Virus record (IMG/VR): IMGVR_UViG_3300042731_009922
Span: 1-50,410 of that record
Direction: 5' to 3' (one strand)
From: a virus
Length of the DNA stretch: 50,410 nt
Part shown: positions 1-50,410 of the stretch, piece by piece
How positions within the stretch are numbered: position 1 is the stretch's first letter
Layout: each line of letters opens with the position of its first letter
Program-made: the position numbers and the translations under genes
Notes under the pieces: model-generated
What the model was told of the DNA's origin: nothing
The model's database searches: none
The model's input: only the letters and a program-made list of their open reading frames with translations

Positions 1-85
1 CTGGCCCGTAAGCGATGTCCATCATGTCTTGGCCAGCATGGGCTTTGCCGTGTCGATAGGCTTGCTGCATCTCTTGCGTCATCAT
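1..85 (-). CDS. Small unknown protein, N-terminal part (crosses the window ends)
   Basis: I do not recognise this gene. It begins at ATG 85 (MMTQEMQQAYRHG...) and runs off base 1 without a stop. If base 1 is joined to base 50410 the frame continues without interruption to a TAA at 50295-50297, giving a 66-residue protein. ATG 85 lies exactly six bases after the -10 box GATACT, so the mRNA may be leaderless; ATG 82 is an in-frame alternative. No good Shine-Dalgarno sequence is visible. The product is small, hydrophilic and rich in Met and Gly. It belongs to a run of small leftward genes, so an early accessory role is possible but unproven. Confidence 0.6.
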   Translation of the reverse strand, partial: MMTQEMQQAYRHGKAHAGQDMMDIAYGP

Positions 86-188
86 GATCCTAGTATCGGC
101 GATTTTGTCGCAGATATCAAGACAAATCGACACGAAATGATCAACTTTTTTCGTCAATAGAATCAAGTACTTCCGTGAGCACTAGCTG
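83..188. repeat. Direct repeat copy A (promoter block)
   Basis: About 106 bases match 49715-49819 in the same orientation, at very roughly 85-90% by eye with one single-base indel. The block holds the promoter, its palindrome and the last codons of the HTH gene (LTEVLDSIDEKS). Differences in those codons are synonymous (CTT/CTC Leu, TCT/TCC Ser). On a circular molecule the two copies are about 780 bases apart. Confidence 0.8.
92..120 (-). promoter_or_regulatory. Sigma70-like promoter with palindrome in the spacer
   Basis: On the minus strand, -35 TTGATA (120-115) and -10 GATACT (97-92) are 17 bases apart. The spacer holds the short palindrome GCGA-CAAAA-TCGC. The first ATG of the downstream gene is six bases beyond the -10 box, where transcription would be expected to start. 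The same block recurs at 49724-49752. Confidence 0.6.
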
Positions 189-395
189 ATACCTCGAGCC
201 CCCGGGCCCGTGCCGGCTATCTCGGACCACGAGCTCCTGGCCTGCCTGTCTGCCGGCGGCGTCCGCCCGGCGCAACCACCGGTGCACCGTGGCCCTGTCG
301 ACACCGAGCCATTCCTGCAGCGCCGCGAAGGTGTGTGGACACTGCAGCAGAGCCACCAGCCGATCGAGAACCCTCAGATCAAATGAGCGCGGCAT
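141..395 (-). CDS. Small HTH DNA-binding protein
   Basis: The 84-residue product has a helix-turn-helix in its N-terminal half (around residues 20-45: FAALQEWLGVDRATVHRWLRRA), resembling MarR/GntR-type or transposase-type HTH. Its start shares one base with the stop of the upstream gene (TGATG), so the two are translationally coupled. The last dozen codons lie inside a direct repeat also found near 49.8 kb. By context it is a candidate regulator of the palindrome-bearing promoters nearby; this is inference. No ligand-binding domain is present. Confidence 0.65.
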   Translation of the reverse strand: MPRSFDLRVLDRLVALLQCPHTFAALQEWLGVDRATVHRWLRRADAAGRQAGQELVVRDSRHGPGGSRYQLVLTEVLDSIDEKS

Positions 396-589
396 CAGGA
401 CTCCTTCGACCCATGCTCTTGCAACAAGATGCGCTCGGCATGGTTAAAGGAGCCTCTTCTGCCCAGATCATAGCGACGGTCTGCCACCTGCAAGAACCAT
501 CTACCTTTTTGCTTGATCAGCAGGGCTGGTACTTTCCAGCTAGTCAGCTCGTACCCCTCTTCGATCTTGATCCAGTGTGGTTTGCTCAT
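395..589 (-). CDS. Small hypothetical protein, probably leaderless
   Basis: This 64-residue protein (MSKPHWIKIEEGYELT...) has no recognised domain; its alternating pattern suggests a small beta-rich fold. I place the start at ATG 589 because a promoter (-35 TTGCAT, -10 TACAAT, 16-base spacer) ends six bases before it. An upstream TTG at 607 would lie inside the promoter and is less likely. No Shine-Dalgarno sequence is possible in such a short leader. It forms a two-gene unit with the downstream HTH gene, overlapping by one base. Confidence 0.6.
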   Translation of the reverse strand: MSKPHWIKIEEGYELTSWKVPALLIKQKGRWFLQVADRRYDLGRRGSFNHAERILLQEHGSKES

Positions 590-595
590 ACATGT

Positions 596-623
596 ATTGT
601 ACGGCAATTTTTGTCGGATGCAA
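596..623 (-). promoter_or_regulatory. Sigma70-like promoter with operator-like palindrome
   Basis: On the minus strand, TTGCAT (623-618) and TACAAT (601-596) are separated by 16 bases. The spacer reads CCGACAAAAATTGCCG, an imperfect palindrome almost identical to the one at 12119-12134. The start codon at 589 follows the -10 box by six bases. Confidence 0.7.
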
Positions 624-635
624 GTGCTTTTATCG

Positions 636-860
636 TCAGGCTGACGGCAGCTTCGCAGGCACGTCCAAGATCTCGACGGTTACGCCGTTCGGGCCGGGCC
701 TAGCTACCACATCATAGCCATACCTGCGGAGCATGCCCAGACGCCGGTAGGCCGTGCGCTGGCTGATGCCACAGCCCGACACGATGTCTTCGATCGTTCG
801 CGGCCCGTCGGCCAGTAGCTCGGCCACCTCGAGCATGCCTGGGATATTGGGAGGAGGCAT
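636..860 (-). CDS. Winged-helix/HTH protein
   Basis: The 74-residue product reads as an HTH_11/DeoR-like or IclR-like winged helix: residues 10-50 contain AELLADGPRTIEDIVSGCGISQRTAYRRLGMLRRYG, a classic HTH with recognition helix SQRTAYRRL, followed by a short beta wing. It probably binds DNA and regulates phage promoters; the target is not known. The ATG at 860 lies six bases after a TAGGAT -10 box, matching the other putative leaderless genes. The start is only 15 bases from the end of the resolvase gene. Confidence 0.7.
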   Translation of the reverse strand: MPPPNIPGMLEVAELLADGPRTIEDIVSGCGISQRTAYRRLGMLRRYGYDVVARPGPNGVTVEILDVPAKLPSA

Positions 861-866
861 CGGCTA

Positions 867-895
867 ATCCTACCCTACAGCCGCATGTCCGTCAA
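867..895 (-). promoter_or_regulatory. Putative promoter inside the end of the resolvase gene
   Basis: TTGACG (895-890) and TAGGAT (872-867) are 17 bases apart, with ATG 860 six bases downstream. A GTCAACAATTGCC element resembling the other operator palindromes overlaps the -35 box at about 891-903. The -10 box is only a partial match. Confidence 0.45.
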
Positions 896-1396
896 CAATT
901 GCCGCACGCGCCACAAGCCCAGCCCGACCGCATCGGCTACATTGTGGGCCTTTCCGAGGGGTATTTCCTTCGGCAGGTAACCCCTGCCGAAGACCTCCAC
1001 GTTGCGCCGGTGCACGATGTAGCTTTCGATATCAGACGCTTTGTCCGGCTTGGGTATGCCGCCCTTCCAAGCATGTGGCAATACGCGCTCGCCATACCCG
1101 CGTATGCCGCAGAGCACGCCGCACAGCACTAGCAAGCTGGCGATGTCAGACTGTCTACCTTTTTGCTGACCAGCCCGGTAGATCTGCGGTGCCTCTACGA
1201 CAAACTTGTCGCAATCGATCCGCTTGAGCAGTGCACCCACACCTACAAAACGATCCATTTCCTCGGTATGCAGCCTGCTGTCCTGCACCAAGCCGCATCT
1301 GACAAGCCGGAAAAAGCGAACACCATTGTCCAGACCATGCTCGAGCAGCGCCCACCCGCACGCGTGCACCCCTGGATCCACAGCAAGTAGCTTCAT
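875..1396 (-). CDS. RuvC-like Holliday junction resolvase
   Basis: This is a 173-residue RNase H-fold nuclease of the RuvC type. The four expected acidic/His positions are visible: D7 in AVDPG, E68 in VVEAP, and H151/D155 in HNVADAVGLGL. Family members resolve four-way junctions formed during replication and recombination, which helps produce packageable DNA. The length matches bacterial RuvC (about 173 residues). ATG 1396 overlaps the stop of the HD gene by four bases (ATGA), so it is coupled to the upstream replication genes. Confidence 0.85.
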   Translation of the reverse strand: MKLLAVDPGVHACGWALLEHGLDNGVRFFRLVRCGLVQDSRLHTEEMDRFVGVGALLKRIDCDKFVVEAPQIYRAGQQKGRQSDIASLLVLCGVLCGIRGYGERVLPHAWKGGIPKPDKASDIESYIVHRRNVEVFGRGYLPKEIPLGKAHNVADAVGLGLWRVRQLLTDMRL

Positions 1397-2037
1397 TGTG
1401 ATAGCTCCCCCGTCAACCTGATGCCACGTTCCGCGGCCAGCTCGATAAAGGTCGATCGAAACTCGAGCTCAGCATGCTCCGGCGGCCAACCCTCGATTAC
1501 CAAATCATATGGCAACACGCTGTCGGGCAGAGACCACGGTTGTGGAGGAGGTCCCAGAATCTGTTGGCGCTCGGTCTGCAACATGCGCGCATCCGCTTCT
1601 TTGATGGCAGTACCCGTCAGCCCGTCGTTTTTGAGAGACCATTTCCTGTCTATGGCTTTTTGCACACGGTCTTTGATAATTGCTATCGGATCTGCATACA
1701 TGCCATACTTCATGCATATGCACTGCACGGCCACGATCATGGGATAGGGTATGTCGCTTGTGTACGCCTCATGCGCGTCGTGCATAAGAAACTCCAGCGC
1801 AATGTTTCTATCTACCGCCCTGGACCCGAGCACGCAATGCTCCGCCACAGTGATTGCCGGATCACCTCCTCCCCCGTAGCGCACAATTCTGGACAGGTGC
1901 CTGCTGATGTCCAAAAACCCAATTGTCTTGGGATCCGGATTCAAAAGATTGACCGCCGCCCCATGATGAGTCTGCGACCATGCCGATCTCTTTTTTTCTT
2001 CAAGCTGCCTTTGCTTCATCTCTGTTGTCTGATTCAT
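1393..2037 (-). CDS. HD-domain phosphohydrolase (YfbR-like)
   Basis: The 214-residue protein has an HD metal-dependent phosphohydrolase signature: H67 (AEHC), H86-D87 (MHDAHEAY) and D95 (SDIPYP). The pattern resembles YfbR/5'-nucleotidase-like HD proteins, which act on deoxynucleoside monophosphates, so a role in nucleotide turnover for phage DNA synthesis is likely. The chosen ATG 2037 overlaps the polymerase stop (ATGA) and has a GGAGG Shine-Dalgarno sequence. A longer frame upstream lies inside the polymerase gene and is not favoured. Confidence 0.75.
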   Translation of the reverse strand: MNQTTEMKQRQLEEKKRSAWSQTHHGAAVNLLNPDPKTIGFLDISRHLSRIVRYGGGGDPAITVAEHCVLGSRAVDRNIALEFLMHDAHEAYTSDIPYPMIVAVQCICMKYGMYADPIAIIKDRVQKAIDRKWSLKNDGLTGTAIKEADARMLQTERQQILGPPPQPWSLPDSVLPYDLVIEGWPPEHAELEFRSTFIELAAERGIRLTGELSQ

Positions 2038-3938
2038 TTTGGCCTCCATGGGACGAGCATGCCGTCCCTGTACACAGGTTTTGCTTTTTTGTACCACCGC
2101 CACATCAGGCAAGGCTCGGCCTGCGTCGGACAATGAGGTATCCACCTATTGGCTGTTGTCTCCATTATATTCTGTATTTCCATTGCGCATGCATGCGCGG
2201 CTTGCGGTTCGGCCGGCACCTCGGCAATAGTCTCATCATGCGGAAAGTTGACCACCCTGCATTGGTGTTTATATAGAATAGATTCGCAATCCGCATAGCA
2301 TGCGCGAATCAGCATGTACAGCGCCGCCAGTGCCGCGTCCGACGCCAAGGCTTGAAAAAACGTGTTGGACCTTGTCGTGTAGGGTATGCCAGCGCGCATC
2401 CTACCACTGTAGATATGAGTGACGGTAGCCAGCTGGCCGCCGCCGGCCATGGCGCGAATCCAATCGAAGTAGCCCTGCATGTCAGGCCAGGTCCGATGGT
2501 AGACCTTGATCAGCCACTTAGCTTTTGCCAGATCAAATTCTACCTTGTAGTTGGCCTTGGCGTAGCGCATGAGACCCTGCGCGCCCATGCCTCCGGCCAA
2601 ACCGAAGTTGACCGGCTTGCTGACCTGCCTGGCATCATCGACATCAGGATCATCCTTGCGTTGTTTCGCCTCTTCATAAGAGATCCCCAATACGTTGGCT
2701 GCCATCATTAGATGCGCGTCCTGGCCGCGATTCAGCGCATCACCCAATGTGCTTCTGCCAAAGATGTGATACTGCACCTCAGCGTGCGTGTGTAGCTCGA
2801 GCTGGGAAAAGTCACATGCACAAAACAAACGACCTTCGCGCGGCGCATGGCATTCGCGCGCGCCCCCCTCGCGTCCCCAGTTCTGGGCATTGTGCCCTAT
2901 GCCCGTGTCCTTGTCCTTTCTGGAGCTCACCCTACCGGTCGTCTTGAGCGAGTCAAAATAGGGATGCATGGGCATGTCGACGCCTTTTTCCAGCGCCCTG
3001 CAATCCTTTGACAGCGTACTTTGCAGCCTTTGATAATCGGCCACCAGGCTAAGCAGGATGTCCCCGCTGTCATTGCACGTATCTTCGTTGACCTGAGGGT
3101 ACCTACCGCTATCCGTCCTTGGGCAACCAGGCCACACGGCAAGCATCCTGTCGCGTATCTCCTTGACGTTGCGGCTCCCGTCCGCTCTGACAAGACCCTC
3201 ATGCTCCAATACGATGCGCACCAGCTCCAGCTCCCGCTCAGCCCTTTCGCGCAAAAGCTTCACAGCCGCTCCGTCGGTGCGCATGCCCCATGCATGCACG
3301 CATCTCAACGCAATGTCATGACTGACCTGTCGATGTCGATCCACGAGCAGCCTGCCACCGTGTCGCCTGTCGATGTCTTCGTGCAGATCATGGATCGGTC
3401 TAAGGATGGCTGAGTCCTTGAGCGCGTACTCTCTGGACCTGTCCGGCCATTGCCCCAAAGGCACCTGCCAGAGCTCCCCGAAGCCTCCGCGTACCTCCTT
3501 GTCTTTGTCGAGCTCCTCTCCCAATAAACGCTTGGCCAAGGCGGCCAGCTTGTACTCGCGCAGGACCGGCTTGCCGTTGCTATTTGGGACCTTGATATCG
3601 CCGGTACCTATATCGATAAGCTTTTGATCCAATGCCGTGTCGATGATGCCATTGGCATCGTAGGCATCGAACACCAGCGGTATCAGATCGGGATTGTCCG
3701 CCATGATACAGGACATGTCATAGGCCACGACATGCCCAAGTATCAAAAGATGCCCTCTGGCAGCCATCCGCAAATTTGATTCAATCTCATTCCAATGATT
3801 GATGTCCCACGCAGGAGCCAGCCAGTTGCCGTTGCCATCAGCAAACGACGACACGACAACCGGCGGCGCCATGCGGCCCGGGCGGAACGGGAAGGTCTCC
3901 GTGTCCCAGGCTACATATGGGACCTGCGCTAAGGGCAT
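2034..3938 (-). CDS. Family-A DNA polymerase with 3'-5' exonuclease
   Basis: The 634-residue replicative polymerase starts with an exonuclease motif (D12-T-E14 in WDTETFPF). Its polymerase motifs are A (D376 in DFSQLELH), B/O-helix (RQVSKPVNFG, then AGGMGAQGL) and C (H567-D568-E569). The 5'-3' exonuclease domain of bacterial Pol I is absent, as is usual in phages. The O-helix Phe is kept (F445), but the position of E. coli Tyr766 is Gly449. The start overlaps the upstream methylase by 10 bases, and the stop overlaps the HD gene. It presumably works with the primase-helicase and the DUF669-like protein. Confidence 0.95.
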   Translation of the reverse strand: MPLAQVPYVAWDTETFPFRPGRMAPPVVVSSFADGNGNWLAPAWDINHWNEIESNLRMAARGHLLILGHVVAYDMSCIMADNPDLIPLVFDAYDANGIIDTALDQKLIDIGTGDIKVPNSNGKPVLREYKLAALAKRLLGEELDKDKEVRGGFGELWQVPLGQWPDRSREYALKDSAILRPIHDLHEDIDRRHGGRLLVDRHRQVSHDIALRCVHAWGMRTDGAAVKLLRERAERELELVRIVLEHEGLVRADGSRNVKEIRDRMLAVWPGCPRTDSGRYPQVNEDTCNDSGDILLSLVADYQRLQSTLSKDCRALEKGVDMPMHPYFDSLKTTGRVSSRKDKDTGIGHNAQNWGREGGARECHAPREGRLFCACDFSQLELHTHAEVQYHIFGRSTLGDALNRGQDAHLMMAANVLGISYEEAKQRKDDPDVDDARQVSKPVNFGLAGGMGAQGLMRYAKANYKVEFDLAKAKWLIKVYHRTWPDMQGYFDWIRAMAGGGQLATVTHIYSGRMRAGIPYTTRSNTFFQALASDAALAALYMLIRACYADCESILYKHQCRVVNFPHDETIAEVPAEPQAAHACAMEIQNIMETTANRWIPHCPTQAEPCLMWRWYKKAKPVYRDGMLVPWRPK

Positions 3939-4627
3939 ATCCTAAACAACCTGTCGTATACTCTTTTGGCCTTGTCCTTCCTAGCTACTGTCTCCCCTCT
4001 TTCAATATGCAACAACTCGACAGCGCTTATTGGGCAATAAAACTCCGACACATAAACAGGGACAAATAAAGACCATTGCCTACACAGGTTCCAGAACAGA
4101 TCATGATTGAAGGTTTTTGTGGAATACTCTTGGGTTCCTTTGTATGGAGGATCGCAATACAGAATCGCTTCTATATCAAAAGGTCTGACATTGAGAAATG
4201 ACAACTCAGCAAATTGCCATGCATCGCTATCCCATAAAGACTTCATCCTGAATATGTTCCCGCATGCTTCATTACCGAAATGTCGTTTGCCGCCTCTTGC
4301 AAATCCACCAAACCATTTACCTCCAAACGAACAACCAAATCCAAAAAACGCCTTCGCTGGATTGCTATCTGGCAACAAACGCGCAGCTTGGTATTGCTCT
4401 TCTGTTATATTAAAAGGAGGCACCCATCCCTGCTGCAGAGCTTTATACATCGATATTAGCGCAGGATGTATATCAGAAGCTAATCCAATGAAGCCTTGTC
4501 TTTGGAATTCGGCTGTAACCGCAGCTCCTCCGCAGAACGGCTCCCATACCTCGCGCAGGATCGTGTCCTTGCTTATTGCCGACACGATCCTGCGCGCAAG
4601 TTTGCTTTTACCTCCTAAATATCGCAC
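3929..4627 (-). CDS. D12-class DNA N6-adenine methylase (Dam-like)
   Basis: The 232-residue enzyme matches the D12/Dam adenine methyltransferase family. It has the N-terminal RYLGGKSKL motif, the SAM-binding FCGG at 31-34 and the catalytic DPPY at 159-162. It would methylate adenine in a short target, perhaps protecting phage DNA from host restriction; the target is unknown. The start is GTG at 4627, two bases after the upstream stop. Its base composition is visibly more AT-rich than its neighbours, suggesting later acquisition. No partner restriction enzyme is present. Confidence 0.92.
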   Translation of the reverse strand: MRYLGGKSKLARRIVSAISKDTILREVWEPFCGGAAVTAEFQRQGFIGLASDIHPALISMYKALQQGWVPPFNITEEQYQAARLLPDSNPAKAFFGFGCSFGGKWFGGFARGGKRHFGNEACGNIFRMKSLWDSDAWQFAELSFLNVRPFDIEAILYCDPPYKGTQEYSTKTFNHDLFWNLCRQWSLFVPVYVSEFYCPISAVELLHIERGETVARKDKAKRVYDRLFRICP

Positions 4628-4628
4628 G

Positions 4629-5576
4629 TCACTGACCGCCGGAGAATTCCTCGGGCCTGTAGGGGCGCCACTTGTGCGCGGTGACCTGTCCTCCCTTTTT
4701 GGTGCTCGTGGGTGCGGTATCCAGGCGCACCAGCTTACCCCTCAGAGGGTTGGCCGGGCTTATGGCGAGCTCACCGGCAGCCACCGCGCTTTGCTCAGTG
4801 GGAAAGGCCTGTTTGAGCGCATCCTTGTCATAAGGATCCACTCCATTAGCCGCGCCGATAAAGCCTTTCAGGCGCCCCCTCCAACCTTCCCAGGCACAGG
4901 ATTGATACCAATTCCAGGAGGTACCGACGGCAACAGAGGGGTTGCCCGACCAGACGATTTTGAAATCGACGATCACGGAATTGCTTTGCCGGCCCTGGTT
5001 GAAAAACACGCGCTCTATTTCCGCCACGTATGTCGCTGTGGCCAGAGGCATATAGTTGCCGGTCTGAGATGGGTCCTCGTTGCCCATGCCATCAAATATG
5101 CTCCCACCGCCACCGGTAAACGGCTGGCCATACTGCTGTGCCGGCTGCTGCGGGGGATAGCCGGGCTGGGCCGGTTGCTGCCCGAAAGGCGGATAGGCGA
5201 AGCCGGGCTGGGCCGGGCCGGGCTGGGCCGGGCCGGGTTGCTGCGTGGGATAGCCGGGCTGGGCCGGGCCGGGTTGCTGCGGGGGATAGCCGGGCTGGGC
5301 CGGGCCGGGTTGCTGCGGGGGATAGCCGGGCTGGGCCGGTTGCTGCCCGAAAGGCGGATAGGCGAAGCCGGGCTGGGCCGGGCCGGGTTGCTGCGGGGGA
5401 TAGCCGGGCTGGGCCGGGCCGGGTTGCTGCGGATGGCCGCCCGGCTGGGCCCCGCCGGGTTGCGGCGGATAGCCGGGCTGGGCCGGGCCGGGTTGCTGCG
5501 GGGGATAGCCGGGCTGGGCCGGGCCGGGTTGCTGCGGGGGATAGCCGGGCTGGTTGGGGTACATGGGATTGTCCAT
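4629..5576 (-). CDS. Proline-rich DUF669-like (probable ssDNA-binding) protein
   Basis: The 315-residue protein has two parts. Residues 1 to about 150 are a low-complexity tail built from a 12-residue unit like [12 protein letters not shown], with two longer variants containing [12 protein letters not shown]. The C-terminal part (from about 160: [16 protein letters not shown]...[12 protein letters not shown]...) resembles the DUF669 family of phage proteins, often found beside recombination and replication genes and suspected to bind ssDNA. ATG 5576 has an AAGGA Shine-Dalgarno sequence. It lies between a helicase and a methylase. The functional assignment is moderate; the repeat tail is directly seen. 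Confidence 0.65.
5130..5570. repeat. Tandem 36-base repeats inside a coding region
   Basis: GC-rich units of about 36 bases, with shorter and longer variants, run head to tail and encode the [12 protein letters not shown]-type tail of the DUF669-like protein. Lengths stay in multiples of three. Because the repeat lacks stops in other frames, it also creates long spurious frames on the opposite strand. Confidence 0.9.
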
Positions 5577-5607
5577 AGTCTGTCCTTTGTCTCGTCCGCA
5601 TCGCGGA

Positions 5608-7446
5608 TCATTTCTTCCACATGGGGTCACCACTGATTTGCAGTGCCCTTACTTCTGCGTCAGTAGGCATGCCTACCCAATCGGCCAACAGCAGTTTACT
5701 GTCGTCGACCGTCGTGTCTCTAGCAAATTCCTCGTCTCTGCGTGCTTGACGCAAGCCTTCCCATTGCTCCAGGCAGGCAACCACGACATTCACCTCTACA
5801 TCGTCAGCTTCCTGTCCTTCTCTGTGCGTCCGGCCTATCAACTGGTGCCATGTGCTGCCCTTAGGCTCGGCGCTGATCACCAGGCTATTGTGCCACATGT
5901 GCTGCAGATTGCGACCCTCGTTATTGCTTTGCACGCTGGCTATTACATGCTCCGGTTTATCAAGGCGTTCAATATGCCTACCTGTTGAGTCCTTCCCTTC
6001 ACGCTGGAAATAAGGCAGGCCGAGATCCTTGGAAAGCTTCTTACCAAACGGCACGTCGTCCGTCCATACAATCGTTGGATCTCTTTTCCGGAGCCACCCG
6101 CCGCACCATTTGATCAACGCATCATCTATCCACACCGGTACGCTGTTCGGCTTGAACGTATCACGAACCTTGATCCATTCATTGTATTCCTTGGATTGCA
6201 ACTTGCCTTTTTTGATAGCAAGTACAACTTGAAAAGGCGTGTCGATGTCTTTGTACCGGCGGTTGCGGATGTCACGCACGAACCGATGCCATTCCCTCCT
6301 GGCATGTAGCCAATCAGCAGGTGGGCGCGGATCCCAGACATTGTAGAAACCGCACACCAAATCGCGTGCGTGGCGCCAAAGATCCATAGGCTCTGAAAAC
6401 GGGTGCCCGTCCGGTGTCTCCCAATCGGTCCGCAACTTCTCGAAGGCGGGCCATGTAGCAGAACCAGGGACGGGCCTCTCTATCTCCAATGTAATAGGTA
6501 TCTCCAGGCCCTTTGATTCCACCGCTACCACGCCTGGAGTGGACACAAGCCTCCTTTTATAAGCCTTGCGCACTACTGATAATGCATTGACGGGTGACTG
6601 ATCTTGAGCCAGCGAGTCGAGCTCTGCGTCGTTGCACAACGCAAGCAAGGCGCCAGGCGCCATGCGCGAGCCCTCCGGCACCTTCTCATCAATAACCATC
6701 CTCCATGTCTTCAAAATACCGTGCCTCAAAGGCATGGGGCATCTTTGCCCAAGCGACCATTCGGCAAGATGCGCGTACTCGCGCAATGATCTCGAGGATA
6801 TCCGACCCGACATGAAACACGCGCGCGTTTCCGGATGCTCCCTGTGCCAGCGCCGGAGTTTTCGTGTTACCCCCGCATCCGTGTTTTTTAGCCAGTGCGC
6901 CTCATCCGCAATTATCAACTTGGGGTTGATTTCCTCCAGCCGCCCCCAGCCACCGCTTCTGCTTATCTTTTGGTAAGACAGGACTTGCGGCTCCACAGCA
7001 TTCCAGTCCCGCCGCAGATCGGCAAAGTCCATGCGCGTCTTACCTACCAGCTTGGCGGGTACCAGCAGCAGGGCAGGTAGAAAGCCTGTCACTACCGGAA
7101 GGAGCAGGCTGACCAGCGTCTTGCCCTTACCCACCGGTATGGGCAAAAGCGAGCCGCCAAAGTCGTGTGTGTCGGCAAGGGCTTGGGCTTGGTGCGGCCA
7201 CAGCTCCATTGTGCCGCCCGGGGCGCGCAACATCATGGTGAGGCCTAGCCGCAGCATCTCCAAATTGGGGTTGTCCTGCCACGTGCGCGCGGGCAGCCAC
7301 AGGATGCGCTCCAGCTCGGCGTCTCGCTGCACGCCTTGCCGGCGAAAGGTCTTTGCCAACCGGCCCGGGCCGCGCGCAAGGTCCTCCCTGCGCAGGCCCG
7401 AGTCAGCCAGCATTTTGGACAGCGCGTCCTGCATTCCCTGAGCCAT
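5608..7446 (-). CDS. SNF2-like superfamily 2 DNA helicase
   Basis: The 612-residue ATPase has Walker A PVGKGKT (104-110), Walker B DEAH (181-184) and a C-terminal motif VI reading [11 protein letters not shown], typical of SNF2-type SF2 enzymes. It probably remodels or unwinds DNA during replication or recombination. The start ATG 7446 follows the nuclease stop by two bases, so it is co-transcribed with the Fe-S nuclease. That nuclease-helicase pairing resembles phage recombination or end-processing modules, but no direct complex can be inferred. Confidence 0.88.
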
Positions 7447-7448
7447 GC

Positions 7449-8768
7449 CTAGAACGGGATGTCATCCATCTTGTTGCGCAGGTGCAGTGCAGCTGCGTAA
7501 TAGCCCTGACCCACAAGCTCGAATGCCTTGACCATATCAGGCAAGCTCAAAGGCAGTATCGGTGCGTTTGCCGGCGGCGGACCCGGGGGTTGCGGCGGCT
7601 GAGGAGCCGGTTGCTGCGGAGGCATGGGTGCCTGAGGCATTTGCAAAGGCATCTGTGCCGGCTGCTGTGGCGGTGCCGGCGGCGGGCCCGGAGGCTGCAG
7701 CGGGAGCCCCTGCGCTATGGGCACCTGGTGATAGACGGGAGGGGCCGCCTGCGGACCGCCGTACTGACCCTGTGCCGACATGGCAGCCTGTGTCTGTGGC
7801 GGCGGGGCCGGTGGTTGTTGCGGCGGCGGGGCCGGAGGCTGCTGCACCGATACCGGCCCGGCAGCCTCCGGGGGGTTTACAGGCTGCGCCGGGAGCGACT
7901 GTCCCGTGGCCTGCAAGTGGGCCGCCACCTTTTCTTCCAGCGTCAACTCGCCCGGTTTCTTTTCTGCCATGATCAAACCAAACCTTTCTTGCGGCGTCAC
8001 GCCGCATTCGTTGCCCAGATACGGGCATCCTCCGTATTTGCTGCACGCGTCACGCGGAGGCATATCCTCCGGATGCGCTCTCTGCTCTATTGCTAGCACC
8101 ATCCTTTGCGCTACCTCGCATACCAAACCAAATCTGTCGGCCACATGCTCGAGGCTCATCTCAAAATCCACAGGCCTCGCTGGTCTTGGCTTGCCTGTGG
8201 TGCGCAGCCCGTAGAGCCATCGGCAGCGCACATTGCACGAGCGGAATTTCCACAACGCTAAAGTCGCATAGATGATGGCTTGTACATCCTCGCGCAACTC
8301 GTCACGGGTCTTAGCCCATTTGAAGTTGCTGCCTGTAATCTTGGTATCCTCTATCCAAGGTACACCGTCGAGATGCAGTTGCAGACAATCGATGGCGCCG
8401 CGCAGCGCAAACGGCTGACCATCCGGCAGCCATTCAAATGGGAATTCCGGCAGCGCCGAGCCTGGCGGAGGGAGCCACTTGATCAGTGTCTGAGCTACGC
8501 GTCCCGTAGGTGTGTCCGGCGGCGCAATGCCACCCTTGAGCCAGCGATCCTGATGCCGGTGTACTCCCTTGCCGAAATCCCTGGGCCCGTCTTCTTGCCT
8601 GTCCGGAACGCCGGCTATCCACCGCAATGCCCACTTGCGCTCGCAATCCAGATACGTGCTGATCTGCGTGGCACTAAAAACCGGATAGGACGATACCAAG
8701 GCCCAATCGTACGGTCTTGGATTGGCCGGCCTACCGACATGCGGCACTTGCACACCAGGCAAGATCAT
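7449..8768 (-). CDS. Fe-S PD-(D/E)XK nuclease with SSB-like C-terminal tip
   Basis: The 439-residue protein has a Cas4/RecB-like nuclease core: GAID at 124-127, D141-T-K143 and Q163. Four cysteines (C42 and C242, C248, C255) are placed like the 4Fe-4S ligands of Cas4/AddB nucleases. From about residue 300 a Pro/Gln-rich disordered linker leads to the final residues MDDIPF, which match the acidic-hydrophobic tip of bacterial SSB. That tip normally recruits DNA repair partners. ATG 8768 overlaps the previous stop (ATGA). The nuclease call is strong; the tip function is inference. Confidence 0.85.
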   Translation of the reverse strand: MILPGVQVPHVGRPANPRPYDWALVSSYPVFSATQISTYLDCERKWALRWIAGVPDRQEDGPRDFGKGVHRHQDRWLKGGIAPPDTPTGRVAQTLIKWLPPPGSALPEFPFEWLPDGQPFALRGAIDCLQLHLDGVPWIEDTKITGSNFKWAKTRDELREDVQAIIYATLALWKFRSCNVRCRWLYGLRTTGKPRPARPVDFEMSLEHVADRFGLVCEVAQRMVLAIEQRAHPEDMPPRDACSKYGGCPYLGNECGVTPQERFGLIMAEKKPGELTLEEKVAAHLQATGQSLPAQPVNPPEAAGPVSVQQPPAPPPQQPPAPPPQTQAAMSAQGQYGGPQAAPPVYHQVPIAQGLPLQPPGPPPAPPQQPAQMPLQMPQAPMPPQQPAPQPPQPPGPPPANAPILPLSLPDMVKAFELVGQGYYAAALHLRNKMDDIPF

Positions 8769-9109
8769 GTCCCGGCCTTGCCCCCGAGCTTGATCTCGAC
8801 CCTACGTACCGCCCTCACCTTGCGGGCCCTGAGCCAAAGACCCTTGGGCCCACAAGGCCCTCCGATACACAGATAGACGATGCACGGATTTCCGCGGTCG
8901 TCCGTGCCGTCGCACAATACCTCCTCGCCGGCGCGGAACACAGCTTTGTTGAGCGGCCACAGCTCCATCCAATCCTTGCGCACGCGCATGATCGCCGCAT
9001 GCCGGCCATCGTGGAACCGAATCGCCTGCACGTTGATCGTAGGCTCGGTTTTGTTGCGATCGTTGAACTCACGTTGCAGCATGCGAGCCTTGTCCAGGTC
9101 ACTGTCCAT
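8765..9109 (-). CDS. Hypothetical protein, 114 aa
   Basis: I do not recognise this protein. It is basic, has a C-terminal half rich in Arg/Lys (WLRARKVRAVRRVEIKLGGK) and no membrane segment or signal peptide, so nucleic-acid binding is possible. Its ATG 9109 overlaps the preceding zinc-ribbon gene by 11 bases, and its stop overlaps the nuclease start by four. Tight packing makes it a genuine gene of the replication operon. Confidence 0.6.
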   Translation of the reverse strand: MDSDLDKARMLQREFNDRNKTEPTINVQAIRFHDGRHAAIMRVRKDWMELWPLNKAVFRAGEEVLCDGTDDRGNPCIVYLCIGGPCGPKGLWLRARKVRAVRRVEIKLGGKAGT

Positions 9110-9329
9110 TACCGGGCCCTCTCAGTGTCACGTCATGCGTTTCCGTAAACGAAGGGAGCTTGTAGCAGTACTCCCTTCCGCATCCCATGCACGCCACGGT
9201 AATGCTTTCGCAATAACTAGGAATGCTCCCCAATGTCACCTTTTGCGTTGTGGAACACTTCTCACAGACAAACGTGCCATGCAAGGACTCTACCCTTAAA
9301 ATAGCTTTGACCAGCATGGGGTTGCTCAT
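9099..9329 (-). CDS. Small zinc-ribbon protein
   Basis: The 76-residue product has two CxxC knuckles (CEKC and CMGC) spaced about 30 residues apart, the layout of a treble or rubredoxin-like zinc ribbon. The start ATG 9329 forms an ATGA overlap with the upstream stop, so I prefer it to an in-frame ATG further upstream. It resembles the next upstream gene in size and cysteine layout, suggesting paralogues. Function is unknown; such ribbons often mediate nucleic-acid or protein contacts. Confidence 0.65.
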   Translation of the reverse strand: MSNPMLVKAILRVESLHGTFVCEKCSTTQKVTLGSIPSYCESITVACMGCGREYCYKLPSFTETHDVTLRGPGNGQ

Positions 9330-9538
9330 GTCAAGTCGACCTCCACCGATTTCAATATATACACCTCGCATGCTTTGAGGAATATATGGTCGTACTCCTT
9401 CCCGCAGTATATGCACTTGTGTCTGATACTACCAGACTCATTAGGTGTATACGGCCCGCAACTATATTCCTTGCGACATGATGGGCATTCAAACCTAACC
9501 CAATAGCTAGGTTTGTTCTGAATACTCAGCTTTATCAT
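9326..9538 (-). CDS. Small zinc-ribbon protein
   Basis: The 70-residue protein has CPSC and CIYC knuckles about 23 residues apart, indicating one zinc ribbon. It is more AT-rich than the surrounding genes. It lies just after the N6-adenine methyltransferase gene and overlaps the next ribbon gene by four bases. No specific function can be assigned. Confidence 0.65.
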   Translation of the reverse strand: MIKLSIQNKPSYWVRFECPSCRKEYSCGPYTPNESGSIRHKCIYCGKEYDHIFLKACEVYILKSVEVDLT

Positions 9539-9565
9539 GTACCTATTGCCTACCTTTCCACAGCA

Positions 9566-10129
9566 TCAGGCGACCCCTAATATCTTGTATGTCTTGCCGC
9601 TACGCCAAAGCTCCCGACCAGACGTGAATCCTGGCCCAAAGCACATCAGCAGGTGGCTATCCGGGTTGCTCGAGTAGGTGCAGCCGGGCGGCGGCTCAAA
9701 CTGCAAGCGCCGGTGCGGCTTCTCGCCAACGAACCAATGTACCTCGGCTCGCTGCTTCCATTTACGAAACCACTCGCGATCGGTCCGCGCCGGCAAAAGG
9801 TACATGGAAATCTCCGGCTCCAGCGCATGCGCGAGCCAGCGCGGGATGTCATCGTACGGCGGATTGCACCAGACGCGCTCCGCCTTACGACAAGGCTCGT
9901 TCAATAGCCAAGAGATACCCTCAGCGTTCCATGCGGCATCGATTTTCAGAGCATTCTCTCTTGGAGACACGTAGCGGGACAGCTTCGCATTATGAGCCAC
10001 GGCGCATATGTCGACCGTGAACAAGTACTCGCTGTGCAACTGCTCGAACAAACCCCGCGGCGTGCCCGCCTCCTGCCGTCTACGATTGCCCTCTGGATCC
10101 TTAGATGTTCTGGCCTTGCCTACTATCAT
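9566..10129 (-). CDS. Phage DNA N6-adenine methyltransferase (Dam family PF05869-like)
   Basis: The 187-residue enzyme has catalytic NPPY at 89-92 (WCNPPYDDIPRWLAHAL), a downstream LLPARTDREWF segment and a LLMCFGPG-like strand, the pattern of phage Dam-type methyltransferases. It would transfer a methyl group from SAM to adenine in DNA. It is unrelated in layout to the D12 methylase at 3929-4627, so the phage carries two adenine methylases. ATG 10129 overlaps the preceding stop (ATGA). Confidence 0.85.
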   Translation of the reverse strand: MIVGKARTSKDPEGNRRRQEAGTPRGLFEQLHSEYLFTVDICAVAHNAKLSRYVSPRENALKIDAAWNAEGISWLLNEPCRKAERVWCNPPYDDIPRWLAHALEPEISMYLLPARTDREWFRKWKQRAEVHWFVGEKPHRRLQFEPPPGCTYSSNPDSHLLMCFGPGFTSGRELWRSGKTYKILGVA

Positions 10130-10341
10130 ACCTTCGACCCCCTACGCAGGTCCTTGGCCGTCAACCAGATATTATCAAGGACACGAGCATCGGCGCCTTG
10201 CTCCTTGCACATGCGTACCGTGTCCTCGACAATATCAGCCGCTAACTTGTGCAACAACGGAGATAAGAAACCATCTGCCGGATCCAACGCAGCTTCCGTC
10301 TCCCGCAACCTGTCCTCAATCGCCGTGGTCAGCGCCCTCAT
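10126..10341 (-). CDS. Small helical hypothetical protein
   Basis: The 71-residue protein is predicted all-helical and acidic. Its central LHKLAADIVEDTVRM closely resembles LHEMAADTVEDAVHM at the N-terminus of the hexapeptide-repeat protein at 11179-11529. The two segments are probably homologous and may be a shared interaction or oligomerisation helix. Function is unknown. It overlaps the upstream gene by 26 bases and the methyltransferase by four. Confidence 0.6.
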   Translation of the reverse strand: MRALTTAIEDRLRETEAALDPADGFLSPLLHKLAADIVEDTVRMCKEQGADARVLDNIWLTAKDLRRGSKV

Positions 10342-11182
10342 CGTTGTCCTCCAGGAATTTCTTGACGGCGCAAGCCGGACAATCCGGACCGCAACCCGCC
10401 TGCAGATGGGTTAGCGTATTGACGAGCAGCCAGCGCAACAACCGCTCGGCCTTGGCAAGCCTCGACTTGAGCTTGGCCACGTGGCCGCAGACCACTCGCC
10501 ACTCCGACGAGGCGCCATCATATTTCAACATCGGGCGCTGGCTGCTGGACTGGTGCTCGGTCTCGGCGGGCTTTGACTTGGATATCTGATCGCGCACAAA
10601 GCTTGGCCATTTAGACCTTGCGTCGAGCCACCCCTCCCTGCGCAAGAGCTCCCTGAGAGTGGTATTGTGCAACCGGGTGGCTTCCGGTTCGGGAGGCTTT
10701 GGCTGCAGTTTGCCCGACAGCTTGACATTGTCATTCGGCAGGCGCTCGACCTGAATATTGTCAATGATGCTGTCTAGGTCGACGTTGTGCCTTTTGGCAA
10801 CACCTCGCATTGCCTCTTCCATCTTAGCCATGAGCTCGCGCATGCGATTCTTTGTCGGTACCTCGCCTCTGCACGTCCACATACCGCCCGCCGGGGTCGT
10901 GAGATGGGCTGGCCGCCACCCGTGCGTGCATTCGCCACCGACGAACCGCCGGCATCCACGGCATAGCTCGCGCTGCTCCGTGGAAGGATCCGGCGCATCC
11001 GCTACATCATGCTGCCTTGTTTTTTCATAATCATCGCAGTCGATGATAACCCCCGCATGATCGCGAACTATAAATTCCCGTGTAAGCGCTTTCCCGCAGT
11101 ACCTGTGATACCCTTTTCGCGTTCGTACCGAATAGGAGCATGTACCGCACAGGCCCTTTGCTCGATTCCCAGTACCCTTCAT
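10316..11182 (-). CDS. Hypothetical protein with zinc-binding cysteine clusters
   Basis: The 288-residue protein has an N-terminal cysteine set (CGTC...YCGKAL), a second cluster (CRGCRRFVGGECTHGW), a lysine/arginine-rich middle, and a C-terminal helical part with CGPDCPAC. This suggests several small zinc sites. I do not recognise a family. It begins with MKGT, the same first four residues as the next upstream gene, reflecting the local tandem duplication. It sits between the beta-helix genes and the methyltransferase and may act on nucleic acid, but that is unproven. Confidence 0.6.
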   Translation of the reverse strand: MKGTGNRAKGLCGTCSYSVRTRKGYHRYCGKALTREFIVRDHAGVIIDCDDYEKTRQHDVADAPDPSTEQRELCRGCRRFVGGECTHGWRPAHLTTPAGGMWTCRGEVPTKNRMRELMAKMEEAMRGVAKRHNVDLDSIIDNIQVERLPNDNVKLSGKLQPKPPEPEATRLHNTTLRELLRREGWLDARSKWPSFVRDQISKSKPAETEHQSSSQRPMLKYDGASSEWRVVCGHVAKLKSRLAKAERLLRWLLVNTLTHLQAGCGPDCPACAVKKFLEDNDEGADHGD

Positions 11183-11529
11183 TGGCTTCTCCCTGGACCG
11201 ACATGGGCCCCGTCGTCGATAACGGCACCGTCACCCACGTAGACCTTGTTGCCAATGCGAGCCCCCGCGCCCACATTGACCTGCAAGCCTACATAGGCCC
11301 AGTCGCCCACACGGGCATCAGGACCGAGGTAGGTCTCGTCTCCTACGCGAGCATGGGCGCCCACAATGACGCGCGGCCCTATACGGACACCCTCGCCTAT
11401 GCGAGCTGATGGGTGTACTTTTGCGGTAGAGTGGATGTAAGCCGGCATGTGCACCGCATCCTCGACGGTATCCGCCGCCATCTCGTGCAACACGGCCTCC
11501 TTCAAGGTTCTTTTCTTAGTGCCTTTCAT
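11179..11529 (-). CDS. Left-handed beta-helix (hexapeptide-repeat) protein, short copy
   Basis: The 116-residue protein has an N-terminal helix (LKEAVLHEMAADTVEDAVH) followed from about residue 30 by hexapeptide repeats of the [LIV]-G-x4 type (IHSTAKVHPSARIGEGVRIG...), the hallmark of left-handed beta-helix folds such as LpxA/LpxD. The acyltransferase catalytic His region (NAHIAHD-like) is not seen, so catalysis is doubtful. It ends DGAHVGPGRSQ, nearly identical to the end of the upstream copy, and overlaps both neighbours by ATGA. A trimeric scaffold is the family norm. Confidence 0.8.
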   Translation of the reverse strand: MKGTKKRTLKEAVLHEMAADTVEDAVHMPAYIHSTAKVHPSARIGEGVRIGPRVIVGAHARVGDETYLGPDARVGDWAYVGLQVNVGAGARIGNKVYVGDGAVIDDGAHVGPGRSQ

Positions 11530-12092
11530 TGGCTCTGCCCTGGGCCGACATGGGCCCCGTCAACCACGATAGCGTAGGTGTCCACAACGGCACCGTCACC
11601 CACGCGAGCACCAGACCGCACATGGGCGCCGTTACCTACGCTGGCCCCGTTGCCCACACGGGCCCCGAAGCCCACGCGGACCCAGTCGCCCACGCGAGCA
11701 TAGGAGCTCACGCAGGCTCCATCGGCCACGCGGGTACCATTGCCCATACTAACGTAGTCGCCCACGCAAGCACCTGCGTTCACGATGGCGCCGTCGCCAA
11801 CGATAACACCCTCACCCACACGGGCACCGTCGCCCACACTAACGTAGTCGCCCACGTTAGTGTAGTTGCCCACGCGAGCACCGTCGCCCACGCAGGCTCG
11901 GAGGCCAACACGAGCACCGTCGCCAATGCGAACATCCTGGCCCACACGAGAATAGGCGCCCACGCGGGCACCGGCCCCAATGTGAGCCTCTTTACCTATA
12001 CTGGCACCAGAGCCCACGCGGGCACCGGCCTCAATGTGAGCCGACGGGTGGACGGCGGAGGTCGGGTGCACTTGAGCTGTTTCGTGGATCAT
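11526..12092 (-). CDS. Left-handed beta-helix (hexapeptide-repeat) protein, long copy
   Basis: The 188-residue protein consists almost wholly of hexapeptide repeats (ARVGDG, ASIGKE, YVSVGDG and so on), enough for about ten turns of a left-handed beta-helix. Its opening (IHETAQVHPTSAVHPSAHIEAG) is LpxA-like. No acyltransferase active-site motif is seen. I choose ATG 12092: it has an AGGAG Shine-Dalgarno sequence and lies about 20 bases after the -10 box of its own promoter. A longer frame starting at 12140 would lie within that promoter. Possible roles include a structural spacer, a DNA mimic or a sugar/acyl-modifying enzyme; none is shown. Confidence 0.8.
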   Translation of the reverse strand: MIHETAQVHPTSAVHPSAHIEAGARVGSGASIGKEAHIGAGARVGAYSRVGQDVRIGDGARVGLRACVGDGARVGNYTNVGDYVSVGDGARVGEGVIVGDGAIVNAGACVGDYVSMGNGTRVADGACVSSYARVGDWVRVGFGARVGNGASVGNGAHVRSGARVGDGAVVDTYAIVVDGAHVGPGQSQ

Positions 12093-12112
12093 GCCCTGTT
12101 CTCCTGCCAGAC

Positions 12113-12140
12113 AGTATACGGCAATTTTTGCCGGATGCAA
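12113..12140 (-). promoter_or_regulatory. Strong sigma70-like promoter with perfect palindrome in the spacer
   Basis: TTGCAT (12140-12135) and TATACT (12118-12113) are separated by 16 bases that contain CGGCAA-AAA-TTGCCG, a perfect six-base inverted repeat. It lies in the gap between two genes and should drive the beta-helix genes and the genes below. A repressor bound to the palindrome would block polymerase. Confidence 0.75.
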
Positions 12141-12144
12141 GCGT

Positions 12145-12351
12145 TTATGCCGCGCGACCTCGAGCGATCACCTCATACGCGGTACGCAGCACCTCCCGAT
12201 CCAGACCATAGATCCTCACATATCTACACGTATTGCAGAGGATCTCTATCGGGTCGTGGAATTTCACGTCTCCGAAATCGCAACCATTACCGCATTCCGG
12301 ACACGTAAATAGGATACGGATCCTATCCTTTTTTTGACGTACGACAATCAC
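12145..12351 (-). CDS. Small zinc-ribbon protein
   Basis: The 68-residue product has CPEC and CNTC knuckles 27 residues apart (FTCPECGNGCDFG...ILCNTCRYV), a zinc ribbon like those at 9099-9538. I prefer a GTG start at 12351, which forms a GTGA overlap with the upstream stop and has AAGGA before it. An in-frame ATG at 12393 would add 14 residues. Function is unknown. Confidence 0.55.
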   Translation of the reverse strand: MIVVRQKKDRIRILFTCPECGNGCDFGDVKFHDPIEILCNTCRYVRIYGLDREVLRTAYEVIARGRAA

Positions 12352-12653
12352 AGGCGATCCTTGCAAGGCGCGTCCGGGAGAAGGCTTCGCCATATACTGA
12401 AATTCACCAATCTGTCACGCTTATACTCAGCCTTGACCATGCAAGTGCAACCGGCTTTGATCAACACCATATTGACAATACCCAGCGGCCCGAGTGTCAA
12501 GGCTCCTCTCTTACCGCACACGAACGGGGCTTCGACCCTGGCAAACGTTTTCTTGACGAGCTTGCGCCGATCCACAATCCATTGAATGGATTCTTGATCC
12601 GCCTTGAGTCCTTCGTTCAACGCCTCGCACACCTTCTCGGTCAACAAGCACAT
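12348..12653 (-). CDS. Hypothetical protein, 101 aa
   Basis: The protein (MCLLTEKVCEALNEGLKADQESIQWIVDRR...) is not recognised. It has a helical N-terminal half and a basic C-terminus, and no transmembrane segment. ATG 12653 follows a purine-rich AGGAAGGTGATGAT stretch, a good ribosome-binding site. It sits in the small-gene run just after the primase and resembles nothing else in the window. Confidence 0.55.
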   Translation of the reverse strand: MCLLTEKVCEALNEGLKADQESIQWIVDRRKLVKKTFARVEAPFVCGKRGALTLGPLGIVNMVLIKAGCTCMVKAEYKRDRLVNFSIWRSLLPDAPCKDRL

Positions 12654-12657
12654 ATCA

Positions 12658-12888
12658 TCACCTTCCTAATGGTGGAATTGTTATCTGCACGCATCGCCCT
12701 GTGGCTATCTTATCCGCGTATGTTTTATTCAGTATCTCGGCCATGTTTTCCGACACCGGTCCGATTTCAGAAAACCTGTGGTCCTTTATAAGCTCATCCA
12801 CAGTCATATCGTCGATGTACAAAAGCAAAAACGCAACCCCTGCGTTTAACCTGCAGTTAGCCTTGTGCCAGCTCTTACCCATCGACAT
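12658..12888 (-). CDS. Hypothetical protein, 76 aa
   Basis: The small protein (MSMGKSWHKANCRLNAGVAFLLLYIDD...) is unrecognised and mixed alpha/beta by appearance. ATG 12888 is preceded by GAGGAGG within the last codons of the primase gene, so translation is coupled. The position immediately after the primase suggests a replication-linked role, but nothing in the sequence shows it. Confidence 0.55.
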   Translation of the reverse strand: MSMGKSWHKANCRLNAGVAFLLLYIDDMTVDELIKDHRFSEIGPVSENMAEILNKTYADKIATGRCVQITIPPLGR

Positions 12889-12889
12889 G

Positions 12890-15388
12890 TCATACCTCCT
12901 CTGTATACCTTGCCAACCCGAGGATTAGGTCCTCCTCGGTGCAATAGCCCGTGTCCAGGGCCCACTGCAGCAACTTGTCCCCGTCGATCTCCCTGTACTG
13001 CATGCCCCTCCCGCCTGCCCGCCTATAGTGGCGATCCCCTTTGCTCAGTGAGACCACGGCCATGCCCAATCTACGTAGGCTTGGCGGCCTCTCGTGCGTC
13101 GTGTACATGTCCCAGCACTCGAGCAAGGCCTTTGACGTCACCAGCAGCTTCCCTCCCTCCACACGCACCCCTCCCTGTCGCGTGGCATCCATGCGCATCG
13201 GATCAAGTAGGTACGCGCAGCACCAATTGCACACGGCCGACGGCAAGCCTTGCCCAATAGCCAGTCCTCGATGGAACGCGCTGTCCACGCCGGCGGCCAA
13301 AAACCGCTTGCTTCTGTCCACGGACCGGTTGTCGCGCAGCCACAGCGCATGTCTGGCTATCGCATCGCCCTCTACCATTGCATAGCGCCCCTGCGGGCCT
13401 ACGGACTCGAGCACCGCAGCCGCGCTCGAGTCGGTGTGGATATACAAAAACCGATCCACCACTGCGTCGATATCCTCGCCGGTCAAATTCTCATACGCGT
13501 CCAGCAAATGCCGGTTGTTGGCCGCCATCATGAGCCGCATGCACCCGTGCACCACGGTGTCATGGTGCGCGTACTTGCGCGACAGCGTCCTATCTCTCTC
13601 CTGCACCAGCGATCTGAGCCATGCGGTGCTTGCTTTTTTCAGATTGCGCTCTGGGAGCTCCTCGTCGGCAAGTATCAGAGGGCATCGTAACAAAGCGTCG
13701 TTCCAGCCTCCGCACAGACGAGCCATGTCCGTGGGACCGCCTTCAGTCCAAAGACGCGACAAGCCCCTGGATAGCAAACCCTTGCCGACATCCTTGGGCC
13801 CGTCGAGGTACAATATGGCAGCCGGTTGATCCAATAGAGTCACCGCCGCCACCCAATCCAAGAGCTTTTCGTGCTGCCGCCCACCCAGAGCCTCCAGCCA
13901 CCGGGCTACATCGGAATCGTAGCGCGGCTCTAGCTTGCGCAACGGGCAGGGCGCCTCCACCATCGTATCGTGAGTCAGATCCAGACGCGTCTTGTCGGCA
14001 CACAGATCGATTCTCAAGTGCCTCACGGCTATGCCGTAGTCTTCCATGAGCTCGGTCCGCCGTTTGTGGCGAGCCTTGCCTTCCTTGTCAACCACCCATG
14101 TCCCGACGCCGGCGGATGACGCCGGTGCCAGATCCTTGGCGGCCGCCGGCGGCAGCATCGATTCGCAGACGGTCGGCATGTACGATCCATTTTTGTAGAT
14201 GTAGTAGCGATTTTCAAGCTGCACTATCCACCTGCTGCGCAGATCGTCCACCGTACAACCCATGTCAGCCGCAAACCCGGTGAGCTCCTCCTTACTGTAA
14301 GGCTCCGATCTGCTGTCGCCTAGTGCCGCCTTGATGTCATGGACGAGCGCTGCCTGCCGGGCGGCCTGCAGGCGCGCCTGCTCCTCCGCCAGGCGCGCGC
14401 ACGCGCGCCGCACCTTGTCCTCGAATACCTCGGGCCCGGGACAGTCCGACGCCTCCCTCGCCATCACAGCAAGCGATGGCAGAGCAAGGCCTGCCACCGA
14501 CGCGGCGTCCGCATCCGGCCACCTCGTGGCTATCCGGGAGGCTGCCATGTACATCGCCATGTCCCTGTGACCGGGCTCGGCGAACGAGGAGCCCTTGATA
14601 ATCGCCCTCAGGATGCCAACCACGTCTTTGGCCCCGTCCTGCTGGCTGCGGGCAAGAGATGAGGCAAGCTGTGACAGGTCGCCCCGGGTGATCTGTCGCG
14701 TGCCTGCGCCGGCCACCTCGCGCGGCGGCTCGGGCATGGACATGATGCCGTCCACCGGCAGCGGGTTGCCCTCCTGATGCGACAGCAGGTGCCGGTCCCC
14801 GCGGGGACTGCACGGCAGGATGTACATCCTGGCGATGTCAGAGCACTGTTGGTCCAGCATGCCCTCGAAGAGTACCTGCATACGGGCCCAAAAACCCGAC
14901 CACTCATGCACCGCAACAGGCCTCGACAGCGGAAAGGCTAAACGAAACGACCACGACCCGTCAGCCTCGTGACGCTCCGGGTGAGACCAGGTCGTGTACA
15001 TGCAGCATTCAAGGCCGCGCGCGATAGACAGCACACGCAGCATCCGATCGGGGGTCAGGCCGTCAAAGTCCCCCATGAAGAAGGTGGCGCGGCGCACTTG
15101 GTGAGAGGAGCGCGCCGCGCCCGGCAGGTACTCGACAGGGGAGATCCTGCGCTGCTTGTCCTTTTGCCCGCCCGGACAAACGCGCAGCTTGGCAAGCTCG
15201 CCCTGGAGTGCCTGCCACGGCACCGAGATGGGTTTCGGCGCCGTGTCGTAGACGGTGTCGAACAAGGACACCACGACGTCGGGATGGGTAGCGCGGCGCA
15301 CTTGATGGGGAGAGTGCGCCGCGCTCGACGGGGGCGTTCTGGCCGGGCGGCCCCCACCGTGTGTCGATTCGTTTTCAAACCCGGCCAT
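12890..15388 (-). CDS. Primase-helicase (archaeo-eukaryotic-type primase plus SF3-like helicase)
   Basis: The 832-residue protein has an N-terminal prim-pol-like region (D107-F-D109 in MGDFDG, then TTWSH and FRLAFPLSRPV) and a C-terminal superfamily-3-type ATPase. The ATPase has Walker A GPKDVGKG around 530-537 and Walker B ILADEE near 575, followed by MMAANNRHLLDAY (sensor-like Asn). It would synthesise primers and unwind DNA at the phage origin. It is the first clear gene of the leftward arm, next to the AT-rich divergent region. Two palindromic 34-base repeats lie in its first 100 codons. Confidence 0.9.
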   Translation of the reverse strand: MAGFENESTHGGGRPARTPPSSAAHSPHQVRRATHPDVVVSLFDTVYDTAPKPISVPWQALQGELAKLRVCPGGQKDKQRRISPVEYLPGAARSSHQVRRATFFMGDFDGLTPDRMLRVLSIARGLECCMYTTWSHPERHEADGSWSFRLAFPLSRPVAVHEWSGFWARMQVLFEGMLDQQCSDIARMYILPCSPRGDRHLLSHQEGNPLPVDGIMSMPEPPREVAGAGTRQITRGDLSQLASSLARSQQDGAKDVVGILRAIIKGSSFAEPGHRDMAMYMAASRIATRWPDADAASVAGLALPSLAVMAREASDCPGPEVFEDKVRRACARLAEEQARLQAARQAALVHDIKAALGDSRSEPYSKEELTGFAADMGCTVDDLRSRWIVQLENRYYIYKNGSYMPTVCESMLPPAAAKDLAPASSAGVGTWVVDKEGKARHKRRTELMEDYGIAVRHLRIDLCADKTRLDLTHDTMVEAPCPLRKLEPRYDSDVARWLEALGGRQHEKLLDWVAAVTLLDQPAAILYLDGPKDVGKGLLSRGLSRLWTEGGPTDMARLCGGWNDALLRCPLILADEELPERNLKKASTAWLRSLVQERDRTLSRKYAHHDTVVHGCMRLMMAANNRHLLDAYENLTGEDIDAVVDRFLYIHTDSSAAAVLESVGPQGRYAMVEGDAIARHALWLRDNRSVDRSKRFLAAGVDSAFHRGLAIGQGLPSAVCNWCCAYLLDPMRMDATRQGGVRVEGGKLLVTSKALLECWDMYTTHERPPSLRRLGMAVVSLSKGDRHYRRAGGRGMQYREIDGDKLLQWALDTGYCTEEDLILGLARYTEEV
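15087..15120. repeat. 34-base palindromic repeat, copy 1, in the primase gene
   Basis: The arms GCGCGGCGCAC and GCGCGCCGCGC pair with one mismatch around a 12-base loop. A second copy of the same length lies 204 bases (68 codons) away at 15291-15324. Both encode AA(H/R)S(P/S)HQVRRAT. Confidence 0.85.
15291..15324. repeat. 34-base palindromic repeat, copy 2, in the primase gene
   Basis: Arms GCGCGGCGCAC and GTGCGCCGCGC are a perfect 11-base inverted repeat around a 12-base loop. The copy differs from copy 1 at about five positions, mostly in the loop. Confidence 0.85.
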
Positions 15389-15674
15389 CGTCCGAAATGT
15401 GCCACACGGGCGGCGCCGGAGTCAAGGTGGAATAGGCGCGTACTACCTGTACATACATTTTACACATGAGCTCGCACGGGAGATTAGCGAAAAGCGCTTT
15501 GTGTATCAGCGTATGCTCCTTATGCATACATTCCGTGCAGGCACCCACGGATAAGCGGTTGTGCAGAGGGGGTTTGTGTATCGGCGCATACGCAAGTGGT
15601 CGCAGATACAAATAAGATACGCGATAGAAGTATCGATTTTTGTCAATCTTTTCACTTATATAACATATATACAC
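15375..15674 (-). CDS. Possible small Cys-rich protein upstream of the primase
   Basis: A 99-codon open frame (MYICYISEKIDKN...) spans the AT-rich region and overlaps the primase start by 14 bases. It contains CTEC and CELMC, which could bind zinc, and two similar IHK segments from the direct repeat. No Shine-Dalgarno sequence precedes its ATG, and its N-terminal codons lie in very AT-rich DNA. It may be a chance frame; internal Met starts are possible. Confidence 0.25.
   Translation of the reverse strand: MYICYISEKIDKNRYFYRVSYLYLRPLAYAPIHKPPLHNRLSVGACTECMHKEHTLIHKALFANLPCELMCKMYVQVVRAYSTLTPAPPVWHISDDGRV
15498..15591. repeat. Two 19-base direct repeats
   Basis: TTTGTGTATCRGCGYATRC occurs at 15498-15516 and 15573-15591, 75 bases apart and in the same orientation. 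Paired short repeats next to AT-rich DNA and a primase gene are reminiscent of initiator binding sites (iterons). Confidence 0.6.
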
Positions 15675-15903
15675 TATTATTTATATATAAGTTAAAGTAA
15701 TGTATAATGTGAAAGAAGGGTAGTATATAGTGGGATGATTACATCTCCGTTTATATATAAAGGTTTTCCAAAAACCATTGTTCTTATGGATCGAAGTGTA
15801 TATGGCGGTTGTTTACGCGGTTTGTGTTGATTTGCTCTTAAACCCGTGATTTGTCTAGGCGTGCATTTTTGCACACCTACATAATATAGGTTTGTACAAC
15901 AAC

Positions 15904-15932
15904 TTGACATTTTGATGTGGGTGTGTCATCTT
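15904..15932 (+). promoter_or_regulatory. Promoter for the RHH operon
   Basis: A consensus -35 TTGACA (15904-15909) and a weak -10 CATCTT (15927-15932) are 17 bases apart. The chosen ATG at 15939 lies six bases after the -10, the spacing seen at the leftward small-gene promoters. A better -10 (TATAAT, 15703-15708) lies further upstream and may also contribute. Confidence 0.45.
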
Positions 15933-15938
15933 GCCTCG

Positions 15939-16307
15939 ATGGTTTGTACGGTACCCGTCTTTTTTACGAAGCGCGAAATGCGAAGATTGGACCTGGTTGT
16001 CGACGCTTTGAATCTGGGGGCCCGATCCCCCTTCCTTCTTGCTGCCTTCAGGATAGCCTTGGCTATACTTGAGGAGGGTTTCTACATATCGACAATCCCT
16101 GGATATGAGACAGAAAGAGCGACGCAAAGGTCCTATCTTCATGTAGAGTCTGTTTTAGTTAAGAGATTCGGTAAACTGCGTCTCACGAATCAGATAGGAT
16201 CTCAGAAACGCGTGGAATTGGGTGATGTTTTGCGCGGAGTGGCAATCTGCATGCTAGATCTGCACGAAAAAGGTTTCGATTTGAGCCGGTACGCGGTGTT
16301 TGAATGA
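15939..16307 (+). CDS. Double ribbon-helix-helix-like DNA-binding protein
   Basis: The 122-residue product contains two segments with the strand-helix-helix pattern of Arc/MetJ-type ribbon-helix-helix domains. The first is at about 4-50 (VPVFFTKREMRRLDLVVDAL...SPFLLAAFRIALAIL) and the second at about 68-118 (SYLHVESVLVKRFGKLRL...LGDVLRGVAICMLDL). RHH proteins normally dimerise, so a two-domain chain could act as a built-in dimer. It is first in the rightward arm and probably regulates the divergent promoters. ATG 15939 was chosen from the promoter spacing; ATG 15915 is an alternative. Its stop overlaps the next start (ATGA). Confidence 0.6.
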   Translation: MVCTVPVFFTKREMRRLDLVVDALNLGARSPFLLAAFRIALAILEEGFYISTIPGYETERATQRSYLHVESVLVKRFGKLRLTNQIGSQKRVELGDVLRGVAICMLDLHEKGFDLSRYAVFE

Positions 16308-16684
16308 AAGCGAGACTCAACTTGTACCTGGAAGCCGACACCGTCCGGAGGCTCGACAGGGCTGTGCGGCGCATGCACCAGGACTCGAGATCGGGTCTGC
16401 TGCGCGCGGCCGTCCATGAGGCCATCAGGCTGCTCGAGCAGGGCGAGTACGTGCCCGCCGACGAAGATGCGTGCTGCTCCGTCAACGTTTGCGTGTACGC
16501 GGGGCGCGCTACCGTCAATAGGCTGCAGATGCTGTGTCTGTCGAGTCCGTTGACGTACCGGCTCCGGGACAAGCCGAGGCGGCCTTTGACAAGCGCCAAA
16601 GTTACACGTGACGTCTTGCACTGCATGCTGAGCCTGCTCGAGCGGGGCGTCCAACTGAGGATTGGAGATTGCAATGCGAGATGA
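16304..16684 (+). CDS. Double ribbon-helix-helix-like DNA-binding protein (paralogue)
   Basis: The 126-residue protein again has two RHH-like segments: about 3-49 (ARLNLYLEADTVRRLDRAVRRM...SGLLRAAVHEAIRLLEQ) and about 58-118 (SVNVCVYAGRATVNRLQML...SAKVTRDVLHCMLSLLERG). Its layout and size match the upstream gene, indicating an old duplication. It probably binds DNA operators as a pseudo-dimer, alone or with its neighbour. Coupling is by an ATGA overlap. Confidence 0.65.
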   Translation: MKARLNLYLEADTVRRLDRAVRRMHQDSRSGLLRAAVHEAIRLLEQGEYVPADEDACCSVNVCVYAGRATVNRLQMLCLSSPLTYRLRDKPRRPLTSAKVTRDVLHCMLSLLERGVQLRIGDCNAR

Positions 16685-17081
16685 ATGGATGGCGTGGGGT
16701 GAGGCTATGTTGAGCCTATTGATCCAGAGCGGCAAGTATTACGACAAGCTATTCAGCTTGAGCCCGGAGCGGCTCAGGGCCAGGAATAGGTCGGAAGCGC
16801 TCGTGAAGGCACGCGAGTTTGTGGACGAGCTCTTGGCTCCATATGCACCCGCCTGCATGAGACTGATTGCCGAGGCTACGCGCAAGCTCCAGGTGCAGGC
16901 GTCGGCCAACGGGCGCATGATGCCGAAGGGGATCGAGCTCCGAGCCAGCGCCAGCCTGGTGCAGCTCGATTGGGGCAAGTCCGAGGCCACGACCACGCAC
17001 CTGACCATGCGCTTGATAGTCACGCATGCCGAGATGGTGGACATGCCGGTGGTGGTCGAGGAGCGCGTGCAGATCGCATGA
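16674..17081 (+). CDS. Hypothetical protein, 135 aa
   Basis: I do not recognise this protein (MRDEWMAWGEAMLSLLIQSGKYYDKL...). The N-terminal half is helical and amphipathic; the C-terminal half alternates strands (LTMRLIVTHAEMVDMPVVVEERVQI). ATG 16674 is preceded by GGAG and overlaps the end of the second RHH gene by 11 bases, so it belongs to the same operon. It may be a partner of the regulators. Confidence 0.6.
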   Translation: MRDEWMAWGEAMLSLLIQSGKYYDKLFSLSPERLRARNRSEALVKAREFVDELLAPYAPACMRLIAEATRKLQVQASANGRMMPKGIELRASASLVQLDWGKSEATTTHLTMRLIVTHAEMVDMPVVVEERVQIA

Positions 17082-17085
17082 GGGC

Positions 17086-17115
17086 TTGCGCCGGCGCTCG
17101 TTTTGTGGCAACAAT
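17086..17115 (+). promoter_or_regulatory. Weak promoter with operator-like palindrome
   Basis: TTGCGC (17086-17091) and AACAAT (17110-17115) are 18 bases apart, and ATG 17122 follows six bases later. GTGGCAA-CAA-TTGACAC at 17105-17121 is an inverted repeat with one mismatch whose core GGCAACAATTG resembles the spacer palindromes at 602-617 and 12119-12134. A perfect GCGCCGGCGC palindrome overlaps the -35. Both boxes match the consensus poorly. Confidence 0.35.
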
Positions 17116-17121
17116 TGACAC

Positions 17122-17322
17122 ATGGGCGGGTTGATTGCAGACATTCTTATCATGCTGCGGCGCGCCAGGTTGGACGCGTTACAGTTTGAGTTGAGCAGTC
17201 AAACCCTCTCTGATTTAAGAAGGCGCACTTCGTGTATAGAGCCGCCCCCAACTTTTGGAGATGCGCCAACCGGGGCTATGATTCATGCGCAATTGGCGAT
17301 TGATGATACCGGGCCCGGGTGA
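17122..17322 (+). CDS. Small hypothetical protein
   Basis: The 66-residue frame (MGGLIADILIMLRRARLDALQFEL...) has an amphipathic helical N-terminus and no known domain. It lacks a Shine-Dalgarno sequence but starts six bases after a possible -10 box, as other small genes here do. It fills most of the gap between the RHH operon and a structured leader RNA. It could be a chance frame. Confidence 0.4.
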   Translation: MGGLIADILIMLRRARLDALQFELSSQTLSDLRRRTSCIEPPPTFGDAPTGAMIHAQLAIDDTGPG

Positions 17323-17498
17323 GCCGGGCACCCCGAGAGGGCAACATACTCGTGACCGGTCAACGGAGACCGGAGTGAACCAAGAGTCAGCCGGCGTAGG
17401 TGCCGGACAAATGTCGAGGGGTGAAGCTGGTTCGGCCGAACCGGCTTCACCTCCTCCTCGAGCTGCTTGCTGGGGCAGGCGGTTGGAGGAGGTGAGCT
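17323..17498 (+). ncRNA. Structured leader RNA with sequestered ribosome-binding site
   Basis: No gene is seen in this 176-base stretch, but it folds strongly. There are hairpins CCGGTC/GACCGG (17356-17373) and CCGGC/GCCGG (17391-17406). A near-perfect 32-base palindrome, GGTGAAGCTGGTTCGG against CCGAACCGGCTTCACC (17420-17451), has one G-U pair. A perfect 10-base inverted repeat CACCTCCTCC (17448-17457) / GGAGGAGGTG (17485-17494) covers the Shine-Dalgarno sequence of the next gene. The last two helices share CACC, so they compete. It looks like a translational switch; I match it to no known riboswitch. Confidence 0.6.
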
Positions 17499-17762
17499 AT
17501 GAGCGTCTACGTTGACAAGCTACGGACCTATTCGGACGAGTGGTATTCGAACCAGCAAACAGCTCGTAATGGCAAGCGCCACGGGCACCAGTGGTGCCAC
17601 ATGTGGGCTGATACCGAGGAAGAGCTGCACAAGTTGGCTAGGAGGATTGGTCTGAGGAGGGAGTGGGCACATAGGCGACGTGACGGCTCAGTACACTACG
17701 ACTTGGTGCCGACAAAGCGCAGGAAGGCAATTGAGCTTGGTGCGGCAGAGGTCGAGCCATGA
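17499..17762 (+). CDS. DUF4031-like protein
   Basis: The 87-residue protein matches the DUF4031 pattern: MSVYVD at the start, WCHMWADTEEELHKLARRIGLRREW in the middle and HYDLVPTKRRKAIELGA at the end. Members are common in phages and actinobacteria; their role is unknown. Its very strong Shine-Dalgarno sequence (GGAGGAGGTG) can pair with an upstream anti-SD segment, so translation may be controlled. It overlaps the next gene by four bases. Confidence 0.8.
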   Translation: MSVYVDKLRTYSDEWYSNQQTARNGKRHGHQWCHMWADTEEELHKLARRIGLRREWAHRRRDGSVHYDLVPTKRRKAIELGAAEVEP

Positions 17763-17974
17763 GCACGGGTTTGGCGGGCAGTCTAAACAGACGAAGGATT
17801 GATGTTTGCGACGAATGCGGTGAGGACATCTTGGATCTTAATGACCATTATACTGGATGGATTCTTGGGCGTCGTTGGGACTTGCACCAGGAATGCTTCA
17901 ACAAGCGCAGGTTGGACATGGACTATTTGCAGTGCAAGATAAGTCCTATGATCTTGTACATGGATGGTATCTGA
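17759..17974 (+). CDS. Small zinc-finger-like protein
   Basis: The 71-residue protein contains CDECGEDILDLNDHYTGW...LHQECFNKRR, a CxxC plus H..C arrangement suited to one zinc ion. Function is unknown. It overlaps the DUF4031 stop (ATGA), and its own stop overlaps the next start (TGATG), showing a tight operon. Confidence 0.6.
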   Translation: MSTGLAGSLNRRRIDVCDECGEDILDLNDHYTGWILGRRWDLHQECFNKRRLDMDYLQCKISPMILYMDGI

Positions 17975-18183
17975 TGCCCAAAGACAAGAAACCAATCGAT
18001 TGGGAGCAGTACCCCTTGCGTACATGCCTCACCATGCACGAGTGCAGGTTGTGCGATGGGACGATATGGCTAGCTGAGGAATATTACGACGGAGGCCGCG
18101 GGCGCAGGGCTCATAAGAAGTGCGCTGACTTGATGCGCGGTTTTCAGAAGAAGTTGCAGGATGCCAAGCGCGGCCCGCATTGA
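17974..18183 (+). CDS. Small zinc-finger-like protein
   Basis: The 69-residue product (MPKDKKPIDWEQYPLRT...) has HECRLCDGTIWLAEEYYDGGRGRRAHKKC, again a CxxC...HxxC zinc pattern similar to the upstream gene, so the two may be paralogues. ATG 17974 shares one base with the previous stop. Function is unknown. Confidence 0.6.
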   Translation: MPKDKKPIDWEQYPLRTCLTMHECRLCDGTIWLAEEYYDGGRGRRAHKKCADLMRGFQKKLQDAKRGPH

Positions 18184-18421
18184 GTCCTGGCTCCGGTACG
18201 ATGCCAGACGCCGTGGCACTGCGCATCGGCGTCTGGTCGAGCGCGCACGCTGGCACACGCGCACGTTGCGCAAGCGGGGCCGGTGCGAGTACTGCGGCCG
18301 GCGCGGGCCGACCGTGTGGCACCATCCCGATTACAGGTGCCCTTTTTTTGTGGACGAGGTCTGCTTTAGGTGTCACCGTGAACAGCACCCGAGGCCGGTG
18401 ATTGGAGGAAAGGTCAGATGA
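18161..18421 (+). CDS. HNH-like zinc protein
   Basis: The 86-residue basic protein has CEYCGRRGPTVWHHPDYRCPFFVDEVCFRCHREQHP. The CxxC...HH...CxxCH layout resembles small HNH endonucleases, with the His pair at the catalytic position. The usual catalytic Asn is unclear, so cleavage activity is uncertain. It overlaps the upstream gene by 23 bases. Phage HNH proteins near terminase genes can assist packaging; here several genes intervene before the terminase. Confidence 0.6.
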   Translation: MPSAARIESWLRYDARRRGTAHRRLVERARWHTRTLRKRGRCEYCGRRGPTVWHHPDYRCPFFVDEVCFRCHREQHPRPVIGGKVR

Positions 18422-18732
18422 GCTGCAAGGGATGCGTGCATTACCGCATGCCAATGGCCTGGCTACATTGCAATGTATGCGAGGCAAGGTCGTACGACAA
18501 AAACTGGAGTCCAGAGCAGCGCAAGGAGCGGCTCATCCAGTCGGTGGATTGGGAGGTGCAGGTCAAGACATGCCTGGATGCGTTGTTACACAACATAGGA
18601 GCTACTGCGGCGCCGTTTGAGGTAGAGGCTTCATGGGCACATGTCAATGCCGATCCGCGTACCCGGACGATCGACATCACTTTCAACGGACACCTCGTGA
18701 TCAAGGTGCCGGAGGAGGAGAAGCCGAGATGA
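18418..18732 (+). CDS. Hypothetical Cys-containing protein, 104 aa
   Basis: The protein starts MSCKGCVHYRMPMAWLHCNVCEARSYD, giving two CxxC knuckles within 21 residues, and then continues with a mixed alpha/beta domain. A zinc or metal site at the N-terminus is likely. ATG 18418 forms an ATGA overlap with the HNH-like gene. No function can be assigned. Confidence 0.55.
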   Translation: MSCKGCVHYRMPMAWLHCNVCEARSYDKNWSPEQRKERLIQSVDWEVQVKTCLDALLHNIGATAAPFEVEASWAHVNADPRTRTIDITFNGHLVIKVPEEEKPR

Positions 18733-19199
18733 CATTGGTAAAGACAACACTCGATACGGTCCCCATTGGAGGAGTGTTTTATGGACATGTTTCAGGAGAG
18801 AGGTATACGAAAATAAACCATACCAAAGTACGCTCGGAAGAGGGTCATGATAAGGGAGAGATACTGTCTTGGGACGAGGACTATACGGTCTTGGTTTCAG
18901 TCGAAGCGCCCCAGGCGCACCCGCCGCAGCAAGACGAGATCTGGTATGACTTCCTTGCGGTCAGAAACAACAGCGCGGACGACAACGAGGAGAAGTCGTG
19001 GCACCGGTGCCACCTATGCGAGTACGGGCCGGATGGCGGGTTGGATGCCGCTTGCAATGGCTGCGGGGATGAGCATAACGGACGGATCATTACCAAATGG
19101 AAGCCCGACAAAGCCATGCTCGCTTGGTGGGAGGACATGCTGGCCAAGCATCCTCACCTGGCAGCGCAGCACCAGCGGCTTGCTGTCGAAAAACCTTGA
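18729..19199 (+). CDS. Hypothetical protein with zinc-ribbon segment, 156 aa
   Basis: ATG 18729 overlaps the previous stop (ATGA). The N-terminal half reads as a beta-rich domain (GGVFYGHVSGERYTKINHTKV...DYTVLVSVE); the C-terminal half has CHLCEYGPDGG...CNGCGDEH, a zinc ribbon. The family is unknown. It belongs to the run of small zinc proteins ahead of the terminase. Confidence 0.55.
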   Translation: MTLVKTTLDTVPIGGVFYGHVSGERYTKINHTKVRSEEGHDKGEILSWDEDYTVLVSVEAPQAHPPQQDEIWYDFLAVRNNSADDNEEKSWHRCHLCEYGPDGGLDAACNGCGDEHNGRIITKWKPDKAMLAWWEDMLAKHPHLAAQHQRLAVEKP

Positions 19200-19231
19200 A
19201 CCGCACCCGGTCTTGCGGCAAACTGTGACAG

Positions 19232-19333
19232 ATGACAGGACGCCTTGTTTACCTCCTTGCTGGGAGCTCAGGCTGCCGTCGCAGGCAGAACGGCCATCCG
19301 TGCGCGGGCGTCCGCCTCTTGGAGGTCTCATGA
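19232..19333 (+). CDS. Possible 33-aa peptide
   Basis: A short frame (MTGRLVYLLAGSSGCRRRQN...) begins at ATG 19232 and ends in an ATGA overlap with the membrane-protein gene, the overlap style used throughout this genome. It would otherwise leave a 130-base gap. Its ribosome-binding site is weak, so it may simply be a leader or a chance frame. Confidence 0.3.
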   Translation: MTGRLVYLLAGSSGCRRRQNGHPCAGVRLLEVS

Positions 19334-19590
19334 GCGTGTTGCGGCGACGGCGGCCTGGGCCATCTACACGTGCTGTGGTATGGGTGACGGCGTTTGCGAT
19401 GCTCTCTGTGGGATGGGTGCTCGTGCTCGGTTTCGCCTTTGCCATGACGGTCGTGCATGATCCGGAGCTGTCCGGTATGAGATCGACTGTCGATGCCGCG
19501 GGCGGCTTCGGATGGTACCTGTGGGCTCTATCTGCTGTAATCATACTCCCGCCGGCGTTTGTGGCGAGCATCGTTGTCTTAGAAAACTGA
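19330..19590 (+). CDS. Small two-helix membrane protein
   Basis: The 86-residue protein has a basic N-terminus (SVLRRRRPG) and two transmembrane segments, about 14-38 and 58-84, with a short polar loop between. ATG 19330 has a GGAGG Shine-Dalgarno sequence at good spacing. It could be a holin-like or superinfection-exclusion protein, but its place among early-type genes, far from the lysis genes, argues against a lysis role. Confidence 0.5.
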   Translation: MSVLRRRRPGPSTRAVVWVTAFAMLSVGWVLVLGFAFAMTVVHDPELSGMRSTVDAAGGFGWYLWALSAVIILPPAFVASIVVLEN

Positions 19591-19597
19591 GGATCGC

Positions 19598-19819
19598 ATG
19601 CCTGACAGGTGGGCACGTGCCGAGCTGAGCGTCAAGGCGCACCGGGTCTTGTACATCCACGACGGCATGGTGCGCACCCGGTGCGGTTTGCCCGCCGGGG
19701 GCTTCCCGGCCCAAGGATCCAGGATAACCGCCGGAGCGAATCGGATAGATCAATGCCCCCGGTGCAATGCCGTTGCGGGGGCTGATGTCGAAATCGAGTT
19801 GCTCGTATTCGGGGAGTGA
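19598..19819 (+). CDS. Small hypothetical protein with Cys motif
   Basis: The 73-residue product includes TRCGL and CPRCN, three cysteines that could form part of a zinc site. ATG 19598 is preceded by GAGGA. It is otherwise unrecognised and sits in the tight rightward operon. Confidence 0.5.
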   Translation: MPDRWARAELSVKAHRVLYIHDGMVRTRCGLPAGGFPAQGSRITAGANRIDQCPRCNAVAGADVEIELLVFGE

Positions 19820-19820
19820 G

Positions 19821-20084
19821 ATGAAGAGGTCTGCTCGGGATATCAGAAACAAATGCGTGCGATCGGTGAAGCCGTGGTTTACGTGGTTATTTTGCGAGAT
19901 GTGCAGAGATGAGTTCAAGCGCGAGAAAGGCTGGAGCTATTCTGAGTATATAGGCGGAGAGCACAGGACCCCGCTTATGCACTATGTCTGCGCTTCGTGT
20001 TGTCCAACGAAGGATGACGCATATGCGTGGTTTAATGGAACGAGAAGCCCACCTCAGAGCGGTAGCGTGCTGATGGCGCAGTGA
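19821..20084 (+). CDS. Small zinc-finger-like protein, 87 aa
   Basis: The protein (MKRSARDIRNKCVRSVKPWFTWLFCEMCRDEFKRE...) has CEMC and a later CASC, consistent with one zinc ribbon of about 45 residues. ATG 19821 lies right after the previous stop and is preceded by GGGGAGTGAG. A longer upstream frame would overlap the previous gene and is less likely. Confidence 0.5.
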   Translation: MKRSARDIRNKCVRSVKPWFTWLFCEMCRDEFKREKGWSYSEYIGGEHRTPLMHYVCASCCPTKDDAYAWFNGTRSPPQSGSVLMAQ

Positions 20085-20434
20085 TGCGAATCGTCGACGT
20101 CAAACCTTCGTGGCTTGTGAAAGGCCCCAATAAAGGCCTGCAGACCAATGCCATGATCAATGCCATGTGCGCCAGGATGTACCGGGACGGGCAACCAATG
20201 CCGGTGGTTGTGGACAATGTCACGTGCAGGGTGCTGGCGGGCTCGTCGGCGGTAGAGGCGGCTGTGCTGCTCGATTGGGAAGACGAGGGCAGGATGTTGC
20301 AGGCAGCGCTGCATGATGGATCCACGCTGTGCTCGGAGATTGTCTGCTGGTGGCGACTGTTCGAGCAACCGGTCACGGCGCCTGATTTCCCGGAAGAAAC
20401 GCTCGAGGACATCATCCGCAGGATACCGATTTGA
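20084..20434 (+). CDS. Hypothetical protein, 116 aa (ParB/sulfiredoxin-like beginning)
   Basis: The protein begins MRIVDVKPSWLVKGPNKGLQTNAMINAMCARMYRDGQPMPVVVDNVTCRVLAGSSAVEAA. A 'parameter value, then lookup' layout of this kind is seen in ParB-like nuclease-fold domains (where the segment gives V-x-G-x-x-R/A). The likeness is weak. GTG 20081 is an alternative start. It overlaps the Vsr-like gene by four bases. Confidence 0.45.
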   Translation: MRIVDVKPSWLVKGPNKGLQTNAMINAMCARMYRDGQPMPVVVDNVTCRVLAGSSAVEAAVLLDWEDEGRMLQAALHDGSTLCSEIVCWWRLFEQPVTAPDFPEETLEDIIRRIPI

Positions 20435-20820
20435 CGCCGAGCGCTGCTCAGGCGCTGATGCACAAAATCAAAGGCAACGACATGCTGCCGGAGCACCTGC
20501 TGTGCGCCGAGCTCGACAGGCTCGGCGCCGACTACGTGCGCAACGACCGGAGCCTGCCGGGGACACCTGATGTTGCCCTGCACGGCCGGCATGTGGCAGT
20601 ATTTGTCCATGGATGCTTTTGGCACGGGTGCCCTGAGCACTATTGCGAGCCCCGTACGCGCACCGCGTTTTGGAGGCAAAAGCTCGTGCGGACCAAGCGG
20701 CGCGACAAGCTCGCCGCCGAACGCTTGCGCATGTGCGGATGGAAGGTTGTTGTACTGTGGGAGCACGAGGTAAGGGCAGACCCCGCAAGGGCGGCAAGGA
20801 GAGTGCTCAGGCAAGTCTGA
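20431..20820 (+). CDS. Vsr-like (very short patch repair) endonuclease
   Basis: The 129-residue protein matches Vsr along its length: KIKGNDMLPEHLL, LPGTPDVAL (D47, catalytic Asp), the diagnostic FVHGCFWHGCPEH (H60, H65, H70 region), TRTAFWRQK and GWKVVVLWEHEV. Vsr nicks DNA 5' of a T:G mismatch and normally accompanies a Dcm-type cytosine methylase, yet none is seen here. The start is a TTG overlapping the previous stop; Met10 is an alternative. It sits directly before the small terminase gene. Confidence 0.88.
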   Translation: MTPSAAQALMHKIKGNDMLPEHLLCAELDRLGADYVRNDRSLPGTPDVALHGRHVAVFVHGCFWHGCPEHYCEPRTRTAFWRQKLVRTKRRDKLAAERLRMCGWKVVVLWEHEVRADPARAARRVLRQV

Positions 20821-21359
20821 AGCCTTGGCATAGGCAGCCTAAAGAGTCTCACGAGTCGTGGGAGGGGTTTATGGTCTACCGGGACATGGATGGCCGATCC
20901 ATGTCTGGTGCGGCAGCTATACTCGGAAGAGACAAGGCAGACATCGATCGCATGGCCAAGCGGTATACCTGGGAGGAGCGAGCTCTTGCTTGGGATGCCG
21001 AGGTACAGCGTAGGATAGACAAAGCTGAGATGGATGAGATCGTGCGCATGGCCAGGAGGCAGACAAGCATAGCGGTGGGCATGCAGACGGTGGTCGCGCA
21101 CGAGGTAGGCTGCTTGCTCGAGCAGATACGGCGGGAGGAGTACAGGGCGCGCATGGATCCCACCTACGAGCGGGTATCGGTGGTCAAGCCTTCCGTGATC
21201 ACCAAGATGGCGGAGGTGGCTTCGAAGCTGGAGCGCGTGGCTCGTGGCGAGCCGTCCGATATAACCAAGAGCATTCCGGCCATAGATCCGGACAAGCTTT
21301 CCAACATGTCCACAGATGAGCTCGAAGCGCTGGACAAGCTGCTCAAGATGCTGTCGTGA
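20757..21359 (+). CDS. Terminase small subunit (putative)
   Basis: The core (ESWEGFMVYRDMDGRSMSGAAAILGRDKADIDRMAKRYTWEERALAWDAEV) reads as an HTH-containing small-terminase domain with the typical W-x-x-R-A-x-x-W/Y-D ending. A helical oligomerisation region follows. Small terminase recognises phage DNA and feeds it to the large subunit. The start is uncertain: GTG 20757 (protein MGARGKGRP...) has a GGAAGG Shine-Dalgarno sequence but overlaps the Vsr gene by 64 bases; ATG 20739 and ATG 20871 are alternatives. The stop overlaps the large-subunit start. Confidence 0.75.
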   Translation: MGARGKGRPRKGGKESAQASLKPWHRQPKESHESWEGFMVYRDMDGRSMSGAAAILGRDKADIDRMAKRYTWEERALAWDAEVQRRIDKAEMDEIVRMARRQTSIAVGMQTVVAHEVGCLLEQIRREEYRARMDPTYERVSVVKPSVITKMAEVASKLERVARGEPSDITKSIPAIDPDKLSNMSTDELEALDKLLKMLS

Positions 21360-22909
21360 TGCTGTCGGTGTCCAACAAGATACGCCAGATACCCATGGGC
21401 GCTATCAAGTCGGTACACGCCGAGCTGGCCAGGCGCAAGATGTCGTACTTTGTCAGGGAGGGTTGGCACGTGCTAGAGCCGAGCACTGATCTCATTTGGG
21501 GCCGGCACATAGACGCAATTTGTGATCATCTCGAAGCTGTCTATTACGGACACATTTATAATTTGCTGCTCAATGTTCCGCCAGGCCACATGAAATCACT
21601 TCTTGTCAGTGTATTTTGGCAAGCGTGGATATGGCTGGACAACCCCGCATGGCAAGCTCTTTACGGTTCGTATGACATGGGCCTGTCCACCAGGGACACG
21701 CTCCGGTTCCGTGATCTGGTAATGTCCGATTGGTACAGGGAGACATTTCAACCACGATGGCGACCCAAAGCTGATCAGAACACCAAGACCTGGTTTGCCA
21801 ATACCGCCGGTGGTTACCATATGGCTGTATCGGTTAGCGGCAAAGGTCTCGGTTTTCGCGGGGACGCGCGTGTGTTTGATGACCCTTTGAACGTCAAGCG
21901 CGCGCCAACAGAGGAGGAGTTTGAGACCGCTATATTTTGGTGGGACAAGCGCATGAGCACACGCAGCAACGATCCGCGCACGTTTAGGAGCGTGGGTGTC
22001 ATGCAACGCCTGGACGAGCGCGATACTTCCGGGCACATACTCGAGGGTAATAGCCAGCGGAAAAGACCATACGTGCACTTGCGCCTGCCCACCGAATTCG
22101 ATCCTGATGACAGATGCGAGACATCGATAGGGTTCCGCGACTGGCGCACGAAGCCGGGTGAGCTGTTGTTTCCGGAGCTGTATGGCCCAGACGAGATAGC
22201 CGAAGCAAAGGTCAACTTGCAGCATCACTTTGCAGGGCAGCACAACCAGCGGCCCGTGCCCTTGTCCGGGGGCATCATCCAATTCGCCTGGATCAAATTC
22301 TGGTACCGGCGGCGCACGGCGCCTACGCCTGTGCGGGTGGTGCTCGAGGATGGCGAGACCATTACATGTGAGCAGGTCAGGCTCCCCAAGGACTTTGATT
22401 GGCAGGCTACGAGCTCTGATCTGGCATTCAAAGACAAAGCCACAAACTCATTGGTTGCCATGCAGGTATGGGGCGGGGTCAAGGGCAACTACTTCCTGCT
22501 GGATCAGGCGCTGGACCACATGTCATTTGTCGCCACGCTGGCCAACTACCGCAAGCTGGCCGATAGGTATCCCGATTGCACCGCGCACTTGGTCGAGGAC
22601 AAGGCAAATGGCCCGGCCCTCATGAGCGTGTTGAGAAACGAGATATCGGGCATGATCTCCATCAACCCGACGGATTATGGCGGAAGCAAGGAGTCCAGGT
22701 GTGAGGCGGCGGCCCCCTTGTTCGAGGCCGGTAATGTGTACATCCCGCATCCGTCCGAGGTGGATTGGTCCGACAGGTACAGGCAGGAGCTTTGTACTTT
22801 TCCGCGCAGTCGGCACAGCGATCAGGTAGACTCGACCACGCAGTTGCTCAATTGGGCGCGCCGGCGCACGGCGGCGAGGAGAAAGTTAGCATGCTTGGCG
22901 AAGCTTTGA
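21359..22909 (+). CDS. Terminase large subunit
   Basis: The 516-residue packaging motor has an ATPase domain with a deviant Walker A (NVPPGHMKS, 72-80) and Walker B-like ARVFDDPL. The C-terminal RNase H-like nuclease domain includes SSDLAF (first Asp), LVEDKANGPAL and the final SDQVDSTTQ acidic motif. It cuts concatemeric DNA and pumps it into the prohead. ATG 21359 shares a base with the small-subunit stop; a GTG start at 21356 is possible. The end overlaps the portal gene by 19 bases. Confidence 0.92.
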   Translation: MLSVSNKIRQIPMGAIKSVHAELARRKMSYFVREGWHVLEPSTDLIWGRHIDAICDHLEAVYYGHIYNLLLNVPPGHMKSLLVSVFWQAWIWLDNPAWQALYGSYDMGLSTRDTLRFRDLVMSDWYRETFQPRWRPKADQNTKTWFANTAGGYHMAVSVSGKGLGFRGDARVFDDPLNVKRAPTEEEFETAIFWWDKRMSTRSNDPRTFRSVGVMQRLDERDTSGHILEGNSQRKRPYVHLRLPTEFDPDDRCETSIGFRDWRTKPGELLFPELYGPDEIAEAKVNLQHHFAGQHNQRPVPLSGGIIQFAWIKFWYRRRTAPTPVRVVLEDGETITCEQVRLPKDFDWQATSSDLAFKDKATNSLVAMQVWGGVKGNYFLLDQALDHMSFVATLANYRKLADRYPDCTAHLVEDKANGPALMSVLRNEISGMISINPTDYGGSKESRCEAAAPLFEAGNVYIPHPSEVDWSDRYRQELCTFPRSRHSDQVDSTTQLLNWARRRTAARRKLACLAKL

Positions 22910-24660
22910 CACGACTGGATGGATGGCTCAATGCGATTACCGGACTGGGGCAGCTGTCCAGAGACAAGCTCATAGCCGCGTCCTATCAAACGCCCTCGGA
23001 ATTTGCCTATGGCGATCTCGACAATCTCTACCGGGGTAGCTGGCTTGTAGCCAGGGCTTGTGATCGCCCATCGTCTGAGATGGTGCGCAAATGGGTGGAG
23101 GTGAAGGCCGGTGACGATGCCGATATGGGCAAGGACATCTTGAAGGCTGTCAACGGGCTGGGGGCGAAGGAAGCGTTTAAGCAAGCCAATATATGGGCTT
23201 ACTTGTACGGCGGCGGGCTCGTGCTCATGGGCATAGACGATGGGCAGACGATGGACATGCCGGTCAGGGAGGAAGGCATAAGGAAGATAGACTACCTGCG
23301 TGTACTGGATAGATACGACGTCAGTGCCGCAGGATTCTACACCAGTGAGCAAAAGCCCGGTAGCGCGGGCATGCCGTCCAGCTACAGGCTCAACACGGTT
23401 GTGGATACCACAACCGTAGGAGTCGATCCGATTCACGAGACGAGGTTTTTGCGCTTTGATGGCGTGGTCACGCCCAACCGCCGCCGCATCACGCAGAACA
23501 TGTGGTGCGACGGGCTAGTGACTAGGTTATTTGAGCGCCTGCGCGGGCATGATACTGCCTGGGGAGGGATAGAGCACCTGCTTACTGACTTCGCCCAAGC
23601 TGTGTTTAAGTGCAAAGACTTGGACAAGCTCCTGGCCGAAGACGGCAGCAATGATTTGCTGCAACGCTTGGCGCTCATGGATATGGCCCGAAGCGTAGCC
23701 AGGATGATTGTGCTCGATGCCGAGACGGAGGATTTTGAGCGCAAGCCCACCCCGATAAACGGGCTGGGACAGGTTATGGAACTCATGATGGAGCACCTTG
23801 CGGGTATACTCGAGATGCCCGTGTCCGTGCTTTTTGGCAAGGCCACCCCTGGTATCGGCGACACGGGGAACAGCCAGCTCCAGCAATGGTACGATCGCAT
23901 AGCTCTGGATCAGGAGACGCGCATCGTGCCGCAGGCCACACGCCTGTCCAGATACGTGGCGTTGTCCATGGGCTACAGATCAGAGGATTTGTCCGTGGAC
24001 CCGTTGCCGTTGGAGGAAATGTCGGAGAAGGAGCAGGCCGATTTGCACAAGACGCAAGCGGAGGCCGATGTGCTCATGCTAGACAAGGGGGTTGTCTCTG
24101 AGCTCGAGGTCCGCAGGTCCAGGTACGGAGGCGATGGCTATTCGCTCAACACCGTGCTGGATGAAGCCACGAGCGAGATGCTGGAGGCACAGGATGAACC
24201 GCTGCAAGAGCCTGGGCAAGAGCCCGTACCGGAGCCTGGGCAAGAGCCCGCACCGGAGCTTTCTCCGGCGCAGCCCGATGCTGAGCCCCAAAAGACAGCT
24301 ATGAACGGGGCGCAGATACAGGCACTGGCCGGTATCTTGACCGCTTACAATAACAAAGAGCTCACTAAGGAGCAGGCTGCAGGTGTCATAGAGATAGGCT
24401 TTTTGGTGGGTTCGCAAGAGGCTATGTCTTTGGTAGGAGAGCGGGAGGAACAACCGGAGCCTCCAGCGCAGCTACAACCGTTCGCACAGCCTGGGCAGGA
24501 GCCCGAGCCAGATGAGATCAGAAAAGACTCCGTGCGCAAAATCGGTAGCAGAACGTGGGCGGTCTATTCTGAGTCGGGTAAAAAGCTCGGCGAGCACGAC
24601 ACCGAGGAGGCAGCGAACGAGCAGTTGCGCGCCATCGAGGCGGCCAAGGCTAAACGCTGA
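22891..24660 (+). CDS. Portal protein (DUF1073-like)
   Basis: The 589-residue protein has the DUF1073-type portal core (YRGSWLVARACDRPSSEMVRKWVEV..., LYGGGLVLMGIDDG, later FGKATPGIGDTGNSQLQQWYD). Twelve copies form the DNA channel at the head vertex. The C-terminal region adds a Pro/Glu linker (QEPGQEPVPEPGQEP), an AMNGAQIQALAGILTAYNNKE segment typical of portal C-termini, and a small domain ending TWAVYSESGKKLGEHDTEEAA. Some DUF1073 proteins are fused to an Acb1-type anti-CBASS domain; I see no sure Acb1 motif here. Confidence 0.88.
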   Translation: MLGEALTRLDGWLNAITGLGQLSRDKLIAASYQTPSEFAYGDLDNLYRGSWLVARACDRPSSEMVRKWVEVKAGDDADMGKDILKAVNGLGAKEAFKQANIWAYLYGGGLVLMGIDDGQTMDMPVREEGIRKIDYLRVLDRYDVSAAGFYTSEQKPGSAGMPSSYRLNTVVDTTTVGVDPIHETRFLRFDGVVTPNRRRITQNMWCDGLVTRLFERLRGHDTAWGGIEHLLTDFAQAVFKCKDLDKLLAEDGSNDLLQRLALMDMARSVARMIVLDAETEDFERKPTPINGLGQVMELMMEHLAGILEMPVSVLFGKATPGIGDTGNSQLQQWYDRIALDQETRIVPQATRLSRYVALSMGYRSEDLSVDPLPLEEMSEKEQADLHKTQAEADVLMLDKGVVSELEVRRSRYGGDGYSLNTVLDEATSEMLEAQDEPLQEPGQEPVPEPGQEPAPELSPAQPDAEPQKTAMNGAQIQALAGILTAYNNKELTKEQAAGVIEIGFLVGSQEAMSLVGEREEQPEPPAQLQPFAQPGQEPEPDEIRKDSVRKIGSRTWAVYSESGKKLGEHDTEEAANEQLRAIEAAKAKR

Positions 24661-25499
24661 TGGGATCGCATGCGATGCAACTGGCTATTGCCTTGCGCAA
24701 TGCGCCACCCAGGCGCGGGCGCAGGAGGAAAAAGCCACCGCGTGTCTTGGTGCCCAAGGTCGTGCAGGCCTCTTACTATTCCGAGATAGTTCGGTTGCTG
24801 GAGGAGGCCAAGCGGCTGGTGGACAGGGACGTGCCGGATGCAATGCGAAGTCTTCTCCTGTCGAGACAAGATGCGGCAAGGCTGGATTCGCCGCGTGACT
24901 TTTCGCGTGTCATTGACGGTCTTCGGTTGGAGTACGCACGCATCGTGGACCGCGGCACATTGGAGACCGTGGCGGAAGGGGCCGCAGCCAGTGTGTTGCG
25001 AAATAACAGGCTGCAGGTGGGCAGGCAGTTCAAGGCCATCTTAGGTATTGATCTCTTAGCGGGGGATCCTCCCCTTGAGATGCTCATGCAAACGTTCACA
25101 ATCGAGAACGTTTCGTTAATCAAGACAATATCCTCGAAATACTTTGACGAGGTAGAGCAGTCGGTATTTCGCAATTGGCGTTCGGGAGTCCGGGCCGAGG
25201 AGATGATTTCCGGCATCATGGAGCGCTATGAAGTCTCTAAAAGCAGCGCCATGCGCATTGCGCGGGACCAGACTGGCAAGCTCAACGGACAGCTGGTAGA
25301 GGCTCGTCATAAGGATTTGGGCATCAACCAATACACATGGAGGGGCATCAACGACGAGAGAACTAGGAATCTGCACAGCGAGAGAATAGAAAACGAGGCC
25401 GTGTACAGCTGGGATGACCCTCCGGAGGGAGGGCACCCGGGCGAGCCCATCCAATGCAGGTGCTGGGGCGAGCCATACATACCAGGAGTGAATGCATGA
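24660..25499 (+). CDS. MuF/SPP1 gp7-like head morphogenesis protein
   Basis: The 279-residue protein carries the C-terminal MuF-type signature: SAMRIARDQTGKLNGQLVEARHKDLGINQYTWRGINDERTRNLHS, then the GGHPGEPIQCRCW motif. These minor capsid proteins join the portal and prohead during assembly. The start (TGATG) shares one base with the portal stop. A strong hairpin lies just after its stop. Confidence 0.9.
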   Translation: MGSHAMQLAIALRNAPPRRGRRRKKPPRVLVPKVVQASYYSEIVRLLEEAKRLVDRDVPDAMRSLLLSRQDAARLDSPRDFSRVIDGLRLEYARIVDRGTLETVAEGAAASVLRNNRLQVGRQFKAILGIDLLAGDPPLEMLMQTFTIENVSLIKTISSKYFDEVEQSVFRNWRSGVRAEEMISGIMERYEVSKSSAMRIARDQTGKLNGQLVEARHKDLGINQYTWRGINDERTRNLHSERIENEAVYSWDDPPEGGHPGEPIQCRCWGEPYIPGVNA

Positions 25500-25506
25500 G
25501 CCTGTT

Positions 25507-25553
25507 GCATGCCGGGTGGGTCGTTTAGGCGACCGTCCCTGCATCCGGCATGC
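25507..25553 (+). promoter_or_regulatory. Strong intergenic hairpin after the MuF-like gene
   Basis: GCATGCCGG (25507-25515) and CCGGCATGC (25545-25553) are perfect nine-base arms, and a nested GGTCG/CGACC helix (25519-25523 / 25530-25534) fills the interior. No T-run follows, so it is not a standard terminator. It may be an RNA-processing or mRNA-stability element, or a partial attenuator before the scaffold/capsid genes. Confidence 0.6.
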
Positions 25554-25606
25554 GACAAATCTTGCCGCTTGTGCATCTTGCACGTCTTGGCCTATTGTCA
25601 AGGTGC

Positions 25607-26818
25607 ATGGCTTTTCGCATTGATAGAGGCGCATATGGGAAATCAAAGGCAAGGAGATTGCCAAATGGATTCCTGACGGCTTCTGCCACATTGACGCGTA
25701 CAGGCGTGTTTGAGTACCTGCAGCAAGACGGCACCGTGCGACGGGAGCTGAGGCTACCGGAGGAAGTTTTCTCGGAAGACAGCCTCAAAACACTGCACCT
25801 TGTACCCGTCACAAAGGAACATCCTGGGAGTCCTGTGGACATCGACAATGCGAAGCTGCTGTCGATAGGTATCACCGGACAGGATGTAAGGGCCGATGGC
25901 GATGATGTGGTGGCTACCTTGCAGCTGCAGGACAAGTCGGCCATAGAGGATGCCGAGGCCGGCAGGCGCAGAGAAGTGTCCTGCGGCTATTGGTGCGATC
26001 AAGAAAAAACGCCCGGTGTGTACAAGGGCGACAGCTATGATGTCATTCAACGCAACATCCGGTACAACCACGTTGCGCTGACCATAAAAGGCAGGGCGGG
26101 GAACGCGCGCATCCATCTCGATAGCACCGATGGTGCTGACGGGGATTATGCCGAGATGGTAGGACTGAGATGCGACGCGCATGATCAAGATCAAGGCAAA
26201 AAGGAGCGGCAGCCAATGAAGCTGACAATCGATGGCATTACATTTGAAACCGAGGATGTACAGCTGGCGCAGGCCGTGAGCAAGGCCCTGGATGAGAGGG
26301 ATGCTCAGATTGCCGGTCTGAAGAAGGACAGCGCAAAGCTGACCGAGGACAAAAGCAAGGCCGAAGCGAGGGCCGCGGTGGCTGAGAAGGACCGAGACGC
26401 GGCCAAGGTTGCGCGTGATGACGCAGAGAAGCCGGAGCGTGTGCAGGAGCTTGTCAGAGCACGCCTCGATCTCGAAAGGAGAGCGGGCCCCTTGCTTGTC
26501 GATCAGCTTAAGAAGGACAGCAAAGAGCTGGCCTCTTTGACCGATGACGAGATCCGCAGGTCCGTGATTGCCCTCCACAGCCCGAATCTGAATCTGGACG
26601 GTAAGGATGAGGCCTTTTTGTCTGCCTATTGCGAGGCGGCTCTGGTGTCATTGGTTGACAGACAGGACAGTGACGCCACGAGGAGCAGGCACAAGGTGGA
26701 GGATGCTCTCACCGATCCTAGGTCGCAGGGCAAGGGGGAAGCGGATGATGCCGAGGAGGCATACCGCAAGGACACGCAGGAGGCCTGGAAAAGGCCGTTG
26801 CACAAGACGGGTGACTGA
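25607..26818 (+). CDS. DUF2213 prohead protease/scaffold-like protein
   Basis: The 403-residue protein has an N-terminal DUF2213 domain (GFLTASATLTRTGVFEYLQQDGTVRRELRLPEEVF, VTKEHPG, RREVSCGYWCD, IRYNHVALTIKGRAG). The family is related to phage prohead proteases; the His in KEHPG and the Ser in VSCGY are good catalytic candidates. From about residue 200 a charged coiled-coil region (ALDERDAQIAGLKKDSAKLTEDKSKAEARAA) suggests a fused scaffold. ATG 25607 has AAGG before it. It probably matures the capsid encoded just downstream. Confidence 0.8.
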   Translation: MAFRIDRGAYGKSKARRLPNGFLTASATLTRTGVFEYLQQDGTVRRELRLPEEVFSEDSLKTLHLVPVTKEHPGSPVDIDNAKLLSIGITGQDVRADGDDVVATLQLQDKSAIEDAEAGRRREVSCGYWCDQEKTPGVYKGDSYDVIQRNIRYNHVALTIKGRAGNARIHLDSTDGADGDYAEMVGLRCDAHDQDQGKKERQPMKLTIDGITFETEDVQLAQAVSKALDERDAQIAGLKKDSAKLTEDKSKAEARAAVAEKDRDAAKVARDDAEKPERVQELVRARLDLERRAGPLLVDQLKKDSKELASLTDDEIRRSVIALHSPNLNLDGKDEAFLSAYCEAALVSLVDRQDSDATRSRHKVEDALTDPRSQGKGEADDAEEAYRKDTQEAWKRPLHKTGD

Positions 26819-26882
26819 CAGGGCCGCAGGGGTCCATAGGCATTGACCTTTATGGCGGCCGGGTGCCGCGCGGAGATTGACA

Positions 26883-28499
26883 GTGTCGCAGACAAGCTAT
26901 GACGAGCAAGGGATTGGGATCAATGGGCAGCTGGCCGACACCGGACCGCGCCGTGTGGGATCCTACATCAATGAAAATGCCTCCGGCATCGGTTTCGGTT
27001 TGGGCGTCAAGCGCGGCAGCGCGGTGGCCGCTGGCAGGACAGGTCTGTTTGACGAGACCAGCAGCGCCGCGGATGACTTGCGGGGCGTGACTCTGCACGA
27101 CTACTGCTACAACAATGCGTCTGACACCACGGAGAATATCCCTGCTGATGATACGGGGAGCATCCTGGAGGAGGGTCGCATCCTCGTGACCGCAGAGACG
27201 GCCGTAGCCGACGGGGATGATGCCTATGTGCGCATCGATGACGGTGTGGCCGATGCTACCCAGACCACCAAGGGGGGCTGGGGCAATGACGATGACAGCG
27301 GTACACGGCGGCATGTCAAAGGCGCCAAGTTTCGTAGCGCCGCGGCCAAGGGGGGTCTCGCCCAGCTGCACATCATGCCGGGGTTCGGCGGATTCGATCT
27401 GGACACGCGAGTGGAGCGCATCGGCGAGGGTGATAACGCCCTTGTCTCGGCGCCTGTCGGCGCGCCGGATCGTGTCGAGTATGTCGGTCAGGTCAGCACT
27501 ATAAGCGCCACCACAACCGTGGAGATGGGTGTCGGTCCGGCCGTGGCTGCCAAGCTGGTGGCCGTCTACTTGGATGCCACCGTGGCCGCGGGAGACTCGA
27601 CCGACCATTGGACAATTGAGGCCTTGAGCGGCGCGGTGTCATTGGCCACATGGGACACGGACACGGGAGTGGACGGGGCCTTGTCAAAGGGTACGCCGTC
27701 GGCTATGAACCTGACCGGTAACGACATCGTGGCAAACGATGACATTACCGTGGTCTTCACGAAAAACAACGCCGCGGCAAACTTCACGGCCGCGGGCACT
27801 GTGACCATGCACTTGGATGTCAACGGCATGGTCAAGACGACCACGATCAATATCGGTGCTGGCAAGGAGGGCGAAGTTGCCAAGGTCGTGGCGGTCAAGC
27901 TCTCTTGCGGCATCACCGTGGGGGACGCGACCGATCATTGGACAATCTCTGTCAAGCAAGGGGTTACCGAGATCGCCACCTGGGACAGCGACACGGCCGT
28001 GGACGGAGCTATCACGCAGGGCACCTATACCGATCTCAATCTGGTCTCGGAGGCGGTGGTTGCTGACGGTGCCGCTTTGACCGCGGTGTTCACCAAGAAC
28101 AATGCAGCCGCTGACATCACACAGGGTATGATCCAGGTGGAGCTCGCCGGCGGAGATGCGTTGGTAGAGACCACCACGATCAATCTGGGTGCAGCGCCGG
28201 CTGGCAGGCACATGATCATCGATGGCGCACAGCTTTCTTGCGGCATCACCGTGGGGGACTCGACCGACCATTGGACGATCGCACTCAAGAACGGGGCGAC
28301 AAGCATCGCCACCTGGGACAGCGATACGGCCGTGGACGGGGCCATCACGCAAGGCACGCCGACGAATATGAACTTGTCCTCGACGCTTGCGAATCGCATC
28401 TTGGATCCAGGGGACGCTTTGACCCTGGTGCTGACCAAAAACAACAGCGCTGTCGGCATCTCCGCCGGCGACGTGACAGTAACGGCCAGGCTGGCCTGA
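26883..28499 (+). CDS. Capsid cement/decoration-like protein with three tandem repeats
   Basis: The 538-residue protein starts with a domain (about 1-205) resembling DUF2190-type structural cement proteins (GQLADTGPRRVGSYINENASGIGFGLGVKRG). It then has three tandem repeats of about 105 residues (near 210-315, 318-424 and 430-538). Each contains GD(S/A)TDHWTI, ATWD(T/S)DT, VDGA and FTKNN-like strands and reads as a beta-sandwich. It lies just before the capsid gene and may decorate the shell. GTG 26883 has a GGAG Shine-Dalgarno sequence; TTG 26877 is an alternative. Confidence 0.7.
   Translation: MSQTSYDEQGIGINGQLADTGPRRVGSYINENASGIGFGLGVKRGSAVAAGRTGLFDETSSAADDLRGVTLHDYCYNNASDTTENIPADDTGSILEEGRILVTAETAVADGDDAYVRIDDGVADATQTTKGGWGNDDDSGTRRHVKGAKFRSAAAKGGLAQLHIMPGFGGFDLDTRVERIGEGDNALVSAPVGAPDRVEYVGQVSTISATTTVEMGVGPAVAAKLVAVYLDATVAAGDSTDHWTIEALSGAVSLATWDTDTGVDGALSKGTPSAMNLTGNDIVANDDITVVFTKNNAAANFTAAGTVTMHLDVNGMVKTTTINIGAGKEGEVAKVVAVKLSCGITVGDATDHWTISVKQGVTEIATWDSDTAVDGAITQGTYTDLNLVSEAVVADGAALTAVFTKNNAAADITQGMIQVELAGGDALVETTTINLGAAPAGRHMIIDGAQLSCGITVGDSTDHWTIALKNGATSIATWDSDTAVDGAITQGTPTNMNLSSTLANRILDPGDALTLVLTKNNSAVGISAGDVTVTARLA
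27510..28496 (+). repeat. Three roughly 320-base coding repeats
   Basis: The tandem repeats of the decoration-like gene are recognisable at DNA level (for example the segment encoding TWDSDTAVDGAITQGT in copies 2 and 3). They lie at about 27510-27827, 27834-28148 and 28167-28496, so recombination between them could change copy number. Confidence 0.75.
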
Positions 28500-28563
28500 C
28501 AGCAGAGAGTTTTCGGTGCCCACTGGGACGGGTGCCTGGAGTGTCTAAAAAGGAGCCATAGAC

Positions 28564-29511
28564 ATGACCGTGCATCTGGGGCATTTGACAAATCTGGACG
28601 CCAATCAGCAGATCTTTTTCGCCCGCGAGCTCGAGCACATTAAGGCGAGGACTTATGACGTTCTGCGGGAGGTCCTCAAGATTCGCAGCATCGTGCCGGT
28701 GAGCAACGAAGCTGGGGCACATGCCCAGACGATCACTTACCGGCAATTTGATCAAGTAGGCGTGGCCAAGATCATCAGCAACTACGCCGATGATCTGCCG
28801 GTTGCCAATATCAAGGCACGTGAATACAGCAGCCCTGTGCGGTCGCTCGGCATCGCCTTTGTCTATACGCTGATGGATATTCGCGCATCACAGGCAACCG
28901 GCAAGCGCTTGGACTATCGCGAGCAAATGGCGGCCGTGCGCGGTATGGCCGTGACCACGGAGCGCATCGGCGCGGATGGCGACGTGGACGCCGGTCTTGG
29001 AGGGTTCCTAAGCAACGCCAACGTCACGCTCCTTAGCGCCGATGATCCAGGGGGAGGTACGAGATGGATTGCCGACGGCAAGACCGCCGCACAGATCTTG
29101 TACGACTTGGCGTACGCAGCCAACTACATCATCGACTTGACCAATGAGGTCGAGGAGCCGGACACGCAGATCCTACCGACCCTCGAGTATGGTCACATTG
29201 CGACCAAGCCGATGTCGGACAGCGACAGCAACCCGAGCAACACGATCCTCAAATTCCACCTGTCCACCAACCCGTGGATCAAAACGGTCGGTACCTGGAA
29301 TCGGCTCAAGACCGCGGACGATGCCGGCACAGGGCCGCGCATGGTGACGTACAAGCGCAGTCCGGAAAAGGTCACCCTCGAGCTCCCGCAAGAGTTTGAG
29401 ATGCTGGCCGTCCAGCAGAACAACTTGGCGTACAAGACCCCGTGCCACATGCGGCATGGGGGCGTGATCTTCTACTATCCACTGTCAGTCTCGTATATGG
29501 ACGACATCTGA
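28564..29511 (+). CDS. Major capsid protein (DUF2184-like)
   Basis: The 315-residue protein matches DUF2184-type HK97-fold capsid proteins: N-terminal helix (ANQQIFFARELEHIKARTYDVL), the E-loop/spine segment with YRQFDQVGVAKIISNYADDLP, RSLGIAFVYTLMDIRASQATGKRLDYR, and a C-terminal strand ending in HGGVIFYYPLSVSYMDDI. It forms the icosahedral head. A good AAGGAG Shine-Dalgarno sequence precedes ATG 28564. It has no N-terminal delta domain, consistent with a separate scaffold. Confidence 0.88.
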   Translation: MTVHLGHLTNLDANQQIFFARELEHIKARTYDVLREVLKIRSIVPVSNEAGAHAQTITYRQFDQVGVAKIISNYADDLPVANIKAREYSSPVRSLGIAFVYTLMDIRASQATGKRLDYREQMAAVRGMAVTTERIGADGDVDAGLGGFLSNANVTLLSADDPGGGTRWIADGKTAAQILYDLAYAANYIIDLTNEVEEPDTQILPTLEYGHIATKPMSDSDSNPSNTILKFHLSTNPWIKTVGTWNRLKTADDAGTGPRMVTYKRSPEKVTLELPQEFEMLAVQQNNLAYKTPCHMRHGGVIFYYPLSVSYMDDI

Positions 29512-29520
29512 GGAGGCAAC

Positions 29521-29883
29521 GTGATTCTGGTGGAAAATCGAGAGGCGCGTGTTCTAGGTCCCGCGATACCATTGGAGCTTGGGTTTTTGCGACTCAAGCC
29601 CGGCGTCAATGCGGTACCGGATGTGCAATGGAAGCACGCGCGTGGCACCAAGCTTGTCCAAGCGCGCCTAGGCAAGACCTTGATCGAGCATGGCGCGATG
29701 GACGACGAAAAGGGCATTGCTGGCATGAAGCCCATCGACGCGCTCAATCTCGTCAAGGGTACACTCGACGTCAAGCAGCTGGAGGAGTGGCTGGAGACCG
29801 AGAGCCGCGCGAAGATAACCAAAGCCATCAGCAAGCAGATCGATGTTCTCAACGAGGGGCGTCGCGGATCCGAGGAAATCTAA
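29521..29883 (+). CDS. Hypothetical head-associated protein, 120 aa
   Basis: GTG 29521 follows a GGAGG Shine-Dalgarno sequence ten bases after the capsid gene. The protein starts MILVENREARVLGPAIPLELGFLRLKPGVNAVPDVQW with a small beta domain, then a helical part (AKITKAISKQIDVLNEGRRG) ending in charged residues. Genes here usually encode head-completion or neck proteins. The specific role is unknown. Confidence 0.6.
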   Translation: MILVENREARVLGPAIPLELGFLRLKPGVNAVPDVQWKHARGTKLVQARLGKTLIEHGAMDDEKGIAGMKPIDALNLVKGTLDVKQLEEWLETESRAKITKAISKQIDVLNEGRRGSEEI

Positions 29884-29892
29884 GGGCCGGTC

Positions 29893-30249
29893 ATGGCTGT
29901 GTCCGCCTCCGATATCAAAAGCATGGCTACCGAGCTAGCCTCGGTGGCGGATGCTACTGTGGAGTTTTGGATAGCGGAAGCCCTTCTCAGCATCAATGTG
30001 ACGGCGTACGGCAACAAAGCCGACAGCGCTACAAGGTATCTTGCTGCGCATTACGTCACATTGGCGAAGAAAGCGAGCACGGGGGCATCGTCAGGTACTG
30101 GTCCAATCCAGCAGCGTAAGGTGGGCGATGCGTCCACGACATTCGCCGTGGGCTCTGTAGCGGCCAAGGACGCTATGCTCGCGTCTACTGTGTGGGGTCA
30201 AATGTATTTGTCCCTGCGGGGCTCGGTGTTTCCGGACAGGCGGGTGTGA
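29893..30249 (+). CDS. Head-tail connector, DUF4054-like
   Basis: The 118-residue protein shows the helical pattern of DUF4054/gp6-type connectors (DIKSMATELASVADATVEFWIAEALLSINVTAYG...ATRYLAAHYVTLAKKAS) and a flexible Gly/Ser middle (TGASSGTG) before a second helix. It would sit below the portal. The stop shares a base with the next start. Confidence 0.75.
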   Translation: MAVSASDIKSMATELASVADATVEFWIAEALLSINVTAYGNKADSATRYLAAHYVTLAKKASTGASSGTGPIQQRKVGDASTTFAVGSVAAKDAMLASTVWGQMYLSLRGSVFPDRRV

Positions 30250-30791
30250 TGGCGGCCAAGATAATCGACAAGGATCGTGGCTACAAAGCGCTCGAGAAGA
30301 TTGTCAAGAATTTCAGGGGCTACACGGTGGCCGTGGGGGTGATGAAGGGTAGTGAGGAAAGACTAGAGGAGGAAAGTGAGGAGGGTAGTGAGGAGAGACC
30401 ATTGGAAGAAGGCGAAAAAGAACCGCTCACCAATGTCAAGCTAGCCGGTGTGCACGAGTATGGGCGCGAGGATGGTAGCATTCCGGCGCGCAGTTGGAAT
30501 CGTGCCTGGGTGGACGAGAATAGAGCGGCCGTGCTCAGGTGGAAGTTGCGCCTGGCCAAGCGAGTAGTGAGAGGCGAGATCACGGAAAGGCGAGCGCTCG
30601 GTCAACTTGGTGAGCTGATAACCTCTGGCATGAAGAGTCGCATACAGAAGCACATCGCTCCGCCGTTGGCCGAAGCCACAAAAGAAGCAAGAGCTAGGCG
30701 CTTCAAGCACGGCAAAAGCGGCGACACTCCTCTGATGGATCTCGGTCTGATGGTCAACGCGATTGTGCACGAGGTGCGCGGTGCTAAGTGA
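30249..30791 (+). CDS. HK97 gp10/Mu gpG-like neck protein
   Basis: The 180-residue protein has the HK97-gp10-type core (VAVGVMKG...KLAGVHEYG...IPARSWNRAWVDENRAAVLRW...TSGMKSRIQKHI...LMDLGLMVNAIVHEV). An unusual Glu-rich insertion (GSEERLEEESEEGSEERPLEEGEKEPL, about 34-60) sits in the middle. It helps close the head and attach the tail. TGATG coupling fixes the start. Confidence 0.75.
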   Translation: MAAKIIDKDRGYKALEKIVKNFRGYTVAVGVMKGSEERLEEESEEGSEERPLEEGEKEPLTNVKLAGVHEYGREDGSIPARSWNRAWVDENRAAVLRWKLRLAKRVVRGEITERRALGQLGELITSGMKSRIQKHIAPPLAEATKEARARRFKHGKSGDTPLMDLGLMVNAIVHEVRGAK

Positions 30792-31131
30792 GGCAGTACT
30801 CGCAGAGGCTCAAGAGGTCGAGTTTACGAGGGCCGGCACGCCTTCGTCGTCGTACGGGCGCGTGGTGCCAGGTTCGACGACCACGTTTGCCGTGAACGTG
30901 GTTGTGCAGCCGCTATCCCCCAGGGAGAGGATGCTCCTGCCGGAGGGATCGCGCACGAAAGAGAAGGTCAAGATCTACAGCCTCTCTGCTTTGCGCATAG
31001 GATCCCCGGAGGCTGGCACGATTGGGGACAGGTTTACGCGCAACGGTGTGTTGTTCGAGGTGGACGCCGAGGCTTATTGGGCAGGTGATGGGTCACATTA
31101 CCGCTACTGGGCCACCAAGGTAGAGCGCTGA
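30781..31131 (+). CDS. Hypothetical head-tail joining protein
   Basis: GTG 30781 overlaps the previous gene by 11 bases and gives a 116-residue beta-rich protein (EVEFTRAGTPSSSYGRVVPGSTTTFAVNVVVQPLSPRERMLLPEG...). The strand pattern resembles Mu gp36/HK97 gp9-type joining proteins, but I cannot name a family with confidence. It shares a one-base overlap with the next gene. Confidence 0.6.
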   Translation: MLSEAVLAEAQEVEFTRAGTPSSSYGRVVPGSTTTFAVNVVVQPLSPRERMLLPEGSRTKEKVKIYSLSALRIGSPEAGTIGDRFTRNGVLFEVDAEAYWAGDGSHYRYWATKVER

Positions 31132-31730
31132 TGGCGGGCCTCGCTCCATTTGATTGGACCACGGCGTGCAACGCCTTGTACACATGGCTGTATGGACAGC
31201 TAGATGTGCCGGTATGGTGGGAGGATCAGGATCATCCGAGGGGGAGCTATCCCTATGCCACGCTCGGGGTGACAGCAGGGCCTGTGCAGGTAGGAGGGAC
31301 CGATTTGCGGCGCATGTCCGAGGATGCTCCTGGTACAGGTGTCTATGAGAAGGCTGTCACCGATTACGAGATGACGATATCGTGCCAGGCATTCGTGTCG
31401 CATGACGGGGACAGCGAGATCGATTTCGATAGTAATGCCGTGGCTCTTTTATCTATTGCGCACGCGTCCCTTGGTCTCAGAGACACCATCAGCGCATTGA
31501 ATGCCGCGGGATTGAGCGTGCGAGACGCAATGCCTGTGAGGAGCTTGCCTCCGTTGGCGGAGGGTTCCTTTATAGATCGCGCGATTTTTGACATGCGCTG
31601 TGGGCTTGCCTTTGTGATTGATCCGGCAGAGTATGCGACGAGCATAGGCACCATCTACGTGTCATCTGACATGGATGGACAGTCAGGGACAGGGGATTTG
31701 GACATCGACGACGAGCCTATGGGAGGCTGA
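31131..31730 (+). CDS. Tail-completion/neck-terminator-like protein
   Basis: The 199-residue protein opens with FDWTTACNALYTWLYGQLDVPVWWEDQDHPRGSYPYATLGVTAGPVQVGG, typical of the LIC_12616-like/tail-terminator group, and its central part has strand-rich IDFDSNAVALLSIAHASL. It should cap the tail tube at the neck. It starts at ATG 31131, overlapping the previous stop by one base, directly before the sheath. Confidence 0.65.
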   Translation: MAGLAPFDWTTACNALYTWLYGQLDVPVWWEDQDHPRGSYPYATLGVTAGPVQVGGTDLRRMSEDAPGTGVYEKAVTDYEMTISCQAFVSHDGDSEIDFDSNAVALLSIAHASLGLRDTISALNAAGLSVRDAMPVRSLPPLAEGSFIDRAIFDMRCGLAFVIDPAEYATSIGTIYVSSDMDGQSGTGDLDIDDEPMGG

Positions 31731-31732
31731 TC

Positions 31733-33049
31733 ATGTCATTGGACTCATTGATAAACGTCACCATTACCGTACAAGGTGCCAGTGTAACGCGCGCAGGGTT
31801 CGGCACCATCATGCTGCTGGCCTACCACACCAATTGGCCGGAACGAGTGAGAGAGTACAGCATGGCCACGGTCCTGACCGACATGGTGACGGATGGTTTT
31901 GCGACGACGGACTCTGCCTACCTAATGGCCGTGGCCGTGGCCAGTCAAAACCCTCGCCCTCCCACGCTCAAGATTGGGCGCCTGGAGGAGACTCCTGTCG
32001 CGCAGTCCGTCAAGTGCACGCCCACGGCCGTGAACAACGCTACATACACGGTGGAGATCGACGGCACCGAATTCGAGTACGAGGCGGACGCCACCGCAAC
32101 CGTGGCCGAGATATGCACTGGCCTGGAAACGGCGATCAACGCTGGCAGTGTAGCCGTTACCGCTACAGACAACACGACGGACATAGATTTGACGGCGGAT
32201 GCTGCAGGCACCTACCATCAGATCAAGCTCTCTTGTGATGCGGGCACGCGTCAATGGGAGCGCGATGACGAGACCACCGACCCGGGCTACGCTACAGATC
32301 TTGCGGCGATTGTTCTAGAGGACAATGACTTTTACGGGCTAGCCATCGAGGCGCACGACGCGGCGGCAATCACAGCCGTAGCGGCCTGGGCTGAGACCAA
32401 CAAGAAGTTGTTCTGCCCCACCACCGGGGACACCGATTGTTTGGGTAGTGGCAGCACAGACATCATGAGCACCGAAAAGGCGCTGTCACATGTGCAGACT
32501 GCCATTTGGTACTCGGATGATCCCAGCCAATACCTGGGTGCCGGTGCGATGGCCGAGTCTTTCCCGTACAACCCCGGTGGACAGAGCTGGGCACTCAAGA
32601 CAATCTCGGGTGTGTCTGCTGTGTCTATGACAACCACGGAAAAGAGCAATGTGCATGGCAAGTACGGCAACTACTACGTGGCCATGGGCGGGGTGAATAT
32701 CACCTGGGAAGGCAAAACAGCCAGTGGTGAATGGATCGACACGGTGCGCGGTAACGGGTGGCTCATTAGCACGATGCAGTCGGATCTTTTTGCGCTAGTC
32801 GTCGGCACGCGTAAGGTGCCCTACACGACTGGCGGGCTAGGTATTATCCAGACAGCTATGCAGGGTACCTTGCAGTTGGCCGAATCACGCAATGTACTCG
32901 TGGCCGGATCCACAGGTGTTATCATGCCTGCGATTGGCGACGTGTCTGATGCAGACAAGATTGCACGCGCGCTGAATGGCGTGTCATTCTTCGGGCAATA
33001 CGCAGGAGCTGTGCACAGCATGGTCATTGCTGGGTCGCTCTCGTACTAA
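31733..33049 (+). CDS. Contractile tail sheath (DUF3383-like)
   Basis: The 438-residue protein fits the DUF3383 sheath family: VTITVQGASVTRAGFGTIMLLAYHT near the N-terminus, a beta-sandwich insertion (about 95-165: CTPTAVNNATYTVEIDGTEFEYEADATATVAEI...), and the C-terminal AVHSMVIAGSLSY. It marks the phage as a myovirus. Its ATG follows the previous stop by two bases. Confidence 0.9.
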   Translation: MSLDSLINVTITVQGASVTRAGFGTIMLLAYHTNWPERVREYSMATVLTDMVTDGFATTDSAYLMAVAVASQNPRPPTLKIGRLEETPVAQSVKCTPTAVNNATYTVEIDGTEFEYEADATATVAEICTGLETAINAGSVAVTATDNTTDIDLTADAAGTYHQIKLSCDAGTRQWERDDETTDPGYATDLAAIVLEDNDFYGLAIEAHDAAAITAVAAWAETNKKLFCPTTGDTDCLGSGSTDIMSTEKALSHVQTAIWYSDDPSQYLGAGAMAESFPYNPGGQSWALKTISGVSAVSMTTTEKSNVHGKYGNYYVAMGGVNITWEGKTASGEWIDTVRGNGWLISTMQSDLFALVVGTRKVPYTTGGLGIIQTAMQGTLQLAESRNVLVAGSTGVIMPAIGDVSDADKIARALNGVSFFGQYAGAVHSMVIAGSLSY

Positions 33050-33061
33050 GGAGGTGCTCCG

Positions 33062-33502
33062 GTGGCAGTCTATACTTACAACTTGGCGGAGACACAGGCC
33101 ATATTCGGGCCTGTGGAGATGGGCGGCTATGGGGAGGAGGGAGGCATTCGCATTGAATGGCAAGAGAATCTATGGGAGTATTCCAGGCATGCTGACGGCG
33201 GTGGCACGCGTAGCAAGAACAATGCGCATGATGCGTTGGTGTCTGTGACGTTCTCGCAATCGTCTGCGAAGAATGCCGAGCTGAGTGCCATAGCCGCAGT
33301 CGACAAGCTCACAGGAGCCGGTGTCTACCCTCTGATGGTGCGCGACACGAATGGCACCACCTTGTTGGCGGGGACATCGGCCTGGATTGAAAAGCGCCCG
33401 GATGTGGAATTCAACAAGACCGTGTCTACTCGTGTATGGGTTTTCCGTATCGAGAATTTTGACGGGCTTATCGGCGGTGGTAACGAGGCGACAAGCTCAT
33501 GA
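33062..33502 (+). CDS. Tail tube protein (DUF3277-like)
   Basis: The 146-residue protein has the DUF3277 tube pattern: YNLAETQAIFGPVEMGGYGEEGGIRIEW...DALVSVTFSQSSAKNAELSAI and ASRVWVFRIENFDGLIGGG near the C-terminus. It would stack as hexamers inside the sheath. GTG 33062 has a very strong AAGGAGG Shine-Dalgarno sequence. A four-base overlap with the chaperone gene follows. Confidence 0.88.
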   Translation: MAVYTYNLAETQAIFGPVEMGGYGEEGGIRIEWQENLWEYSRHADGGGTRSKNNAHDALVSVTFSQSSAKNAELSAIAAVDKLTGAGVYPLMVRDTNGTTLLAGTSAWIEKRPDVEFNKTVSTRVWVFRIENFDGLIGGGNEATSS

Positions 33503-33963
33503 GAGACTCAGAAAGCAAAAGGATAGGCGAGCACACCTATACCGTGCGCATGCTCACGGTCGACACGGCAATAGATGTGCTTGTCGATCTTGTCGGGATG
33601 CTCGGGGAACCTGTGGCCGAGTTGCTTGCCGCGGGCAGTGCGTCGGATATTGTCACCGGCCTCAGAGAAGAGGGGGCCGAGGATGAGGAATCCGGTAGGG
33701 CTGTGGCTTTGCTCCTCAGGGTACTAGTAGGTAAGTTGCACAAGGACACCATTCACGGCATCGTGAAAAAGCTGGTAGCGGTGTCTGATGTCGACAACGT
33801 ACCACTTACTCAGAGCTATGCGGCTCATTTCCGCGGGGAGCTTTGTCTATTGGCCAAGTGGCTGTGGTTCGCGTTGCAGGTGCAGTATCGGGATTTTTCA
33901 GGGGCCTTCGAAGCTATCGCTGGTTCGGAAACGCGCCAGTCCGGCCAGGAGCTAGAGGGCTGA
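33499..33963 (+). CDS. Tail assembly chaperone, short (zero-frame) product
   Basis: The 154-residue protein lies between the tube and tape-measure genes, the fixed place of tail assembly chaperones. It is helical with a Glu/Asp-rich centre (REEGAEDEESGRA). It binds the tape measure while the tube polymerises. A -1 shift at the T-run GA-TTTTT-C (33894-33898) would join residues 1-133 to the downstream frame, giving a longer form. Confidence 0.75.
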   Translation: MRDSESKRIGEHTYTVRMLTVDTAIDVLVDLVGMLGEPVAELLAAGSASDIVTGLREEGAEDEESGRAVALLLRVLVGKLHKDTIHGIVKKLVAVSDVDNVPLTQSYAAHFRGELCLLAKWLWFALQVQYRDFSGAFEAIAGSETRQSGQELEG

Positions 33964-34118
33964 TCGAAATCCCCGCTGCCGTGCAATGGCACAAATGGCG
34001 CATAGTGGACGCAGGCATGGCCACCTTGCGCGAGATAGAGACCCACTGGAGCCTGGTGGACCTGCACACGGCGCATTGGCTGCTTGATCAGCGTCAGGCG
34101 CAGGAGGACACTGACTGA
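33897..34118 (+). CDS. Tail assembly chaperone, -1 frameshift extension
   Basis: This frame has no convincing start of its own. Joined in the -1 frame after TTT (33895-33897 slipping to 33894-33896), it yields YRDF-FRGLRSYRW..., then LIEIPAAVQWHKWRIVDAGMATLREIETHWSLVDLHTAHWLLDQRQ. That resembles the C-terminal half of myophage chaperones (helix pair with 'W.IEEW..DLH'). The fused product would be about 206 residues. The frame is open well upstream, so the exact slip site is inferred. The stop shares one base with the tape-measure start. Confidence 0.7.
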   Translation, partial: FRGLRSYRWFGNAPVRPGARGLIEIPAAVQWHKWRIVDAGMATLREIETHWSLVDLHTAHWLLDQRQAQEDTD

Positions 34119-35713
34119 TGCCGGGCCAGCCCCTCAGAGAAGTCATATCGCTTTTCGGCTTCAAGTTGGACAAAGCTTCTTGGTCCAAGGCTAACAGAGC
34201 TGTCGACAAAATGCGTGATAGCATGTTGACGCTTGGTCGTATGGCTCTTGGTGGCGCGGGTGTGTACGGCTTTCACCAGATAACACGAGCGGTAGTCGAT
34301 ACTGGAGATGCCTTAGACAAGACATCAAGCAAACTCGGAGTATCAACTAGCGCGCTGCAAGAATTCCATCATGCGGCGAACCTATCGGGTGTTGCTGTGC
34401 GGTCGTTCAACATGGGTCTGCAGCGCATGGCCAGGCGGGCCGCTGAGGCGGCAGAGGGGAAAGGCGAGGCCAAGGACGCGTTGAGGGAGCTGGGCATACA
34501 GCTGCGCAACAGCGACGGTAGTCTGCGCAGCACCGAGGATTTGTTCATGGACGTGGCCGGCGCTATGAGCAATGTGAGTGACTCTAATAAGCGTCTGAGA
34601 TTAGCCTTCAAACTCTTTGATTCCGAGGGTGTGGCGCTTGTCAACATGCTCAAAGGGGGCAAGCAGGGATTACAATCCATGAGGGAGGAGGCGCGCGCTC
34701 TAGGCGCGGTCATGGATGAAGATCTAATCAAGATGACCGTCTCCTACAAAGACGAATCTAGGCGCATGTGGCAAGCCATCGATGGGGTACGTAATAGTAT
34801 TGTCAAAGGACTCTTGCCGGGTATGTTAGCCACGGCCAAGGCTGTCAAAGAATGGTTGGTAGTCAATAGGCAATGGCTGGCCTCCAACATATCGGATGCC
34901 TTATCCATTGCTGGTCGCGCCCTGCAGCGCGCTGGTGAGTTTGCGCAGTTCATGCTGTATGGGCTCAAGAGCTTGCTCGGTGTATTGGATCCATTCCAGC
35001 GCAAGTTGCTGCTTGTGGCCGGTATCATGGGTTTGCTGTCGATGTTGCTTGGGGTGTGGCCGGCGCTGGCCATTGCTGCGTTTTTAGCCATCGACGACAT
35101 ACTGGGGTTCTTTGAGGGTAAGCAATCTGTAACAGGACAAGTAGTAGAATGGCTCAAAGAGCTATACGAGCAGCTCGTGGCGGCGCCTTTTGACCCGAAG
35201 GATTCTTGGTATGTGAAACACTTCCAATTATTCGCCAAGGCTATTGATTGGGTGTTATCTTCGATAGATAAGCTATCTCAGAAGCTGGCAGGTCCTGTAG
35301 GTGATCTTATCTACGGTAGAGGACCTTTCTCATTGGAGAAGCTGCAGAACTTGACCAAAGCTCTCCCAGGCGCCGAGGAGGCGGACGAGCTAGCGGGTAA
35401 GTTTGAGGAGGCGCATGTAAAGGCAGCAGAGGGAGTGTTGGGCTGGATCAATAGCATACCTGGGGTGGAGGCTTTAAACCGCCTGGGGAGCCAGGTAGGC
35501 GTAGGCGGTTCCGAGACAGCAAGACAGGCGGCAGTCTCTGCAAAGGCTCCGTCGGTGCAGAGCAACGTGACCATCCAACAAACCATCAGCCCGCCGGCTG
35601 GCACGAGCTCAGCCGAAGTGGCTGACATGGCCGGACGCAAGGCGGCCGAGGGCGTGTCAGCCGCAGAGAGACGCGAGGCTATGCGCGTTTTTGTGCCGCA
35701 GGTAGCCCAATGA
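34118..35713 (+). CDS. Tape measure protein
   Basis: The 531-residue protein is largely helical, with a TMP-like N-terminal part (VISLFGFKLDKASWSKANRAVDKMRDSM), a hydrophobic pair around 285-325 (LLLVAGIMGLLSMLLGVWPALAIAAFLAIDDIL) and a disordered C-terminus. It sets tail length. With the usual ratio of about 0.15 nm per residue the tail would be near 80 nm. The start uses the TGATG coupling with the chaperone extension. Confidence 0.85.
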   Translation: MPGQPLREVISLFGFKLDKASWSKANRAVDKMRDSMLTLGRMALGGAGVYGFHQITRAVVDTGDALDKTSSKLGVSTSALQEFHHAANLSGVAVRSFNMGLQRMARRAAEAAEGKGEAKDALRELGIQLRNSDGSLRSTEDLFMDVAGAMSNVSDSNKRLRLAFKLFDSEGVALVNMLKGGKQGLQSMREEARALGAVMDEDLIKMTVSYKDESRRMWQAIDGVRNSIVKGLLPGMLATAKAVKEWLVVNRQWLASNISDALSIAGRALQRAGEFAQFMLYGLKSLLGVLDPFQRKLLLVAGIMGLLSMLLGVWPALAIAAFLAIDDILGFFEGKQSVTGQVVEWLKELYEQLVAAPFDPKDSWYVKHFQLFAKAIDWVLSSIDKLSQKLAGPVGDLIYGRGPFSLEKLQNLTKALPGAEEADELAGKFEEAHVKAAEGVLGWINSIPGVEALNRLGSQVGVGGSETARQAAVSAKAPSVQSNVTIQQTISPPAGTSSAEVADMAGRKAAEGVSAAERREAMRVFVPQVAQ

Positions 35714-36294
35714 CCAACGTACTGCAAGGTCTAAATGTGCGCTACCTGTTTGTCGATCAGACAAACGCGCCGGACTACGACTACGTGTCTTTTGATGCGA
35801 TATCTGAAAGCACCAATCGGCGCACGGCCGATGTCACGCAGCACCCGGTGGAAGAGGGATCCGTCATTGCCGATCATGTCAACACACAGCCACGAGAGCT
35901 GGATATGATCGGGGTGATATCAGGGGTTCCGACGAGCCTTTTGGCCTGGGCCTCGCGGCCGTCCACGTATGTCTACGACTCTTACGATAGGCTGCATCAA
36001 TGGATGACGAACAAAGCCAACTTGCTAATCTTCGCCGTCGACGATTACTACGAGAGCATGCAGCTTGTCGGTATCGAAAGAGGTCACGACCATACCAAGG
36101 GCAGGGCAGCGCACCTGCATCTGACCTTCAAGGAGATAAAGGTAGTCAGTACGTTGACCGTGGATGCGCCTACGCCTAAGACGGCAAGAGGGGCCAGCAG
36201 AAAAGCAAAGGGGCAGAAGGCCACAAAGACGAGCACATCTACCGAGGCCAACGAGACCTTGCTCATATCGCTCGGTAATCTACTGGGAGGTTGA
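35710..36294 (+). CDS. Dit-like distal tail/baseplate protein
   Basis: The 194-residue protein has a Dit-like N-terminal domain pattern (DAISESTNRRTADVTQHPVEEGSVIADHVNTQPRELDMIGVISG...), with an expected strand-rich central part, a LHLTFKEIKVV strand and a charged, flexible C-terminus (ARGASRKAKGQKATKTSTSTE). It would cap the tube at the baseplate centre. It overlaps the tape-measure stop by four bases. Confidence 0.72.
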   Translation: MTNVLQGLNVRYLFVDQTNAPDYDYVSFDAISESTNRRTADVTQHPVEEGSVIADHVNTQPRELDMIGVISGVPTSLLAWASRPSTYVYDSYDRLHQWMTNKANLLIFAVDDYYESMQLVGIERGHDHTKGRAAHLHLTFKEIKVVSTLTVDAPTPKTARGASRKAKGQKATKTSTSTEANETLLISLGNLLGG

Positions 36295-36295
36295 C

Positions 36296-36619
36296 ATGGC
36301 TCTGGTGCTCCCGTTAGATTCTGTCGATCCTCATTATACGGTCACGGTCAAGCTGGAGGGCGTGCGTTATCGTCTGGGTATGGACTGGAACGAACGCGAG
36401 GAGGCCTGGTACTTATCAGTGGCGCAAGAGGATGGCACCGCGATCGCGTCTGGGTTGCGCGTGGTGCCGGATTGGCCCCTGCTGAGAAGAGTTGCCGACA
36501 GCGCAAGAACTCCTGGCGAGATCGTGTTTCGCAACACCAACGCGGATGACGCCGAGCCTGGCAGGCAAGACATAGGGGAGATCTTTGTCCCTCTCTACTA
36601 CGAAGAGGATGAGCTGTGA
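36296..36619 (+). CDS. Baseplate plug-like protein (Pam3 gp18-type)
   Basis: The 107-residue protein (DSVDPHYTVTVKLEGVRYRLGMDWNEREEAWYLSV...LLRRVADSARTPGEIVFRN) fits the small plug proteins described in cyanophage Pam3-like baseplates and their DUF relatives. It is beta-rich and lies between the Dit-like and hub genes as expected. ATG 36296 has GGGAGG before it. Confidence 0.7.
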   Translation: MALVLPLDSVDPHYTVTVKLEGVRYRLGMDWNEREEAWYLSVAQEDGTAIASGLRVVPDWPLLRRVADSARTPGEIVFRNTNADDAEPGRQDIGEIFVPLYYEEDEL

Positions 36620-37428
36620 CCCTATTTCGCCGCACATGCGTAGCCAATCTGGGCGGCATCGAGGTAACGGACTTGCGCCAGCAGTTCAAAGCCGATCACA
36701 CTAGCGACAGCACACCGAACAAGCTGCAATACACTGTGTATAATCTGTCACCGGATAGCCGAGCAAGACTCTCACAGGAAAAAGACCTCACTGTGCAGAT
36801 CGAGGCCGGTTATGTCGACGGACAGACTGATGTGGTTTTCTACGGCGACATCGAACGCGTGGTGCAGACGGGTGATGGTAATGACTGGATTACCCGCCTA
36901 GAGTCCGCGGATGGGGGCAAGCCATTGCGTGCGGCAAAGGTGTCGTTTTCATTCAAGGAAGGTGCCAAAATTGTCGACATGATCAAACAGGTCGGCAAGC
37001 AGATCCTTGTCGATGTCGGCAACTTGACTGACTTGTCGCAGTCTGATTTTCAGCGCCGGGTGGAGGAGTATGCCAACGGCGATGCCATATTCGGCAAGGC
37101 GAAGGATGTGCTGGACAGCTTGTGCAAGACGGGGGGGTTGGACTGGCGCGTGCAGGACGGCGCCCTAGAGGTGACCAAAAAAGGCCAGCCCTACGGTACG
37201 GAGGCTGTGGTACTCTCACCGGATTCGGGACTCATAGGCTCGCCGGAGCCTGGCGAGGAGGGCAGGGTGAGGGCTATATCCCTGATACAGCCCGGGCTCA
37301 AACCGAGGCGCAAGGTCAGGCTGGTATCGGCATCGATTGACGGTCGGTTTATGGTGTCCACGGTCAGCTATACCGGTGACACGCATGGTACCGACTGGTA
37401 TGCTGTGCTGGAGATGGTGCCGCTGTGA
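36616..37428 (+). CDS. Baseplate hub protein (gp27/gpD-like)
   Basis: The 270-residue protein resembles small hub proteins: an N-terminal beta part (LQYTVYNLSPDSRARLSQEKDLTVQIEAGYVDG), a LysM-like or alpha/beta middle (GDAIFGKAKDVLDSLCKTGGLDWRVQDGALEV) and a final strand-rich part (GRFMVSTVSYTGDTHGTDWYAVLEMVPL). It connects tube and spike. GTG 36616 overlaps the plug stop by four bases. Confidence 0.78.
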   Translation: MTLFRRTCVANLGGIEVTDLRQQFKADHTSDSTPNKLQYTVYNLSPDSRARLSQEKDLTVQIEAGYVDGQTDVVFYGDIERVVQTGDGNDWITRLESADGGKPLRAAKVSFSFKEGAKIVDMIKQVGKQILVDVGNLTDLSQSDFQRRVEEYANGDAIFGKAKDVLDSLCKTGGLDWRVQDGALEVTKKGQPYGTEAVVLSPDSGLIGSPEPGEEGRVRAISLIQPGLKPRRKVRLVSASIDGRFMVSTVSYTGDTHGTDWYAVLEMVPL

Positions 37429-38141
37429 CAGACAAAGGATCCACACCCAGCTTGGCGGAGGTGCTGCAAGCTGCTCTCGACAGCTTCAGGGGGCAGCTGC
37501 ACGTAGCCATGCCTGGGATTGTGGTGTCCTATGATGAGGCGAAACAGAAGGCCAACGTACAGCCGCAGGTCAAGAGCTTGATCATTGATCAGGACGGCAA
37601 CGAAGAATCGTTGTCCTTGCCGGAGCTGCCATCGGTGCCTGTGGTTTTCCCACGAGGTGGCGGTTTTTTTGTGTCGTTTCCCTTGCAGCCTGGTGATCAA
37701 GTCCTGCTCGTGGTCTGCGACAGAGAGCTCAACGTGTGGAAAAGCAAGGGGGGTAATACGACGCCCCAGGATCCGCGCACGCATCATCTTGCGGATGCCG
37801 TGGCCATACCCGGATGCTATCCTTTTACCGATGTGCTTGCGGACGCGCATGCATCCAATATGGTATTGGGCAAGGATGGCGGTGCGCAGGTGCATGTCAA
37901 AGCTGATGAGATTGATCTGTACGAGGAAAATGCCGCGGATTTCGTAGCGCTTGCGACTGATGTCAAAGGGGAATTGGACGCAGTAAAAGCAGATCTGGAC
38001 GCTTTGAAAACAGCGCTTGCTGCACATACGCATATTGGAGTGACGGTGGGGACTGCTAGCTCCGGCGTTAGTACCGGATTTGCAACTTGGACACCGCACA
38101 CTCCGGGCTCTGTTGCAGCCACGAAGGTAAAGGCTACCTGA
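37425..38141 (+). CDS. Baseplate spike, gpV/Gp138-like
   Basis: The 238-residue protein shows a Gp138-type OB domain (GIVVSYDEAKQKANVQPQVKSLI...LPSVPVVFPRGGGFFVSFPLQPGDQVLLVVCDRELNVW) followed by a short coiled coil (VKGELDAVKADLDALKTAL) and AAHTHIGVTVGTASSG. The THIG-like C-terminal tip with His suits a metal-binding spike apex. It punctures the outer membrane during contraction. It overlaps the hub gene by four bases. Confidence 0.82.
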   Translation: MTDKGSTPSLAEVLQAALDSFRGQLHVAMPGIVVSYDEAKQKANVQPQVKSLIIDQDGNEESLSLPELPSVPVVFPRGGGFFVSFPLQPGDQVLLVVCDRELNVWKSKGGNTTPQDPRTHHLADAVAIPGCYPFTDVLADAHASNMVLGKDGGAQVHVKADEIDLYEENAADFVALATDVKGELDAVKADLDALKTALAAHTHIGVTVGTASSGVSTGFATWTPHTPGSVAATKVKAT

Positions 38142-38142
38142 C

Positions 38143-38505
38143 ATGGACCTCAAGCTCGACAGCACAGGCGACTTGGACACCACTGGTGGCGAGCTGTCGC
38201 TTGTCACAGGGGCCGATGCGATGGCGCAGCAAGGTAAGATGCGCTTGCGTATGCTGCTCGGTGAGTGGCACCTGGACCAGCGCCAGGGTATGCCTTGGCT
38301 GCAGGTCATTCTCGCGGTCAAACCCTTTCCTTCGGAATACGCAGTATCGAAGATTCGACAGGCTTTGTTGGGTGTCCCTGGGATAGTAGGGGTGCGCAAT
38401 ATTTCTGTGACGCCTGAGATGTCGACGCGTCGGGCGTTCGTGTCGTTCGAGGCGATAGGCAATGAGGGTTTGCCTGTGGTCTTTGAGGAGTTTGTCCTAC
38501 CATGA
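38143..38505 (+). CDS. Baseplate wedge, gp25/gpW-like
   Basis: The 120-residue protein carries the gp25-like pattern (LVTGADAMAQQGKMRLRMLLGEWHLDQRQGMPWLQVIL...AVSKIRQALLGVPGIVGVRNISV). The EWHLDQRQG motif is where gp25 proteins contact the sheath. It overlaps the J-like gene by four bases. Confidence 0.82.
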   Translation: MDLKLDSTGDLDTTGGELSLVTGADAMAQQGKMRLRMLLGEWHLDQRQGMPWLQVILAVKPFPSEYAVSKIRQALLGVPGIVGVRNISVTPEMSTRRAFVSFEAIGNEGLPVVFEEFVLP

Positions 38506-39692
38506 GCGGCGTCGAGTCCACGGGGTTTGTCACCAAGACGACAGCCGAGGTCTTGGCCGAGCTAGAGACGGCAGTCAAGGACGCGCTGGGTGCCGAGATG
38601 AACACCGAAGCGGATTCGGTGATGGGCATTATCCTGGGCATCCTGGCCGACAAGTACGGCGAGCACTGGGAGGTCATGCAAGCTGTATATTCCGCCAGGG
38701 ATCCAGATGCCGCTGCGGCAGCCGCGCTGGATGCCGTGTGCGCTCTGACAGGTACATTGAGGGAGGCTGCTACCAAAAGTGATGTGACTGTGACCGTGAC
38801 ATGCACAGGCGTTGTCAGTGTAGCGGTAGGCAACTTCATTGTCAGCGTGGACGGCAACTCGGACGCGCGTTTTGTGAATGCAGAAGCGATCACGGCCGGC
38901 GGCGCGGGTGACGTTGATGTGTTGTTTGAGGCGGAGGAAGCCGGCGCGGTTGTGGCGAATGCGGGCACATTGACCGTCATAGAGACGCCTGTGGCCAATA
39001 TCTCCGCCGTGACCAACACATTGGATGCTGATACCGGCAGCGAAACGGAGGGTGATACGGCCCTGCGCACCAAGCGCCTGGTGGAGCTGGAGGCGGTCGG
39101 GGCCGGAACGTTCGACACGGTCAAGGCCCGCCTGGCTCAGGCCGACGGGGTGGAGCACAGTACCCTGTACGAAAACACGACAGGCCGCACGGACAGCAAC
39201 GGTATCCTGGGTCATCACATGTGGCCGATAGTCTATGGATCGCCCATGCCTGACGGGGACGACGTAGCCCAGGCATTGTGGGATGCGAAGCCCGCCGGTG
39301 TAGGCATGCACGGATCTTCCAGCGGGACTGCGACGGACGCTGAAGGCAATTCTCAAACCGTAAGTTACGACGAAGCCACGGTGATCACGGTGCATGTGGC
39401 TATAACAGTGAGCACGGATGCAGACCTGTACCCCACCGACGGCGATGATCAGATCAAGGCGGCAATCATCGCCGCAAGGGAGGCTTTTATTGCAGCTCAA
39501 GACGGGCAAGGTATCGGCCTGGATGTTTATTCGGAGCTGCTCAAGGCTGCAGCATTCGAGGTGGCTGGAGTCATAGACATCACTGCTTGGACTATAGACA
39601 CGGTCGATCCTCCTGTGGCCTCTTCCAACATCGTCATAAACGTGGACGAGTTTGCCTATTTCGACACGGCAAACATAGACGTGACGAGCTGA
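38502..39692 (+). CDS. Baseplate J-like protein (gp6/gpJ family)
   Basis: The 396-residue protein has the J-like organisation: an N-terminal helical part (EVLAELETAVKDALGAEMNTEADSVMGIILGILADKYGEHWEV), the TGT-LREAATKS strand domain, and the internal SETEGDTALRTKRLVELEAVGAGTFDTVKARLAQADGVEHSTLYEN segment typical of the family. It builds the wedge ring. It ends two bases before the next ATG. Confidence 0.88.
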   Translation: MSGVESTGFVTKTTAEVLAELETAVKDALGAEMNTEADSVMGIILGILADKYGEHWEVMQAVYSARDPDAAAAAALDAVCALTGTLREAATKSDVTVTVTCTGVVSVAVGNFIVSVDGNSDARFVNAEAITAGGAGDVDVLFEAEEAGAVVANAGTLTVIETPVANISAVTNTLDADTGSETEGDTALRTKRLVELEAVGAGTFDTVKARLAQADGVEHSTLYENTTGRTDSNGILGHHMWPIVYGSPMPDGDDVAQALWDAKPAGVGMHGSSSGTATDAEGNSQTVSYDEATVITVHVAITVSTDADLYPTDGDDQIKAAIIAAREAFIAAQDGQGIGLDVYSELLKAAAFEVAGVIDITAWTIDTVDPPVASSNIVINVDEFAYFDTANIDVTS

Positions 39693-39694
39693 GC

Positions 39695-41224
39695 ATGGCG
39701 CTCGAGGAGATCACCAACCACGGGGACCTGGCTGTAGGGCTTCTGCTCGAACAGCTCAAGGACGAGGAGAAGCTAGAAGCCTTCCTGCGCGCGCTTGTAG
39801 GTCCTGCGCAGGAGCTGGAGGAAGTAGCTCACGACCTGGACACGGAGATGCGCCTGGACAACGCTGTAGGCGAGCAGCTGGATATGATTGGTCGCATCGT
39901 CAACTTGCTGAGAGGAAGTCTGTCCGACAGCGAATACAGGACAAGGCTGCGCGCGCACATACGCGCCAACAGATCCGAGGGTACGCCCGATGACTTGCTT
40001 GAGGTGCTGCGCCTGATGGTGCCCACCAATGGTCTGTCCATTGAGGAGTACCCTATCGGCGCCGTGATGCGCATTGCCGATGCATTGTCCGAGGATCCGG
40101 ATGCTATCGTGTCCGAGCTGACACGGACACGTCCCTCTGCTGTGCCCTTGCATCTGGAGTACACGGTTGTCGATGACACGGACACGTTCCAATTCGCGTC
40201 GGGTGATACAGAGGAGGCGGATACTGCCGCAGGTTTTGCTGATCAAGGATGGGTCGCTGTAGGAGCCGCCACAGGATCAGGCGCTTATATTGTGACAAGC
40301 ACTGATGGTACTACGTGGACACAAAGATCCAATCCTTTGGATGAGAGACTTAACGCTGTAGCATCTAATAGAGAGAATGTACTTATAGCGGTAGGTACTG
40401 TGATAGTAGCCAAACCCTATGCTGTTAGATCTATCGACTATGGGGTCACCTGGTCACAATTGACAATAACAGATGGGTCTCCATATGCGAGTCTTAACGG
40501 TATCACATACAGCCCAGATCTGGATTTATGGGTAGCTGTAGGCGGCGATCTGGGACCTTACGCCTCTATCTACACCTCAGATGATGATGGCGATACGTGG
40601 ACCGAGAGGAGCAATCCCGATGATTGTGATTTGTACAGTGTCACATGGTGCCCTGCCTTGTCTCTGTTTATTGCAGTAGGTTCGGATGACGGTGTTGATA
40701 GCTACATCATTACAAGCCCTGATGGGATTACATGGACAGAACGGGCCAATCCAAAGGCATTTGATTTGAGAGGCGTGTGCTGGAGCGAGCAGCTTGGTTT
40801 GGCTGTGGCAGTAGGTCAGCAGGACGGTGTAGACAGTTACATAGTGACAAGTCCTGATGGGATTGTATGGACGGAACGCGCCAACCCTCAAAACAAGTTC
40901 ATGTATGGGGTCGTATGGAGTCCTTTGCTAGAGCTTTTTTTGGCTATCGGATCATACGGTGTTGATAGCTATATCATCACAAGTCCTGATGGGATCACAT
41001 GGACGGAGCAGACCACACCGACGACTACGAATCTATTTGGTATAGATGTATCAGGATTGGGTAATGTCATCGCTGTAGGTAGTCATGATGGTGCAGACGC
41101 TACTATTTTGCTATCGGATGATGGTACTACATGGACTGAGCAATCCAACCCATCAAGCTATCATTTGTACGGCATCGCAGGAATGCTACAAGGCGGCACA
41201 TGGGCTCACGTCAAGGAGACATAG
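39695..41224 (+). CDS. DUF2612-like baseplate protein fused to beta-propeller repeats
   Basis: The 509-residue protein joins two modules. Residues 1 to about 165 follow the DUF2612/gpI-like baseplate pattern (LLLEQLKDEEKLEAFLRALVGPAQELEEVAHDLDTEMRLDNAVGEQLDMIGRIVNL). From about 185 to the end there are repeated blades such as DSYIITSPDGITWTERANP, the BNR/sortilin-like propeller pattern. The propeller could bind a cell-surface glycan. The DNA shifts to lower GC exactly where the propeller begins, suggesting a transferred receptor-binding domain. Confidence 0.75.
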   Translation: MALEEITNHGDLAVGLLLEQLKDEEKLEAFLRALVGPAQELEEVAHDLDTEMRLDNAVGEQLDMIGRIVNLLRGSLSDSEYRTRLRAHIRANRSEGTPDDLLEVLRLMVPTNGLSIEEYPIGAVMRIADALSEDPDAIVSELTRTRPSAVPLHLEYTVVDDTDTFQFASGDTEEADTAAGFADQGWVAVGAATGSGAYIVTSTDGTTWTQRSNPLDERLNAVASNRENVLIAVGTVIVAKPYAVRSIDYGVTWSQLTITDGSPYASLNGITYSPDLDLWVAVGGDLGPYASIYTSDDDGDTWTERSNPDDCDLYSVTWCPALSLFIAVGSDDGVDSYIITSPDGITWTERANPKAFDLRGVCWSEQLGLAVAVGQQDGVDSYIVTSPDGIVWTERANPQNKFMYGVVWSPLLELFLAIGSYGVDSYIITSPDGITWTEQTTPTTTNLFGIDVSGLGNVIAVGSHDGADATILLSDDGTTWTEQSNPSSYHLYGIAGMLQGGTWAHVKET

Positions 41225-41227
41225 GGC

Positions 41228-42367
41228 ATGACTAAACCGACAGACCTTCCCAGGTGGGCGACAGATGCCGGACGGACGCTGGAGCCGACGAGCGGGGAGA
41301 AGGACACTGGCTGGCAGGCCGCTTACAAGCCGCCCGCTCGAAAGATGAACTGGTTATTCAATAATGTGTATGAATGGCTAATGGCTATTCGAATAGGACA
41401 GGTGAAGAATTGGCAATGGGGCAACACCTATCATTCATTCTTGGGCGTAGCAGGAGATCCTTCGGAGCAAGTGTTTGCCGCTAGCGGGGTAGATGGCATT
41501 TGGGCTAGTAGAGACGGCGCGGGTTGGAAGAGGATCGCAAATTTTAGTGGTACCGATCACGATCATTTTGCAATGCATTTTGCAGATTCTATTTGGGTAA
41601 GCGTAGGGCGCAGTGAATTGACAGATGGACATAAAGCAGAGGCTCGTTATACCTCTAGCAATGATCCTTTTGGTACCTGGAATCTTTCCACCGTCACAGG
41701 AGCGGCTGTAGATACTGCATTGCGAGGGGTCGCATATGGCAATAGCGTCTGGGTGGCTGTTGGTGATAATGCCGAAATCGTATCAGCTGCCTCTCCCCCT
41801 ACTACATGGACTCGTCGCACAGCGGCTGGATCGTATTCCGGGGATTTTCAAGATGTGTGGTTCGATGCCACGCTAAGTCTTTTCATTGCTGTGGGATCTG
41901 GAGGGGAGATTCAATATAGCAGCGATGGTACTACATGGAGCCAGGGCACGGCCGATGGGTCATATTCCGATATTTTTTATGGGGTGTGTTCCGATGGGCT
42001 GGGTACCATTGTGGCTGTGGGCGAGAATGGAGAAATTCAAAAATCAACAAATGGTAGTACTTGGGCGACACAGACAAATCCCGAAGGCATCACTTTAGCA
42101 AGTGACTACGACGATTGGGCAGGGATTCATTATGCAGAGGGTTGTTTTGTAATCTGTGCTGCGGAGATTACAATCAATGCCGGGGATGTCTTTTTAGCCA
42201 TTTCCGAGGATGGTGAGTCTTGGGAGCTTGCATCTGTGCCGGTAGTGGGTGCAGCAGGCAAGGGCATGGACGGGCCCTCGGATATAGGTTTTAACGGCTC
42301 GCGCTGGATCGTGGTTGGGGGTCCTACTAGTGCAGACTACCTTTTGCTGGGGTTGGCCTTTGGGTAA
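41228..42367 (+). CDS. Tail fibre-like protein with beta-propeller repeats
   Basis: The 379-residue protein starts with a short attachment-type segment (DLPRWATDAGRTLEPTSGEKDTGWQAAYKPPARKMNWLFNNVYEWL), common at the N-termini of phage tail proteins. It is followed by propeller blades (WVAVGDNAEI, FIAVGSGGEIQYSSDGTTW, IVAVGENGEIQKSTNGSTW). It is probably the receptor-binding protein, alone or with the upstream propeller. GC content is low compared with the baseplate genes. Confidence 0.75.
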   Translation: MTKPTDLPRWATDAGRTLEPTSGEKDTGWQAAYKPPARKMNWLFNNVYEWLMAIRIGQVKNWQWGNTYHSFLGVAGDPSEQVFAASGVDGIWASRDGAGWKRIANFSGTDHDHFAMHFADSIWVSVGRSELTDGHKAEARYTSSNDPFGTWNLSTVTGAAVDTALRGVAYGNSVWVAVGDNAEIVSAASPPTTWTRRTAAGSYSGDFQDVWFDATLSLFIAVGSGGEIQYSSDGTTWSQGTADGSYSDIFYGVCSDGLGTIVAVGENGEIQKSTNGSTWATQTNPEGITLASDYDDWAGIHYAEGCFVICAAEITINAGDVFLAISEDGESWELASVPVVGAAGKGMDGPSDIGFNGSRWIVVGGPTSADYLLLGLAFG

Positions 42368-42421
42368 GCATACTTGCGCAGCCTCGCAGGGGTTTGTAGA
42401 GTTATTGTAAAGGAGCACGCA

Positions 42422-42868
42422 ATGAGGACTTTGATTTTTGCTATTTGTGTTTTGATACCATCACTGGCTCTGGCTCAGCAGGAGCTTTCGGCCGACTACC
42501 TGGATATGGATGGCGTGTCGCTTGCGGACACGCCGGAAACCGAAGCCGTCCCTATGGCGGCGCACGGGCAAATGACGCAGCTCACCCTGCGCTACACCAT
42601 CACATGGGGCACATCCACAAAGATGACTGTCAAGTGCAAGACTTCCGCCAGCGAGGCATCGGGCTACACGTGGGTGGATGCATGCCAATACGACGGTACA
42701 TACCACCAGTGCAAACCGCTCGTGTGGCGTTGGGACAGTACCAACAGCCCGGATGGCTTGGCTACATTGGAGCTCCGATCAAATGCCCGGTACGTGATTT
42801 GCGTTTCCGATGATCCAGACGACGGTACCGGGACCGTGGTGGTGACTGGAACGAGGGGGCGGCCATGA
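42422..42868 (+). CDS. Secreted protein with Sec signal peptide, 148 aa
   Basis: MRTLIFAICVLIPSLALAQQ is a clear Sec signal peptide with an ALA-QQ cleavage site. The mature part (about 128 residues) is beta-rich with several cysteines (VKCKTSAS, DACQYDGTYHQC) that could form disulfides in the periplasm. ATG 42422 has AAAGGAG before it. The protein is not recognised. A role in the envelope (exclusion, lysis control or a surface display) is possible. Confidence 0.6.
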   Translation: MRTLIFAICVLIPSLALAQQELSADYLDMDGVSLADTPETEAVPMAAHGQMTQLTLRYTITWGTSTKMTVKCKTSASEASGYTWVDACQYDGTYHQCKPLVWRWDSTNSPDGLATLELRSNARYVICVSDDPDDGTGTVVVTGTRGRP

Positions 42869-42984
42869 CAAGCATCGCTTGGGTTGCCCATATGCCTGAT
42901 GGTCAGCCGGTATATTGCGCTGTGCTGTCGGATGGTTCAATTGTAATATCATACGACGGAATCGATTGGGAGGTGTTGCAATGA
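42865..42984 (+). CDS. Small 39-aa peptide gene
   Basis: The frame MTSIAWVAHMPDGQPVYCAVLSDGSIVISYDGIDWEVLQ begins in an ATGA overlap with the secreted gene and ends in an ATGATG overlap with the next gene, the style of overlap used by real genes here. It resembles a single propeller-type blade (SDGSIVISYDGIDW) and might be a fragment of the fibre module. Confidence 0.5.
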   Translation: MTSIAWVAHMPDGQPVYCAVLSDGSIVISYDGIDWEVLQ

Positions 42985-44360
42985 TGTTCAGAAATGATTT
43001 TAATCGCGTGCTGGCTGCGCTTCTAGCCTCTCTGGCGGTCGCTGCTTTGCTGCTCGTCGAGGCCTCAAAAGCCCGTGCCGAAGGGTGGTTCAATCCGGGC
43101 ATCGAGGGGGGTAGTGGTCTGAGCTCAGGTGAGTACGACCTGGATGGCGACTGCTTAAGATTTGACGATGCCGGAGATCCGAATACCTATTTGTGTCCGA
43201 GCGCCGCCGACGAGGTGACGCTGACTTGTGGCGGCGCCGATGTGTGGGTCTGCAACGCGTCTGGTTGCGATCTGGCAGGAGAGCTCGGTGCGGTGACGTC
43301 GTTGGATGCCACTACACTCGCTACTATCGTCGCAGCTATCAGCGGCAACGGTTCCGAGTACGATGATGACGTTTCGGTGTGCTGGGGCGACGACGATGAT
43401 TTTTGTATCGAGCACGATACGGATGGTTCACCAGATGGCCTGCGGCTCACTCAGGCGGACTGTGATGGATCGCCGTGCAACCCGTTGGAGTTTTATAAGA
43501 GCGGCGGGGATAACGTGATTGCGATGCGTGCTTCGTCGTTCACGAACCCGGATGGCAAGATGACATTCGGGCTGGCGGGAGCGTCGAGTTATGCGTGCGG
43601 GGCGAATTGCTCTCATTTTAGCGGACCTGTGGAATTTAGCGATGTGGCAAGTTTCGGTAATTATGCCCTTTTCTATAGCACTGCAGGTTTCTATGGTCAT
43701 TTAACCATGGCCAGAAATAAGTTACTATACGTTGGTCCTGAGGGAATGTGGCTTGTCCTTTCTACAGAATATTCACCATATCCAGGCGGATTCTTCCTAC
43801 ATCCTAGTTCGAATCACTTACTTGTCGGAAGTCAAACGTATTACGAATATAATTATGGTTATTCTGTACCAGACGACCCTACGATTATATTGAAGTCAAG
43901 CGAAAATCCAGCAACGGACAGCACTCAGGATTCGTGGTGGACATGGAACCGCTTAGCCCTTGGCGGTAACGGGGGCGGTTACGGTTGCATCAACCAAACC
44001 ATCGCCTACGATGACTTCACGGATGGCGGCGGGTTAGTTGGGACTCTCATACTCAATGAAGGCATCCCGGACGGTGCGGTTGTGCAACGTTCTCTTTTGC
44101 ACAGTTTGACGGGATTTACCGGTGGCGCTAACACAACAGCGACCGCCCAGATAGGGGACGGCACCGACGCAGATAGATATACCACAGGCACGCCGGACGT
44201 GTACACGTCCAACGCAAGCGGTGCGGATCTCGGCGTCCCGTCAGGTACGGTATTTCACGACGACGAGAAAGATGTGACTGTTACCGTCACGGTCGACAAT
44301 GATTGGGGCACAATTGCAGCAGGGGAAGCAACCGTAGCTGTTTGTTATTGGACACCTTGA
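42981..44360 (+). CDS. Large exported or tail-appendage-like protein
   Basis: The 459-residue protein starts with a signal-like hydrophobic segment (LAALLASLAVAALLLVEASKARAEG, cut probable after ARA). Then come acidic and Cys-containing parts (CWGDDDDFCIEHDTDGSPDGLRL, reminiscent of phage fibre sequence) and a C-terminal beta-sandwich (TLILNEGIPDGAVVQRSLLHSLTGFTGGANTTATAQIGDGTDADRY). An interior AT-rich stretch (about 43620-43930) differs in composition from the flanks. A structural appendage or a secreted surface protein are both possible. Confidence 0.55.
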   Translation: MMFRNDFNRVLAALLASLAVAALLLVEASKARAEGWFNPGIEGGSGLSSGEYDLDGDCLRFDDAGDPNTYLCPSAADEVTLTCGGADVWVCNASGCDLAGELGAVTSLDATTLATIVAAISGNGSEYDDDVSVCWGDDDDFCIEHDTDGSPDGLRLTQADCDGSPCNPLEFYKSGGDNVIAMRASSFTNPDGKMTFGLAGASSYACGANCSHFSGPVEFSDVASFGNYALFYSTAGFYGHLTMARNKLLYVGPEGMWLVLSTEYSPYPGGFFLHPSSNHLLVGSQTYYEYNYGYSVPDDPTIILKSSENPATDSTQDSWWTWNRLALGGNGGGYGCINQTIAYDDFTDGGGLVGTLILNEGIPDGAVVQRSLLHSLTGFTGGANTTATAQIGDGTDADRYTTGTPDVYTSNASGADLGVPSGTVFHDDEKDVTVTVTVDNDWGTIAAGEATVAVCYWTP

Positions 44361-44375
44361 CGCAGAGGATTTGAC

Positions 44376-44687
44376 ATGACAGGAAAAATTATTGCATTGA
44401 TCGCCGGTATTATGCTGGGTGGGATTTCGGCTAATGTACCTAAGACCTTCTCTTTATCTCTCGATAATTCCGGAGCAGTAGCACAAGCGCTGTGGAATTG
44501 GGTTGAAGCACGCAGTTGCGGTTCTTTTGATTCCTCCTATGGGCTGTCAGCGGGCACATGCGCTACGCTAATGGACCCGTGCATTGCCGGGACGGTCTTC
44601 TCAGCCACGTGCAACGGCACCACGAATCAGACGGACATGTCCGTCTCGTACAATCCGCCCGGACAATTCGAGGTGACCGTCCCTTAG
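44376..44687 (+). CDS. Secreted Cys-rich protein, 103 aa
   Basis: An N-terminal signal peptide (MTGKIIALIAGIMLGGISAN) precedes a mature domain with four cysteines (RSCGSFDSSYG, AGTCATLMDPCIAG, SATCNG) that could form two disulfide bonds. It is the third signal-bearing gene in a row. No family is recognised. It lies just before the lysis-type genes. Confidence 0.5.
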   Translation: MTGKIIALIAGIMLGGISANVPKTFSLSLDNSGAVAQALWNWVEARSCGSFDSSYGLSAGTCATLMDPCIAGTVFSATCNGTTNQTDMSVSYNPPGQFEVTVP

Positions 44688-44697
44688 GAGTAGAGAA

Positions 44698-44958
44698 GTG
44701 GCAGTACAACGCAAAGGCCTGAAGTGGTGGGGAGCTGGCATCGGAATCTTCACGACGCTACTTGGTGGATCGATTGCCGGGTTTACGCTCTGTGACAGAG
44801 TCAACGCGGCGGATCCGTGGTCGGCCCGAAAAGAGATTGATGGGCTCGACGCACGCGTGACCGCGCTCGAGAAAGGCCAAGCGGAGATCAAGGGGATGCT
44901 TCGCGCAGTGGTCGAGGCAACCGGGGCTCGTTACGATCCACCATCTGACAGAGAGTGA
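44698..44958 (+). CDS. Membrane-anchored coiled-coil protein (lysis-associated?)
   Basis: GTG 44698 begins an 86-residue protein with one transmembrane helix (about 10-32: WWGAGIGIFTTLLGGSIAGFTL) and a heptad-like periplasmic tail (ARKEIDGLDARVTALEKGQAEIKGMLRAVVEA). The layout suits XhlA/antiholin-type or spanin-type proteins. It is placed directly before a holin-like gene. The specific role is not certain. Confidence 0.5.
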   Translation: MAVQRKGLKWWGAGIGIFTTLLGGSIAGFTLCDRVNAADPWSARKEIDGLDARVTALEKGQAEIKGMLRAVVEATGARYDPPSDRE

Positions 44959-45009
44959 CAAGGTCGCTTGTCTTGTGGTAGCATCAGCGCATGCTCGAGG
45001 AGACATGAC

Positions 45010-45243
45010 ATGCAACCGCTACCTCATGACGGATGGAAAAGCCGAACCTACCTGACCACGCTTGGCCTCTTAGCCCTTGTCTTGATCGTGTCCGTCGTGT
45101 GCCTGTTCTGGCCCGGTGAGGAGCCCAAGTGTACGTTTGTCGAATGGACAGGATTTGTGCAGGGCCCGGTGGTGTGGATTCTCGGGCTCGGTCTGGGCAA
45201 GGCGGGCTGGGACAAGCACGAGCAGCGCAAGGCTGCTCAGTGA
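45010..45243 (+). CDS. Holin-like membrane protein
   Basis: The 77-residue protein has two hydrophobic segments (TTLGLLALVLIVSVVCLFW and FVQGPVVWILGLGLGKAGW) and a charged C-terminus (DKHEQRKAAQ), a class II holin-like layout. Holins make pores that trigger lysis. ATG 45010 is preceded by GAGGAG. Next come two spanin-like genes. Confidence 0.6.
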   Translation: MQPLPHDGWKSRTYLTTLGLLALVLIVSVVCLFWPGEEPKCTFVEWTGFVQGPVVWILGLGLGKAGWDKHEQRKAAQ

Positions 45244-45533
45244 TCAAGGTGCTCAAATGGGCAGTGGGCCTGCTCGGGCTCCTACTCGGCGCCGCGGGCA
45301 CGGCGCTTTGGCTGAGGCGCAAGCCCATGATCTCGGCGGATGCTGCCAAAAAGACCGCCGCAGACGCCTCCAGGAGAGCCGAAAAGACCAGGCGGGATGC
45401 CCAGAACCTGGCGAGCTTAGAGACGCGTCAGGACCGCACAAAGACGCAGGAGCGGCAAGATGCTGACGATGTGGACCTTGGCGGCATGCTTGATCGCCTC
45501 GACGCCAGTGCCAGATCTCGCCCCAAGGGATGA
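45240..45533 (+). CDS. Rz-like inner-membrane spanin (putative)
   Basis: GTG 45240 overlaps the holin-like gene (GTGA). The 97-residue product has an N-terminal anchor helix (KVLKWAVGLLGLLLGAAGTALWL) and a long charged periplasmic coiled-coil region (AAKKTAADASRRAEKTRRDAQNLASLETRQDRTKTQE), the Rz i-spanin design. The next gene starts inside it, as Rz1 does in Rz. Confidence 0.65.
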   Translation: MIKVLKWAVGLLGLLLGAAGTALWLRRKPMISADAAKKTAADASRRAEKTRRDAQNLASLETRQDRTKTQERQDADDVDLGGMLDRLDASARSRPKG

Positions 45534-45927
45534 TGTTTGGGAGGCGCCCTCCCTGCCAGCATGGCCAGAGGGGTTGTCTGGTTGGCGCCGTACACCGGGA
45601 CAGGCCAAATGCTTCGCCGGCGGGCTCGAGCTGGGCAGAGGCATCTGGCTGCCACATCCCTACAATGTCGCGCTGACAGAGAGACTCAAAGCCTGCGAGG
45701 GTCTACCGGGTCTGATGCAGCGACAGCTCGAGCGCATCCAAGGGAAGATCCTGCCTGACTTTGTCAACGCAGCCGTGAACGAATCTCTGGCATGGGACAG
45801 GGCGCAAAGGATCGCCGAGCAGGAGAGCGCGGGTTTTCTGTCAGATCTTGCTCTGACGGTCGCGATCGTGGTCGGTGTGTTAGGGTTCGCCGGCGGGCTC
45901 GCGATCGGCATCGTCGCTGCGCAGTAG
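45460..45927 (+). CDS. Rz1-like lipoprotein with C-terminal membrane helix (o- or u-spanin candidate)
   Basis: ATG 45460 lies inside the Rz-like gene in another frame, with AGGAG upstream, matching embedded Rz1 genes. The N-terminus MLTMWTLAACLIAS contains an LAAC lipobox, so it is probably a lipoprotein. Unlike short Rz1 proteins, it is 155 residues long and ends in a second hydrophobic helix (ALTVAIVVGVLGFAGGLAIGIVAAQ), as in unimolecular spanins. It converges with the leftward arm, overlapping the last gene by 48 bases. Confidence 0.6.
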   Translation: MLTMWTLAACLIASTPVPDLAPRDDVWEAPSLPAWPEGLSGWRRTPGQAKCFAGGLELGRGIWLPHPYNVALTERLKACEGLPGLMQRQLERIQGKILPDFVNAAVNESLAWDRAQRIAEQESAGFLSDLALTVAIVVGVLGFAGGLAIGIVAAQ

Positions 45928-46239
45928 GTAGGCTTCTTTGAAGATTGCGAATTCGCTATCTACAACTTGTAGACGGCGCGGCCGTAAATCCGTATATACA
46001 TTTACCTCCCCGTACGAGAACATGACCAATCCGATATTCACTGCCATACACTCGGGTTTTATCCATACGCGATAGCCGCCGCCTTCGTTGAAACGTAACT
46101 TGCGCCGGTGCCTGATTGCCCATGAGGCCCTATACCAGCGAAGGATCCGCCACCGCCGGGCCAGCCCGAGGCCCAGCACCGTGCCGACAAAAGCGCCGAG
46201 CACGGTGCATGTGGCGAACAGAAGCAAGTGCTCAGACAT
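45880..46239 (-). CDS. Small membrane protein, 119 aa
   Basis: The protein starts MSEHLLLFATCTVLGAFVGTVLGLGLARRWRILRWY, one transmembrane helix followed by basic residues (inside-positive), and then a cytosolic domain of about 80 residues (RFNEGGGYRVWIKPECMAVNIGLVMFSYGEVNVYTDLRP...). It is the last gene of the leftward arm and overlaps the rightward spanin gene tail to tail. ATG 46239 has AGGAGAGG upstream. Function is unknown. Confidence 0.55.
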   Translation of the reverse strand: MSEHLLLFATCTVLGAFVGTVLGLGLARRWRILRWYRASWAIRHRRKLRFNEGGGYRVWIKPECMAVNIGLVMFSYGEVNVYTDLRPRRLQVVDSEFAIFKEAYLLRSDDADREPAGEP

Positions 46240-46519
46240 CAGTCCTCTCCTTTCTGGAAGGCTCGTACACCTCCCGCCATCGCCCGGCATCGAGCAAGTA
46301 CCAGCGCACAACCGAGACGAGTCCCGACATGCAACCGCATGGCACGCCTTTGCGTCGTAGCCCCCTCCATATCTTGGAGGCTCTGTCAGGACCCATCTGG
46401 ATGCGCGCCCAGCGCAGAGCCACATCCTTGGACACGCCGGACGACTGCAGGTAGCCCCACCACCGCCGCTGGTTGTCGTTGAAAATCACTTGCGCTGCAC
46501 CATGGTGTCGTCCGGCCAT
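46232..46519 (-). CDS. Hypothetical basic protein, 95 aa
   Basis: The protein has a helical N-terminal half (AQVIFNDNQRRWWGYLQSSGVSKDVALRWARIQMG) that could contain an HTH, and a short Cys/Met C-terminal part. It overlaps the upstream coiled-coil gene by 34 bases and the next gene by eight. No family is recognised. Confidence 0.5.
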   Translation of the reverse strand: MAGRHHGAAQVIFNDNQRRWWGYLQSSGVSKDVALRWARIQMGPDRASKIWRGLRRKGVPCGCMSGLVSVVRWYLLDAGRWREVYEPSRKERTDV

Positions 46520-47385
46520 ATGGTCACGCCGGGTATTGGCAGCGAGGTACCATACCTTTGGGCATGTGCTCGTATCTTGGCTGGATCGGGACTACAGAAA
46601 TCACGCGGCACGAGATCGGGCGCGTTGATTTGAAAGGAGTAATGCTCGATCTGGTGCATGCCTTTGGGTAAGTGCGTTTCGGCGGCAGACGCTGTCTGCA
46701 CCATGGCTTGTACCGTGCGCATGTCTCCTGCCTGGTGCGCGCCCTGGACGGATTGCAACGCCACTACGCGCGCCTTCTCCAGCTCCGCTCGGCCGTCCCG
46801 GATGCGTGCCTTCACAATGCGTTCGGCTTCGGAGTAGAATTCTATGGCCGGATTGAACCAATTGCTCACGCGCTCGAGCTGTTTGTTGAATGGACGGCGA
46901 GCCTCGATTTTTTCATCCTTGTACCACTTGAGCTTGGCTTTGACATGCCGCAGGATACTATCCGCCGAATCGATGTCCCTCTGGTCGCGTATCGGCAAGG
47001 ACCGGAGCGTGATCAAAGTCTGCTCCTTCTTGCGGAGATCCCCCTCGACCTTATCGCGCACGGCTCTGTCGGCAAGGACGGCCAGCATGGCCTGTACTCC
47101 CTCGTCGGCCTGTACATCCCCGTCGGTCTGAAGTGAGCCTTGCGCGGACGCTATCAAAGCCCCGGTCTGCTCGGACGGCTGAAGGACAGCAGGCATTTGC
47201 GCGGGCCCGTGGAGCGCTGCCTGCATAGCATTCAGGTGAAAGGCGCAGAGCGGGAGCATTGCCGCATCCTGCTGCCTGTCAGGATAGACCTGTCTTGCAT
47301 CGGTTGTCGCAACGGCTTGTGACTTGCACCGCATGACGGCGCAAGTATCGGGTTTGATCTTCTTTTTGATGTTGAGCAGTTTCAT
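46486..47385 (-). CDS. Conserved-type phage coiled-coil protein, 299 aa
   Basis: The middle (about 105-205: RDKVEGDLRKKEQTLITLRSLPIRDQRDIDSADSILRHVKAKLKWYKDEKIEARRPFNKQLERVSNWFNPAIEFYSEAERIVKARI) resembles a helical domain common in phage recombination-region proteins of unknown function. The N-terminus carries a Cys pair (TCAVMRCKSQA). Its role may involve DNA replication or recombination. ATG 47385 overlaps the previous stop. Confidence 0.6.
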   Translation of the reverse strand: MKLLNIKKKIKPDTCAVMRCKSQAVATTDARQVYPDRQQDAAMLPLCAFHLNAMQAALHGPAQMPAVLQPSEQTGALIASAQGSLQTDGDVQADEGVQAMLAVLADRAVRDKVEGDLRKKEQTLITLRSLPIRDQRDIDSADSILRHVKAKLKWYKDEKIEARRPFNKQLERVSNWFNPAIEFYSEAERIVKARIRDGRAELEKARVVALQSVQGAHQAGDMRTVQAMVQTASAAETHLPKGMHQIEHYSFQINAPDLVPRDFCSPDPAKIRAHAQRYGTSLPIPGVTIWPDDTMVQRK

Positions 47386-47579
47386 TCGGGGTTCTCCTCG
47401 ATGTGTTTTATGTCAGCAATCAAAGCATCCGCTTGATCCATTATGTTTTGCAATGGCTCGGACAAGCCGATGGTGTGCTTGACATTAAGCAGGGAAAGGT
47501 GCAAGTGAGCCACTAGTATCTCTATAGCTCGCATGTCGTGCATGTGCCAGCACAAGCCATTATTTATTTTGAGTATCAT
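47382..47579 (-). CDS. Small helical hypothetical protein, 65 aa
   Basis: The protein (MILKINNGLCWHMHDMRAIEILVAHLHLSLLNVKHTIG...) is helical with no known motif apart from an unusual concentration of His. ATG 47579 forms an ATGA overlap with the metalloprotease-like gene stop, and its own stop overlaps the coiled-coil gene. Function is unknown. Confidence 0.5.
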   Translation of the reverse strand: MILKINNGLCWHMHDMRAIEILVAHLHLSLLNVKHTIGLSEPLQNIMDQADALIADIKHIEENPE

Positions 47580-48175
47580 TGGGCGGGTACTCCAGGGCAA
47601 TGCTCCTTTCGAAGCATCTCGTTGATCCTGTCTGTCATGCCATCGGGGCCGAATAGCCGAAGCGGATGGGGATCCGTTGCTACTGCCGTACACGACCTGC
47701 CACGCACATAGCGGTCATACCGGTGCATGAGCTCATGCACCAGAGATGTGCGGAACACGCACTGCGTTCCCGATGGCACATATACCCGGATCTGTTCGTT
47801 GCGGGCGCACATGAGAGACGTGCCGGCAACGAGTCTGTGGGTAACGGGGTTGATGATGGGTCGATTCGAGAACCAAATGGAAAAAGGATGCATATCGCTG
47901 TCACCCAGTACTGTAGTGACTGCATCACGCACAGCAGCCTCGTCCACAGGCTCACCCAAGATCGGTATTCGAGCCTCCTGCTCTTTGGACCAGTCCGTCC
48001 AGCTGCCGCAGCCGGGCAGTAGCCGGCTGACAATAAAGGCCATCCCTATTACCCAAATCATGGTCTTATAGGGACCGAATTTCCAAAGGCAGAATAGCCC
48101 ATTTCCCAGTACTATCAATGACCCGATAGTAAATACCACACCGTACACAAACGCACCCATTACCTCAATATACAT
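47576..48175 (-). CDS. Membrane-anchored HExxH metalloprotease-like protein
   Basis: The 199-residue protein has two N-terminal hydrophobic helices (about 8-30 and 37-54), then a soluble domain with H147-E148-L-M-H151 (LVHELMHRYDRY), the zinc-protease HExxH signature. A third ligand is not obvious. Cysteines at 123 and 139 could form a disulfide, suggesting an outside-facing domain. It may be a peptidase acting on a membrane or periplasmic target. I prefer ATG 48175. Confidence 0.6.
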   Translation of the reverse strand: MYIEVMGAFVYGVVFTIGSLIVLGNGLFCLWKFGPYKTMIWVIGMAFIVSRLLPGCGSWTDWSKEQEARIPILGEPVDEAAVRDAVTTVLGDSDMHPFSIWFSNRPIINPVTHRLVAGTSLMCARNEQIRVYVPSGTQCVFRTSLVHELMHRYDRYVRGRSCTAVATDPHPLRLFGPDGMTDRINEMLRKEHCPGVPAQ

Positions 48176-48177
48176 GA

Positions 48178-48441
48178 TTACCCCCAAGGTGTCCCGTCAG
48201 AGTTAGTCATCGGGGCGTTCGCGCCAGTTTTGACGCCTCTATCCTTGTAGTTGCTCCATTGCTTGACCATGTCGCCAAACCCGCTGACAATGTATGCTAC
48301 GTTGTCAGCGGGTTTGCTGTTGTCGCTTTTGCAGTTGTTGCAAATGAGCCCCCGGCCGAAGTGCACCCAGCCGCATGCCTTGCATACCCATCGCTCACCT
48401 TCTTGTAGATGAGCCCGGCACCTGCGTACGTTGCGCGGCAT
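48178..48441 (-). CDS. Small zinc-ribbon protein, 87 aa
   Basis: The protein (MPRNVRRCRAHLQEGERWVCKACGWVHFGRGLICNNCKSD...) has CKAC and CNNC knuckles 13 residues apart, a short zinc ribbon of the RanBP2-like or ribosomal-ribbon type. ATG 48441 shares one base with the upstream stop (TGATG). The C-terminal half is hydrophilic. Function is unknown. Confidence 0.6.
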   Translation of the reverse strand: MPRNVRRCRAHLQEGERWVCKACGWVHFGRGLICNNCKSDNSKPADNVAYIVSGFGDMVKQWSNYKDRGVKTGANAPMTNSDGTPWG

Positions 48442-48746
48442 CACAAACACCTCGGATCTACCAGCGCGTCCAAAGGTCCGGCAAGACCCTCGTACGGCAA
48501 ATCGGCCAGCACCCCCGTGGCTGTCAGGATGTGCGTGGCCCGAAACGAATAGTGAAACGCCGCTCCGTGCGCGCCCAGGTTGGCAAATGGTAGGGACTTG
48601 CATGGTCCGGTGCAGCCGCAAAACGATATCAACCCCACCAGTAATCCCAGCAGCAGTCCCAGCAGCACCTTGAACAGATGCCGATCAGCCCAGTCCGATG
48701 CGACAAGTATTTCAATCGACCTCTCAACCCTTCTCAATAGCTTCAT
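48441..48746 (-). CDS. Small membrane protein, 101 aa
   Basis: A hydrophobic segment at about 25-45 (LFKVLLGLLLGLLVGLISFCGC) follows a basic N-terminus; the CGC may be a lipobox-like end. The C-terminal part is moderately hydrophobic. It overlaps the upstream gene by 23 bases. No family is recognised. Confidence 0.45.
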   Translation of the reverse strand: MKLLRRVERSIEILVASDWADRHLFKVLLGLLLGLLVGLISFCGCTGPCKSLPFANLGAHGAAFHYSFRATHILTATGVLADLPYEGLAGPLDALVDPRCL

Positions 48747-48966
48747 TGCCGTGCTCCTCTCCTTTGGTTCGGTTTTTCTTCAAGCGATCCAGCAGCCTGG
48801 CTCCGCGGGCCGCCGACCTGAGCGTGCTGCGGTAGGCTTCCTCGGCTACCGACGTATCACCGGTGCCGAGCTCTGTGCGCATGATCTCGATCTGTGCGCG
48901 CATTTTTTGCAAGCCGAGCACATCGTCTTTTTGGCCTTCGCCCTCGGGTCTGCCGCAGTACCTCAT
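48724..48966 (-). CDS. Small charged hypothetical protein, 80 aa
   Basis: This protein (MRYCGRPEGEGQKDDVLGLQKMRAQIEIMRTELG...) is helical with mixed charges and a coiled-coil tendency. ATG 48966 forms an ATGA overlap with the upstream gene. Nothing further can be said. Confidence 0.45.
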   Translation of the reverse strand: MRYCGRPEGEGQKDDVLGLQKMRAQIEIMRTELGTGDTSVAEEAYRSTLRSAARGARLLDRLKKNRTKGEEHGNEAIEKG

Positions 48967-49388
48967 GCTAGCTCGGGCTCCATGACGATGGCCCCGTCAT
49001 CCATGATGCCCACCGACATAGTGGTACCGCAAGGGCAATTTCGTAGCTCGAGCTCTGCTGGTTCGCCGGGCTCGCGCATCTCCACCGGCATCCGACCGGT
49101 GTACGGCAGATCCTGCCATCCTTCCAGCGTGTAGGTCGTGCCGCAGCATGTGCAGTCTTTCGTACCCGGACAGATAACGCTCGAGCACAAGGCCCGTGCC
49201 ATCGCGCGCGCATCTGCTTTGCCGACATCTATGCCGAGCGCGATCAGCTCTTGTAAGTGCTCAGCCACGACAGGCGTGTACTTGTTGTGCCCTAATGCCA
49301 CGCAGCACACGGCTACTCGCAACCAGTCGCGGGCATCGACAGCCTCTAGTCTTAATTGATCGATTTGGTCGTCTGTGATTGTCCTCAT
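48963..49388 (-). CDS. Hypothetical Cys-rich protein, 141 aa
   Basis: The N-terminal half is helical (DDQIDQLRLEAVDARDWLRVAVCCVALGHNKY); the C-terminal half contains CTCCGTTYTL and CPCG, suggesting a zinc site. ATG 49388 is preceded by GGAGAG. A repeated long hairpin lies directly upstream (49402-49466). Function is unknown. Confidence 0.5.
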   Translation of the reverse strand: MRTITDDQIDQLRLEAVDARDWLRVAVCCVALGHNKYTPVVAEHLQELIALGIDVGKADARAMARALCSSVICPGTKDCTCCGTTYTLEGWQDLPYTGRMPVEMREPGEPAELELRNCPCGTTMSVGIMDDGAIVMEPELA

Positions 49389-49401
49389 TGGCGTCTCTCC
49401 T

Positions 49402-49466
49402 GGCGGTAGCGCTGCCTAGCCCTCCGGCCCCGCGGGGCTGGAGGGCGCGGCAGACGGGCTACTGCT
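49402..49466. repeat. Long hairpin at a stop codon, copy 1
   Basis: An extended inverted repeat: outer arms GGCGGTAG/CTACTGCT, then CTGCC/GGCAG, then GCCCTCCGGCCCC paired with GGGGCTGGAGGGC. It starts right at the stop of the 49466-49690 gene and ends before the Shine-Dalgarno sequence of the next gene. A second copy is at 50030-50091. Confidence 0.85.
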
Positions 49467-49690
49467 CAGCCCACTCGGGCTGCCGCGCGGCTCCTAGCCT
49501 CGCCGCAGCAGTAGAGTCTGGCGGCCTCGTCGCCCTCAGACGCTTTGTCGCACATCTCCATAATGGGGGTCTCGCCCATCAGATGAGCTTCACAATAGAG
49601 GTCGCCCAAGTCGTCCGCCGAGAAGTGTCTCGCCATAATCCGTAAATCATAATCAGAATAGTCGGGATGGATCGTCGTCTTCTTTGTCAT
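49466..49690 (-). CDS. Small hypothetical protein, 74 aa
   Basis: The protein (MTKKTTIHPDYSDYDLRIMARHFSADDLGDLYCEAHLMG...) is unrecognised and acidic, of a size common in phage early or host-takeover proteins. ATG 49690 has an AGGAGA Shine-Dalgarno sequence. An in-frame ATG at 49717 lies six bases after a GATACT -10 box and would add nine residues as a leaderless start. Which start is used cannot be told. Confidence 0.55.
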   Translation of the reverse strand: MTKKTTIHPDYSDYDLRIMARHFSADDLGDLYCEAHLMGETPIMEMCDKASEGDEAARLYCCGEARSRAAARVG

Positions 49691-49714
49691 CGTCTCTGTC
49701 TCCTGTGTCATCGT

Positions 49715-49819
49715 CATGATCCTAGTATCGGCGACTTTGTCGCAAACTTCAAGGAAATCGACACGGGATGATCGACTTTTTTCGTCAATGGAATCGAGTA
49801 CTTCCGTGAGCATTAGCTG
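49715..49819. repeat. Direct repeat copy B (promoter block)
   Basis: This matches 83-188. Here the region upstream of the promoter is intergenic, but it still reads LTEVLDSIDEKS in the matching frame, as if it were the 3' end of a lost copy of the HTH gene. Confidence 0.8.
49724..49752 (-). promoter_or_regulatory. Sigma70-like promoter with spacer palindrome (repeat copy B)
   Basis: TTGAAG (49752-49747) and GATACT (49729-49724) are 17 bases apart with GCGAC-AAA-GTCGC in the spacer. It is the counterpart of the promoter at 92-120, and the palindrome here is longer and perfect. Confidence 0.6.
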
Positions 49820-49820
49820 G

Positions 49821-50012
49821 CTAGCGCTCAGTCCACTCGCCGATCTTGAGCTCGCCGGGCGCAAGAGGAACATCCATCCCGACCTCTTGCGCGTTGCGGC
49901 GCGCGATTTCGAGCAGCTCTTCATCCGTCATGTGCGATTGCTCCTCGCACGTTAGGACTACGGAGGCTTGTCGATCGGCCGATACCCAGTAGCACGCTCT
50001 GTAGGTTCTCAT
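49821..50012 (-). CDS. Small hypothetical protein, 63 aa
   Basis: The protein (MRTYRACYWVSADRQASVVLTCEEQSHMTDEELLEIARRNAQEVGMD...) has a short beta part followed by a helix and an acidic end; it is not recognised. ATG 50012 has AGGAGA at good spacing. The repeated hairpin copy 2 lies upstream. It is probably one of the small early proteins. Confidence 0.55.
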   Translation of the reverse strand: MRTYRACYWVSADRQASVVLTCEEQSHMTDEELLEIARRNAQEVGMDVPLAPGELKIGEWTER

Positions 50013-50029
50013 CGTCTTCGTCTCCTCTC

Positions 50030-50091
50030 AGCAGTAACGCTGCCTAGCCCTCCGGCCCCGCGGGCTGGAAGGCGCGGCAGGCTCTACTGCT
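50030..50091. repeat. Long hairpin at a stop codon, copy 2
   Basis: Nested arms AGCAGTA/TACTGCT, CTGCC/GGCAG and GCCCTCCGGCCC against GGGCTGGAAGGC form a near-complete hairpin. It overlaps the stop of the 50090-50263 gene and precedes the start of the next. Confidence 0.85.
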
Positions 50092-50263
50092 AGTCGATAT
50101 TCTGCAGGTTCTCGAGGTACTCCAAGTCAGCGTCCGACAGAAACCGTCTCACGCTGCCGAGTCTGACCGACCCGTCATCCAGCAGCTCGACGTGATCCCA
50201 GTTGGTAGCTATGACAATGAGGTCGGCTTCGGGCATCGTGTCTTTGATATCTGAGGTCTCCAT
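50090..50263 (-). CDS. Small acidic hypothetical protein, 57 aa
   Basis: The protein (METSDIKDTMPEADLIVIATNWDHVELLDDGSVRL...) is acidic with a beta-alpha pattern and is unrecognised. ATG 50263 is preceded by AAGGAG at ideal spacing. The same frame stays open upstream to the window end, but the joined gene at 50295-50410/1-85 occupies that DNA in another frame, so the short form is preferred. Confidence 0.55.
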   Translation of the reverse strand: METSDIKDTMPEADLIVIATNWDHVELLDDGSVRLGSVRRFLSDADLEYLENLQNID

Positions 50264-50294
50264 GATTTGCTCCTTGAGTTGTGTCATCATCTCT

Positions 50295-50410
50295 TTAAAG
50301 TTGGATGGCACCAACCAACAACGGTTCGCCATCGCTACCTTTGTCGTAGTGCAGCCACCCAGCCACTTTGCGCACTGGACGGTCTTGCCCTCCAAAACCT
50401 CGCATCCAAT
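50295..50410 (-). CDS. Small unknown protein, C-terminal part (crosses the window ends)
   Basis: This continues the gene that starts at 85 and leaves the window at base 1. Reading on from base 50410 gives DWMRGFGGQDRPVRKVAGW... and ends at TAA 50297-50295, 31 bases before the next ATG (50263). The total is 66 residues. The join keeps the frame exactly, which supports a circular molecule. Confidence 0.6.
   Translation of the reverse strand, partial: WMRGFGGQDRPVRKVAGWLHYDKGSDGEPLLVGAIQL

Follow-up and report, generated by a model that had tools for sequence, protein, structure and literature searches.

The leader of a DUF4031 protein gene in the window, the whole stretch of 50,410 bases of viral contig analyzed here, is a genuinely structured RNA (17313–17453) with good support. 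It consists of five hairpins, H0–H4, and a further hairpin, H5, follows them and masks the Shine–Dalgarno (SD) sequence of the gene. The hairpins H0–H4 are, by sequence comparison, shared by two related phages, absent from a third, and independent of the gene that follows; in the folding models, H5 looks like a static lock on the SD and not like a switch, because the SD stays paired with or without H4. We call H0–H4 an unclassified structured leader RNA, and we see in H5 not a riboswitch but a ribosome-binding-site (RBS) lock like those of coupled genes. The explanation we prefer, to which we give somewhat less than an even chance, is that an older conserved leader RNA has come to stand beside a static lock on an inserted DUF4031 gene, and that translation of a short upstream open reading frame (ORF) would open the lock.

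Structure and conservation of the leader hairpins

Across 838 overlapping 150-base tiles of the plus strand, the two lowest fold z-scores were those of the tiles at 17401 (–6.4) and 17341 (–5.2). The initial annotation had placed a structured element at 17323–17498; the region is indeed structured, but the given start falls inside the first hairpin, H0 (17313–17329). The annotation had also noted hairpins ahead of a palindrome, and H0–H3 do lie upstream of the palindromic H4. Related viral contigs were gathered by terminase and neighboring-gene searches, giving a small set of close contigs, one of which, IMGVR_UViG_3300035137_000063, is 79% identical over 17100–17449 and carries the same hairpins at 74–79% identity, which supports a leader kept in evolution. 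The leader of this relative folds with a z-score of –5.8, and RNAalifold recovered H0, H1, H2, H3, and H4 from the alignment of the two sequences (A3).

All hairpins are on the plus strand. The stem of H0 (GCCCGG-GUGAG-CCGGGC) is identical in the relative, with a U/C change in the loop, and H1 (17332–17341; CCC-GAGA-GGG) is invariant in both phages and, having three pairs and no covariation, is the weakest of the set. In H2 (17356–17373; CCGGUC-AACGGA-GACCGG), two adjacent pairs are changed on both sides, from U–A in the window to C–G in the relative and from C–G to A–U, and none is broken. One pair of H3 (17391–17406; CCGGC-GUAGGU-GCCGG) is changed from C–G to U–G, again with none broken, and GGCGTAGGTGCCGG at this hairpin is identical in the two phages. 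H4 (17418–17453), with 15–16 pairs and the loop GGCC, is kept in the relative with one double change (G–C to U–A) and two one-sided changes. The palindrome had been reported at 17420–17451, and the position is correct; once transcribed, it forms a perfect helix that includes a single G–U pair, U17428–G17443, which is C–G in the relative. As U–G pairs only in the plus-strand RNA and is mismatched both in DNA and on the opposite strand, an RNA hairpin is more likely here than a binding site in the DNA.

Over H0–H4, all 36 pairs (100%) are kept between the two phages, with three double changes, three one-sided changes, and none broken, and controls with the structure slid along the alignment were only 26–51% paired. 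Changes between the phages affect 29 of the 71 unpaired columns and 9 of the 78 stem columns. Against column shuffles, the alifold z-score was –10.1 for H0–H4, –4.9 for H0–H3 alone, and –8.4 for H4 alone. The initial annotation had named a lack of covariation in relatives among the findings that would count against it, and compensatory changes were found for H2 and H4. The covariation support is nevertheless thin, with only two known carriers: the column-shuffle control for covariation was reached by 65 of 500 shuffles, a figure that two sequences cannot better.

Searches for additional carriers covered several collections. A covariance model (R1) run on 35 related viral records matched the contig 3300035137_000063 alone, and BLAST searches of phages and plasmids with the leader gave chance matches only. 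When viral and genome collections were searched with exact gapped patterns built from the conserved blocks, only this contig came up, plus two pattern-only matches in bacterial assemblies, and searches baited with gene 16662, gene 17759, the primase-like gene, and TerL yielded no additional carrier of the RNA. Two contigs close by TerL (L008 and L009) begin downstream of the leader region.

The flanks of the element bear on whether it could be an independent small RNA or the 3′ end of an upstream transcript, with H4 ending a short RNA and the DUF4031 mRNA starting downstream. H0–H4 has defined ends, and the stretch upstream (17125–17307) is not significantly structured (z –1.3) and its ORF has no coding bias. 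The tail of H4, TCCTCCTCG in the window and TTCAGGTTTT in the relative, has no T-run expected of an intrinsic terminator in either phage, terminator scans did not list H4, and no promoter was predicted before the DUF4031 gene. We consider this reading very unlikely.

Two other features of the upstream stretch were rejected. A long-range helix found by RNAalifold (17165–17193/17249–17273; z –3.3) loses to a competing fold over the whole stretch, and coding windows elsewhere score equally low. A protein gene at 17122–17322, considered as the source of the upstream conservation, has an open frame, but the changes between the phages show no clear codon-position bias (17, 10, and 19), with 10 synonymous and 24 nonsynonymous codons; in the relative, the open frame continues across the RNA, but in the window, stops and indels interrupt it.

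Further upstream, the motif TTTTGTGGCAACAATTGACA(CATG) at 17101–17124 (plus strand) stands at this place in all three related genomes and is a possible promoter or operator; no standard sigma-70 –10 box was found at it. In the general form TTGTGGCAA-N4-TGACA-N-ATG, the motif is noncoding, follows a gene end, and occurs twice in each of the three phages, at 17101–17124 and 19211–19233 in the window, at 3941 and 5430 in 3300035137_000063, and at 4831 and 6081 in IMGVR_UViG_3300036975_000082, the second copy again at matching places. Behind the copy at 19211 comes no copy of H0–H4 but a coding gene that has an inverted repeat of its own. At 19250–19350, where a small membrane-protein gene has its leader and its start, a long inverted repeat (CAGGCTGCCGTCGC / GCGACGGCGGCCTG) is largely conserved in 3300035137_000063 (L007), L008, and 3300036975_000082 (L010), and the pairwise alifold z-score (–5.7) is the lowest among 284 tiles. 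The longest short-loop hairpin of the window is a 19-pair inverted repeat, CAAACCCGCTGACAA...TTGTCAGCGGGTTTG, at 48276–48316.

Folding of the SD hairpin and the proposed switch

The initial annotation had proposed that the leader can hide or expose the SD, as a riboswitch, a thermometer, or a protein-controlled switch, with H4 and an anti-SD helix excluding each other and deciding the translation of the DUF4031 gene. In favor of such a two-state switch, CACCTCCTCC (17448–17457) is, read directly, the exact complement of the SD region GGAGGAGGTG (17485–17494, plus strand) over 10 bases and shares the bases CACC with H4, and the conserved structured domain upstream could be an aptamer. The strong SD is also occluded as described, the cost of opening it being about 11.5 kcal/mol. 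The hairpin responsible, H5 (17453–17492, plus strand), comprises 17 pairs and has a z-score of –5.66 on its own, and none of 200 shuffles was equally stable.

The proposed exclusion of the two helices did not hold. Partition-function folding of 17416–17502 gave H4 (17419–17433/17438–17452) together with H5 (17453–17459/17486–17492 and 17461–17470/17475–17484), nearly all pairs having a probability near 1, and the two also form together in the minimum-energy fold. They can coexist because the repeat TCCTCCTCC allows a register shift of three nucleotides, by which the SD pairs with CTCCTCC one CTC repeat further 3′ and CACC stays in H4. When we folded 17400–17540, forcing H4 cost nothing and forcing the proposed anti-SD helix cost 8 kcal/mol, and the SD core was paired in the free fold as well as with either helix forced. 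Masking the 5′ arm of H4, and so freeing its 3′ arm, made the SD harder to open, at 17.7 kcal/mol. H4 is transcribed before the SD and would form first, which agrees with the minimum-energy fold. The SD was thus closed in every state modeled, and the hide-or-expose mechanism finds no counterpart in the models. Exact complementarity to an SD and bases shared with another helix do not imply a switch where a repeat allows a register shift.

The thermometer variant fared no better. In thermodynamic predictions of the leader, which take in neither proteins nor cotranscriptional effects, the probability of an open SD core was 1e-8 at 37 °C, 9e-6 at 60 °C, and 4e-3 at 90 °C; because it rises so little between 37 °C and 60 °C, with the SD closed at all plausible temperatures, a thermometer is implausible. 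The leader is like the ROSE-type thermometers (RF00435) in that hairpins follow one another and the last of them contains the SD, and it matched this family at 19.1 bits against a cut-off of 45, a match not repeated in the relative. ROSE hairpins melt near 37–42 °C through mismatches, whereas the 17 pairs of H5 include a single mismatch and stay closed above 60 °C.

A riboswitch-type control would further be expected to tie a conserved sensing domain to the regulated gene. The only relative with the RNA has neither the anti-SD pairing nor a DUF4031 gene, and H0–H4 is not a DUF4031 switch, because the element of that relative precedes another gene and a second relative lacks the element. Taken with the coexistence of H4 and H5, these observations make a two-state switch improbable.

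Gene neighborhood and translational coupling

The DUF4031 gene (17499–17762, plus strand) encodes a protein of 87 amino acids (Pfam PF13223, E = 8.8e-19), and the next gene (17759–17974, plus strand) encodes a small CxxC/HxxxC protein with 78% protein identity to 4829–5032 of 3300035137_000063 (L087). In this relative, about 45 bases separate the RNA from the homologue of gene 17759, and the DUF4031 gene is missing. The reverse is seen in IMGVR_UViG_3300037124_000019, in which the DUF4031 DNA is 90% identical from the start codon onwards; the sequence upstream is largely unrelated, and the SD, GAGGAGG, is not closed. In 3300036975_000082, the motif TTTTGTGGCAACAATTGAC is followed within about 50 bases by the next gene, with neither the RNA nor the DUF4031 gene at this place. 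The four contigs thus present the RNA without the DUF4031 gene, the gene without the RNA, both, and neither. More distant DUF4031 genes (L004–L006) have ordinary short leaders, and a full-text literature search for the term DUF4031 returned one paper, in which it occurs once.

Some features of these contigs were recorded in passing. The two ends of 3300037124_000019 share a terminal overlap of 127 bases, indicating a phage contig that is circular or has direct terminal repeats. The window contains a gene for a Vsr-type mismatch endonuclease (20431–20820; PF03852, E = 1.5e-18) and, on the minus strand at 11250–11900, a repetitive frame rich in GARVG/GDGARVG hexapeptides, resembling left-handed beta-helix repeats.

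H5 is absent from both 3300035137_000063 and 3300037124_000019; as far as the collections show, it is recent and confined to this contig. The cost of opening the DUF4031 SD ranks second among the 48 window genes with an SD (9.3 by the measure of the scan; median 3.5 kcal/mol), and the corresponding costs are 2.8 kcal/mol for the DUF4031 homologue in 3300037124_000019 and 2.6 kcal/mol for the gene after the RNA in 3300035137_000063. With the SD kept and the spacer shuffled, 3 of 500 sequences reached the observed cost, which is unlikely for one gene, though not across a genome of about 70 genes, and H5 may be an accident of the DUF4031 insertion.

A short candidate ORF of 34 codons, MSRGEAGSAEPASPPPRAACWGRRLEEVSYERLR (17411–17515, plus strand), begins with an ATG at 17411, spans H4 and H5, and has its end 14 bases past the start codon of the DUF4031 gene, which it overlaps by 17 nucleotides. 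Its start and first 13 codons are kept in 3300035137_000063, where 12 of the 13 residues are the same (MSRVEAGSAEPAS in the window, MSRGEAGSAEPAS in the relative); beyond codon 13, nothing is shared between the two versions, and that of the relative ends 17 bases before the next gene. A candidate SD, AGGTG, lies 8 bases before the ATG in the window and 6 in the relative, most of it within the loop of H3; opening it would take about 4 kcal/mol, or 9 kcal/mol with the start codon included. The conservation of the short ORF may reflect that of the RNA beneath and is not independent evidence of translation.

The arrangement nonetheless has the hallmarks of a coupled pair, with a downstream RBS closed by a stable structure and an upstream ORF that spans this structure and stops close to the downstream start. 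Expression of the MS2 coat gene is 100% with an RBS hairpin of –7.9 kcal/mol, 20% with one of –9.5 kcal/mol, and 4% with one of –10.3 kcal/mol (PMC9894550); by this comparison, free ribosomes should not use the DUF4031 SD behind a hairpin as stable as H5. Documented cases of coupling include RBS hairpins that a ribosome coming from upstream opens and overlapping gene pairs such as MS2 coat–lysis, in which the lysis gene has an RBS hairpin and is coupled to the overlapping upstream gene (PMC12548453). In both MS2 coat–lysis and Escherichia coli rpmI–rplT, as in the leader, the downstream RBS is shut by a stable hairpin, and the upstream ORF, which overlaps the downstream gene or adjoins it, reads through this hairpin (PMC12548453); here, by contrast, the upstream ORF is a candidate of 34 codons, and a separate conserved multihairpin RNA lies beside the lock.

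In the coupled-lock explanation that we prefer, the DUF4031 gene would have been placed directly behind the H0–H4 RNA, ahead of what had been the first gene of the operon, and the new long hairpin H5, beside H4, would have come to enclose its strong SD. Ribosomes would start at the short ORF, with the AGGTG of the H3 loop as their SD, open both H4 and H5 in passing, stop at 17515, and reinitiate at the DUF4031 start codon. We infer the coupling to the candidate short ORF from the arrangement, as we do the transcript start and the translation of the short ORF.

Known families and wider readings

The main rival to the coupled-lock explanation is that H0–H4 is a regulatory or processing element of the whole operon, such as a protein-binding leader, an RNase III site, a stability element, or an orphan transcriptional riboswitch, with H5 a by-product of the insertion and DUF4031 weakly expressed. 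In its favor, the RNA persists although the gene behind it differs, and H5 is found in this contig only; with 0.6% of shuffles reaching the SD opening cost, a genome could be expected to have one such gene without surprise. In phage operons, processing and stability sites are commonly long perfect hairpins located between genes. Against it, 3300036975_000082 has the operon without the RNA, no T-run is present for termination, and an SD of eight bases is oddly strong for a gene meant to be silent. We regard this reading as a real possibility, although one we lean against. A ligand- or protein-controlled function of H0–H4 acting on the whole operon is possible.

No known RNA family accounted for the element, as the initial annotation had stated. 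Rfam 15 gave no match in the window at the gathering threshold, and permissive thresholds gave chance-level matches only in 17050–17520 and in the homologous stretch of 3300035137_000063. The best of these in the window were ROSE and Ms_IGR-8 (RF02470), which the leader resembled mainly through H4, at 23.6 bits against a cut-off of 44; this identity was rejected, as the homologous stretch of the relative is unmatched, and we attribute it to a chance resemblance of a GAAGC hairpin. The leader is also like the orphan structured leader RNAs known from comparative genomics as riboswitch candidates, which similarly have conserved leader hairpins and no Rfam match, but H0–H4 is carried by just two contigs, both of them from phages, and is not consistently associated with one gene family.

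The most far-reaching proposal, which we think unlikely but worth stating, is that H0–H4 would represent a new class of leader RNAs in phages, in which it would act as the sensing domain and control the zinc-protein operon by binding a metabolite, a metal ion, or a phage protein, and that this phage would have wired to it a second lock, acting on the translation of a gene it had newly gained. On the evidence of compensation in two phages, H0–H4 appears to be a previously undescribed structured RNA of phage genomes, and the four contigs, as a before-and-after set, allow one to test how a cassette placed beside a structured leader acquires translational control.
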